This document shows positions 1 to 64,000 of a DNA stretch of 64,000 bases, one piece after another. The stretch covers positions 42,164,191 to 42,228,190 of the forward strand of contig NC_088302.1 in NCBI RefSeq assembly GCF_032854445.1. The letters run 5' to 3'. Source of the stretch: Liolophura sinensis. Lineage: Eukaryota > Mollusca > Polyplacophora > Chitonida > Chitonidae. Positions within the stretch are counted from its first letter, which is position 1. Every line of letters starts with the position of its first letter. Made by a program: the position numbers and the translations under genes. The notes below the pieces were generated by a model. It saw nothing but the letters and a program-made list of their open reading frames with translations. It was not told the origin of the DNA and did not search any database.

Positions 1-1077
1 TGTTACAGCCAAACTAGGCATATTTATTTGTTATTCCGACTCGACCTCGACGAAAGAAGATATCTTACCCACCGAGGACACATAGAGATCATCTTATCAC
101 GTGAATGTAAAGATTGTAATTTCTAGCGACCAGACACACGAGGTACAGGTTCAATTCAAGCCTTCAACAGGGGATTTGCACAGATCCCTCCCCTCTCAGT
201 GTTTCTATACAGGCCTTGGTGAAAGAGGTAGTCAAGGGAGCTCTTTTGGCTGTTTGCGCTGTCTTACCTTCGCTTAAGACCTTTGCCTTCCATCAAAATG
301 GGCTTAAAATCGGTACATCGCAGTAGAAAGTTCCTCTTCAAATCTGCTCTCCCCCACCCATAGAACTGATCGTAAAAGTGTCAGAAATAAAATCGGGTGT
401 ATGACGTTCAACATGAATCTGTCAATGGATGGATCCATTGTCAATCATTGTAAGATCACCTCCTGGCTGTGTCTGCTTAATTACGGAGTCTTTTTGCTTA
501 GTTACTGAATTACACGTACAGGAGTAAATTATCGCTTGATCGGCTTCATTACATATACATCTGTAATCTTTGTGGTGCAGTTTACCGAGAGTGAGAGATA
601 CCCGGGTCTCTATATATATGAAGCATTAATGGTCTTCCGTTGAGATATATGGCATGAATGTTTGTATGGTCATGTGGACCACGTTAACGATGGTGGAGAA
701 CTTTTATCGTACTCAAATCCCTCATTTCGGAAACACATATGACTAGGGTCTGGAGTCGATCAGTGAGAGAATTAACCAGATGGTTAGGTTTGGATGCGCT
801 TGTTTTCCTGAGTGTGGGTAGACCTGATACATCTGAATGCTATCTTGGACAAGGACACATTGCAAACTGTCACTACGTTTGCAACTAATTTCTGATGCAC
901 CAAGAGCACTTCTAAATAAGTGTTTCGTGGAAACGTGAAAACGATGTCTGTATTATATCTTTTATAAGAACATGATACTTGTATAAGTTTGAAGAACCCA
1001 TCACAGGTTTTCGTAGGCCATCTGTGTACTAATCTGGACTCCAGGGTACTTTACCTACATTCTCTGTAACCGCAAAC

Positions 1078-2190
1078 ATGAATTACTCTACAAATGGCTC
1101 AATTGAGGAGAACATAACGTACTCCAGCACGACGACAGAAATCTTGGATCAGTCAGAAGACGCGACTTCCCAGGACCCACGGCAAGAAGTTGCCGACAAC
1201 TTATGGAAGGTTTGTTCTCCAATTCTCATTCTGTTAGGTACTTTTGGAAACAGTGTCTCCATTGCTGTTCTTTGCCGGAAATCTATGTGGAAGATCTCCT
1301 CCTCTCCGTACCTGGTGGTCCTCGGTGTGGCCGATCTATTCGTCCTGTGGACAGCCCTCCTCAGACAATGGCTCAGGTTCTTGGTGAACATAGACATTCG
1401 GGATTTTTCCCGCGTCGTCTGTAAACTTCAAATTTTTTCTTTGTTCACGTTCACGGACTTCTCCGCCTGGACTCTTGTGGCAGTAACGGTGGAGAGGTTC
1501 ATATTTGTTTGCTTCCCGTTTAAAGCCAAGAGCGTTTGTACTCGAAGGAGGACCACTTTCACTCTGGTTCTAATCCTGCTCTCTCTTGCCCTTCTCAACT
1601 CCCACTTCTTGTACGGCTATGGTTCCGTCTACGAAGAGCCAGCGCTTATCCCCTACTGTGGCCACATTAATGACAACTACTCCATGTTCTTCTATCAAAT
1701 CTGGCCTTGGATTGACACATCGGTTTTCTCTCTTGTGCCTTTCAGTATAATTGCCATTTGTAATATTTCCATCATCACCAAAATCGCCCGTTCCCGATTC
1801 CGGAACAAGGTAGCGGCCAACAGTGCCGGTGAGGGTGACAATCGGGTGAAGCCTTCCTCCATGACGGCCTTGCTACTTTCGCTTAACACCGTATTTCTTG
1901 TCACCACGGCTCCCGTCTGTATTTTCTACATTGGTTTACCCGAGTGGACGCGCACAGCAACCTCCGAAGAAAAAATAGAGTTGGACTTATGGCTCGCCAT
2001 CCTTCAGCTCCTTATGTATCTCAACAACTCGGTCAATTTTCTGTTTTATTGTATAAGTGGTCCTAAGTTTAGAAGAGAACTGAGATCCATTTGTGGACGG
2101 AGAGGCGCTACTGGAACGACAACGAATGAGTCCACAGCACCAACAGGTGTCTCGGTTATCCCTCTCAGGGAACAGGCCAACTCACCGTGA
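1078..2190 (+). CDS. Class A (rhodopsin-type) GPCR, array copy A
   Basis: A 370-residue seven-transmembrane receptor, probably for a neuropeptide, at the plasma membrane. The N-terminus has N-glycosylation sequons (NYS at 2, NGS at 6, NIT at 12). Hydrophobic segments lie near 46-67, 77-100, 112-138, 157-180, 208-233, 263-287 and 305-327. TM1 has GNSV and TM2 has VADL. Cys115 and Cys194 can form the conserved TM3-ECL2 disulphide. The DRY motif is ERF (139-141), and the TM7 NPxxY region is NSVNFLFY (317-324), followed by a basic helix-8-like stretch. ERF and NSVNF are common in invertebrate peptide receptors of the FMRFamide-receptor-like type, but I cannot assign a ligand. The ATG follows CCGCAAAC, kept in all four copies. 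The coding block is intronless; a 5' non-coding exon is possible. It differs from copy B at only six residues (3, 9, 21, 81, 112, 368). Confidence 0.93.
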   Translation: MNYSTNGSIEENITYSSTTTEILDQSEDATSQDPRQEVADNLWKVCSPILILLGTFGNSVSIAVLCRKSMWKISSSPYLVVLGVADLFVLWTALLRQWLRFLVNIDIRDFSRVVCKLQIFSLFTFTDFSAWTLVAVTVERFIFVCFPFKAKSVCTRRRTTFTLVLILLSLALLNSHFLYGYGSVYEEPALIPYCGHINDNYSMFFYQIWPWIDTSVFSLVPFSIIAICNISIITKIARSRFRNKVAANSAGEGDNRVKPSSMTALLLSLNTVFLVTTAPVCIFYIGLPEWTRTATSEEKIELDLWLAILQLLMYLNNSVNFLFYCISGPKFRRELRSICGRRGATGTTTNESTAPTGVSVIPLREQANSP

Positions 2191-3430
2191 GTCCTCTGGA
2201 ATATGGGTCAGTTAATGTTGCCGTCTTATTACCGTTTGAATACGGTAATTATGGGATGACGTTTTCAATGGATTGGCACCAGCGTTCGTGTTTTTCACAA
2301 AACATTAATTGTACTATTTTCGTCGTAGACTATGATGTGGATTAGTTTTTGTACATAACGTTTGCTTATGTCGCTCTAATTGTAATCACAATAACGCAGT
2401 TATTGGAATGCGGATAGAGTTATTAAATCCGACAATGGTGTCCCACTCGTAGACTTTACATAAAGGCTTTCATAATCGCAAGGCCCATTTCTTAAATAGC
2501 TTATACCATCAGTTCCAAAAATGAAAACTATACGCGGGAAACATTTGGAGCTATAGCCCGCACAAATGTGAGTCGCGACACATCTTCATCCCTGCATTTA
2601 CCACAAATTAACACTTAACGTGGAAAACAATGGGAGTTGTATCCCGGACGTGAAATCATATCTTTTTATTTATTGTATGTTGGGAAAAGGCAATGTGGTA
2701 ACCATGATAACTAGGGAAAATGGACAAATGTGAATCGCGACACAGCGTCAAGTGTGTATGTATTTATCCACCAAAATGAAAACTCCACGCAGAAACAGAG
2801 TTATGCCTTATCGGTTCAAATATTCAAAATGGCTCGCACCCACCATTATAAGTTTTAACAGATGAGACGCACGTTTGCAGGATTTCGCTATTTTATCATA
2901 TGAACTGAATGAGGGTAAACAGCATACGAGAGACACGGTATAGTGTTCCACATTTGGATATATTGCACAGTTTCAGATTAAAATCTGATAAGCTAAAAAG
3001 TTAACAGGCACGCCAGAAAGAAATGGCTCTGGCCGTTTAGGTCTGTTTTCACTCATTTTAGAAAAGAACTAAGGTAAACATGTTTGTTGTCTTTTCGTTT
3101 AACATTTTGTTGTGATCCGGATGTTGGAAATTTGCTGGAAAATGACGTTTTGCCACTGTCAAATGTTTGTCAACAGAAGGAAAAGTTAGGAACGGATTTG
3201 GATGTAACTTTATGCACCGCTTGGCTGTGGCACTACTACCAGTTTATTTCATTTTGGTAGGATTCCGATCCAGATTTTTAGACATATATTTCCTCACCAT
3301 TTTTTCATGGCACGTAGAAATAGAAATACGCCAGGTGCACGTGCCATTTTTCGAACACGGGTGAGCGTACTTGATAATTCGCTACTGTACATGTTTGCAC
3401 GACTCTTACCGGACGCGCGCGAATGGCGAA

Positions 3431-3803
3431 TATCGCAGGTGCACGTGGTAAATCAGTTTCGAGTTGATTTTATCCCTCGCTGATTTTGGGGGCCTCTAAC
3501 ATCCACTCTGTGGAGAATCAGTGTAGCATGTACATCTCCGGCATAACTGATAGTGAGATCGTAGTCGATTTTACCGATGAAATGGTTTTTAACTGGCCTA
3601 TTAAGCCCTGGTCCGAGAGAGTATCTCTACCCCGCGATAATCAACCAACAAAAAGTAAGCACTTGACACTCAAGTTCCACTAATCGGCCTGCCTGTTGGT
3701 AATTTAGGGGCGGTCTAAACAGCAGCAGTTAAGAAAACAAATCCTTTTTATTGAGCCTTCCAGAATACTTTTTTTTCCCACAGCTACAAAAATTACTCGT
3801 AAA
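3431..3803. repeat. 373-bp block present in units A and B, absent from C
   Basis: After the shared GAATGGCGAA, unit A continues for 373 bp before the shared AATTCCTCTTTTGCACC. Unit C joins the two directly near 13508. The B copy is at 7702-8074. No convincing gene lies inside. Whether it was inserted in A/B or deleted from C is not decided by the sequence. Confidence 0.8.
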
Positions 3804-5348
3804 AATTCCTCTTTTGCACCTTTACAAAGAAGTTTTTCCTTAACTGCGACAACGATGACAAAAAAGAATGTTTTTTTTTGTATCTTTGTCATCAAAAAGA
3901 ATTATAGAGAAAGTATGGCATGAGTTATATGTATATATGTTTTATTTTAAACAGGTTTGTCTTTGTATATTTTGATTCAACGCAGAAATTTGAAGTCTTG
4001 GAGATTTCACCGGAGTCTGTTAATTCGTATTTGTTGTTTTGATTAAATCAGAAAGAAAACATAAAAATAAAGCATCTGTAGAAAATACCTTAACCTTTTT
4101 ACATGATGAAATATGGTGCATGTATAAGGTGGACAATATTACTAATGTATGTGTTTTGCTCATTCTGCACATTACTGACCTGTCAATATACCTAACATGT
4201 TCACCCCTTTTTTCTCATGACACCAGAGTATTTGTATCGTACGAAAAAGTCTGCAGTGTTACAGCCAAACTAGGCATATTTATTTGTTATTCCGGCTCGA
4301 CCTCGACGAAAGAAGATATTTTACCCACCGAGGACACATAGAGATCATCTTATCACGTGAATGTAAAGATTGTAATTTCTAGCGATCAGACACACGAGGT
4401 ACAGGTTCAATTCAAGCCTTCAACAGGGGATTTGCACAGATCCCTCCCCTCTCAGTGTTTCTATACAGGCCTTGGTGAAAGAGGTAGTCAAGGGAGCTCT
4501 TTTGGCTGTTTGCGCTGTCTTACCTTCGCTTAAGACCTTTGCCTTCCATCAAAATGGGCTTAAAATCGGTACATCGCAGGTGGAAAGTTCCTCTTTTACT
4601 TGGTAAAAGTCTCTGCTGTCCCCCACCCATAGAACTGATCGTAAAAGTGTCAGAAATAAAATCGGGTGTATGACGTTCAACATGAATCTGTCAATGGATG
4701 GATCCATTGTCAATCATTGTAAGATCACCTCCTGGCTGTGTCTGCTTAATTACGGAGTCTTTTTGCTTAGTTACTGAATTACACGTACAGGGGTAAATTA
4801 TCGCTTGATCGGCTTCATTACATATACATCTGTAATCTTTTTGGTGCAGTTTACCGAGAGTGAGAGATACCCGGGTCTCTATATATATGAAGCATTAATG
4901 GTCTTCCGTTGAGATATATGGCATGAATGTTTGTATGGTCATGTGGACCACGTTAACGATGGTGGAGAACTTTTATCGTACTCAAATCCCTCATTTCGGA
5001 AACACATATGACTAGGGTCTGGAGTCGATCAGTGAGAGAATTAACCAGATGGTTAGGTTTGGATGCGCTTGTTTTCCTGAGTGTGGGTAGACCTGATACA
5101 TCTGAATGCTATCTTGGACAAGGACACATTGCAAACTGTCACTACGTTTGCAACTAATTTCTGATGCACCAAGAGCACTTCTAAATAAGTGTTTCTTGGA
5201 AACGTGAAAACGATGTCTGTATTATATTTTTTTTATAGGAACATGATACTTGTATAAGTTTGAAGAACTCATCACAGGTTTTCGTAGGCCTACTGTGTAC
5301 TAATTTGGACTCCAGGGTACTTTACCTACATTCTCTGTAACCGCAAAC

Positions 5349-6461
5349 ATGAATTTCTCTACAAATGGCTCAACTGAGGAGAACATAACGTACTCCAGCA
5401 CGACGACAGGAATCTTGGATCAGTCAGAAGACGCGACTTCCCAGGACCCACGGCAAGAAGTTGCCGACAACTTATGGAAGGTTTGTTCTCCAATTCTCAT
5501 TCTGTTAGGTACTTTTGGAAACAGTGTCTCCATTGCTGTTCTTTGCCGGAAATCTATGTGGAAGATCTCCTCCTCTCCGTACCTGGTGGCCCTCGGTGTG
5601 GCCGATCTATTCGTCCTGTGGACAGCCCTCCTCAGACAATGGCTCAGGTTCTTGGTGAACATAGACATTCGGGATTTTTCCCCCGTCGTCTGTAAACTTC
5701 AAATTTTTTCTTTGTTCACGTTCACGGACTTCTCCGCCTGGACTCTTGTGGCAGTAACGGTGGAGAGGTTCATATTTGTTTGCTTCCCGTTTAAAGCCAA
5801 GAGCGTTTGTACTCGAAGGAGGACCACTTTCACTCTGGTTCTAATCCTGCTTTCTCTTGCCCTTCTCAACTCCCACTTCTTGTACGGCTATGGTTCCGTC
5901 TACGAAGAGCCAGCGCTTATCCCCTACTGTGGCCACATTAATGACAACTACTCCATGTTCTTCTATCAAATCTGGCCTTGGATTGACACATCGGTTTTCT
6001 CTCTTGTGCCTTTCAGTATAATTGCCATTTGTAATATTTCCATCATCACCAAAATCGCCCGTTCCCGATTCCGGAACAAGGTAGCGGCCAACAGTGCCGG
6101 TGAGGGTGACAATCGGGTGAAGCCTTCCTCCATGACGGCCTTGCTACTTTCGCTTAACACCGTATTTCTTGTCACCACGGCTCCCGTCTGTATTTTCTAC
6201 ATTGGTTTACCCGAGTGGACGCGCACAGCAACCTCCGAAGAAAAAATAGAGTTGGACTTATGGCTCGCCATCCTTCAGCTCCTTATGTATCTCAACAACT
6301 CGGTCAATTTTCTGTTTTATTGTATAAGTGGTCCTAAGTTTAGAAGAGAACTGAGATCCATTTGTGGACGGAGAGGCGCTACTGGAACGACAACGAATGA
6401 GTCCACAGCACCAACAGGTGTCTCGGTTATCCCTCTCAGGGAACAGGCCAAATCACCGTGA
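5349..6461 (+). CDS. Class A (rhodopsin-type) GPCR, array copy B
   Basis: A 370-residue paralogue of copy A with the same seven-TM layout, Cys115/Cys194 pair, ERF motif (139-141) and NSVNFLFY (317-324). Relative to A it has Phe3, Thr9, Gly21, Ala81, Pro112 and Lys368; four of the six changes fall in the extracellular N-terminus, TM2 or the TM2-TM3 loop and one at the C-terminus, none in the G-protein-facing motifs. Pro112 is shared with C and D, so Arg112 in A is the derived state. The open frame and near-identical flanks, including the upstream TATATATA near 4882, suggest both copies are functional or very recently duplicated. Likely a peptide receptor; ligand unknown. Confidence 0.93.
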   Translation: MNFSTNGSTEENITYSSTTTGILDQSEDATSQDPRQEVADNLWKVCSPILILLGTFGNSVSIAVLCRKSMWKISSSPYLVALGVADLFVLWTALLRQWLRFLVNIDIRDFSPVVCKLQIFSLFTFTDFSAWTLVAVTVERFIFVCFPFKAKSVCTRRRTTFTLVLILLSLALLNSHFLYGYGSVYEEPALIPYCGHINDNYSMFFYQIWPWIDTSVFSLVPFSIIAICNISIITKIARSRFRNKVAANSAGEGDNRVKPSSMTALLLSLNTVFLVTTAPVCIFYIGLPEWTRTATSEEKIELDLWLAILQLLMYLNNSVNFLFYCISGPKFRRELRSICGRRGATGTTTNESTAPTGVSVIPLREQAKSP

Positions 6462-9400
6462 GTCCTCTGGAATATGGGTCAGTTAATGTTGCCGTCTTAT
6501 TACCGTTTGAATACGGTAATTATGGGATGACGTTTTCAATGGATTGGCACCAGCGTTCGTGTTTTTCACAAAACATTAATTGTACTATTTTCGTCGTAGA
6601 CTATGATGTGGATTAGTTTTTGTACATAACGTTTGCTTATGTCGCTCTAATTGTAATCACAATAACGCAGTTATTGGAATGCGGATAGAGTTATTAAATC
6701 CGACAATGGTGTCCCACTCGTAGACTTTACATAAAGGCTTTCATAATCGCAAGGCCCATTTCTTAAATAGCTTATACCATCAGTTCCAAAAATGAAAACT
6801 ATACGCGGGAAACATTTGGAGCTATAGCCCGCACAAATGTGAGTCGCGACACATCTTCATCTCTGCATTTACCACAAATTAACACTTAACGTGGAAAACA
6901 ATGGGAGTTGTATCCCGGACGTGAAATCATATCTTTTTATATATTGTATGTTGGGAAAAGGCAATGTGGTAACCATGATAACTAGGGAAAATGGACAAAT
7001 GTGAATCGCGACACAGCGTCAAGTGTGTATGTATTTATCCACCAAAATAAAAACTCCACGCAGAAACAGAGTTATGCCTTATCGGTTCAAATATTCAAAA
7101 TGGCTCGCACCCACCATTATAAGTTTTAACAGATGAGACGCACGTTTGCAGGATTTCGCTATTTTATCATATGAACTGAATGAGGGTAAACAGCATACGA
7201 GAGACACGGTATAGTGTTCCACATTTGGATATATTGCACAGTTTCAGATTAAAATCTGATAAGCTAAAAAGTTAACAGGCACGCCAGAAAGAAATGGCTC
7301 TGGCCGTTTAGGTCTGTTTTCACTCATTTTAGAAAAGAACTAAGGTAAACATGTTTGTTGTCTTTTCGTTTAACATTTTGTTGTGATCCGGATGTTGGAA
7401 ATTTGCTGGAAAATGACGTTTTGCCACTGTCAAATGTTTGTCAACAGAAGGAAAAGTTAGGAACGGATTTGGATGTAACTTTATGCACCGCTTGGCTGTG
7501 GCACTACTACCAGTTTATTTCATTTTGGTAGGATTCCGATCCAGATTTTTAGACATATATTTCCTCACCATTTTTTCATGGCACGTAGAAATAGAAATAC
7601 GCCAGGTGCACGTGCCATTTTTCGAACACGGGTGAGCGTACTTGATAATTCGCTACTGTACATGTTTGCACGACTCTTACCGGACGCGCGCGAATGGCGA
7701 ATATCGCAGGTGCACGTGGTAAATCAGTTTCGAGTTGATTTTATCCCTCGCTGATTTTGGGGGCCTCTAACATCCACTCTGTGGAGAATCAGTGTAGCAT
7801 GTACATCTCCGGCATAACTGATAGTGAGATCGTAGTCGATTTTACCGATGAAATGGTTTTTAACTGGCCTATTAAGCCCTGGTCCGAGAGAGTATCTCTA
7901 CCCCGCGATAATCAACCAACAAAAAGTAAGCACTTGACACTCAAGTTCCACTAATCGGCCTGCCTGTTGGTAATTTAGGGGCGGTCTAAACAGCAGCAGT
8001 TAAGAAAACAAATCCTTTTTATTGAGCCTTCCAGAATACTTTTTTTTCCCACAGCTACAAAAATTACTCGTAAAAATTCCTCTTTTGCACCTTTACAAAG
8101 AAGTTTTTCCTTAACTGCGACAACGATGACAAAAAAGAATGTTTTTTTTTGTATCTTTGTCATCAAAAAGAATTATAGAGAAAGTATGGCATGAGTTATA
8201 TGTATATATGTTTTATTTTAAACAGGTTTGTCTTTGTATATTTTGATTCAACGCAGAAATTTGAAGTCTTGGAGATTTCACCGGAGTCTGTTAATTCGTA
8301 TTTGTTGTTTTGATTAAATCAGAAAGAAAACATAAAAATAAAGCATCTGTAGAAAATACCTTAACCTTTTTACATGATGAAATATGGTGCATGTATAAGG
8401 TGGACAATATTACTAATGTATGTGTTTTGCTCATTCTGCACATTACTGACCTGTCAATATACCTAACATGTTCACCCCTTTTTTCTCATGACACCAGAGT
8501 ATTTGTATCGTACGAAAAAGTCTGCAGTGTTACAGCCAAACTAGGCATATTGATTTGTTATTCCGGCTCGACCTCGACGAAAGAAGATATTTTACCCACC
8601 GAGGACACATAGAGATCATCTTATCACGTGAATGTAAAGATTGTAATTTCTAGCGATCAGACACACGAGGTACAGGTTCAATTCAAGCCTTCAACAGGGG
8701 ATTTGCACAGATCCCTCCCCTCTCAGTGTTTCTATACAGGCCTTGGTGAAAGAGGTAGTCAAGGGAGCTCTTTTGGCTGTTTGCGCTGTCTTACCTTCGC
8801 TTAAGACCTTTGCCTTCCATCAAAATGGGCTTAAAATCGGTACATCGCAGGTGGAAAGTTCCTCTTTTACTTGGTAAAAGTCTCTGCTGTCCCCCACCCA
8901 TAGAACTGATCGTAAAAGTGTCAGAAATAAAATCGGGTGTATGACGTTCAACATGAATCTGTCAATGGATGGATCCATTGTCAATCATTGTAAGATCACC
9001 TCCTGGCTGTGTCTGCTTAATTACGGAGTCTTTTTGCTTAGTTACTGAATTACACGTACAGGGGTAAATTATCGCTTGATCGGCTTCATTACATATACAT
9101 CTGTAATCTTTGTGGTGCAGTTTACCGAGAGTGAGAGATACCCGGGTCTCTATATATTTGAAGCATTAATGGTCTTCCGTTGAGACATATTGCATGAATG
9201 GTTGTATGGTCATGTGGACCACGTTAACGATGGTGGAGAACTTTTATCGTACTCAAATCCCTCATTTCGGAAACACATATGACTAGTGTCTGGAGTCGAT
9301 CAGTGAGAGAATTAACCAGATGGTTAGGTTTGGATGCGCTTGTTTTCTTGAGTGTGGGTAGACCTGATACATCTGAATGCTATCTTGGACAAGGACACAT

Positions 9401-9617
9401 TGCAAACTGTCACTACGTTTGCAACTAATTTCTGATGCACCAAGAGCACTTCTAAATAAGTGTTTCTTGGAAACGTGAAAACGATGTCTGTATTATATTT
9501 TTTATAAGAACATGATACTTGTATAAGTTTGAAGAACTTATCACAGGTTTTCGCAGGCCTACTGTGTACTAATTTGGACTCCAGGGTACTTTACCTACAT
9601 TCTCTGTAACCGCAAAC

Positions 9618-10730
9618 ATGAATTTCTCTACAAATGGCTCAACTGAGGAGAACATAACGTACTCCAGCACGACGACAGGAATCTTGGATCAGTCAGAAGA
9701 CGCGACTTCCCAGGACCCACGGCAAGAAGTTGCCGACAACTTATGGAAGGTTTGTTCTCCAATTCTCATTCTGTTAGGTACTTTTGGAAACAGTATCTCC
9801 ATTGCTGTTCTTTGCCGGAAATCTATGTGGAAGATCTCCTCCTCTCCGTACTTGGTGGCCCTCGGTGTGGCCGATCTATTCGTCCTGTGGACAGGCCTCC
9901 TCAGACAATGGCTTAGGTTCTTGGTGAACATAGACATTTGGGATATTTCCCCCGTCATTTGTAAACTTCAAATTTTTTCTTTGTTCACGTTCACGGACTT
10001 CTCCGCCTGGACTCTTGTGGCAGTAACGGTGGAGAGGTTCATATTTGTTTGCTTCCCGTTTAAGGCCAAGAGCGTTTGTACTCGAAGGAGGACCACTTTC
10101 ACTCTGGTTCTAATCCTGATAGCTCTTGCTCTTCTGAACTCCCACTTCTTGTACGGCTATGGTTCCGTCTACGAAGAGCCAGCGCTTATCCCCTACTGTG
10201 GCCACATTAATGACAACTACTCCATGTTCTTCTATCAAATCTGGCCTTGGATTGACACATCGGTTTTCTCTCTTGTGCCTTTCAGTATAATTGCCATTTG
10301 TAATATCTCCATCATCACCAAAATCGCCCGCTCCCGATTCCGGAACAAGGTAGCGGCCAACAGTGCCGGTGAGGGTGACAATCGGGTGAAGCCTTCCTCC
10401 ATGACGGCCTTGCTACTTTCGCTTAACACCGTATTTCTTGTCACCACGGCTCCCGTCTGTATTTTCTACATTGGTTTACCCGAGTGGACGCGCACGGCAA
10501 CCGCCGAAAAGAAAATAGAGTTGGACTTATGGCTCGCCATCCTTCAGCTCCTTATGTATCTCAATAACTCGGTCAATTTTCTGTTTTATTGTATAAGTGG
10601 TCCTAAGTTTAGAAGAGAACTGAGATCCATGTGTGGACGGAGAGGCGCTACTGGAACGACAGCGACTGTGTCCACAGCACCAACAGGTGTCTCGGTCATC
10701 CCTCTCAGAGAACAGGCAAACTCACCGTGA
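9618..10730 (+). CDS. Class A (rhodopsin-type) GPCR, array copy C
   Basis: A 370-residue paralogue with intact motifs (Cys115/Cys194, ERF, NSVNFLFY). Changes against B include V60I, A93G, R108W, F110I, V114I, L168I, S169A, S296A, E298K, I338M and three substitutions at 349-351 in the C-terminal tail. Several (Gly93, Ile114, the IALAL version of TM4, Met338) are shared with copy D, placing C between D and the A/B pair. Substitutions gather in extracellular loop 1 and the top of TM3, TM4, the third extracellular loop and the C-terminal tail. The 3' flank follows A/B with small indels to about 11778, then switches to a C-specific block. Confidence 0.93.
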   Translation: MNFSTNGSTEENITYSSTTTGILDQSEDATSQDPRQEVADNLWKVCSPILILLGTFGNSISIAVLCRKSMWKISSSPYLVALGVADLFVLWTGLLRQWLRFLVNIDIWDISPVICKLQIFSLFTFTDFSAWTLVAVTVERFIFVCFPFKAKSVCTRRRTTFTLVLILIALALLNSHFLYGYGSVYEEPALIPYCGHINDNYSMFFYQIWPWIDTSVFSLVPFSIIAICNISIITKIARSRFRNKVAANSAGEGDNRVKPSSMTALLLSLNTVFLVTTAPVCIFYIGLPEWTRTATAEKKIELDLWLAILQLLMYLNNSVNFLFYCISGPKFRRELRSMCGRRGATGTTATVSTAPTGVSVIPLREQANSP

Positions 10731-11778
10731 GTCCTCTGGAATATGGATCAATTAATGTTGCCGTCTTATTACCGTTTGAATACGCAACGGTAACTATGGG
10801 ATGACGTTTTCAATGGATTTGCACCAGCGTTCGTATTTTCACAAAACATTACTTGTACTATTTTCGTCGTGGACTATGGTGTGGATTAGAGCCATCTGTC
10901 AACGTTTGCTTATGTAGCTCAACTTGTAATCATAATAATGGTGTCCCATTCGTAGACTTTACATAAAGCCATCCATAATTGCAAGGCCCATTTCTTAAAT
11001 AGCTTATACCATCAGTTTCAAAAATGAAAACTATACGCGGAAAACATTTGGAGCTATAGCCCGCACAAATGTGAGTTGCGACACATCTTCATCTCTGCAT
11101 TTACCACAAATTAACACTTTACGTTGGAAACAATGGGAGTTGTATCCCGGACGTGAAATCATATCTTTTTATATAGTGTATGTTGGGAAAAGGCAATGTG
11201 GTAACCATGATAACTAGGGAAAATGGACAAATGTGAGTCGCGACACAGCGTCAAGTGTGTATGTATTTATCCACCAAAATGAAAACTCCACGCAGAAAAA
11301 GAGTTATACCATATCGGTTCAAATATTCAAAATGGCTCGCACCCACAGCTATAAGTTTTAACAGATGAGATGCGCGTTTGCAGGATTTTGCCTTTTTATC
11401 AAATGGACTGAATGAGGGTAAACAGCATACGAGAGACACGATAGATTGTTTCCACATTTGGATATATTGCACAGTTTCAGATTAAAAACTGATAAGCTAA
11501 AAAGTTACCAGGCACGCCAGAAAGAAATGGCTCTGGTCGTTTGGATCTGTTTTCACTCCTTTTAGAAAAGAACTAAGGTTAACATGTTTGTTGTCTTTTT
11601 GTTTAACATTTTGTTGTGATCTGGATGTTGGAAATTTGCTGGAAAATGACGTTTTGCCATTGTCAAATGTTTGTCAGCAAAAGGAAAAGTTAGGAACGGA
11701 TTTGGATGTAACTTTATGCACCGCTTGGCTGTGGCACTACTACAAGATTATTTCATTGTGGTAGGATTCCGATCCAGA

Positions 11779-13351
11779 AGTTTTGTTAACGATTCTTTAC
11801 TATTCAAAATGTATATGTAGTGAACAAGCTATGCACGGAGTTTGATAAAAATTTCGCTGTGCACAGCATGGACTGGGAACAAACCCTTGATTCTCATGTT
11901 TTAGTGGTGATCCAGATCTAGCACGTTTTTAAGCAATCGATTCTTCACTATTACGAGATACGATACCAACGCAGAGTACTGCCCCTTCTTCAGTAGAAAA
12001 GTTTGTAGATTTTGGCCTGGATGTGCCGACATCTGTTTCAAAAATTTAAATCAGGTATACGTGGAAATGGCCTAAAAATCTACATAAACCACACACATGT
12101 AAGAGATGGCCAATCAAGATTATTAAAGGGAATTAAAATCACTACACTAAATTTCATTTTGGGGGAGGGGGAAGTGGGAAGGGATTTCGTTTGGAGAAAA
12201 CTGGAGAAAAATAGCGCTGTCCAGATACAGGCCTATTCTAACATAGGTGACAGGCCTAAGTCTATACATGGCGTATCCTCACTGGACCAAACACCGTTAA
12301 TATGCCAGTGGGTAAGACATCAAGGGTTTGTTTAATTTCACCAGCGAAGAATAGTTTCTTAACATCAGCTTTAGGTAAATAGTGTTTCTGGCATTTAGCC
12401 TTTGCTGACATCTCCAACCATGTATTTTAACAAAATGATATTCTTCACCGAAAATGGAACATCGACTTTGCGCAGTGTGTTTATTTACAACGCCTGTAAA
12501 TAGTGCTTGACGACTGATTTACGACCGTCTGGTTGTCCGCCTAGATTTAAAGTTATATAATTGCGAAATACCATGGCAGTCGATCTTCTATCGACAACAC
12601 TGCATTTAAAGATAAGCTATGTGTACTTCATTTTCCAGCTCTCATACATTATGCATTAGTTAGTTGGGGTCTTACGCCGTAAAGAAGGCTATCACTAGAG
12701 TATTTGACGCGGAGTCATATCATGTTACTAAAGGGAAAAACAAAAGGCAAAGAGCCCACACAGCGGAAACTTGATAGACTAGCCCAATGCTATACTCAGT
12801 TTTACATCAGGGCTTGCATCCGGTAATTTTTTATACCATTATTCTGACTTTATAGAAACCAGTTGACGTCTAACCGTAACAGAAGAAATCTCTGTCTTCG
12901 ATTTTCGCCGTAACCGTCCACCGACTCCGTACTTGTTGGGTGTACGTGTGTGAATTACAATAAGTCCATTGTTGAATTTCGAATTTTGAGTACGCAAATC
13001 AGGGGATGGAATCTCTAATCTGTTCATGCGCCTGATAGGCCACGTTTCTACACAAAACCTGCATTCATTAGATCCCCACAAGGGCGAGGTGACAGTTCTT
13101 TTGCTGTGAAATAAATAATAATGAGAACGTACCTGAGTGAAATTTACACTGTGTAATAACCGCGTTTTCCAACAGGCAGTATACTAGGTTAGAGTAATAT
13201 ACAGTATAATGTTTGTCTCTAGCATGTCGCTGTACAAACAGTAACACAGTACTGGTTTTTGTACAATAGCGTGCGTTTTTCTTAACTACACGAGAGAAAA
13301 GCTCGCGCGAGTATGCGCCGTTTTTCTAAAGTTTTTTTTGGGGGGACGCGA
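11779..13351. repeat. 1.57-kb block in unit C, homologous to the 3' flank of unit D
   Basis: A and B go straight from GATCCAGA to TTTTAGACATATATTTCC, but in C these are about 1.57 kb apart. The extra DNA aligns, with many substitutions, to about 19340-20300 downstream of unit D. Shared landmarks include ACGACTGATTTACG (12511 and 19800), CTAGAGTATTT (12694 and 19967) and GAAATCTCTGTCT (12884 and 20177). It is therefore probably ancestral flank kept in C and lost from A/B. Open frames here (for example 12012-12335) are not conserved between C and D, so I call no gene. Confidence 0.75.
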
Positions 13352-14045
13352 AATTTTTAGACATATATTTCCTCACCATTTTTTCATGGCACGTAGAAAT
13401 AGAAATCCGCCAGGTGCACGTGCCATTTTTCGAACACGGGTGAGCGTACTTGATAATTCGCTACTGTACATGTTTGCACGACTCTTACCGGACGCGCGCG
13501 AATGGCGAAAATTCCTCTTTTGCACCTTTAGAAAGAAGTTTTTCCTTAACTGTGACAACGATGACAAAAAAGAATGTTTTTTTTTGTATCTTTGTCATCA
13601 AAAAGAATTATAGAGAAAGTATGGCATGAGTTATATGTATATATGTTTTTTTAAAAAAGGTTTGTCTTTGTATATTTTGATTCAACACAGATATTTGAAG
13701 TCTTGGAGATTTCACCGGAGTCTGTTAATTCGTATTTGTTGTTTTGATTAAATCAGAAAGAAAACATAAAAATAAAGCATCTGTAGAAAATACCTTAACC
13801 TTTTTACATGATGAAATATGGTGAATGTAGAAAGTGGACAATATTACTAATGTGTGTGTTTTGCTCATTCTGCACATTACTGACCTGTCAGTATACCTAA
13901 CAAGTCCACTCCGTTTTTGCTCATGACGCCAGAGTATTTGCATCGTACGAAAAAGTCTACAGTGTTACAGCCAAACTAGGCATATTTATTTGTTATTCCG
14001 ACTCGACCTCAACGAAAGAAGATATCTTACCCACCGAGGACACAT

Positions 14046-14994
14046 GAAGAGTTCATACGCAAAAGCAGATAAATCCATTTTTTCCATTTTGATAGATTTC
14101 TTGTTTTCTGATCGTCATATTTTCACAAGTCTTGGTAAAACATTACCTATTGTAAATTTAAGAGTGCAACCCATGTAGTAAACAGCAACATTATCAAAAA
14201 TCTAGCTTTGAGAAATAATAGGTAAACTTAACTTCTAGTGTCTGTTTCATGTCAGAAACATACAAATCCAGATAAATCCACATTTTCGTCGATTTTTAAC
14301 AGTTTAAACAATACACAATGGCATTAATTAGTTTAATTATTAATGTTGAATTATTTTCTTTTTCGAGGGCGGTGAATGAGAGCTTCCGGTACCCTCTTAG
14401 CAAAGTTTGTCGAGAGCTAGCTTCCTTTCCAGTGAGTGTGTGAGTGAATGAATGGTGTTTAACGTCGTGTTCAGAGAGAAGCTGCGACGCACACACAATG
14501 GTTGTTGTGGTTACAAAATATCACAGGCGTTTTCTCATCCCCACTATGACGAACCCTTTTCGCTATCGCTCGAGCAGATTTCCCTGGCAGCCGCTTTTGC
14601 TTCCGTCCTCTTGGGGACTGAATGACTTGCTCAAGGATATCATCGACGTTTTCCATTATCCACGCAGTTTATGTTACTTTAGAAGCGACTTGTGTTGTCA
14701 AACGGTCACACGCCGGCCAAACATGTGCGCTGCCATTTTGTACAAAACTGCAACACACGTGACCTCAATTCAACCCGCTGAGTGGCTGAACGGATATATG
14801 GGGAGTTGTTAAAAATAGATCGTGGCGCTTATCGCTTTTTGAAAACAATCGTTATATTTTGCTGCTCGACAGAAGGGCTTTTGCAGGAAAACTGACTTCA
14901 CAGACAAGAAGGGGACGGTTCGAACTGTGTAGAGGCATGCTAACGTTAAATTTACCCAGAATGGCGTTTATCGGTTTTTGCGTATGAAGTCTTC
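14046..14994. mobile_element. 949-bp non-autonomous TIR DNA transposon in unit D
   Basis: Terminal inverted repeats of 19 bp with one mismatch lie at 14046-14064 (GAAGAGTTCATACGCAAAA) and 14976-14994, flanked by a direct ACAT at 14042-14045 and 14995-14998. Units A, B and C have the uninterrupted site CCGAGGACACATAGAGATC (around 70-90, 4340 and 8610), which proves insertion after duplication from the ancestral unit. No transposase frame is visible. Near 14440-14480 there is a GTGAGTGAATGAATGGTGTTTAACG stretch, in pieces typical of a SINE tail, so the element may carry a nested SINE remnant. The superfamily is not clear from a 4-bp target duplication alone. Confidence 0.88.
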
Positions 14995-16120
14995 ACATAG
15001 AGATCATCTTATCACGTGAATGTAAAGATTGTAATTTCTAGCGACCAGACACACGAGGTACAGGTTCAATTCAAGCCTTCAACAGGGGATTTGCACAGAT
15101 CCCTCCCCTCTCAATGTTTTTATACAGGCCTTGGTGAAAAATGTAGTCAAGGGAGCTCTTTTGGCTGTTTGCGGTGTCTTACCTTCGCTTAAGACCTTTG
15201 CCTTCCATCAAAATGGGCTTAAAATCGGCACAACGCAGGTGGACAGTTCCTCTTTAAATTGGTAAAAGTCTCTCCCCCACCCATAGAACTGATCGTAAAA
15301 GTGAAGAAATGAAATCGGGTGTATGACGTTCAACATGAATCTGTCAATGGATGGATCCATTGTCAATCATTGTAAGATCACCTCCTGGATGTGTCCGCAT
15401 AGTTATCAAGCCTATTTGCCTAGTTACTGAATTACACCTACAGCAATAAATTATCGCTCAGTTGGCTTCATTACATATACATCTGTAATCTTCTCTTGTC
15501 CGTGCACATTACCGAGAAGACACCTTGATCTCTCAATATACGAGGCATTTATTTTCTTCTTACAACGAGTAATCGTCGTATTTTGGGCTTTTTTTTTTGG
15601 TCTTCCATTGAGATATATGACATTAATGTTTGTATGGTTGGTGGACTACATTAACTGTGATGAGGAAGTTTTATTGTACTTAAATCTCTCGGGAACACAC
15701 GTGATTTGGGTCTGGGGTCAACCAATGAGAGAATTACCCAGATGGTTAGATTTGGAAGCACTTTTTATCCTGAGTTTGGGTAATTCGGAAACATCTGAAT
15801 GCTATCTTAGATAAGAAAATCCCCATGTTGAAGACATGACGACAAGTCCCAGGGCTTTACTTCATCGACAGTCGTACAGACGTGGAAATTATACATTTGA
15901 AACATTGCAAACTGTCACTACGTTTGCAACTGAATTCTGATGCACCAAGAGCACTTCTTAATGTGTTTCGTGGAAACGTGAAAACGAAGTCTTCATTATG
16001 TTTTGTATAAGAATGTGATACTTGTATAAGTTTCAAGAACTCATCAAAGGCATTCGTAGGCCTACTGTGTAAGGAACTGGGCTTAACAGTACTTTACGGA
16101 CATTCGCTGTAACCGCAAAC

Positions 16121-17257
16121 ATGAATTACTCTACAAATGGCTCCACTGAGGAGAACGTAACGTTCTCCAGCACGACGACAGAAATCTTGGATCAGTCAGA
16201 AGACGCGACTTCCCAGGACCCGCGGATAGTGGCATCCGACAACATATGGAAGGTTTGTTCTCCAATTCTGATTCTGTTAGGCACTATTGGAAACAGTGTC
16301 TCCATTGCTGTCCTTTGCCGGAAATCTATTTGGAAGATCTCCTCCTCTCCGTACCTGGTGGTCCTCGGTGTGGCCGACCTATTCGTCTTGTGGACAGGTC
16401 TCCTCAGACAATGGCTCAGGTTCTTGGTGAACATAGACATTCGGGATTTGTCCCCCGTCATCTGTAAACTTCAAATTTTTTGCCTGTACACCGTCACCGA
16501 CTTCTCCGCCTGGACTCTTGTGGCAGTAACGGTGGAGAGGTTCATATTTGTTTGCTTCCCGTTTAAGGCCAAGAGCGTTTGTACTCGAAGGAGGACCACT
16601 TTCACTCTGGTTCTAATTCTGATAGCTCTTGCTCTCGTAAACTCCCACTTGTTGTACGGCTATGATTTTGTCTACGACGAGCCATCTGTCAATGACGGCG
16701 ACCCGCCAGCCCTTATCCCCTACTGTGGCCACATTAATGACGACTATTCCATGTTCTTCGACGAAATCTGGCCTTGGCTTGACATATCGGTTTTCTCACT
16801 GGTGCCTTTCAGTATAATTGCCATTTGTAATATCTCCATCATCACCAAAATCGCCCGTTCCCTATTCCGGAACAAGGTAGCGGCCAACAGTGCCGGTGAG
16901 GGTGACAATCGGGTGAAGCCTTCCTCCATGACGGCCTTGCTACTTTCCCTTAACACCGTATTTCTTGTCACCACGGCTCCTGTTTGTATTTACTACATTG
17001 GTTTACCCGAGTGGACGCGCACAGCAACTTCCGAAGAGGACATGCAGTTGGACTTATGGTTCGCCATCGTCCATCAACTAATGTATCTCAACAACTCGGT
17101 CAATTTTCTGTTTTATTGTATAAGTGGACAAAAGTTCAGAAGAGAACTGAGATCCATGTGCGGACAGAGAAGCGCTACTGGAACGATAGCTACTGAATCC
17201 TTCGGACGAACAGGTGTCTCGGTCATCCCTTTAAGGGAGCACACTAACGCAGGATGA
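16121..17257 (+). CDS. Class A (rhodopsin-type) GPCR, array copy D (divergent)
   Basis: A 378-residue paralogue and the most diverged of the four. It keeps the TM1 GNSV, TM2 VADL, the ERF motif, the TM3-ECL2 cysteine pair and NSVNFLFY. It has eight extra residues in extracellular loop 2: between VYDEP and ALIPYCGH it inserts SVNDGDPP, just before the disulphide cysteine, in a loop that commonly shapes the ligand pocket of peptide receptors. Other changes include DDYSMFFDEIWPW for DNYSMFFYQIWPW and MQLDLWFAIVHQL before TM7. The start context CCGCAAACATG is conserved. The 5' flank matches the other units only in parts and is interrupted by the 949-bp transposon about 1.1 kb upstream. Ligand unknown. 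Confidence 0.92.
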   Translation: MNYSTNGSTEENVTFSSTTTEILDQSEDATSQDPRIVASDNIWKVCSPILILLGTIGNSVSIAVLCRKSIWKISSSPYLVVLGVADLFVLWTGLLRQWLRFLVNIDIRDLSPVICKLQIFCLYTVTDFSAWTLVAVTVERFIFVCFPFKAKSVCTRRRTTFTLVLILIALALVNSHLLYGYDFVYDEPSVNDGDPPALIPYCGHINDDYSMFFDEIWPWLDISVFSLVPFSIIAICNISIITKIARSLFRNKVAANSAGEGDNRVKPSSMTALLLSLNTVFLVTTAPVCIYYIGLPEWTRTATSEEDMQLDLWFAIVHQLMYLNNSVNFLFYCISGQKFRRELRSMCGQRSATGTIATESFGRTGVSVIPLREHTNAG

Positions 17258-17515
17258 CTCACATGCAATCTGGAGCCATTAAAGTTTTCGTCTCATCACT
17301 GCTTGAACCCACAACCGTTACAATGGACACATTGGTTTATATTTCTTAAGGGTATCAATGAGAGGGCTACTGGGGTTCTTTTATTATCATAAAAATCACA
17401 CGCATTAGTGTTTAAGTTTTTGTGCATGTTTGCATATGTCGCTCTGCTTGTAATCACAAAGGGGTTATTTGAGCGTGAAAATATTTGTCATGTCCGACAT
17501 TGGTATATAGCACTT

Positions 17516-20462
17516 GTAGACCTCAGAGCCGTTTCAAATCGATAATCGCAGTCGAAATGAGAGAAGCAATTATAAATTTTCAACGATTCAACAGAGAAAT
17601 AAGTCGTGATTGCACAGTAAGCCTATTGACCGGTTCTGGATCGTGTGGTATGCATGAAAGAGGCCCAGAAACCGCAGTAATGTGCTGCAAACGGCTGATA
17701 CCGTGTGGAAATATAATCTTGATATCGACCATAATGGTCGCAAGCCATAGTACATGCAATTATGAGCTTTGCCGTGATGCATTGCATCAGTACGGTAAGC
17801 CTACGACGTGGCTGCTGTTCACCAATATGCAATCACCAACCACACAGTACTGTAAGGTTTTCGCAAAGTATGTTATGTGGCTGTCATGCAGCGGTTACTT
17901 TTCTGCTCTGCACTGTGAAGGGTTGCTGTGTCGTGCTGTTTAGAAGGCACGAATTCTTTCAAGTAAGTTTTTGCTTAAGTCAGTGAGAAAACGAAACTTG
18001 CATGGGCCAAAGTTTTCACAGTTTGGCATAATGTTGCTAATTAGCTTATCAGCATCGCGCAGTGTTATTTATAATAAACAATCAAAGAAAAAACACCCCC
18101 CCCCCCAAAAAAAAAACAAAAAAAAACGGTATATCATGCACAGATCAGTGCTGCGCATATAAGTCAAAAAAATAAAATGGACATAAGATGGGCACGCTTG
18201 CACAAAGAGACCGCAGCTACGATCCTAAAGTTGAGTTAACAATTAATTGTAAAAGTACGTTGCGACGCTTGCATCGAGGAATTGTAAGGCCATTGTAAAT
18301 TGTGAAGTCACAATCCCGTTCGCAGGCAAAATCTGACCCCTACATAAAAACATTATACCAGTCAATAATTTCTCTTGCCCCTCATGTTCAAAAGACTTCC
18401 ACATCATGATTCAGCAGTTAACATGTGAAAAAATGCTCGTAACATCTTTTTTGAACCAACTACATTGTACATCTTTACAAAACCGAGTCTAAGTAACAGT
18501 ATCCCTATAAAGCAAGTATTTGTACTTAACGTTAATTTTGGAGCCATTGTAAATATTTACAACTGTGTCTGACTGTAGATCCTGATTGTAAATTACAGCT
18601 ATTTTTGCTTACAACACACATTCGTGCAAGAGTGTGTCGACTGCAAAGTAAGGTTACGATCGTGATCAGTCAGTTTAGGCTTACGATCCCTTTGTGCAGG
18701 CGGCTGTTCCATCCAGATGAGTGATGGAGAACTGTGAATTTGTTCCGTCAGCGTCCAACAGACCGAGCAAGAGTACATATTCAGTGGCATGACAAGGAGA
18801 CATTTGCACATCGAACTTCATGGACAGTTCACAACCTTCCCGAAAATTACATGACTTTAAGTTAGGAAAAAGGAATCTGAAAAAAAAACTCCTTTTGCCA
18901 GGTTAAATACAAGTCATTCATTCGAAGCCGGAGAAAAATTTTCGTGGAGACCAATCGTGCTACATGTATGTGGAAAAAAAAGAAAACACGAAATGCTCTT
19001 TTTTGTTGTTCACATGATTTCTTGAACATCATAGTTGCTAGTGTTTTTCATTTCTTCACCAATCAATACGATCAATTTGTTTCCCCATGGAACATTTTAG
19101 GTGTTGATAAAGTCATTTTTGTAAATAGAAAAGATCATAGCACCTGTCAAGCGTTGGCTAGTGCCCCAACATTTCCCGACTAGTAGGTCATGACGTTCCT
19201 TTGTGGACACGACCTAGTAGAAGTGTAGTTCTGTACGAAAAGAAATCACTTTCCGCTACCCTTGCGTTTGCCCTTCGACTATGAATGAGAGCTTTTTGCT
19301 CCATGTAGTACCCTCTGCCAAGGGAGATGCACGCGTTATATTTGGTTGTGATCCATATCTAGGACATTTTTAAACTATCGATTGTTCACTATTATAAAAT
19401 ACGACACCAGCTCAGAGTAGTGTCCCTTTGTCAGATCCCGCTTTAGCTGTGGATGTGCTCACATTTATTTCAAATTTACATCAGGTAAGGACGCTAATTA
19501 CCTACACATGTACATAGACCAGACATATGAGAACTTTTCAAGAAACAGCCAACTAACATTATTAAAGATACCCAATTTTCAGTTTCAAATCTAGCCCACT
19601 CCACCGAACACAATTAACGTGCCAGCGGGTAAGACATACGCGTCTGTTATTATAAATGTAATTGCATTGTGTTTGTCGCGGTTGCTTTCGCCTGTAACTA
19701 TGTATTGTAATAAAATCATACTCTCCAAAGAAAAGAGGACATCGCGTTTACACTAGTTTTATTTACTAGACTTAAGCTTTTCCATTAGCCATGTGACTAA
19801 CGACTGATTTACGTCAATCTATTACTCGACCTACATTTAAGAGATATTTCATTGCAAAACGCTCTTCTGATGGCACCATTACATTTAATCATAGGTGACT
19901 ACTACTTCAATTTCCAACTCACATGCATTATGCTTCACTTGTCTACGCCGTAAACAAGACTATTTCTAGAGTATTTCCAATAGTCTCATATCATAGTACG
20001 GACAGAAAAGAAAGACCCAGGGTATCGATCGAATATAAAACCAGAGCCGAGCAAACGGGAACTGGATGGATCCACTCAGTGCTACTTACTCGTACATTAG
20101 TACTTAGGACAGGTAGTTTCTTTTAGAACATCACTCTGACAATAGGGAAATCACTATACATCTAACTCTAACCGCAGAAATCTCTGTCTGTCCTTTGATT
20201 CTGTCCGTTCATCGGATGGAGTGCATACTTATTGGCTGTATTTGTGTGGACTATAAGAAGTCCAGCCAGACTTCTCAGATCTCCAAAACGGCATAGTGAC
20301 TGATCATTAGCTGTCGATGAATACTGTATAAGAATAATAGATGCACGACATTTACACCGTGGGACAACAATATTAATATTTCTCTCTTGCACATTCTTCT
20401 ACAAAGGGAGAATAGTTTGCTTTCAATGTAACGACTCCGTTTATAATACTCGTATATAGAAC
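17516..20462. other. Gene-poor flank of unit D
   Basis: No protein gene is supported. An open stretch at 17485-17943 has no family resemblance. From about 19340 to 20300 the DNA aligns to the C-specific block at 11890-13000, so this is old array flank. A poly-C/poly-A run sits near 18098-18127. Confidence 0.6.
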
Positions 20463-20560
20463 GAGACCGCTTCGGTGGCCTAATAGTTAGACCTTCCGCC
20501 TCGTGGTCGGAAGACCAAGAATAACTGCGAATCTTAATGAAGACAACCACCATGAATCGG
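20463..20560 (+). mobile_element. SINE head, tRNA-related (family 2)
   Basis: GCTTCGGTGGCCTAATAGTT followed by a CCTTCCGCCTCGTGGTCGGAAG stem-like pair resembles the tRNA-like head (A-box type) of the family-2 elements found elsewhere in the window. The body downstream is too diverged to delimit. Confidence 0.45.
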
Positions 20561-20839
20561 ACTCAGTGCGGACGTAGGCATGGAAGTAATAGATTATTAC
20601 CAATAGGGCAAGTTTAACACCAGGAGTTTGGTTAAAGGCCACTACGCGGGCCTCAACCCTCTCCATTTAACTTTCAAACTTGAAGCGACGCTCTCAGTCG
20701 AGTTTTGAAGAGTTTATTCATCATGACACAATTAACAATCCAGGGATCGTGTAGATATACACTTGCATGAATGAAGGCGTTGCTATAAATAATCATGGCT
20801 TATCACATATGCTTCTCACATTGGAAAAGAAATGTTATT

Positions 20840-20953
20840 CCAGGAATTTCATTAATACGATTGCGGCTGGCATTATGTTGGGAATAAACCGAACAGAGCC
20901 TTAGGCAAACCCACGACCTTCCGCAAGTTGCTGCAAAACCTTACCACGTATGA
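20840..20953 (-). mobile_element. Diverged SINE body (family 1), reverse orientation
   Basis: Aligns to the family-1 core: TTCATTAATACGA, GCGGCTGGCATTATG, then ACCCACGACCTTCCGCAAGTTG. It lacks the tRNA head and the tail. Confidence 0.65.
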
Positions 20954-21089
20954 CCTAATAATCTGTAAATAACAATATAAACACCAATGCAATGTGAACT
21001 GTAAGGCTAAGTACAATGTAACAGGGATGGTTACGACCGCCTGAAGGAAAACCACAGGAGTGTGGCCCCTGTATTAATCTTACTTCCCA

Positions 21090-24000
21090 CAAAAATGATC
21101 GTTATAGTATATATACACGCTGGATGATAAAGCTCTCTGCTTAGATCAGTTGCTGTCTTTATCTTCCCGCCAGTATACATACACAAGGCTTCCTCTGGAT
21201 CAGTATTTTTTTTAGCCAGTCACTTTAGCCAGTCATCAGACTTTGTAGCCAATACAATTTTTCTTTAGCCATACTTTTTAGTGGCCTTGACTTAATCTTT
21301 GTGATCTTCAGATGACTGAATGGGAGCAGTATCTATGACACATGGTGGTCTTCATCTGTAATTCGTTTTTATTTGCCTTGGTATAGCTGCTAGAATCAAG
21401 TTTGGTCTCTTCCAGCTATATCTGGAGTTTACCCCATACCACACTTGGAACAATTGCCCTCAAAATAATGCAGTGTTTTTGTTTTTTGAAAAAAAAAAAT
21501 AAACATTTTTTCAATTAATCTGTGTAGGGTCCTACTAAAATGCAATTTGCTCTATCAGAAAAATTTGTTACAAAATAAATGTATAAATTTAGTTCTAGGG
21601 TGGAAGGGTTAAATTTTTCAAGGGAAGTAACTTCATTTACATGTCTAACACTACCTATATTTATCTCCCTTAATAGTTTTTTTTTTTTAATGTAATTTTT
21701 TCCCTTTAGATTTGCCTATAAAAGGCATCTCCAAAAATGCCAGGATTCTCGTTCATTAGTCAACAAAAATGATTTTCAAGCGTTATCTATAATGTTAGTC
21801 AACTTCCAAGAATGCTGAACCCTCTTTGTAGATTTCTGTCAATTAAAACTTTCAACTATGTTGTTGTTGTTTCGCTGAAATGAAGCCCTTTGAAATAAAA
21901 GTACATGGATTGTTATCATCAGAAATATAGCGACAATACGCATAAAACAACAGAAAACTCTCATGCCTGAAAAGTACTAGGAAAACTTCGCCAGGTAATT
22001 TGTGTATAACGTTTGTACATTTTCTTAGGTAAATAAATTCATCACCAAAAATATTCCCCTATTTTCGAACTTTCGAACCATTTCAAAAAATTGTTCTAAA
22101 TTTGCGTCAATGGCAAATGACAATGCTTGGCATCAAAATGCTGGAAATTGTCTAAGCTTTGGGCAGGTATGAGTTTTACTGATGAAAGTTTGGAATTCTG
22201 GGTGAGAGGACACAAGGAGATATGTGGTTATTAGGATGTGAGTGACGTCCTCTTTGAGCTGCTAGGCACCCCTCCCAGCTGCCGGCAGAGAAAGGTCCAG
22301 ATTTTGACGGTCAACCTATGTCAAGCTTTATATGGCTTTTTCCTCACAGGCTGGGTCAGGTATGCACCAAAGCTTATTGGCCACGGAATGTTTGGGGCTG
22401 AGCTACAGCACTAAACATTAACACTGTCGCTTATGGAAAATTGATGGGGGTCTGTGGCCATTTCCACCTCTTCAGCAGCCAGTATATATTCTCGAGTAAA
22501 TAATTTTGTGGCCAAAAACTTTCGCCATTTCCCTGATTTTACTGCCAGTCCAAATTTTTACTCGCAACTGGCGACAATGGCGAATGCCAGCGGAAGCCCT
22601 GCATCCACGCTGGATGATTAAAGCTTTCCGCTTAGATCAGTTGCTCTCTTTATCTTCCTGCTAGTGTACATACACACAGGATGATAAATCGCTCTGCTTA
22701 GATCACTTAGTGTCTTATCTTCACCTCTGCATCCTGATCAATGCCAGTATACATACACTCTCAATGATGAAGATCTCTCTGTCATACATGTCCCACTGTT
22801 AGATCAGTTACTGTCTTATCTTCTCCGTGGTGGCTCGTCAGTGACAGTAATCATACACCCTGTAAACATGTTCACACACTCTGCATGATGAAGTTCTCTC
22901 TGTATGCATGTACATACACTCCATATGTTGAAGTCCTCTCTGTATATATACAGTAAGTCCTACTGTTAGATCAGTTACTGTGTTATCTCCCCCTCAGTGA
23001 CTTGCTCAGGGACAGTATACACAGTTCTCTCTATATACACATACATACACTCTGTATGACGAAGTTTTCTCTGTATACCGGTATATACACCCTGTATGAC
23101 GAAACTGTCCCTGTATGCATGTATATACACTCTGTATGATGAAGCTCTTTCTGTATGCGTGTAGACTGTATGATGAAACTGTCTCTGTATGCATGTACAT
23201 ACACTCTGTATGATGAAACTGTCCCTGTATGCATGTATATACACTCTGTATGATGAAGCTCTTTCTGTATGCGTGTAGACTGTATGATGAAACTGTCTCT
23301 GTATGCATGTACATACACTCTGTATGATGAAACTGTCCCTGTATGCATGTATATACACTCTGTATGATGAAGCTCTTTCTGTATGCGTGTAGACTGTATG
23401 ATGAAACTGTCTCTGTATGCATGTACATACACTCTGTATGATGAAACTGTCTCTGTATGCATGTACATACACTCTGTATGATGAAACTGTCCCTGTATGC
23501 ATGTATATACACTCTGTATGATGAAGCTGCCTCTGTATGATGAAACTGTCCCTGTATGCACGTATATACACTCTGTATGATAAAGCTCTTTCTGTATGCG
23601 TGTAGACTCTGTATGATGAAACTGTCTCTGTATGCATGTATATACACTCTGTATGATGAAACTGTCCCTGTATGCATGTATATACACTCTGTATGATGAA
23701 GCTCTTTCTGTATGCGTGTAGACTGTATGATGAAACTGTCTCTGTATGCATGTACATACACTCTGTATGATGAAACTGTCTCTGTATGCATGTACATACA
23801 CTCTGTATGATGAAGCTCTTTCTGTATCTGTGTAGACTCTGTATGATGAAACTGTCTCTGTATGCATGTACATACACTCTGTATGATGAAACTGTCTCTG
23901 TATGCATGTACATACACTCTGTATGATGAAACTGTCTCTGTATGCATGTACATACACTCTGTATGATGAAACTGTCTCTGTATGCATGTACATACACTCT

Positions 24001-24181
24001 GTATGATGAAACTGTCTCTGTATGCATGTACATACACTCTGTATGATGAAGCTCTTTCTGTGTGCATGTTCATACACTCTGTATGATGAAACTGTCTCTG
24101 TATGCATGTACATACACTCTGTATGATGAAACTGTCTCTGAGTGCATGCACATACACTCTGTATGAAGAAGCTCTCTGTGT
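21090..24181. repeat. Minisatellite field: 40-bp units and diverged 100-bp units
   Basis: From about 23030 to 24180 a 40-bp unit (CTGTATGATGAAACTGTCTC plus TGTATGCATGTACATACACT) repeats some 25-30 times. Between about 23127 and 23480 a higher-order period of 114 bp (40+40+34) is visible: the GAAGCTCTTTCTGTATGCG variant recurs at 23141, 23255 and 23369. Diverged 100-bp-type units occur at 21105-21190 and 22608-23020, with unrelated DNA between. All three minus frames stay open for 350-385 codons because a 40-bp unit without stops rotates through the frames; these are repeat artefacts, not genes. Confidence 0.92.
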
Positions 24182-24790
24182 AATACATGTAGCACTGTTA
24201 GATCAGGTACTATATTATCTTGCCCTCAGTGACCAGGTCAGTGACAGTATACATACACTCTGGATGATGAAGCTCTCTCTGTATACAAGTACTGCTGTTA
24301 GCTCAGTTACTGTCTCATCTTCCCCTCAGCAGCCTGGTCAGTGACAGTATACATACACTCTGGATGATGAAGCTCTCTCTGTATACAGGAACTGCTGTTA
24401 GCTCAGTTACTGTCTCATCTTCCCCTCAGTGACCAGGTCAGTGACAGTATACATACACTCTGGATGATGTAGCTCTCTCTGTATACAAGTACTGCTGTTA
24501 GCTCTGTTACTGTCTCATCTTCCCCTCAGTGACCAGGTCAGTGACAGTATACATACACTCTGGACGATGAAGCTCTCTCTGTATACAAGTACTGCTGTTA
24601 GCTCTGTTACTGTCTCATCTTCCCCTCAGTGACCAGGTCAGTGACAGTATACATACACTCTGGATGATGAAGCTCTCTCTGTATACAAGTACTGCTGTTA
24701 GCTCAGTTACTGTCTCATCTTCCCCTCAGTGACCAGGTCAGTGACAGTATACATACACTCTGGATGATGATACTCTCTCTGTATTCATCT
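24182..24790. repeat. Six copies of a 100-bp tandem unit
   Basis: The landmark GTGACAGTATACATACACTC recurs at 24241, 24341, 24441, 24541, 24641 and 24741, an exact 100-bp spacing. Units differ by a few bases. The unit resembles the TPGS2 3' UTR immediately to the right (24805-24900). Confidence 0.95.
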
Positions 24791-24924
24791 GCGTTACAAC
24801 CCTAGGTCAGTTAATTTTTGTCTGATCTTCAGCTCAGGAGCCTCTCCAAGGACACAGTACACACAGTCTGGGTGTTGAATCTTTCTCCTCTGCTTTCGTA
24901 TCCATACGCCATTAGGACATGCCT

Positions 24925-27900
24925 TCACTTCAGTGATTTCACAGAAGTTTGTGTTGACGAATGGCCATACTTCAGGCTTCCTGTTGGGGTCCTGTGGAAT
25001 TAAGACAGAAAACACAAATCTTACACGAAAACACAAATCTTACACGAAAACACAAATCTTACACAAAAAAAACGAAAACACAAATCTTACACGAAAACAC
25101 AAATCTTACACAAAACAAACAAAAAAGTCTGGTCAGCTATCTCTTCCAGCAATTCTGTTACACCATTTGTTTGAGTTTTACTATCCCATTTAAGGTTTTT
25201 TTCAACATTTTACATCTCATACTGAAGTCTTCCTGCTAGTTCCAATGTCCAACATGATTGACATGCTGGCATGGTGACACTACATGGATGCCTCATCAAA
25301 CAGCAAGGTAAAAATGGAGAATCACATCTCCATCATGAAGTGCTTAACAAGCCAACTTTAAACTCACACAATATTCTTGAGCATGGAGTAAAACACCAAT
25401 CAAAGAAATAAATAAATAAAACTCACAGAGAGTTAAGAAATGAAACGTAGTTTGCCAGGCTCAAATCACTAAGATAATACACATCAGACGGAAGTTGTCC
25501 ACTGTTTGAGAGCTCGGCCCGTCGGCTGTGTATTATCTTGGTGATTTGAGCATGGCAACTATGTTTTATTTCTATTCAAAAATACCAGCACGAAATAATG
25601 GAGCCGTTAGGGTGAAAAATAACACAGACAACAACCGCTCTTTCATTTTTGTTGATATGTAATGACCTAGGATGTTATGTTATGATTTTGGGAAAATCCA
25701 CGCCAATGGAATGAGTGGGAAATAAATCATCCAATCAGAGCCAGGCACATGACAGTTATTGACCAATAATAACCACTCAGAGCAGTGGTTGCACCCTTAC
25801 ATGTACCCTTATAAGGCGTACTGGAGGTATACTTGAGGTACATCTGAGGTGTTCCATTGGAATGTAGTATATGTGAACTGAGGTGTGTCTAAGGTATATT
25901 TGAGGTGTATTTAAGGTGCATCTGAGGTGCTGCCAATTAAGCACCTCAATGGATGTGTACCCTGTAAATATTAGGTAAAAAATATGATGCCTGAGGTGTA
26001 TCTGAGGTACATGCTTAGAGTCAAGGTGGATGTACACTGTTTCACTTTTATTCTGACAGGAAACAAGCTCAAACACTTAAATATTGGCTGTATAAGTTAT
26101 AGATATATTTAAGTAAGTTTGTCTGTGCATGCTGTTCTTTGTTTAAAATATCTGTAAATCTCAGCTGATTTACAACAACAGTGATATACATTTACATGAG
26201 GCTTTCTAGCTGCTGGATCAAAATTTAGTGCTACTCCTTTTCTGTGCCCTTTAGAACTGTTCATGTGCCCAAACATATAAAAAATTCTGTCCCAGGAAGC
26301 ATCAATCTGTGAATAATTGTTTTTTTTCCCACAGCCTGGAATATATATGCACAGTGTTCGGGGTAGACATCTTGGAATAATCAGGGGCAGATATATCAGT
26401 GTTTTGTGACTGGTCAATATTTGCACACTGAATGGTAAGCCAGCATAGGGTGAGACAAAGGCTTGTATTTATTTACTTCACATTTTTTCTTTTGCATAAA
26501 AACATTTGTAATTTTGTACTCAACATTTTGTCTGAAGTAAAATGTTTAAATCTGATCTCCTGTTTTAAAACTTGTACCTGAGATACATGACCACTAAACT
26601 ATAATAGAAAACACTTAAAGTTTCAAAGATGTGCTTGAGGTACATCATTTACTTTTTATAATTTTTAAAGTTTCTAAGGTGTACCTGAGGTACATCTTCT
26701 AAGTGTCGATTTTTTTTCAATGTTGTTGAGAGGTATTTGAGGTACATTATCTCATATTAAAGAAAACACTCAAAACTCTTAAAGTGTATCTGAGCTACAT
26801 CTTCAAAGTGTACATTTTTTTTAAAGTTCCTCAGGTACATCTGAGGTATAGACATATGGCTGGGTGTACTTGAGGTAGAGTACACCTCAGACAATATAGA
26901 TGGGTTGTACACCTCATCTATACCTCACACTAAGGTGTACATGAGACGTACACCTCATCTATACCTCACACTTAGGTGTACACCTCATGTCTGTACTGTC
27001 AGTGGCGCGGAGACAGTGGTTTGTGTACCGCCGACTGAGTCCTGTATCACAGGAGATGTCTGCCATCATTGACCGCAAGCTGTTCACTCCCATCTCTTGC
27101 ATGTAATACCAGCAATCCGCCGCTACTGGAAGGGTTACAACGTTGAAAAAACGCATTGTTGTCCGTGTTGCGCTTATCCAGACTTCTGTGCATAGATTGT
27201 CAATTTAAGCACACTTTGCTTACCATTGTTTAAGTGTTTGGAGATAGTTTAGAATACGGCGTCAATGACCAATCCAAAAAATAAATAAAACTCACTTGTT
27301 CCCAGGCACTGCAGCCTTTTTCTTCAGGCCTTGAGATGGTGGTGCAGAATTGCTTGGTTTTCTGAAAGAAGTTATAAATGTATTTTCCAAAGATATCTAA
27401 TAATATATGTAAATAAACAGGGTTACAAATACAAACAGTTCATTACTATTACTACTAAAAGATAGATTTATCATCTAACATATCTAAACTACAATGTACA
27501 CGGAGAAGTATGACAATAATCCGGGTGGTAGGAAAACTGACACAATAAAAGTAAAGGTGAATTTAAGAAGGCCTGAATAGATTAAACTGGGTGTGGAGAA
27601 AGGCTGAGTAACTGTACTTTCCTGGACAAAAAAAAAAATGCTGAGGACTTTTTTACCCAGGAATGTACACTTTTGAGATCGTAACTGTATGAGAAGTGTG
27701 GAAATAGCAAGGGGGCTATTTTTTAGTTCTGATTCTTTATGTATGACGAGACGGCCAAGATAATCTGACAGACAAATTTAAAAAAAAAAAGGCTGTCATA
27801 CCTTCGTAAAGGAGAAATTACAATTTCTGAACAGAGCGACGTTATAACAAGTGTTTAAGGGTAGTGAGGGTACTAATATGTATGGACAGAGGTGAATTTA

Positions 27901-30900
27901 CTTTATGTGTCTTCTCCCCTTCTTCCTTGCATATACTGTGTCTTCTTGTGGTAGGGTAGAGTCCATGCCACCAAAGTGCTGCCACAACTGAAGTATTGAT
28001 CATGTGGAAGATGCCAAACATGACACGTCACCCAGTCATGCCAGTCACATTATACCAGGCCAACCAGTCCTAAGTATCAAATTTGTATCATTTTTGAAGT
28101 CTTTAGTATGACAAGATCCTGGTTTGATTCCAGGTTTCTCAGCTTTAACCATTAGATCACCAAAGTGGTTTATACGTGTATGTGATAAACTTACTTCTTC
28201 TCTGCCCTCCCCTTAAACACCTTACTGACATCAATCTGGGTAAGTGTACTGGGTGGTCGTGCTGTATCAGCAGGGATGTGGGTCTCCAGGTCCAGTTCCA
28301 ACCTCAGAGGGGCAAACAGGTGAAACCATTGCTGCCAAAAAGAGAAGGGACAATGTCACATACACATGATGTATACGGTACATGTACCTGAAAATAGAAA
28401 AACCATCCATACACAAATTATCTCCATATTGGAAAAAGTTTAGTGACTCACTGATTTGTTTGATTCATGTTTTAAGAAGTTACCTGCAGTGTTATTTCAC
28501 CCAACAGACAAGACAGATGCGATATTTTCTCTGAATGGAGTAAGCCAACCAGAACAGCCTGCTTAAGAAAGCTTCAAAAATTAAGGTACAACCTCAGCGA
28601 TAATCACAGGTGTAACGGCGATGATGATGTCCAGAATAGCTTTTATAGTACATGTATACATAACAGTTCAAGTACAGATCTATTATAGTCTGCTCTGAGC
28701 ACCCAGCCCTATATTTTTGTGAATGCACGCGTGCCTTGGCCTGAACACTGCAGAATCCTGTATATGTCTCTGAAAGGGTATCTTGGACTGAGCAGCTGGT
28801 TTGTGAATGAGTACCTTGGCCTGAGAACTGAGCCCTATGTCTGTGAAGGCGTACTGCCATTGAGGAAGGCCGAAGTGCATGACCATCAGTCTGTAGTAAG
28901 CGGTGAAGGAGTCACACATGTAATGCCAGTTCAGGGCTCGGTCCAGAAACCAGATATCTGGTTTAGAGTCCAGCGTGCCTAAAATACAGACATGACAGAG
29001 GCCTAAAATACAGACATGACGCAGATGCTACAACATGTACATGTTTAGTTCAGTTGGGTTCATTACTTTGGGCTAAAACAATGTGTAAGCCACATGATTC
29101 TGTTTTCAAATGCATACATGTTAAATCACATACTAGTTTTGTGAAACCACATCGAACTTCTGGAGCAGATCTCCAGAGGAAAAGGTGTCCAGTTACTATG
29201 CCATGGGCATAACTCTGGTGGAGATAAAATGAGCATTTCCTAGTTCAAATGCATCTTGCAACAAGACCACGTACACATGTCTTCATATGTAAAAGTTATT
29301 GCTTTAGGTGGGAAAAGATGTCTTTGGATAACATACATGTCCACACTACACTTAAATGAAGGAGTGAGAAGAGACAGAGCGATGAAAAACTAGTAGTGCA
29401 CATGTGTATGGAAGGCAAACAAGGTATGTCCCCACCTCAGACATGACATACACTAATCAGACACAAGAGTTAAGTTACGTGTAATGAGCTACTATAAACA
29501 GCACTAAAACAGACTAGAACACATGGCACATACACTTGTTAACCTTTCCCGTCTGTCTGCAAAATCCAATTTTAAGTCGATTTCAATTAGTTCTAAGGTT
29601 TCATCGCTATTACAAAGCATAACTTATCAAATTCCTTCTGTGCAGTATTATCTGTAAGATTATAGATACTAGGCTTTCTAATATTGAGCAATTCTTCTTA
29701 TACATGTCCACCTATATCCCGATGTTAATAAGTTTATCGAATACTTCTATTTCCTGGGAAACAATCATATTAGAGCATCTGTGTCTCTGTGCTATTGTGA
29801 CACAGACAAAGAAATCTGCACAAAGCCGGCTTAGCTCATAAAGGTCAAAACTTGGATCATTACATCATTATCAACGTCAAATCCATCAGTGTAGACTCAA
29901 TAATGACATTAGAAACATGGTACAATCAAAGCATTCAATCAAGAATATACATACATGTATGCACATCAGTCACACAGAACCATGCAGGCTTTATTAGAAA
30001 GGGTATGTTTGATGCAAAAGGAACAAGTTCATACCAATCTTACAGCCTTTATACACTAGGCAGACTTTGCCATAGCCATCACAGGGGTCCAGTTCATACA
30101 GTTTGCAGGTACTGTCAAACCTTGGCTTAATACCACCTGGTTAAAGAGACGAAACACAGAATACAGTTCAAAGATGATATCTCACACCACCTTTCGGCCC
30201 AGTTAGACCAATGTTTTAGACTTCAGCAAAAATTGTTGGTGATAGGTGTGTTGTATAAGATTTTGGAAGTTTTCTTTGTTAAATAATTTCTTAAGTGTTA
30301 AATGGTCAAAGTCACATTGTATGGAAAATGTTCAGCACTTACATGTACATGTAGGTCTGTATGTTTTAATTCGGAACGATGTGATGTCATGATGGGGGTC
30401 CACAATTCATGTAATGCCACTGACAGTCAGTTAAACAGGAGAACGAGTGATAGCACAACATTTCAAAATTCAAAGGGAAATAGCATGGACCAAATTATAG
30501 ACAGTCCAGATTTGGGCTGTATATAAATTATTATTATATTTTCTGGTCAAATATAAGCTACAAATTACATATATACACAAACAAAATAATACAAAAACAT
30601 AACACAGTCATCAAAATATGTATTTTGTCAGATAACTTTCAGTTTAAGATGAAAAACTTTTAAAGTTCATAACTAGCCCTTTAAATGATGTATCTTGGCA
30701 TATGATTTAATTCCCCTTAAACTTCACTGTTGTGATATGTTTAGTAAAATTTTCCTGAATACGTCCATTCAAATGTATTATTTAACTACTACTTTGGAAA
30801 TGAGTATTTATAAATGATTTGATTCGATATTGTGACATCAGATTATTTCTTTTTAAAAACATTTTGAAAGCTTTACAACATGCATGCTGACAAACAGTTT

Positions 30901-33808
30901 AGGGTTTGCATCTTGTTTCAAGTCATTTCTGTTAATATTTTCACATATTGCTTGAGCATTTGTATTCATTTTGAACAGCCACTTTTCCCCACACATGCTG
31001 ATTATGTGTGCATACCTGGCGTGCAGACATCATCCTCTTCTTCTGTTTCCGACACTGGATGAAGATCTGCCAGGCTTGGGGCAATCCCTGCAGGGCCAAC
31101 AGCCACACCCCCAATACGACTCAGCTGACTGATTGGATTGATCCACATCTTACCCAGCTGGAAGGGACCACCTACAAGGAAAATGATGAAGCCACATCAT
31201 ACTACACTGCTTTTCCCTTTACTGTCCCTTTACCTTTACTGTTACACTGCTTGTCTCTATACTGTTACAACTGACACATCCCCCTTCACTAAATTTAAAT
31301 GGAACAATTACATTTTAACCCATTTACATTATTGTTTTCCAAACCTGAGAAAGATCAATTTTCTCATTTATTTGAATAGGGCTTGTATGAATTCCATCTA
31401 TGAAGTATTCATAAATATTCATGATTGATTGGTGTTTAATGCAATATCATCAAAATACTTGACTTACACAATGTCAGCCAGTTTTATGGATGGAGGAAAT
31501 TGGATTGCCTAGCATAAAGCACAAGTCATTGGCAAATATCTGAGATATATGCCTATGCATAGGTTTATACCATATTTAACCATTTCAACAGCCCAACATT
31601 TACCAAAAGTCTCAACCACTTATGGCCTGCAAGGAGGAATGGATACACTGGAACCTGGATGATCTCCTCTTACAGACAAGGATTACCAGGTCAATAACCT
31701 AAAATTATTTTACTGCTGTTCTGCTTATGACCTAAACATTTATTGCTTTAGACCTATATAAATATCTTACAGACTTAATGCACATGAAGATGTCCCCAAA
31801 TCAGGTGTATGTTCGAGAAAGTATGACCTTATAATATCTACCGTGTATTGTATTTCATCTACAGTTTTGCATTTCTCATCTGACACATTTTGCTTCATTC
31901 TGACCAATTTATCCACACCATATGGCTACATGTACTTTAGAGTTTTGTTTGGTTTGATAAATTTCTTCTCAGAAATAGTTAAGCATTAGAATCAAGAGTT
32001 TTATTCTAAGGCCTATATATGTATTTTTACAGCACATTAGGTGAAATACAGTATGGCATATACACTCTTCTTGTGCATGTTTTAGTGTTTGCATACATAA
32101 ACTTACAGATAGTCTTTTATCTTTGCATATCTTCTTATCACTGTATAGGGACACTTCACTGTTTATTTGACCATTAAAGTTCAATGAATCCCATCAAGTG
32201 ATGTACACCAATGTACTGTACTACACTTACTGTCCAGCTTAACACTCCAGGTAATGCGTAGTCCATCACTAGTCAGGTAGAACTGCTTCAGATCATCAGG
32301 TAAATTTGTGATATTTTTCTGAGAAAGATTAAAAACTTATTTCAAAATAATTTCAATTGTTATATATGGAAAAAACAATATGGCAATGTGACAGACAAAC
32401 AATTTGCCAAGGCACATCCTTAAATCAATTGAGAGACAATATCTAATTTTCATGATTCTACCACATTCCAGAATAATTCAATATAAGAGCTACGTGCCTC
32501 TTCATAGAAGGGAGATAACATTCAGATGGCTAATTCTTGACAAAAGGGGTAGTAATGGTAGAGTAACTACATGTGCCCATTTCCTTTCCAATTATTTGAA
32601 CCTATTTAATTCTGTTGTCATTTTCATAGAAAAGTTGTGGTAGTTTAAGCACAGTGTTCGGAGGTGTGTGATGGGAATGACATTTTATGCTGTCTTTTCC
32701 CTGAAACTTGTGCCCTGATTATTCCATGAGAACAGAGTCTGTCTATACGTCTGTGGTCCTCATCAGAAAGGCTTAACAATTTGATCTGAGTATAGGAACA
32801 GATGCACTCACCTGCTCCCAGCTAAGCACTGTGTGCCGATCTGCAGGAGTAAGGGCATCATGCTTCACATTGAACACTCCAGGTTTGCTATCTGAAAGAA
32901 AAACAATCAGACATAAGCTAATATCTCTCATAATTCATTCACATCAGGGCTAATGCATGCCTGAACATTTATCAGGAGTAAGATGTGCAATGAATCATGT
33001 AAGTTAAGGACAAAATGGCATTCTTTCATATGGAGGCAAAAATGAAATAACCACACACATTGTGTATCCATAAACCCCAAGGAAAACAGAATTAATGAGA
33101 AAGTCAGGATGCCTCTTAGGGGTTATTACTCATCACAGTATGTAGAAGAACTGCCTAAACATTGACAGATTTTACAAGGCAGCATTAGAAAGTTACTTGA
33201 CAATTTTTCAGTCATATGACAACGAGGAGTCATTAGGTGTATGCACATGTAAATATACATACTTAGTCCACACTGCCAAAGCACTGCTACAAGTGAAGTA
33301 TCACGCTGAAGACACCAGACATGACATCTCAGTCACATTACACTGGCACTAAGCGAACCAGTCTGGTTTCCATGCTCTAAACACTCAGTGATGAGCACCA
33401 TGTTAGGCAGTGACGCATATGTGTACCATATTTAAAGACTTTAGTATAACCTGACTTAGAAAGGCTCATAATATGTTTTGGTATATGTTTTGTGTCTTTA
33501 TAGTTTGGGTGGTAAAGTGGCAAAATTAAAAAGTTTACACTAAACTAGACAGGTACAAAGTATATGATCTTTTTGCTGGCATTATCTTTGCTACTATTAT
33601 ATTGACCTGGAACGGAACCGTTTGGGTACAAAGGCATGAGAATTTGATCTCCGGCAGCATACAGGTCATGTACTGTTTTATGTTGTTGTTGTAAATTGCA
33701 CTACACCTGGTGATAAGGTATCGGTGGTGGTCTTAGTTTACCGATTGTTTCGACAACCCCGAGTGTCAGTTGTTGGAGAAGATGTCTAGAATACCCGTCG
33801 TCGGTCAT
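24925..33808 (-). CDS. TPGS2: Tubulin polyglutamylase complex subunit 2
   Basis: Non-catalytic subunit of the TTLL1 polyglutamylase complex, which adds glutamate chains to tubulin in axonemes and neurons. Nine coding exons, each with AG/GT borders and matching phases: 33742-33808, 32812-32891, 32231-32318, 31016-31171, 30044-30136, 28815-28978, 28195-28331, 27296-27361, 24925-24991. They sum to 918 nt, or 305 aa; the human protein is about 300. Recognisable family blocks: LLQQLTLGV in exon 1, HTVLSWEQ in exon 2, LPDDLKQFYLTSDG and ITWSVKLD in exon 3 (SMI1/KNR4-like region), IWFLDRALNWHY and FTAYYRLMVMHFGLPQWQYA in exon 6, IDVSKVFKGRAEKK in exon 7. The C-terminus is Lys/Ser/Pro-rich as in vertebrates. 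The start is the ATG before the exon 1 block. In the last exon another frame stays open longer, but only the frame ending at 24925 matches the exon 8 phase. Introns carry SINEs, a hairpin element and a recombinase fragment. Confidence 0.95.
25012..25112. repeat. 18-bp tandem repeat (about five copies)
   Basis: AACACAAATCTTACACGA repeats about five times, with an A-rich interruption, in the last TPGS2 intron within about 25 bp of the exon 9 acceptor. Confidence 0.9.
25370..25424 (+). mobile_element. SINE 3' tail (family 1)
   Basis: AATATTCTTGAGCATGGAGT then AAAACACCAATCAAAG and an AAATAAATAAATAA tail match the 3' end of family-1 SINEs. It lies in a TPGS2 intron, antisense to the gene. Confidence 0.7.
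25442..25570. mobile_element. Palindromic hairpin element (MITE-like)
   Basis: The arm 25442-25491 is an imperfect inverted copy of 25519-25570: GGCTCAAATCACTAAGATAA against TTATCTTGGTGATTTGAGCA. The loop is about 27 bp. No coding capacity. It lies in a TPGS2 intron. Confidence 0.75.
25800..26995. repeat. Field of GAGGTGTAC/GAGGTACAT-type short repeats
   Basis: Dozens of variants of TGAGGTRYAYNT occur at roughly 10-40 bp spacing, dense at 25815-26000 and 26630-26995, in both orientations near the right end. At 26880-26995 a unit of about 41 bp holding GAGGTGTAC and GTACACCTCAT in inverted arrangement repeats two to three times. It lies wholly within a TPGS2 intron and ends directly beside the recombinase fragment. 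Confidence 0.8.
26985..27156 (-). pseudogene. Fragment of a Crypton-like (DUF3504-type) tyrosine recombinase
   Basis: The minus-strand reading includes CWYYMQEMGVNSLRSMMADI then SCDTGLSRRYTNHCLRATDS. The pattern of a GxNxLxxMM helix, a GLS turn and YTNHxxRAT is the signature of the C-terminal catalytic part of Crypton-derived tyrosine recombinases (the domain also domesticated in ZMYM-type proteins), with the HxxR catalytic pair present. Only about 55 residues survive. The frame then runs into the GAGGTGTAC repeats, and no catalytic tyrosine or zinc-finger part is seen. It lies in a TPGS2 intron in the gene's orientation, so it is probably a dead insertion. Identification is from motif memory only. 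Confidence 0.6.
27940..28170 (-). mobile_element. SINE (family 2), reverse orientation
   Basis: Shares GCTGCCACAACTGAAGTATT and TGGAAGATGCCAAACATGAC with related copies at 33268 and 52070. Its right end, read on the minus strand, looks like a tRNA-type head (TGATCTAATGG A-box-like, GGAATCAAACC B-box-like). It lies in a TPGS2 intron. Confidence 0.65.
33197..33465 (-). mobile_element. SINE (family 2), reverse orientation
   Basis: It begins with ACAATTTTTCAGTCATATGA, as in the copies at 54846 and 55203, and continues with GAAGACACCAGACATGAC as at 52082. The head is decayed. It lies in TPGS2 intron 1. Confidence 0.65.
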
Positions 33809-35206
33809 ATTTTGGTTGCCAATGTTTTCAGTTCAAATCATCGTGGAAAAATTTGCTACTCTGCACAGAGCCTGATAACGCCGCTGTCAAGGTAGTTCAC
33901 CACGCCTCCGGTAGATGGCGCTCCCTCCTAGTTCTTGACTACAGCTTACACTCGCGCATTGATTTTCCTAACCCAAAGCTAAGCTGGACGCTCCTACCAT
34001 AACTCCCACCTTCGGTCGTGTAGACTTCCACGCAGACAATTTTACAAAAAAAAATAAATAAATAAAATAAAAAAACCGTCGAACCCTATCTTATTTTTGG
34101 TATATTTTTTACCAGTTCCCTAAAAGGCCCGAAATGTAACATGTCAAAGCCAGCATTGGCAAACCATTTTTCAACAGTAATCAAGCCGTTTAAACATTGA
34201 GTGGGGCATCTCAAATTAACGTCTGCCATTGTTTGGTTTTTTTCTCATCATCGGGCGGGGTGATGGGCCACGAAAATTTTATCCCACCCACCATTCTGTC
34301 TTCAGGGCATGAGCTTAATACCGGTAATGAGACCGAAGCTGGGCGTTACGGTAGAAGCGGTATGATCTTCCCTACTATATACATGTAGCTGGAGTAAAGT
34401 TAACGACACTGTAGCTGACATGTAGGCCAACTAATGGGATAAATTTATCAACTTCCTTAAAAATATATACCCCCTAACTTTCACGTGGTACCACATCATA
34501 CCACCACACGCAACTTGCACTTGCTGCACGTAGGCCTCATTGCCCGAATTTCGCATGTGTAACCTACAGCTAGATGGTCCCTACCATCACAGTGTTGGCA
34601 TGGGCCAATAGTAGGCCTAAAATCCTTTGGCAGCGATTTTCAGCGTCGGCCTATTTTATTTGCATAATCTACAGACAAGCTAAGAAAAAAAGCACGTGGC
34701 AAATCATATAACTACACGACTAGTAGTATGCCTATTGTCCGAGATAGGCCTATCACACTGGACTCCTTTTTCATATCCAACAACCTGTGCGGGCTATAAT
34801 TTTCCACATGAAAATAAAATGAAGGATGTCTACAATGACCATCAGCTTTTTCCAGTTAGGTATACAAATAAAATTTCTCCATGAAGGACCACATTTGTGA
34901 TCGCAGTTAGATTAAACAACTAGCTTTCAATATCTGACCCCAGTTCATAACACTGTATGTTCTGTACTGTCGGCCTAATATGCGGCGTATACCGTATATT
35001 AAACAGTTACGGTATACGGGCCAGGGACTGTAGATTTCAACCTCACATGTGACTAACGTTAGTCATTATAACGTCAGACTGAAGGGATACATCAGTCTGG
35101 GTGTTAGTTACGTCCTGACCTTCTGACAAGGAAAGTCGTATAAGGTTTTAGGCCTACGTAAAGAGAACACCAAACTATTGATTACGAACGGAAAAAATGT
35201 GACAAG
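33809..35206. other. Intergenic region upstream of TPGS2
   Basis: Presumed TPGS2 5' UTR and promoter side; no clear TATA box. A perfect 11-bp inverted repeat, CGTATACCGTA at 34986-34996 and TACGGTATACG at 35008-35018, could form a small hairpin. No coding exon recognised. Confidence 0.4.
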
Positions 35207-35604
35207 ATGAATTTAAACATCGCCTCTTTGGCACAGTGTGCGTCCTGCTCAGCGGATTTTCCAGAATCTAAAGTGATTGTCGATATCAAGACCTGTTCAC
35301 AGAACGGGTAAGTATGACTTGTAGTGAGTGTGTTATTTAGGTCTGACATACAAGTGATCAGGCTGCTCTTAAGCAGCTTAATATCACCCAGAAACATTAT
35401 TTTCGACTCATATTGTTCAACAAATATGTATAGGCTACAGCTAAATTCAAATATTGTTTACGTAAAAATGGCATCTCGATGCTAACTGTTCTTTATAAAC
35501 AGCTATACAAGCACAGTGTTATTAATTAATGTTGATGTTGTCATCCTGCTTGCAGGGTCGGAATTCCTTCTCGGTATTGCCATCTGAGTCACCTTCAGAT
35601 TTAA
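35207..35604 (+). other. Possible small spliced ORF or lncRNA, divergent from TPGS2
   Basis: An ATG at 35207 opens a frame to 35307 ending at a good donor (CGG|GTAAGT). A CTTGCAG acceptor at 35555 would join in frame to a stop at 35602-35604, giving about 49 aa with a CASC motif. The second exon has stops in all frames and another donor-like CAG|GTTAGT near 35692, so a non-coding transcript is equally possible. No family resemblance. Confidence 0.25.
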
Positions 35605-35699
35605 CGAAGACAACGAATTTGTCTGAAGGCTAGATCCAGAAGAAACAGTCACAAGGAGAAGGATAATGGTCATGATGAGATTATGATTCAGGTTAGTTT

Positions 35700-38159
35700 G
35701 CAAGCTTAACTTCTATATATATGATGTACAGGTAAATGTATGTAGTACCTTGCATTGCAATATATGCTGACAAGGCTGCAATTTTTGTTTCATTGTTAAA
35801 TGGCAAGTTGGTGCAGTATTTTCCCGAGCCTAATTGTCTGTTGTTGTATTCTCAAAAATATGTCACTCTCATTATAGTGTCACAGGAGTTATACTGAGTT
35901 TGAGACAAGTCATCTGAACAAAGCCATGATCTGACCTACTGTTTCCCTTTAACTGTATGTCTATACGCATTATTACTTATTTCTGGTGTGTTTTTTGCTG
36001 TACATTATAGAATTTGACTGCGACCCTCACGCTCCCAATCAAAATCGAAAAACCGATTGTGAACAACGAGAGGTATCACAGGGGCACAATACTTGTCATC
36101 GACATCCTCACTGACGGAGAAGTAACTATGTCTGATCATGACATGAGTAATCTAGGCCAAGGGACCATCTCTTGTGTGTTTGTGGTTGTGAGACTGACTC
36201 ATTGTTCACTGACACTTCCAACTCTATATCCCACTTATGACACCAATTTGTGAGACATGGAGAGACAAAAGAGTACCTTTCAGAAATAGTACATGGCACA
36301 TCTATTCCAAACTGTCAGAAACAGTGAACAATGAACAATGACCAGGGAGTGCTACCGGGGCGTCCCATCAGTGGTGTCTACAACAGGCAAGAGAAACAAT
36401 TGTTGAATAACAATGGTAACCAAGACACCAAAACAAATGGGATATCTATATGTTACTTACTTTACGTCGCTACCCAATATACCATTACATGGCAATACCA
36501 GCAGTCCATACAGACTCCAGAGCAATTGACATGGTTCCTTCAATACATACCATTAACACTAACTGATATGTACGTCATATATTATTGTACGGTTGGTAAA
36601 CAGTAAAAGTACAATAGCTGACTGCCTGTAATTGTATGTTGCCAGCTGCATATTGCCCATATAGATCATTTTTAACTAAAACTAGTATTTGACTTAGTGG
36701 TCAGATCTCGTTGAAGCGTCGCATAATACAACAATGTGCTACGCATTTAGTTATGTGAAAAATACTGCCATTTACCTGACTGCACAAATCAGCTAAATAA
36801 CTGACAACACTTAACACGGCCCTTAGCTAACTGGACATACACGCTACCATATTCATAAATGTGTATCTTCACTGAAAATTATTTATCTAGTATGACACCA
36901 GACAGCACAATGTCAACCACTGCGATAAGTCATGTTACAGGGATTCTGAAAACAGTCACCTTTAGTAATGCAAAGCTAACAGTCAGTTTAACACTCACAA
37001 TGAAAAATGAATGACTAGCTGTAACACATGTTCATAGTTTCTACCTGAAACTACACAGTCGGGACATTCATACTTGTCCAAGCGAACTAAAATGACATGT
37101 GGACTAATTGCCCAAATGTACCCAAATTATCACAGATGCATGTTTCTTAGTGTTTAACTGACATGTGAATTGCATTAACACCATTACTAAAAGCAACCAA
37201 CTGAATGAGAACATATGCACTGCACTCTAATCAGCAACAAACTGAACAGACATGGATAAAGGGTACATTGTCAAGGAACATTCATACTCTCAAGTATTGT
37301 GATAATCACAACTTAAATGCACATAGATTAGGTCCCCATCACTAACAAAGCACAAATGAAATCATGTATTTACGCATCATACCAGCACACAAGTCAAGTT
37401 ACCATTGTACGTATACAGTATACATTCTCTAATAATGCACTGTACCCACAGATACAAGAAACAAGTCTGAGCTTATATCTCAAATTACCTTAAAACAGCA
37501 TCACATGGCTGGTTGATCTCACTACATGTCACAACATCTCTGGTAACAGTTTGAAATTGCCCACGTGTATAGACACATAAGGGTTACCCGTTACCACAAG
37601 CTACATGCATATGAAAACATCAGTTCTGTAACTTACATTCCTTGATGTATAGTGCAACGAAGCTCCACTTGCTTCTTTCATCTTATTAAATGTTTGCAAT
37701 CTGTCAAACTGAACGCTTTTACAGTCGAAAATGACTAACATGCGATATCTTCATACACAGTCTGTCACTGTGTGTAACTTTACAGCTTTTGTGGTGGTAT
37801 TCAATCAGTAACCAACGATCTAAAATATTGTCGGTAATAAACATTTATCATTGGAAACCACGACGCCCACTGTGTCTTTTGATCAGTGAAAATAATACGC
37901 TCAAGGGAAGTAAAACATTTCTACACAAGGCGACAAAGGAACCAAGGGAGGCTACTCTAAACTGACATGTCTTAATTGTAAGACCCAGCTATTCTTCCTG
38001 GAGTGTTCATTGTTATCTTAAGAAATTAAGGTCTTACGATCTACATTCACTTTTTCCCGGCTTTAATGTCCAAAAATGGTTTGTTTCTGATGTGTTTATT
38101 ATATGGAATTTGACTACGACTCTCACCGTTATTGTCAAAAATGGGAGAATGAACTGTGA
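35700..38159. other. No gene recognised
   Basis: Short open frames only. A stretch at 36010-36040 (GAATTTGACTGCGACCCTCA) is similar to 38107-38127 (GAATTTGACTACGACTCTCA), a small dispersed repeat. Confidence 0.5.
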
Positions 38160-38480
38160 CCCCTGAGCTGTACAACCGAGCTACAATAGCTATCCTCTGG
38201 TCTACAAAACAGTCCCCGTAGATACACGGCCATCCTGCTGGCCAGAATGTCCGAGCTACAGTAGCAATCCTCCGTGCTACAAGGTCAATCCTGTGAGCTG
38301 CAAGGTTAATCCACTGGTTTAGTAAGCCACTCTACCGAGTAATCGTCAGGGGTGCAAGGCCAATCCACGAGGCTCTATACCATGCTGATGTTCCAGGCTA
38401 CGATACATGTACCTATCCACTGTGTTATGATGCAATTCCTCCAGGCTGCAATGCCATGGTTCTGTTGGCAAAGCTGTTCT
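38160..38480. repeat. Degenerate tandem repeat, unit about 21 bp
   Basis: Variants of GAGCTACAAGGTCAATCC recur: CGAGCTACAATAGCTATCCT, CGAGCTACAGTAGCAATCCT, GTGCTACAAGGTCAATCCTG, GAGCTGCAAGGTTAATCCAC. The spacing is irregular, so the array is old. Confidence 0.7.
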
Positions 38481-41317
38481 CAGTGCCAAGGACAAGTATA
38501 ACAACCTTTTACCATGACCTGTTCCATTCACAATATAGGAAACCATGTGGCGTGTTAGCAGTGTTATGGCTGTTTCACTGTATGGAGCGTATTAAGGTAT
38601 TATGAATGAACAGAAACTCATCAGTATCGCTTAGGGTAGTGAGCTTAGCTCCAGGTACAAACATAAAACTCCCAATGGAGAGGAAATCCCAAGCGACCGA
38701 CGGTAAGCAGAAAATGTGAAAACGTTCAAGGGTCAAAAGACGAAACTCAGGGAAGACTACAAAAGGAATGATAAATCCAGAAGTGGCTGAAATGGCCATT
38801 GGGTCTGAAGTATCTGTATGGTGACAGGGGTGGAAAGGAACGCCACCAGTGTAATAGTGCCAGGTAAAGACAGGCAGAAAAGACAGAGATTCAAGTCCTC
38901 CATAGTGTAACCAACCACAAGATAATTCGGGAAAAATGAGTGCACGTCATTCTGCCAATATGATCATCGGGACTATCAACTAAAGATGCTTTTTATGAAT
39001 AAATCTCACGATTGATTGGCTTTCATTTGTTTTCCCTTCTACTACAGACGTCTGGAAAAAATTATAATTAATTCCTGTCGGGAAAATATTGTATGAAGAC
39101 AATGATGTATAGATCCTATACAGTACATATTGTGTTCATTTGAGTTATTGCTGACACAAGTTATACCTGATGCTAGTCACCATCTGTCAGATTAAGAAGT
39201 GATCTAAAGAGCAAGGCGGTGTAGTTTATTGTGACCTCTGACCAATGACGTAGAAAATGGCAGTGACATGTATGAATTGGTTTTAGTGTACAAAAATCTG
39301 TTTAAATGATAATTCCTTTTCGTTGGACAAGGTGTACGAAAACTCCCCATTTCCAATGGCAGTAAATAACAAATACTAAAGAAAGAAGAAGAGAAACAAT
39401 ATGGTGTGAAGGCCTACGTGCGACGGTAATCTAGATGTTCAGGCAAAGTTGATATCTGTGCGTGGAGTCATTACAGGAACGTCGATGACCTAAGCTAAAT
39501 AAGCTAAACATACACATGTTATTATTCGCAGGCATTCTGACAAAGGTAACATTGAACAAATGTGTACATTGTTTAACATTTGTATATGTCCATAGCAATC
39601 ATATAGATTAGGGGAACATAGAGACATTGCCTCATTTATGTACACAGTCTTGAGCAATAGGTCGATTTGCTTCAATTTTCACTTCATTGTCGGAAACATG
39701 CGAATGAAAAACAGAGTAAAAAAAATAGTAGATGTCTTATAATTATAGATCGAGATGTTTAGCATACGATTCTCAAGTCTGTGCGATCTCATACTGGTGC
39801 TTGTCCATCTACAATGGGGATCTTTCAACTTAGCCGATATGTATAGTGCACGTACATGTAGGCATAGATCGAATGCAATAGGCTAACCCTCGACTTTCTC
39901 AATCAAACACGGTTTCATACAAATCTATTTCTTTGGGCGGAATAAGACCTGCCATTGTGAATTTACAATATCCTAGTCGTTGGCATATCAGGTGACCTTC
40001 AACAAAGGAAGGTTACTGATCGCGAAAAGAAAATACTGGCCTACACTACTTGTATTTTACAGTATCGGGATGCCATAGTCAATGACTGGTGATGATGGAT
40101 TAGCCACGTCATAAGATATGTTGTCTCATTCAATACACTGCTGCCTCTTAGAACATGTCCTCCTTCTGGGATTATTTTCATTAAGAATATATCAAAACGT
40201 ACTGAAATCAGATTCCAGTTAGTCGTCTTTCGTCCGATTCCCGAGTGCGGCCAGACGCAAATTACCGAACTGACTTTGACGTAGGCTGAATATGTCTGGA
40301 CAAATATAACGTACCATTTTATAGAATAAGAGAAAAAAATGCGATCTAATATGACTTATCTTCACAGATACTAGTCTTTCACTTTTTTTTAGCAAATCAG
40401 TTTATACCATTGTTTCTTTTAAATATCTGATTGTTGGTTTTTACGCTATTCACACCAAAATGGATGACGGCTTTTAAGTTTATTGATAAGAGAAACCGAG
40501 TATACCGGGAAAGTCATGGCCATCAACCGAAATTTTGAATGTGGGTGGTGTAGGGTGTTGAAAGATTTGATAACCTGTACATGTTAGCGTGAATATAATA
40601 TACATGTAGCCGAAATATGCGTGTGAATATATTGTAGTCTGTACCTGTGCGTGTGAATATGATGCAGCCTGTACCTGTGTGTGTGTGTGTGTGTGTGTGT
40701 GTTCATATAATGTAGCCTATAGGTCTGAACACGATTTAACACGACTGAACATGATAAAGATCATATCATATCCAACATCAAGTATTACATGCACTTAGAA
40801 ATTTGAAAGGTGTGTAACATCAGAGAATGTCAGGGAGAGATCATTGGAATTCATCGTGACTGTGATAACGATGTTGTTTTTGCCATTCCTTTTTTCTAGT
40901 AATCGCCTTCAGGCCATGATAATATTTTAAATCCGATCTGGCAGATAGCTGTGGAAATGAGTGATCTGTAAAGACTTCCAGCGATAACCGAAGGTTAGAA
41001 GGGGTGTGAAGCTATAAGTATGCACCACGTCTGTCAATCCGACAGCCCGTTTTATAAAACCGTTTTCCGGGCGTAGGCCCTACTGAGATAAAAATTAGCA
41101 GATAGGTTCACAACGACACTGAACACGTTTTGTCATTCAGTTTATTTGGACAAATTAAATCATGGCCGTTTTTCCTGCATTAACCGTTATTCCAAAAGGG
41201 CTGATTGTACGGAATTAAAACTACATGGCTTAACAATTAAAAGTTACGCATCAAGTTCGACTTTTGGACCACTTTGTATTGACATATATGAACGAATATG
41301 GCTGATTCAGTAAAATG
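38481..41317. other. No gene recognised
   Basis: AT-rich sequence without supported exons. An imperfect repeat with GCGTGTGAATAT near 40584-40680 leads into the GT microsatellite. Confidence 0.5.
40676..40702. repeat. GT dinucleotide microsatellite
   Basis: An uninterrupted GT run of about 13 units following CCTGTACCT. Confidence 0.95.
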
Positions 41318-41327
41318 CACTTTAAAT

Positions 41328-41588
41328 TTATTTATTTGATTGGTGTTTTACGCCGCACTCAAGAATATTTCACTTATACGACGGCGGCCAGCATTATCGT
41401 GGGTGGAAACCGGGCACAGCAAGGGGGAAACCCACGACCATCCGCAGGTTGATGTCAGACCTTCCCACTTACGGCCGGAGAGGAAGCCAGCATGAGCTGG
41501 ACTTGAACTCACAGCGACCGCATTGGTGAGAGGCTCCTGGGTCATTACGCTGCGCTAGCGCCCTAACCGACTGAGCCATGGAAGCCCC
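41328..41588 (-). mobile_element. Full-length tRNA-derived SINE (family 1) with target duplication
   Basis: A perfect 10-bp direct repeat, CACTTTAAAT, flanks it at 41318-41327 and 41589-41598. On the minus strand it starts with a tRNA-like head: an A-box-type TGGCTCAGTCGG and a B-box-type GAGTTCAAGTCC. A conserved core follows (CAACCTGCGGATGGTCGTGG, then ATTCTTGAGTGCGGCGTAAA) and the tail is ATCAAATAAATAAA. It is the best-preserved reference copy for the family-1 fragments elsewhere. Confidence 0.93.
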
Positions 41589-41598
41589 CACTTTAAAT

Positions 41599-43980
41599 GT
41601 ACGCGTCTTATATGAGGAGAATTGGGCGGGTTCAGAGTTTTCTCTCACGTGAAACATTTCACTTGATATCCTTGGTGCGTGTTATCCATGAGGTTAGGAT
41701 CAGGAGATTCGCCGACAATTTGTTTTGATTGGCTGCGGTGCTGATCCTGTTTTATTCAACATGGCGGTCTATTGAGCCAATACTATAAATATGCCTGCCG
41801 TGGGACATGCCATTTATGTGGAGACAGATCATGAGTTGACGTAACCGAAACTGCCTGGAAGGAATTTTCATTGATTTTGATTGACATCCCCAAATACAAG
41901 GAAATAAACAAACAAACCTGGACAGCATATCATGTGTAAATAATGTGTAAATATTTCCTATTCAAAACAGTAAAATGCAAGTCAAATCGCACTACATCCA
42001 TACAATCATTCCGTCAGTAGACATACTTGTATCTGATAAACTCCTAAATACAATGGACAAAGCGAAATTATAAAATAGGAACTACTGATAGTAAACTATA
42101 TGCACCGGCTTTTGACAATGAATGAAATGTCGGGTTTTAAGGCCACATTGGCCATAGTTCAGGGGCCGGTTTCGTGAAGCTCACTCAGCTAAGAATGCCC
42201 TTAACTATCATGACAACGTATGTTATAGAGATATGAAGTACACTTATCTGGGGGCTACTTAACACTAAGTATACTTCATGAAACTGACCCCATCCCAGTG
42301 TTTGTGATCACTTTCTTGAACAAGTGTAGGCTGAATGGAGAACAGTGCCGTCTAACACAAGCCACTTAGCGATGTACTCTTTTGTCTCAGTATTACGTCA
42401 CTGTTTCAGTATTACGTCACTGTTTCAATATAGTAGTGCTCGTGAAGAATAGAGCTAGTTCACAGACAATGCATCGTAACAGCATGATGTTTTTGCCCAT
42501 CTTGGAACAGGTTTGTGGAGATGGGAAATGTATATTGAAATTTGCAGCCGGAAGTTGTTGAAAGTCTGGGGACACATTATGTTTAAAATATTTCATAAAT
42601 ATATGCAGCCTTAAGAATACGTAACATGTCTAGAGACTTGAATTAACTGATCACCTACGACAATTGCTTCAATCGGTTATAGCTCAGACAAACTCGATAT
42701 GACGTTAGGAACACGATCTGAGAGAAGAGACAAACAGGGTTGGTTTATGCAGGCATTGTCTAATTTAAACCGGCAATCGGTCTGACATATAACCAGGGGC
42801 TGAGTGGGTGTGGGTATGAAGGAGAATTCTATGATTAAACTGCACAGTTTTTCGTCATGTTGAGTCACGATGTATCCAATGGCTATGTATGATGCTTGAT
42901 TAAATCTTGCGGTTGCAGGAAGTAGATAAAGATCTGACATATCACCATGTTCTATGGCTTAACGTATATGAATAAACCCACGACCTTAATAAACTCTTGT
43001 CGCCACAAAAGCTTTCTTGTTGTCGCAGCCTATTGGCTCCTGACTAATGAGGGGGCATACTCGCACTCAGCTGTCGCCAGCTAAGCTGCGGCTTTAAGTC
43101 GTGGGAGGGAGATTTGCGGGCGGGGGTGGGAGAATTCATGCTGTAGGCATGCGAAACGTGGTGGTCTGTCCAGCACTGTCTGTTTCCTTAATTTCGCCAA
43201 CAATCTACGCTGCAATGAGGTATCAGGACGGGGAAAATCATCAAATAATGAATTATAAAAATGAAAGATCAGGTTTAACATTTTCATGATTTTGGAGATG
43301 TACTAGACTCTATGATATGTGGCTTATACATCTTGATGAGAACAGAGTCCCAAGGCACAAGAGCAATGTAGCAAATACAAATACATCAGCATGGACGGTA
43401 TGGTAAAACTAGAGCAGTGACGACAGCTTGGTGACTGGAGAATGGGTCACAAGTGGTTAAGCTTGGGTTTATTCTAACTATTCCTGCAAGTGCATGATAT
43501 GTAGCAAATTATACGCAATGACTCAAGAAGGACTAGGGGAAAGCAGTAGTGTTAGAAGCTGCTTACCAATGACAGTGCAGACAAGCTTTTCAGTATATTT
43601 TTTGGTTGGTAATGATGTAACAGGAGGAAAGTTTCTCGAATAATTCTTCGTCACAAGCGCACGTAACTTCTGTGTCAACCGTTGAGTACTCTGGGCATTG
43701 CGTCATCGTCGTCATAAGTACAAGGAATGCTACCAAACCCGGCAACAGCCTCCCATAATCTCGTCAAGAAAGAAACTTGGCAATTGATTGTGTATGGACA
43801 TACCCCACCTGCACCCTATAACCTGAGTATCACTGTCAACCGCAAGTTTCATAGATCACTTGAGAGAAAATGCGGAAAGATCGGTTGAGGCAGAGGATAC
43901 TGTCCAAGACGAATTCAATCAAATATATTGCCTTCAAGTCTTTGTACGGTTGGAGGTTTCATCTGAGACGATGCCCATTG
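41599..43980. other. No gene recognised, apart from one MITE
   Basis: Short unrelated open frames only. The one structured feature is the palindromic element at 42162-42291. Confidence 0.5.
42162..42291. mobile_element. 130-bp palindromic MITE
   Basis: The left end GGGGCCGGTTTCGTGAAGC is inverted at the right end as CTTCATGAAACTGACCCC. Inner segments (CAGCTAAG, CTTAACACTAAG) continue the inverted pairing. GGCCGGTTTC-ended palindromic elements are common in marine invertebrate genomes; I know this only as a general pattern. Confidence 0.75.
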
Positions 43981-43983
43981 CGG

Positions 43984-43991
43984 TATATATA
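43984..43991 (+). promoter_or_regulatory. Candidate TATA box of the trunk-like gene
   Basis: TATATATA lies about 230 bp before the proposed ATG at 44220. The presumed leader from about 44015 to 44219 contains no upstream ATG, which fits a real 5' UTR. Confidence 0.45.
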
Positions 43992-44219
43992 TGAAGGAAA
44001 GTGAAGGTGTTTGCCAGTCTCATTCTGGCTCTGTAGGGTACGGTACAAGAGAACAGGTGAAGAGGGAGAGAGAATTTGGATTCCGCGCAGTGTTTTCCCA
44101 GTACTAGAAAGGGGTATCAAATCTGACACTGAGGCAGAACTGTCTACACCCGCATTCTGAAGAAGACTTCTGTAAACTACCTTAATCTTTTAAATACCCC
44201 CGGACTGACGCATCCCCCA

Positions 44220-47200
44220 ATGGAGCAGGTATGTATGTATATATTTATTTATTTACTTATTTATTTATTTGATTGTGTTTTACGCCATACTCAAGAATAT
44301 TTCACTTATACGACGGCGACCAACATTATGGTAGGAGGAAACCGGGCAGAGATCGATGAAAACGCATGACCATCCGCAGGTTGCATGCTGACCTTCTCAC
44401 GTACGAGGCATGTATATAAAAAAACATAACTATGAAAGCGCAACACAGTGCAGGCTGTACATGATCTTGTCAACGTCAGTGTTGCCTAAATTTTGTGTTT
44501 AAGGTACTGTGTGGAATTGCCTTGCGGTGAAAGTATTACTGTGTGATTCACACGTTACATTTAGGGCTGTATATATCCACTTAGTTATGATGACATTTTG
44601 TGTTCGTTGCGCTGTTGAATTCACAAATAAAGACGCTACACGTCACAATAAGTGTTCCTAACGCTGTAAAATTTACCCTGAGATATGTTTAACAGTTGAT
44701 GTTTATGCTATGCTGAATTTAAACTTTGTCATGTTAACGTTAGGGATTGTATAGATGAGTTCGTAATGCTGATATATGCTAAATCCAGGCTTAATAATTA
44801 GAGCACCTTAAGGCATAGTGCAATCGTTCATAAGACAGTGGCTCATAAATGTTGTGCAGTTTTGCATTGAGAATAGTACATGTAGATGTCGTTTAGGGAA
44901 TTGATTTCTAAAGTAACAGTATTATCATTAATTATCTTTTACACTTTCTCGATATAGTATAGGGTCTACAGTTGAAAAATTGTTGAGACTATTCATGGTT
45001 TCGAACCATCGACCTCAGGCACAAAATCACAAGTCAACTTTCTAGACCATTCGACCAACAGGCTTCTCCCAAAACACATAGGATGTGCATGTCGTCTGTG
45101 TGTCGAACATGTATAGTCTATCTGATGATCAGAAATGACACAGTTCTCTTAGTCAAACACATCAGACTGGCAGATGCCAGTTAGAAAGTGGATGCATAAG
45201 TAACAGTTTTATCGTTTGCTGGATATTGGTTCGGACCTTTCCAGATTTCGAAACAGCAACCTCTGAAACAGGCATAAAATTGCTAGCAATAACTTTTGTA
45301 TCAACTTTAATGAACCGTTTGGTTTGCTTCTGTTGTAGTGAATGCGGTGACCAACACAGGATTAGAACCCATTTACTGAACTGCTAACATGCTGACAAAA
45401 AAGATGATTCAGACATACATAACAGTAAGTACTTACACTTTACATAATTTGTGAATACAGACCTGAAATTCAGTAAAAATCTGAAGGAGTTTGTATGTGT
45501 CACCTTCTGGGATGAAGGGAATAAATGCACAGACGCCGCTGGTATGTAGGCTTCAGAAGTTGACTGGGATATCGTTTTTGAACTGCCAAATATATTGCCG
45601 CAAAAGTATTTTTACTTTGGTTATTGTTGATTATGGGTTGACCACGCATTATTGTTACGGAGCTTTGCAAAATTTCTCATAAAAAGAGTTAACACCACGC
45701 AGTTACAATGCAAGGTCGGAGATGAGCCCACGCCTCGAGTGCCTCACTCACTGTGCTGCTACATGCCGCTCCCCAGGCTACGGAAGAGGGATCGTTTTCG
45801 CCAAGGTCCACTCCTCATCCCGAACGTTGTCCTACAAGTGAACCATTCTTGAGTACGCCTTTAGATCTTATATTCAAATTAATAAACAAATCGTGGGCCT
45901 GACCGATATGGTGATATGCGGACAGATTGCCTCACAGCATACAAATAGGACTTTAATCAATATATTATAAATCAATTAACCGCTCAATCAGGTTATCCAG
46001 CTCTTCTCATATTATCTTGACTATTTGCTCTGGCACAGATGAATATTTGATTCGTGCAATACCCATTTTACTACTCATCTATTGGCTTTTGAGGAACCAC
46101 GTAATATCTCGGCACCGTATAACGTTTTAGCTCCCCAAAGAATAGATGATAGAACTAATGATAGAACATTGATAACGTCAGAAAAGACAAGATAAGTTTT
46201 TGAGGGAAGGGGTATGGAGAAGGTTCTGATTTCGTTTTAACTGGTGGATCATATTTTTTGTCTAATATTTTTGGCATTGATATGATATCATGTGGATTGT
46301 ATCACACCATACTGTTTAATAGGATGTTAATCAATCAATTAAGCAATTAGTCGAGATCTTCCCGTGTAGACTTTAGCTATTTCACCACGGATGGACATTT
46401 AAATGGTGTAACATCCATTTTACTACTCGTCCAGTGGAATTTGAGGAACATATATTTATGTGTATTGTCTGTCCTACATAATCGCTTAGACCGCCAAACG
46501 ACTATAGAACCAATGATAGCGCATTGATAACATCAGACAAGAACCCCTTTTACGGGAAGGGGGAAGTTAGTTTTAGCTGACCGATAATCGTTTTTTTTTT
46601 TGCATTGATACGATACAGTATCTCAGCCCAGTATCGTTTGTCAGTGTGTGTTGCGTCACGGTGAAAAAATATAATGATTTCTCGGAATGTTCTCCTCAAA
46701 AAATAAACGCCTCCAATGAGCGATATTAATTCAATAGTTAAAATCAAGTGATAAAACAAAACCTGCTATCTATTTAGGGACATAACTAATCATTATAGCA
46801 GCAGACCAAGGTTTAAAAACATTTGTGTTCGATTTACTTTAGTTTGTGGTGATTGGTCTTTAAACCACATTAACCTACCACTTACCCAAGATGGTTTAAC
46901 TTTGTCGGGTATTACTTTGGTAGGACTTACCAGTGTCGACACTCGTTCATTCAACCTGTATAGAAATGTCTCACATCCAAAACCAATTCAGTGCGTTTAA
47001 ATTTAGACGTCATATCAGCCATTTGTATACCAGTCGTATCAGGTCAGTATTATGTAAAGACCAATTTCCAAAACAGCGTTCAACATAAACCACTAAAAAG
47101 GTATATTAAGTTAAATATAAGGGCGGAGTCATATAAAGGGGGACACGCTACAATTTCAATGATGGCAGCAAGATGCCGTTAAGGTGAATTTCATCAGTAT

Positions 47201-47834
47201 TGTGCTGAAGGTTGTTGTGGAATTTAGTCATGAAATTATTGACATGATTGTGCCACAACGTCCATTGTAAATGGCTTTTGGTATACTAATTGTTGTTTCG
47301 ACGCCAGATCCAAATCGTGTACCATGCTGTGTCATAAAAATGTTTTACTTTGTATTGCAGGTGCTTCTGCTGGCTTGTTTGGCTGTGTACAGTGCCGAGG
47401 GCAGTACCACGGTATCTTGCTCCTCTGATACTTCCGAATATATGGGCTCGCCAATCTACGGTAATCTCCAGAAAAAGCTTCATCACCACTTGGCTGGTTA
47501 TTACTCCCTGGTCAGTCCGTCTGTCGGTGGCAAGAGACAACCTCATTCCACGGAACCGTTTTTCCCTGAGAACCCTCTACCCTGGTCCTGTACCTCCGAG
47601 ACGCAATGGAGGGACCTCGGTGAGGATCATTATCCACGTTTTGTTCGTGACGTCACCTGTTCCCAGAACCGCTGCTGGTACGGCCACTACGCATGCGCCT
47701 CTCAATCCACCATTCTGAAGATTCTGCGCAGAAATAATGGAGAATGTGTAGACGCCACACTTCCGGCTACGCTTCGGACTGAATGGAAATTCGTTAACGT
47801 GCGTGTCACTGTTGGCTGTTTATGTAGCCGGTAA
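44220..47834 (+). CDS. Secreted trunk/PTTH/noggin-like cystine-rich factor
   Basis: Likely an extracellular ligand or antagonist. Proposed exons: 44220-44228 (Met-Glu-Gln, then CAG|GTATGT) and 47361-47834 (after TTTGTATTGCAG), joining in phase 0 to 160 aa. Exon 1 completes a signal peptide with LLLACLAVYSAEG. The mature part has eight cysteines, a possible dibasic site (GGKRQ) and a C-terminal domain with PWSCTSETQWRDLGEDHYPR, DVTC, CWYGHYAC, ILKILRR and a final GCLCSR. W-x-DLG-xx-(Y/F)PR, then CW-(F/Y)-G-H, then K-(I/L)-L-R is characteristic of insect Trunk and PTTH (ligands of the Torso kinase) and related to noggin (BMP antagonist); I cannot choose between these activities. Exon 2 also opens upstream at 47271, but that extension ignores the acceptor and lacks an ordinary signal start. 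Exon 1 is inference; exon 2 is strong. Confidence 0.75.
44243..44409 (-). mobile_element. SINE (family 1), headless, reverse orientation
   Basis: Starts with the inverted ATTTATTTGATTG tail, then TACGCCATACTCAAGAATAT, and ends near CCATCCGCAGGTTGCATG. It sits 15 bp inside the trunk-like intron, just after the donor. Confidence 0.85.
44985..45330 (-). repeat. Two related tRNA-like segments in the trunk-like intron
   Basis: Read on the minus strand, 44990-45068 contains TGGTCGAATGGTCTAGAAAG and GATGGTTCGAAACC (A- and B-box-like). A diverged second copy at about 45215-45330 has GTTCATTAAAGTTG and GCTGTTTCGAAATC. Both are preceded on the plus strand by GTAACAGT-TTATC. They look like SINE heads duplicated about 270 bp apart rather than functional tRNAs: the cloverleaf is not complete. 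Confidence 0.5.
45900..46650. repeat. Diverged tandem duplication, about 340-360 bp period
   Basis: The first copy (about 45900-46225) and second copy (about 46260-46560) share CCATTTTACTACTC (46067, 46420), TTGAGGAAC, AATGATAG-----ATTGATAA (46157, 46512) and TTAATCAAT. A third partial start with GCATTGATACGATA appears at 46601. It lies in the trunk-like intron. Confidence 0.75.
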
Positions 47835-47951
47835 TTTCCCTTCATCCAGCAAAACACACACACGACTTTCACCCCAATGCGTGATGGTTGGGGAATACAG
47901 GTTTTTTTTTATAAAAGCACATCCGAATTTTTCCTGCTCCTTCAAAATCGT

Positions 47952-48131
47952 AACCAGCTAATGCTGGCTTCCTCTCCGGCCGTACGTGGGAGGTCTGACA
48001 GCAACCTGCGGATTGTCGTGGGCTTCCCCCGGGCTCTGCCCGGTTTCCTCCTACCATAATCCTGGCCGCCGTCGTATAAGTAAAATATTCTTGAGTACGG
48101 CGTAAAGCACCAATGAAAAAAATAAATAAAT
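47952..48131 (+). mobile_element. SINE (family 1), 5'-truncated
   Basis: Starts at ACCAGCTAATGCTGGCTTCC and carries GCAACCTGCGGATTGTCGTG, CTCTGCCCGGTTTCCTCC, ATATTCTTGAGTACGGCGTA and an AAATAAATAAATC tail. It lies 117 bp after the trunk-like stop codon and contains AATAAA, so it could supply the gene's poly(A) signal. Confidence 0.9.
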
Positions 48132-51071
48132 CAAATTCGTAACTTAGCTAGTCGAAATTCGCTCCTGAAATTTTTATTTGGTTAACGAATGTAGCTGTAG
48201 TCTGGAATATAGTTTTCTGGTGTCCAAAATCCAATAACAAGAAACTAAAGTTACTAGACATTAAGGCTGCATTTGTTTTGTCGAAACACCATATCTCAAA
48301 TTCGTACTGAGTATTGATGACGCCTCTGTCAAAATTTACGAAGGAAGAAAAAAAGTGGAAAATTTGTAAAATTTGGAATAAGACCAGAAGGTAAGTCAAT
48401 TTTGGTGACTGTAGTATCAAGGTATTTACAAAAACTGCAGTAACTCCACAACTTCAAAAGTCAGAAAGTCATACTTTAAAAGAGTGGTTATACTCTTAAA
48501 CTATTTTGTGGCCACTTTATCAGAGTATTTCTAAAAGTACGAGTAGGCTATCTTACTAAAGCACTGCATATAACGTGGTGCATAAGACGAATAGTTCATA
48601 CTGGTTATTCAGGGTGTCGTCAATACCGTTGGACCTGGGTCAATTTCACGGAGCCCTGTGGGTGTTAAGTGTGTGAGTTATCATACACAATAAGAAGCAG
48701 AAAACATGGCCTGTTATTGTAGTTACGTGCGTTGAGCTCTTGGAGGGCTTCCAGGGAGCGTGACAAGAAAATTTAAAAAGAAAACAGGATGCTCTTTCTC
48801 GCATCACTTAGTATGGCAAAGAACAAGTAAATCAAGTAAGCATTAAAAACGTGTTAACCAGAGTAAGAATAGGCTGTATCATCTAAAGCTCAGAATAAGA
48901 CAAGAAGGGATGACAAAGAGGCTCTATTACTGATGCGTGACGTTTAAACTGTGTACTTTAAAGTTGCTTTATTAAGGATTAAGAAAGAGGTGGTTGGCAT
49001 GCCAGCTAGGCGTAGGAGCCTCTCAGCAACCTGCGGATAGTCGTGGATATCTCTTGAGCTATGTCCGGTTTCCTCCCACCATAATTCTGACCGCGGTCGT
49101 ATAAGTAAAATATTCTTCAGTACGCAGCAAAACACCAATCAAATAAATAAATAAATTAAGACAGTAACAGGAATGTGTCACACAGATGCACAAAAATATA
49201 TTTTTGATGAAGATCGGAAGTCATACAATAGTTCACAGATAACGTTTAATGAGACTAGAATTTTAATCTTCACTGTCTTTTGGAAGAGTACTAATGTACG
49301 AGTTACCAACCAAACCAAAATTAAAGCCATAGGTCATGTTAAGCGCGCAATGTGTCTTTACGATTATGGGGTAAAGCCAACTGTTCTATAGTCGTATTAT
49401 TTATGAGTATTGTTCCTTTTTAAGACATGATACGTATTGAAAATAAATTAGTGTGATAGTTGTCTTTACGGCTGAAGGGAAGTTCTTTCAATCTCGGGCC
49501 CGTGTGACGTATTGGGCATGATCAAAGGAGACTAACTAATGAAGGAATATTTCGTTACATGACATCTCTGTAAACTGGAACCGCGAAAATGTCAGCTGTT
49601 AGAAGACACAGGATACAGCTTCAAATGGCCTGTAAGCAGGTGCTCGTTTTGGGCCATTATCTGACACAAGAGAATGGAGGCTGGGCGCCATTAAGACTTT
49701 CTCGAACTGTGCGACTGCAATTGTCACCCTTTAGAAACGTGATATGTACGAACTGGACTGGCGGTCTCAAGTGAGGGAAATAAGCAATTTCACTAATGAA
49801 GAAACAGGAGAGAACGCTTGATCTAATTTTGTCTTGCTTTCGGGTTTTTTTATGGGATTAAAACTCTTGGCACACATTGATTCAAAATCGACACTTTCAC
49901 CACCGTGTGCATGAAAAAAAATCTTGTCGTCTGTGTTAATTCACCGCCCTTCTGGGCTTTTGACATTTGCAGCATCTTGTTCAAAAGAGTATTAAAAGTC
50001 TTGGCCTAATACAAAACTCATGGAACTTAAGTCCAAACTAATGTTAATACCGCCATTAACACCTAGTACACTCTTGGACAACTGGGTCCAGGATTGTAAA
50101 TCGCTGATGGTATCAGTGGTGTTAACCCTAGGAGTTTGATATTTATTACAGAGATTTCACATCCTTCGATATGTGTTAGGCCACATTTACAGTTACAGAA
50201 TTTAGCGGTAAATTTAAACCATGCCATACATTCACAGGAAATTTGTAGATTTTCTCGCGTTTACTGCTCGTGCAGTCTATCGTTCGTTGAAGGCCATATG
50301 TCTGTCACCAATATGGCATGCATATTGTATGTGGGAAAATTCATCAGTAACTTGTCAAATATTAATGGAACTTTGAATAAATCTGGATGATACTGTACTT
50401 TGTATGACATTGTTCTGTTTTGGAAGAGTTTGAAATCTAATCCGCCTCAGGCTCTGAATTTGTTTTCATTTGAACCATTTTGGTCATACATATCTAACCA
50501 TATGGACGACATGTATTTATGAATAAATTATTTCTTCTTACTGAAATGACGTTTTACTCATGTTTAAAGCTGTAACGATCCAATGATTGTACGACGGTGA
50601 TGTCACCGGAGCTGTCAGTCAAAAGTATTGACCATTTTAGCTTCGTCTCTTGTGATGTGCAATTTGTTGTTTATAAAATAGCACAACTGTCGTGTTCTAG
50701 GTATATGTGTAAATGCACTTAGAGTACATTCATGACTTTTCAAACGATCAATTTAATAAGTGGATTCTCATGATAAGCCGGCCAAGCAGTCAAGCAAGCA
50801 AGAATCCAAGCAATCGGTTGACCTATGTTGTCATTAGCTAACCACAAAAGTCCAAATTCTAACAGAATTCTCTTTTCTGAAATCTTGAATTTTTTTTTTA
50901 ATTCTACTGTAAAAATGACAAATTCCCCGCAATGCATGTATTTAAAGGGTTGATCTCACTCACATTTAGATGCAGTTCTGTAGAGCTCATTTGATATCCT
51001 TCCAATATGACAATAAGCTCGCTCTGGGAATGGAATATAATTAAGGAGAGTGTTGCCCCTCAAAACTCATA
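48132..51071. other. Gene-poor stretch with one SINE
   Basis: No exon supported. A 61-codon ATG frame at 49589-49774 shows no recognisable family. The SINE at 48998-49157 is listed separately. Confidence 0.5.
48998..49157 (+). mobile_element. SINE (family 1), truncated
   Basis: Has CAGCAACCTGCGGATAGTCG, CCGGTTTCCTCCCACCATAA, ATATTCTTCAGTACG and an ATCAAATAAATAAATAAA tail; the tRNA head is missing. Confidence 0.85.
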
Positions 51072-51092
51072 GGCCTCAGTGACAAACTAAAA

Positions 51093-51570
51093 AACCGTTT
51101 TTGGTCAGAAGTATTTGATTTTTGGGCAATGTTTCAATAAGAGCATATATGTGACACCTGGGAATGAGCTGTATCTGAAACCTTATGGTACAAAGATGAT
51201 ATTAGAATTTGCTACCAGTCAGTGTTTTGTAGACAGTGGTATTTAAAAGGTATTCGATATGTAAATGGCCTCTTAGATGCTAACGTGACAAGTTTAATGA
51301 ACTTTGGTGAATTTAGGATTAAATATCGAATTAGCACTAACTGTATGCAATATGCCAAAGAAAAGCCAGAAATCTAGAACATTAATCTTTTGAATGCAGT
51401 AGAAGTGATGAATTCTGGGGTGATATAAGTGAGTGGTTCAAAACTTCGTCCCATGGCCCAGTGAAACGAAACGGGTAGTTGTTTTGGGAATGGACAGCAC
51501 AGATAAGGCCTTTGACACCATGATAATCTTGGCTAAATTGTATATATGTTTTTAAATATGTTCTCAGATA
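51093..51570 (+). pseudogene. Decayed non-LTR retrotransposon (LINE) ORF2 C-terminal fragment
   Basis: The plus frame of 51093-51377 reads KNRFWSEVFDFW, a stop, then ETLWYKDDIRICYQSVFCR, QWYLKGIRYVNGLLDAN and FGEFRIKYRI-STNCMQYA, with two in-frame stops. FWxEVF, then xLWYNxxIRIxxxPVF, then WYxKGIxYVxDLL, then FxxFKxKYxIxTNxLQY is the usual region just after the reverse transcriptase domain of animal LINEs. At about 51475 a shifted frame (VVLGMDSTDKAFDTMIILAK) resembles the later LG...N..IILAK block. Dead copy. Confidence 0.65.
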
Positions 51571-51794
51571 ATAGTGGCAAATTGAAAGGGTGTAATATTG
51601 ATATACAAGGAAGGAACTAGCCTTTGACAGACAATGCTGACACAACTGTTTACATCTCAACCATCTTAAGGTGGAATATTGATGAAAGATTGTACGGTAC
51701 TGTATTGAAACAAATCTTAAATATAGCCGTCCTTCAAATACGTTACCTATAAAAAAAAACTGTCGTTAATAAAAACAATAATAAAAAAATTATT

Positions 51795-51988
51795 GGCCGA
51801 GGGGATTAACACGTCGGCACGGAGCAATGATTTAGGAGTGCCACCAGTGCTGTCGCTGTGAGGTCAAGTCCACCACATGCTGTCTTCCTCTTCGGCCGCG
51901 CGTGGGGAGGTCTGAGAGCAACGTGTGGATGGTCTTGGGTTTCCCCGGGCTCTGCCCGGTTTTGTTCTACCATAATGCCACAGAGGCC
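51795..51988 (+). mobile_element. SINE (family 1) with decayed head, tail missing
   Basis: A tRNA-like head (GGCCGAGGGGATTAACACG, GTGAGGTCAAGTCC) leads into CAACGTGTGGATGGTCTTGG and CTCTGCCCGGTTTTGTTCTA, then stops at ACCATAATGCC. Confidence 0.8.
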
Positions 51989-52009
51989 CCAGTTTTTATA
52001 TTATTGCAG

Positions 52010-52265
52010 GTTGACTGTCACTGTTATGTATGTATTTATGTTTGTGGTTATACGTCGTACTGAGCCACTGAAGTATCATGCGGAAGACACCAGACATGAC
52101 GCCCCACCCAGTCAATATACTGACACCAGGCCAACCAATCCTGTTTACTGGCCCTAACCTGAGTGCTGAGTGCCATTTCAGGTAGCCACAAGTACCATTT
52201 TTTAAAGTCTTTGATATGACACGACCCGCGTTTGATACCGGGTCTTCCGATTTCGAGGCGGACGC
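52010..52265 (-). mobile_element. SINE (family 2), reverse orientation
   Basis: Contains GAAGTATCATGCGGAAGACA, CCAGACATGACGCCCCACCC and AAAGTCTTTGATATGACACG; on the minus strand it begins with the tRNA-type head near 52262, with GGTATCAAACGCGGG. Confidence 0.75.
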
Positions 52266-52860
52266 TTGTAACTGTTATGGTAACACATTTTATACACAGT
52301 GGTAACCATTATCGATCTGAATGCCAAAGCCAGATTAGTATAAAAGCCATGGAACTTGACTGTATGATTACACTTTGGTATCATACTGAAGTAGAGAGGA
52401 TGCTTTTAAGCTGGGATAATTCTCAAGAATTTGTATTTTGGCTTTGATATTCAATAGTCAAGCTTTTTTCTTTTTTACTTGATTTGGCTATTGTTTGGCT
52501 AGAAGTCACATAGGAGCAAAATGGCTCATTAAATAGATTCTACATGAAGTTCAGAAGCTTTTTAGGCATACCATAAATACTAGCCTTGGAATTTATAAAT
52601 TAAAGGTGTATAAATTGGTTCAATGATGTCAAAGAGAGGTTCTGATCATTGTTTCAGAGCTTGTAATCTTAGAAAATTGGTTCCCCGTACCCCCAGGTGC
52701 AACGACGGAGGGGCAGGTCAAAGGAATGCTTGGTAACGTTCGTTAAACAAAGTTTTCAGATGATGAGCAAGTACAGATCTTGACCATTGCGTTACTAGGA
52801 AAAAGTGTTCATTGCATTTGTCAACATGCTGTGATTCGACCAGTTTATCGATTATTTATG

Positions 52861-53095
52861 AAGAATAGCTCAAATCATTACCTTTCAGCAAATATTAGAC
52901 TACTACTAGTGCTACTCTTAGTGTTAAAATGATTCTACCCGCTTTATATATTTTAGGAACTTTATTATCGATTTTGAACGTGGACACATCCACAGACAAC
53001 GCTGATATTTTGTGAAAAGCAATTATTCGATTGGATTTGCGATGATCAAGTTTTTGCCCCAATCTCCGGTGTAGCCTCTTTCAAAGACATTTTGT
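52861..53095. repeat. Dispersed repeat, copy 1 (partner at 61965-62225)
   Basis: Shares, in order, CCTTTCAG-AAATATT-GACTA, ACACATCCAC, TGATATTT-GTGAAAAG, TTGGATTTGC-TGATCAA-TTTT and TGTA-AGCC with the partner 9 kb away, in the same orientation. It is non-coding in both. Confidence 0.7.
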
Positions 53096-53925
53096 TTCAT
53101 GCCATCCATCTTGACTCCTCGCCGCTGAAATTTTGTTCGTTGCATTTCTAAATCAGGTTTTCACCTGTGTGGAAAGTCATGTAAAATTTAAAATTGACTG
53201 ACAATAGGCCAAGTGTAAAACAAGCTAGAACGAAAATGTTCTGTTAACATGTGAGTTTATTAAGTAAGACATACGAATGTGCTGCCGCAACCCAATTATA
53301 TTTTAACGATTTGCATAGGACCTATAAAGACATATCTTTTAATTTACAAAACCCATAATCAACTTTTGTCAACCAACTGTATATTTGTTTGCATGAATGT
53401 ACATGGTTGTATATATATACTTCACTCATGGTGAGATATATCACAAATACTTAACCATAAATATTATATAAACACCTGTTCACTTAATGTCAGCTTAATG
53501 TGTTGGTTGAAAACAGGTATTTGCATTGTTTTCCTGAAAGTATTTTCTAGACATTTAGCAAAGTTCTTTGCAAAACGACCAAGTTTCCCTGACTTTTTTC
53601 GCATATACGAACATTATCTGGGAATGTATGTTTGCAGGCGCGTGACTAGGTGTTAGCTGAATAATAATTAGTTACAGTTGACGCGTACCATCGAGGAAGG
53701 TGGCAGAAACATTCAAACTGACCATATCCATTGACTCTAGGAGTGACCCCTCCCCCCCTCCAATACAGGTCCCCCACCCCACCGATCTTTCTGGCTTTGC
53801 ATGAACCATATCATACTCGATGTCATTTTGACAGTGTTTTGACCACCTCTGTACAATGCATTGACCAAGACGAATGAGAAAAATCAAACATATACCACTA
53901 GGATCGCACGCGACTGAGAATTGAT

Positions 53926-53962
53926 ACCTACCTACCTGTCTACTTAACTACCTACCTACCAA
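53926..53962. repeat. CCTA tetranucleotide microsatellite
   Basis: Imperfect CCTA/CTAC repeats (ACCTACCTACCTGTCTACTT and on). Confidence 0.9.
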
Positions 53963-54809
53963 GTACATAGAAGAAATCCAACTCCTTTGAACTAAAACTA
54001 GAAAGGTTTGATTTTGCCAAGTATGTTCAAAACTGGCTGGCCTGCCTACCTAAATAGAACACATATTCTTTTTACATATATTAGAATCAGGTCAGCTGCC
54101 ATCATTTGGTATATAATGGCAGAATACATGTCAAACCTGCCCAGCGCAATCTCTAGTGTGATCAGTATTGGCGAAATAGAAGTTCCTTCCAACGTGACTA
54201 CGTTTTAACAGAAAACCCGATTGGAATAATAATAATAACCAGCCCTCTTTCTATCTACATGTGAGAAGATCTGGACGTCTAGCCTTTCAAAGCGTTCACT
54301 AAGGGACTGGTGCAATATTTATTTATTTATTTAACTGTTTTTTAATGTCGTATAATAAACCATTGAGAGTAAAACACGATTAGTTACTAAACCTCGAAAA
54401 AGGAGAAGAGAGATCTCTATTACGGCATTTTATTTTGCCATCATAAAGGAGAACAAAATTTAAACGTGAGCATTACGGACACATATGCAGGTATGCAGAC
54501 AAAACCATGAAATGCAGCTTATATGCTATATAAACGTGTGACATAGTCTAAGGAGAGTAAAACAGTAAAACGTTATGACAGCCAGACAATATCTAAACAG
54601 TATTTAAACAATTTTACTGGCTTTCAGGCAAAGGATAAGAGATAGACATAATAGATATGTTGACAGGCCAACTAAATACAGGCTAAGCCATACAGGTATA
54701 GGAGAAGGCAACAACAAAATACAGGCCAAGCCATAGAGGTATAGGAGAAGGCAGCAACAAAATACAGGCTAAGCCATACAGGTATAGGAGAAGGCAACAA
54801 CAAAATAAA

Positions 54810-55156
54810 TGAGTGAGTGAGTGCTTGGGGTTTAACGTCGTACTCAACAATTTTTCAGTCATATGACGACGAAGGAATCATTTGGGTGCATGCAATGTGC
54901 ATCCTTGTTGCAGGACGGATTTCCACCGCTCTTTTATTTAGTGCTGCATCACTGAGACGACTTACCGAAGGCAAGTGAGCCGCCCCGCCCGAGCCATTAT
55001 ACTGATACGGGTCAACCAGTCGTTGCACTATCCCCTTCATGCTGAACGCCAAGCGAGGAAGTTACAACTTCCTCTTTTAAAGTCTTAGGTGTGACTCGAC
55101 CAAGGATTGATCCTGGATCTACCGGACGCTCTACCAACTGTGCTATCCGGGCTGGT
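54810..55156 (-). mobile_element. Full-length SINE (family 2)
   Basis: Minus-strand order: a tRNA-like head (GGATAGCACAGTTGG, GGATCAATCC), a body ending TCATATGACTGAAAAATTGT, then TTGAGTACGACGTTAAACCC and a CACTCACTCATTT tail. It is bounded by CAAAATAAA at 54801-54809 and 55157-55165. Confidence 0.88.
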
Positions 55157-55165
55157 CAAAATAAA

Positions 55166-55423
55166 TGAGTGAGTGAGTACTTGGGGTTTAACGTCGTACT
55201 CAACAATTTTTCAGTTATATGACGACGAAAGAATCATTAGGGTGCATGTACGTGTAATGTGCCTCCTAGTTGCAGGACGGATTTCCACCGCTCTTTTATT
55301 TAGTGCAGCTTCACTGAGACGACTTACCGAAGGCAAGTAAGCCTCCCCTCCCGAGCCATTATACTGATACGGGTCAACCATTCGTTGCACTGTCCCCTTC
55401 ATGCTGAACGCCAAGCGTGGCAG
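55166..55423 (-). mobile_element. 5'-truncated SINE (family 2)
   Basis: Nearly the same body as the neighbouring copy but ends at GCTGAACGCCAAGCGTGGCA without the tRNA head. Bounded by CAAAATAAA at 55157-55165 and 55429-55437. Confidence 0.85.
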
Positions 55424-55690
55424 AACAACAAAATAAAGGCTAAGCCATACAGGTATAGGAGAAAGCACCAACGAAATACAGGCTAAGCCATACAGGTATA
55501 GCAGAAGGCAACAACAAAACACAGGCCAAGCCATACAGGTATAGGAGAATGCATCAACAAAATACAGGCTAAGCCATACAGATATAGGAGAGACAACAAC
55601 AAAATACAGGTTAAGCCATACAGGTATAGGAGAAGGCAACAACAAAATACAGGCTAAGCCATACAGATATAGGAGAAGGCAAGAACAAAA

Positions 55691-56778
55691 TATTCATACT
55701 TTGTATTCAAGGCCAATGTTAAAAGATGTGGAAATATATATCAAAGTGACACTTTCGTTTTTCGGAATGACACTACCGTGTATTACGCTACATATGCAGT
55801 GTAACACAAGGTTCTAGACAATTTCGTGGACGAGAAACCGATAAAAACTGTGCGGAACTTTTGTCCTACGAGGTCTTTGTCTTCGATTCTTAGTCCACAA
55901 ATCAGCTTGCGTTCACACAAACAGTTTGAAGGAACCGACACACGCGTACACTGTTTGGTGTTACAAACTGATGTTCGATGTAAACATGAAAACGAAAAAC
56001 GGATTGACACGTCTTCCACGTTAATTAACCAGTGAGTCATTTCATTCCTTGAATTACTGTTCATTGTTGTACACAAACGTTTAACACGATGGGAGTAAGA
56101 GAGCCACATATTCAAACTTACAGTTCAGATATTACTTATGAAGTTTTAATTCATGGTAATTTACCCATTCTATTTTCTGAAGACCAAAAAACGCAGCTAC
56201 GTGGTATATTAAAACGTAATGTCGGACACGATACAAGTCGGCAGCTTGAAAGTCACATGATAAGGAGAGGAAAACATAAAAATGATGCTAAAATCAGATA
56301 TGTTCTACAAAAGAAAGCGATGCATGTCTACTAAATTTCAGTAAATATAAACATATGCATTTAATCTGATTTATGAATATATATTAGAAATATAAATATG
56401 ATCAATTAAGTCCAAGGTGAACACATTTGTTAGCTGATAGAAGGAAATTCTTGTGCAGATATATTTGTTAAACATGTGTTCATCATCATTCGTGACATAG
56501 GTCCCAAATGCCCAACATACACAAATTGTTTTCAAGCGCCTTTTCTCTTTAAAGAAATATCAAATTAATATCTTTTCGCACTCTTTGATCCGAACTATGT
56601 AATTCTAATGTTTTCTCCACCTTTAACAAAGGAGAAAGCCCTCTGCCTGGTGGCGTTTCAGGTTTAGGTGTCTCAGTGAGTTATTTAACAATTTAATGGG
56701 CGCTTTGGTAATTCTTGTGAATCAGCATCTTTGTATAAGAGTTTTTTGCGAGCAAAGTATTTGTATCACCTCAACATA
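55691..56778. other. Unassigned; one 81-codon ATG frame
   Basis: An ATG frame at 56089-56334 (plus) begins MGVREPHIQTYSSDITYEVL and is Lys/Arg-rich at the end. I do not recognise it, and no splice or promoter support is evident. It may be chance. Confidence 0.2.
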
Positions 56779-56949
56779 TTTATTTATTTATTTGATTGTT
56801 GTTTTACGCCGTACTCAAGGATATTTCACTTATACCACGGCGGCCAACGTTATGGTGGGAGGAAACCGTGCAGAGCCCGGGGGAACCCAAGACCATCCGC
56901 AGGTTGCTGATAGACCTTCCCACATACGGCCGCAGAGGAAGCCAGCATG
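56779..56949 (-). mobile_element. SINE (family 1), truncated, with target duplication
   Basis: It starts with ATTTATTTATTTATTTGATT and ends at GCAGAGGAAGCCAGCATG. Flanks ACCTCAACATA (56768-56778) and ACCTCAATATA (56950-56960) form an 11-bp target duplication with one mismatch. Confidence 0.88.
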
Positions 56950-56960
56950 ACCTCAATATA

Positions 56961-58627
56961 AGCCTGACAGATAAGGATTATTAGACATGATTATAAAACA
57001 AAGCCGTTTTTATGACTTGCGAATATAAAGATGTTAACAAAGGCATTTTAATGGCACGTATACAATGTATCCCCGTTTTTCATCTGTTTATATGCTGTAC
57101 GAAAACGGTATTTTATGTTTTTGTACCGTATCCTTCCCTTGTTGTCTAGTCAAAGAGTCACTTGACTTGTATGCACATTGATTAGATTTTCTTCTGATTC
57201 ATAAGCCACAAATTACTAAACTTTCTATGTTTATTAGATATCTGTAGAACTTCACAATGAAAGATACAAAATTTGTATGTCTAACTTGTTCTCTAAGCTA
57301 TATCTTTATGTGTAAATCAATCATGGGCAATGAACAAAACGGATTCTTCTAAAACCCCCATCCACCATCACCTCACCGTTACGCATCGTGTTTATCAGAA
57401 GCAGGCCTTGTTCCTTTTGTCACTACCTAATTGAGGTACGGTCATTTCAATTAATGCAACGCCTCCCGACGGTTTTGTAACAGCAGTTCCTTTTTGAGTA
57501 CTTGTATTCTTTTTTTGTTGTTACATAAACACGACAAAGGCTGTAAGGTGTTAATTTAAAATTGTTTCAATGTTTACAGGGACTTTGCCCATAATGTGAT
57601 TTCAGTGGTACCATTTTTGCAATGTTGACTTACATTAGTGGTCTATGCATGTGGGCTAACAAGAAAACCCACTGACATTACTCATCGCTAGGGCTAAATT
57701 CTGGTCACTGTATATCGGACCGCGGAAGAAAGAATGCGTAGATTAATGAATGATTGAGGTTTGCGGTTCGGGACAAATGATAAACTAATATAAAAATGCA
57801 AACAACATATAATATTATTAAAAGAACTTTCCACACAGAGAGTAAAACTACTACAGCAGCTACGAAAGTGTAGATGTTGAAAAATTAAGCGTAAAACACC
57901 AATCAAATAAACAAATACTACAACAATGAAGAAAAACAGCTCCCTCTCACGAATGTTTCGTGAAGGACGGACGTGTCGATAACGGTAAGGGTAACGATCG
58001 GTCCATTCATCCTTCATGCGATATGGACTTCGCGAAAGTAAAAAAAACAAAATCCCAGCTTCGCCCCTATCTGTGTTCTTATTTCTCCCCATCATCAGAA
58101 ACCAGATAACCATACAGGTAATTTTCGCTGAACACGTGTATCCGTTCAGCTAACTAAAACTCCTCAGGCTCTCATTTCTGGCGGCAGCTATATAAAGGCG
58201 TTATGAGGACAGCTGTGTTTACAGACCATCGGTTGTGATTCTATTTACTAAATAGATAATAATTTTATGACCAGGATGTAGGAACAGTCTGATTGTACTT
58301 TCTCATTATCTGTATCAATTATACCAACATACCAAATCACCTAATATATATATTGTTTGTCTTTCATTTTTTCTTTCTTTATTTAATATATGGTTTTATC
58401 TTTGCAAGACAGATTTGCCAACTAATCCTGCATGCCAAACAAAGGCCATTGTTCTTCTCCAAGGTTATACATTTTCAAAATATCTTCCACATTCTTGGCG
58501 AGGTTATGCACTCAGAATTGTGGGTTATATTACTAATGACGTTATAAAACATCGCTGACATAACAAAGCAATACACACTCGTTCATCAAGCAACAAATAT
58601 GTGGTGCATAGGCTCTCATTTAGTCTA
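56961..58627. other. No gene recognised
   Basis: AT-rich. A family-1 SINE tail (GCGTAAAACACCAATCAAAT) lies at 57889-57920. Confidence 0.5.
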
Positions 58628-58880
58628 GGGAGCTCTGTGACCGAGCGATTAGAGTACTCGCTCAGCACAATGACTCCGAAGCCATTCACAAATCCCGTAC
58701 TTGTGAGTTCAAATCCAGCTCATTCTGGCTTTAAGTTACCCTACAATGGGGAATGTTTGCTCTGGGCACTCGGGTATTTTGCATCACCGAACCTGACCGT
58801 TCTCAACACGCGACGTTAAAGCACCATGCAATCAAATATAAGAAAAAATAAACAAATAAATAAACAAATAAATAATTATG
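58628..58880 (+). mobile_element. tRNA-derived SINE (family 3)
   Basis: It begins GGGAGCTCTGTGACCGAGCG with an A-box-like region, a B-box-like GTGAGTTCAAATCC at 58708-58721, a body ending CGACGTTAAAGCACCATGCA and an AAATAAACAAATAAATAAAC tail. The head resembles a Ser/Leu-type tRNA with a long variable arm, but it is not a complete tRNA. Confidence 0.8.
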
Positions 58881-59078
58881 ACTAAGTAGATATGGAAACA
58901 ATAACATCGAAAGAAAGCCATTTGGTCGTATCACAATTTAATGCAATATGTAACTAGGTTTCAACGGAAACATTTTCATATTTTTCTTAAAAAAATCAAA
59001 AGGTTAAAGAATAAACCCCAACTTTCGGGTGGTTATAGCACAGTTTCTTGTTACCCGGCACCAGGCCAGTGGACTGTC

Positions 59079-60092
59079 TCAAGACACGGCGGTGAAGTTC
59101 TCTGTCGTCGGGTGCTGATATTGGCCGAGGGAGATAGGCGAACAGATTGGGGAATGCGTGAATTTTGGTGGAGAGAAGTTCTGTGGATAATTGCCCGTTC
59201 CGAGATAATAGCAGTGGGGTGATGGAATCTGAGGTGGTGACCACATCATACAGGCAGCGGTGCCCAGGTACGGGTGGTAAGCCATGGGAGATGACGTCAT
59301 TGGCACGTATCCCATATCATATCCATATTTCAGCGGGGAACAATACCCCATATTCACCTCTTTTGTGATTTTTCGGGCACGTCGTCTAGCCTGACGCCGA
59401 CGGAAGTCCCCTTTGGCGAAGTCCTCTATGCAAGAAGGATGAATGGACCAATAGTTGCCCTTACCGTTGTCGGCACGCCCGTTTTTCATGAAGCATTCGT
59501 TGAGAGAGAGGTTGTGGCGGACGCTGTTTCTCCAGGCTTTCTCTCTGTTGTTGTAGTAGGGGAAATTGTCCATGATGTACTGGTAGATGTCGGCCAGAAT
59601 CAGTTTTCTCTCAGGTGACTGGAGAATCGCCATTGATATCAGGGCAATATAGGAATGCTCCGGTTTCTCCTCTTTCCTACTTGAGGCGCAGTTGTTGGAT
59701 GGAAAGGCCTCTTCGTGCAAGCTGGTAGCCGAGGAAATGCTCCCATTTGAATGGATTGGTGGAGATGTGTTTTTTGTCACTTCAGAAGCCGGAAAAGTCA
59801 GGTTTGAAAATCTCGACACGACAAAAGTTTGTCCTTGGTTTGCTGACGTACTCACTTTCTCCAAATGGCCTCCAGCTGGGGACACGGTTTTCGCTTGTTT
59901 GTCCAGGGATAGGAGTATCTGAGCGATCGATTCCGTTTCTGGCGAAGAGGAGGAAGATGATGAGAACATACTTTCGGTCTCTGACTTTGGAGAAGAAAGT
60001 TGAGTTTCTCCAAAACTTGTATTAAAAGTGGCGGCTTGTCGACTGCGGCTGATGTTATTGCCCATAAGGTCGTCAATACTGAAGGTAAGCAT
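59079..60092 (-). CDS. foxQ2: Forkhead transcription factor FoxQ2
   Basis: Nuclear DNA-binding regulator; FoxQ2 genes usually act in anterior/apical ectoderm patterning of invertebrate larvae. One exon, 337 aa. The forkhead domain spans about 143-237: SYIALISMAILQSPERKLIL, DIYQYIMDNFPYYNN, KAWRNSVRHNLSLNECF, GRADNGKGNYWSIHP and DFRRRQARRRARK. The DIYQYIMDNFPYYNN and DFRRRQARRRAR blocks are FoxQ2-type. At the usual KPPYSYIAL start it has KPEHSYIAL, an unusual change. The extreme N-terminus FSIDDLM (4-10) fits an EH1-type Groucho-binding motif. The flanks are Ser-rich (40-50) and the C-terminus Pro/Tyr-rich. The ATG context is CACACCACCATGC. CCAAT and TATA elements lie about 90-120 bp upstream. 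Which FoxQ2 paralogue this is cannot be said. Confidence 0.93.
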   Translation of the reverse strand: MLTFSIDDLMGNNISRSRQAATFNTSFGETQLSSPKSETESMFSSSSSSSPETESIAQILLSLDKQAKTVSPAGGHLEKVSTSANQGQTFVVSRFSNLTFPASEVTKNTSPPIHSNGSISSATSLHEEAFPSNNCASSRKEEKPEHSYIALISMAILQSPERKLILADIYQYIMDNFPYYNNREKAWRNSVRHNLSLNECFMKNGRADNGKGNYWSIHPSCIEDFAKGDFRRRQARRRARKITKEVNMGYCSPLKYGYDMGYVPMTSSPMAYHPYLGTAACMMWSPPQIPSPHCYYLGTGNYPQNFSPPKFTHSPICSPISLGQYQHPTTENFTAVS

Positions 60093-60180
60093 GGTGGTGT
60101 GGTTTGACCGATCGTTAGATTCTGGATATCCTTTGGTAAAGTCGACTGCGTTTTGTTTCGAACATCAGAAGGCCTTTTGA

Positions 60181-60211
60181 TTTATATAAATGAGTTCGGG
60201 TTTCTGATTGG
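60181..60211 (-). promoter_or_regulatory. TATA and CCAAT boxes of foxQ2
   Basis: On the minus strand CCAAT (60207-60211, in CAGCCAATC) is followed 18 bp later by TATATAAA (60181-60188), about 90 bp before the ATG at 60092. Spacing is somewhat short for CCAAT but the order fits a core promoter. Confidence 0.5.
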
Positions 60212-63200
60212 CTGTTGACCGTGGCGGGTGGCAGTGCCGTGGCTGTTATAGAAGAGTCCAGTGACACGCGCGAATAGCTGTGAATTATGCTGTCATGTCC
60301 TGACCGCTTGTTAATTACACCTTTGTGATATAGTTATATCAGTAGCCAAACGTGTCAATCGGCAATTTACCGCTGGTGAAATTAACTAAGTGTTGTAAAT
60401 ACAGGGACTGTGCTATATCAACACGGCAGCAGCATTTGACATGGGTTTGTTGGATAATTTGGCAGACAGAATAAACTGTTATCCAATGTCAGTACATACA
60501 ATGCAGTAATATTATTGCATTTACTAACAAATAAACAGTTACTAAGCCGCAATATTTGCTCATACTTGTTTGGAGTTTGAACATGTTAAATTTTAAAGAA
60601 AATGTCTTGTGTATGTGTATGTGTAAAAAAAATCGCCCACTTTACTTGACCAGCCACTGGCCTAAAATAACAAACCAGGCACAATGTTTTAAGACTTTTA
60701 TTTAGAAAAGCTCAGTTAAATTTCAGATAGTAAAGTTGCCTTTATGTGCCATATTTCAGCATAATGGCTTGAATGCCCCCCACCCAACTGCATTGCTCCG
60801 AAACTTATTCATGTAAAACTACATGTATCTTAACTCATAAAATAGAAATCTGACTGCCGTGAAAAAAGATGCTAAAGAAAATATTATTGTACCAATGGGA
60901 GGATTTGCCTGTACTATTCTTGGTGAAAAAATCTGATCAAATTAGCACACACATTTTAGATACAGTTTTCTAACGTCTTCCTCACAATTCTTACTTCTTT
61001 TTTTTTAAAATTTGTTATATTTACCTTTTATATATTTAATTATATAACCTAGACATGCCTATCAATATTTTAATTAGAACGTTATTGTTGTGAAAGCATT
61101 TTTGCTGAATGCTGCTTGAAAAAACTGCTAAACTTCCAAGACAGGCCACGTTAAGCCGGAGAAACGTGAAATGAAAAAAACATGTCTTAACTGTACTACT
61201 ATTTGATCTAAGCAAACTCACAAATAAACTCATGTGTGGAACTGTGATCTGTTGATGTCTGAATTTAGACACAAGACCATTTCTTAATCAAGACAATACT
61301 GAATTTCGGGTTTAACTCATGCAATTTAACCGTAATAAATAAAATTATTATGACCATCAAATAATTACAATCTTGGCATCTGACCCTATGGGCAGCTGCG
61401 ATTGTCCCCACAGCAACATACTTCGAGGTTAACCAACGGTAATTTTTTGTCTGTGACATTACTAATCCCGTAACACTGAGTTTTGGTTGACTGATTCGAA
61501 CAGTAGGATATGGATCATTGATTTATCTCAAACACGCGTGCGCACAGCAGGTTGTAATGCTAACAATAAATCATAACCATGGGTATGATTAAGTTCTTTT
61601 CCTGCCAGATCACTGATTGACAACTTGTCATGCGTGAAAACTTGATGATTTGTTTTATTACAGAAATGATGTTCTTTCTAGCCACCAATCCCAAATCATT
61701 TTCTACTCAGTGCAGCTTCCGCGAACAAATTTCGAATACACTTAAAGAGGCTATAGCGGAGATTGTTTGGCGAAAATTCCATAAACCTTTCAGTGACATT
61801 TAGACGTGAAATTAGATCATAATAACTTGAGAAACTTGCTGTGGATAACAGCTTCTGTCTTTATTCTGGACGACATTTCGATGTAGATACTAACACCTTC
61901 TTAGTAGCTTACATAAAGAAGTTAAAAAGTCCATATTTGCTAACCAAATCATTTTTTTACTTACCAGAAATAGCACATATTATTGCCTTTCAGTAAATAT
62001 TTGACTAGTACCTGCACTATTACAATTATTCTAAAGGTTCAATAAGCTGTAATATTACCAGGTTTATAAAGTTTAGAAACGGTAACACATCCACGGGCGA
62101 GCTTGATATTTAGTGAAAAGTCGTTATTTTGGCTATTTTAAAATAATAGCAAAAATTCAGTTGGATTTGCATTGATCAATTTTTTGATCCAAAATCCCCT
62201 GTATAGCCATTTTAAATAAAACTATATATATGAAACTAACAGCTACTTCAGTTTTCAGACGCACTTCGGCTTGCGTGCAAATTAAAACCGATTAGTAGGG
62301 CGCCTTCCACATTACTGACAAATTATGGAAAGACACTTGTGCTGTTTGTATGTATATAAGAGAATTTGTGCACGAAACATTCCTTGTGATTATCAAGTCT
62401 GACTTTCCTTTTACAAGGTAGCTGTTGTCAAATGTACCTTGTAAGCTTTTCATAACTCACTTTTTAGAGTCAAATGGTTAACAATATTCGTTGTTTAACA
62501 ACTTCATTCAGTTTACATTTACCTTCATGCAAAACTGGTATGTATGATAACAAAAGTGCATTTGACAAACTATCATTGCATGACACGATAATTCCCAGCT
62601 AGTCACACGTGTCACCTGCAAGAAGACCAGTGTTTCTGTAATTTTGCGTTAGCCCCCAGGCAATTAGGGTACTAAGCCATTCTAATAACACTGCGTTCGA
62701 CTGGCTCAAGGTTATACAGATAAGGACATATTAAACATATTTTAATTTATATATTGAAATGTAAAGATGATACTAATTTTATTTATTGGGTCTACCGGAT
62801 TTTAGCTAATAGATGTAAGAAATTGTAATGTCTACCGGGTAAATCACATAAACTCCATGCAGAAAACCTTGAATTTTAGGAAACACTGTGCGACCCATCG
62901 AATTGCTTGCGGTTTTGTTTGTACATGTGATTGTGTTTCATCTAACTGCAAATACTTGCCAGAAAATGGTTTACCGAAACAGGAACCTACGTGCCAGATG
63001 TCACACATGTGTGATGTTCGCAGAACTGCATAACAACAAAGCTGTAGTGACATCTGATAACCAAGAATGTTCTATCAATCGACTCGCTTCTGTAAGAAAC
63101 TTTCCTGTTGGTTTACAATTCGAAAGGTAAATCTGCCAACTTTATCAGTTTATTACATAATCTGTGTAATAATTATTAATTATCGCTGACTACACGAATG

Positions 63201-64000
63201 ACAGAAATACAACAATAACAACACGCCGTTACCCAGTAAGACAGTTTGAAGGCACACAAGAGAACGACGATTAAAGGCTATATGAAACGTTTGATGTTTG
63301 TTTCTTAACATGCAGTTTAGGATTGATCCCAAGTACAAGTAGGATAACAGCTTCTCGGTTTTCTTCATAGGGGTAAAAACTGGTTCAAAGTACGGTTTTC
63401 ATATGGCCCCCGCGATTACTCCGGAAATTAAGTTGTTTGGAATGTAGGTGTGAAAAAAATTTCGCAGAGAGAGTAGTTTGAAAGCTTGGGGAGGGTCGGG
63501 TGGGAGGCTGGTGCTAAGGTGGTCTCGTGTGGATGGTAACGTCATTTCCGAGAATTTCTTAACACTTAGGAAAATATGCATTAACGAGAAGCACATAAAA
63601 TGAGCCTCAAAAATGAATTTGTTTTTCATCTTTTTGGAGACACAGGGTTCTACATTTCCTTACAAAACATAATCTTCATTTTATAGTTTCTTTTCATGTA
63701 TCCTCTAAATTATTTTTTGTAACTCGAAGAGGTACTTTTCAATTAAGCGAAACAAAAGCAAATGTTTGAAGTTAAAGCCATGTGAAGACTTAATCATACT
63801 ATTATTGACTATGATATGATGTATGCTCCTCCTACACAATAACCGTAAAAACGAAGCCGATATTTTGGTGATCGTATACTCGAAACACCTGGTGTCCATC
63901 TGCATTTGGGTGAAGTGAACACTTGAAAGAGCCCAGGTGTGAGATCGATGCACCTGGTGAAGTACATCTCAAATACTTGACGTCAAACTGCAAATGACAT
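60212..64000. other. Upstream of foxQ2; no gene recognised
   Basis: Non-coding as far as can be seen. It contains the second copy of the dispersed repeat (61965-62225) and a weak exon-like frame at 62880-63128. Confidence 0.5.
61965..62225. repeat. Dispersed repeat, copy 2 (partner at 52861-53095)
   Basis: Same ordered matches as copy 1, with about 25 extra A/T-rich bases in the middle (around 62131-62158). Confidence 0.7.

Follow-up and report, generated by a model that had tools for sequence, protein, structure and literature searches.

The 64,000-nt stretch of chiton DNA analysed here (the window) carries at 44220-47834 a predicted Trunk/PTTH-like precursor, which we call the window protein; coordinates are positions in the window unless a contig is given. 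Sequence inspection located ATGGAGCAG at 44220-44228, followed by GTATGT, and an acceptor, ...TTTTACTTTGTATTGCAG, ending at 47360. The predicted splice junction reads ATGGAGCAG/GTATGT ... TTGCAG/GTGCTTCTG. When 44220-44228 was joined to 47361-47834, the resulting 160-codon frame encoded a 160-aa precursor without internal stops and ended at the TAA of 47832-47834. An earlier note on this DNA had listed a TATA box, exon 1, donor, acceptor and exon 2 motifs, all of which we found in their places; its claim that the upstream exon is in matching phase also held, the join being in frame and phase-0.

The mature domain is preceded by a signal peptide, judged by eye from hydropathy and the -3/-1 rule, and by a predicted proteolytic site, KR. 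The N terminus is hydrophobic under either of the two starts weighed below. The exon 1 ATG lies in a weak start context (C at -3, G at +4). The leader had been described as ATG-free, which was true up to 44220 except for one ATG: the only one between TATATATA and 44220 overlaps the end of that element (TATATATATGAAGG, ATG at 43991) and sits upstream of any TATA-directed start. The GC content was 47% over 43992-44228, the leader region, versus 38% in the putative intron.

Table 1. Features of the Trunk/PTTH-like gene, related loci in the chiton genome and other features of the window
Feature	Position	Strand	Remarks
Candidate TATA element TATATATA	43984..43991	+	Assigned by position only; 10 matches in window, two overlapping
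Putative ATG-free 5' leader	44014..44219	+	Start assumed ~30 nt 3' of TATA element
Predicted coding exon 1	44220..44228	+	ATG GAG CAG (M-E-Q); phase-0 end
Predicted intron 1	44229..47360	+	3132 nt; GTATGT...TTGCAG
SINE-like interspersed repeat in intron, just 3' of donor	44244..44408	-	9-nt flank ATGTATATA on both sides
Rival unspliced in-frame start codon	47340..47342	+	Gives MFYFVLQVLLLACLAVYSAEG; A at -3
Predicted exon 2	47361..47834	+	Signal-peptide core, propeptide, mature domain, stop
Signal-peptide hydrophobic core and likely cleavage region	47361..47405	+	VLLLACLAVYSAEGS
KR dibasic site	47532..47537	+	Predicted prohormone cleavage before QPHSTEPFF
Predicted mature Trunk/PTTH cystine-knot domain	47538..47831	+	98 aa; seven cysteines
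Trunk/PTTH-like paralogue L004	C8:27385734-27386018		42% identical; long propeptide rich in basic sites
Trunk/PTTH-like paralogue L005	C7:12924279-12924545	-	33% identical; locus G000:C7:12922779-12926045
Noggin-type loci L001, L002	G000:C1:4308198 and 4238448		~70 kb apart
Four intron-free rhodopsin-type GPCR genes	1033-2187, 5304-6458, 9573-10727, 16073-17254	+	Pfam 7tm_1, E 1e-17 to 1e-20
Three overlapping long open frames	22978-24202	-	Each >360 aa
Forkhead-domain transcription factor exon	59082-60164	-	Pfam Forkhead, E 2.3e-34

The repeat inside the predicted intron is flanked by ATGTATATA at 44235-44243 and at about 44409-44417, and a genome search returned many further copies at ~88% identity. 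We ruled out that this SINE had made the donor, because the duplicated target lies downstream of GTATGT, which is outside it. An oppositely oriented relative of this repeat occupies ~47940-48130 (+) in the 3' flank, where it supplies the first AATAAA motifs past the stop (48121 and 48125).

Elsewhere in the window, three of the GPCR genes are arrayed in tandem in near-identical units of ~4.27 kb (identity mostly 95-100%), a recent duplication; the fourth is more diverged. The overlapping open frames could be a repeat without stops. One of the three, 23034-24197 (-), was tested and matched no Pfam family.

Splice sites were scored with generic matrices, not trained on this species. On this scale, the donor at 44229 ranked among the top 9 of the 4024 GTs in the window, and the acceptor before 47361 among the top 6 of the 3523 AGs. 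Markov resampling of the local sequence gave an expectation of 0.15% for an equally strong acceptor within 120 nt. The MEQ exon was the top phase-0 ATG-to-donor candidate within 8 kb upstream (5.9, the next scoring 3.9); because 32% of resampled 8-kb upstream stretches yielded an equally strong candidate, the donor alone is weak evidence, and the acceptor is stronger evidence than the exon 1 candidate. When the TATA element and the ATG-free leader were added to the same ATG-to-donor candidate, none of 400 resampled stretches (0/400) contained the combination, which had been picked after seeing it.

Other N termini were rejected. A less likely alternative exon 1 (MKESEGVCQSHSGSVGYGTREQ), at 43991-44056, has a weaker donor and overlaps with the TATA element. 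Least likely is a start at 47271: an open run of 30 codons is nothing remarkable by chance, and a charged, proline-containing stretch would precede the hydrophobic core. The earlier note had warned that an ORF-based model would wrongly start there; the warning was reasonable, but it overlooked the in-frame ATG at 47340, the more serious unspliced rival.

We searched the genome (609,464,459 bp in 632 contigs) and found two further Trunk/PTTH-like genes, L004 and L005. In L005, a phase-0 intron follows CAG just before the signal-peptide core (donor CAG/GTAAGT, acceptor TTTCTGCTTACAG). TTTCTGCTTACAG/ATACAG stands before the core, and MCVFWASTQ/GTAAGT, in phase 0 and by far the top candidate there, is found 448 nt upstream. 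This intron provides independent support for the splice of the window gene, although the model of L005 itself is incomplete: its signal-peptide/propeptide frame and its Cys-domain frame differ and overlap, which calls for one more short intron between them or else a frameshift. In L004, the signal peptide seems to be in the same exon as the domain, without the intron of the window gene.

The coding sequence could instead be intron-free from the ATG at 47340 (MFYFVLQVLLLACLAVYSAEG...), the MEQ exon then being fortuitous or belonging to an alternative transcript. This in-frame ATG, with A at -3, would lengthen the hydrophobic core and leave a normal signal peptide; in L004 and the noggin-type loci, too, signal peptide and domain lie within one open frame. 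Such a start would require, however, that the 21 nt it would make coding (ATGTTTTACTTTGTATTGCAG) finish by accident in one of the top-ranking acceptors of the window (0.15% in resampled sequence), and at the corresponding place L005 carries a phase-0 intron. We consider the intron-free start unlikely; it would give an identical mature hormone, with no intron required. The favoured gene model, resting on the strong sites, the right phase and the phase-0 intron of L005, is the two-exon one, and the MEQ exon is probably spliced to 47361. The three-codon first exon proposed in the earlier note thus gains from the strong in-phase sites and from L005, and is weakened by the apparent lack of the intron in L004 and by the alternative ATG at 47340. 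So tiny a first exon is plausible but ordinary; it is not uncommon for a very short first coding exon to stand before a signal peptide.

When the window protein alone was compared with all PDB sequences, the only match was silkworm PTTH (5aoq_L, E 5.6e-6), covering residues 77-160, from PWSC through to the C-terminal end. With a profile built from the three chiton paralogues, PTTH was matched at 1e-10 and noggin at 0.0041; these were the only matches up to E 10. The window domain is 28% identical to Bombyx PTTH (5aoq chain L) over the domain. They have the knot cysteines in common, six PTTH cysteines aligning in order with the first of PPCTC excluded; DLGE..PRF, the KILRR/ILKRR strand, the single W and V.V.CLC.R are aligned as well. 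The excluded residue, which we take to be the interchain cysteine of Bombyx PTTH, is absent beside the first knot cysteine in the alignment (PWSC in the window protein, PPCTC in PTTH). The window protein instead has an extra Cys in NGEC, which is common to all three chiton paralogues, and its propeptide is much shorter than that of Bombyx PTTH. Since the preceding cysteine of PTTH is absent and the NGEC cysteine is common to the chiton paralogues, 'Trunk/PTTH-like' is the right label, and judged by its sequence the protein is not a PTTH in the strict insect sense. The motif previously given as W-x-DLG-xx-YPR was present with a different spacing, reading W-R-DLG-EDH-YPR with three residues between DLG and YPR. 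An AlphaFold model of the mature domain, built with no alignment, had a pLDDT of 46, too poor for a fold search.

Noggin (1m4u and the two chiton loci) has the W-x-DLG-xxx-PR block and the cystine-knot layout in common with the window protein; their identity is 21-27%, and noggin differs in its C-terminal half and falls in a separate clade. The Pfam Noggin family (PF05806) matched weakly, at E 7.8e-4 and 19.8-21.5 bits, under its curated cut-off of 24.1, which could mean that the protein is a BMP antagonist like noggin and not the ligand of a receptor kinase. An aphid Noggin-like protein antagonises BMP and also activates MAPK, with no need of its clip domain (PMC9071555). Against a noggin identity, the genome contains two separate noggin-type loci, with which human noggin groups (54% and 43% identity, versus 21% with the window domain), and the precursor has only ~40 residues ahead of the KR site, without the N-terminal region of noggin. 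In a seven-sequence tree with no outgroup, whose human noggin row was entered partly by hand beyond the stretch covered by the profile match, the noggins split off at 100% bootstrap from PTTH and the three chiton Trunk-like domains; the other nodes, with 52-65% support, gave no firm order within the latter group. The phylogeny with PTTH and noggin that had been proposed as a check therefore separated the noggins and went no further. We regard a noggin-like BMP antagonist as very unlikely, and because noggin-type loci exist separately in the same genome, Trunk/PTTH-like is a better name than noggin-like. The open frame of one of these loci, L002, diverges from noggin after the LLRWHC block and loses the family match, which points to an intron or to C-terminal truncation.

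An IL-17/CFSH-type cytokine that had converged on the same cystine-knot layout was also considered. Pfam IL17 (PF06083) was matched weakly by all three chiton proteins (best 8.9e-5), the window protein at E 0.022 and 15.6-17.2 bits, under the curated cut-off of 24 bits. IL-17 structures are present in the PDB, and yet no IL-17 chain was among the matches of the three-paralogue profile up to E 10, where PTTH stood at 1e-10; the W-x-DLG-xxx-YPR block, moreover, is of the noggin/Trunk type. This origin is hardly credible, and the window protein is almost certainly a ligand of the Trunk/PTTH family. The earlier placement with Torso ligands and noggin-like factors is supported, silkworm PTTH being the best PDB match; within the noggin/Trunk superfamily the gene belongs on the Trunk/PTTH side, the genome having noggin-type loci apart from it.

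Trunk has been reported from molluscs (PMC6660194, PMC6425005), as have Trunk/PTTH-like genes according to the passage of PMC6660194 that cites Jekely 2013, and Torso sequences have been reported from lophotrochozoans (PMC6660194). Four oyster precursors, Cragi-PTTH1-4, are made up of a signal peptide and a Cys-rich peptide, to which two of the four add a segment flanked by dibasic sites; the visceral ganglia of oyster express related precursors, and two of these are broadly expressed (PMC8398477). The chiton precursor resembles these oyster and molluscan Trunk/PTTH-like precursors in its signal peptide, the optional propeptide with dibasic sites, the C-terminal Cys-rich domain and the several paralogues per genome, a likeness drawn from published descriptions; all that is new here is the chiton species and its gene structure. 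Drosophila Trunk requires cleavage, and its activity is found in the C-terminal fragment (PMC6303783).

The overall reading, a chiton gene of Trunk/PTTH type with two exons that encodes a secreted, processed ligand, is one we hold with good confidence. Transcription would start near 44014, and the MEQ exon would be spliced to exon 2. The 160-aa precursor would enter the secretory pathway through MEQVLLLACLAVYSAEG and be cut after KR (codons 47532-47537), releasing a cystine-knot ligand of ~98 aa. The insect PTTH/Trunk pathway is established, from secretion and cleavage through the knot-domain ligand to the Torso kinase and MAPK. By analogy, the chiton ligand probably dimerises and would activate a receptor tyrosine kinase, likely one of Torso type, and the MAPK cascade. 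Many kinase exons were listed by a kinase-family search, none of which we claim as the receptor. As the oyster relatives are expressed in visceral ganglia, two of them broadly, a neuroendocrine or growth role would be the most likely one.

A more unusual outcome, which we think improbable, is that the gene encodes one of three diverged Trunk-type ligands of a non-moulting mollusc, with paralogue-specific processing (a short propeptide here, a long one in L004), and that it acts on a non-Torso receptor or has the combined BMP and MAPK activity that noggin-like proteins are proposed to have had ancestrally. Molluscs were already known to have Trunk/PTTH-like genes, and the window gene leaves the picture of the family unchanged. 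It offers a testable gene model, the N terminus of which an ORF-only annotation would get wrong, and it enlarges a family of little-known role outside insects by a chiton set of three Trunk/PTTH-like ligands and two noggin-type loci.
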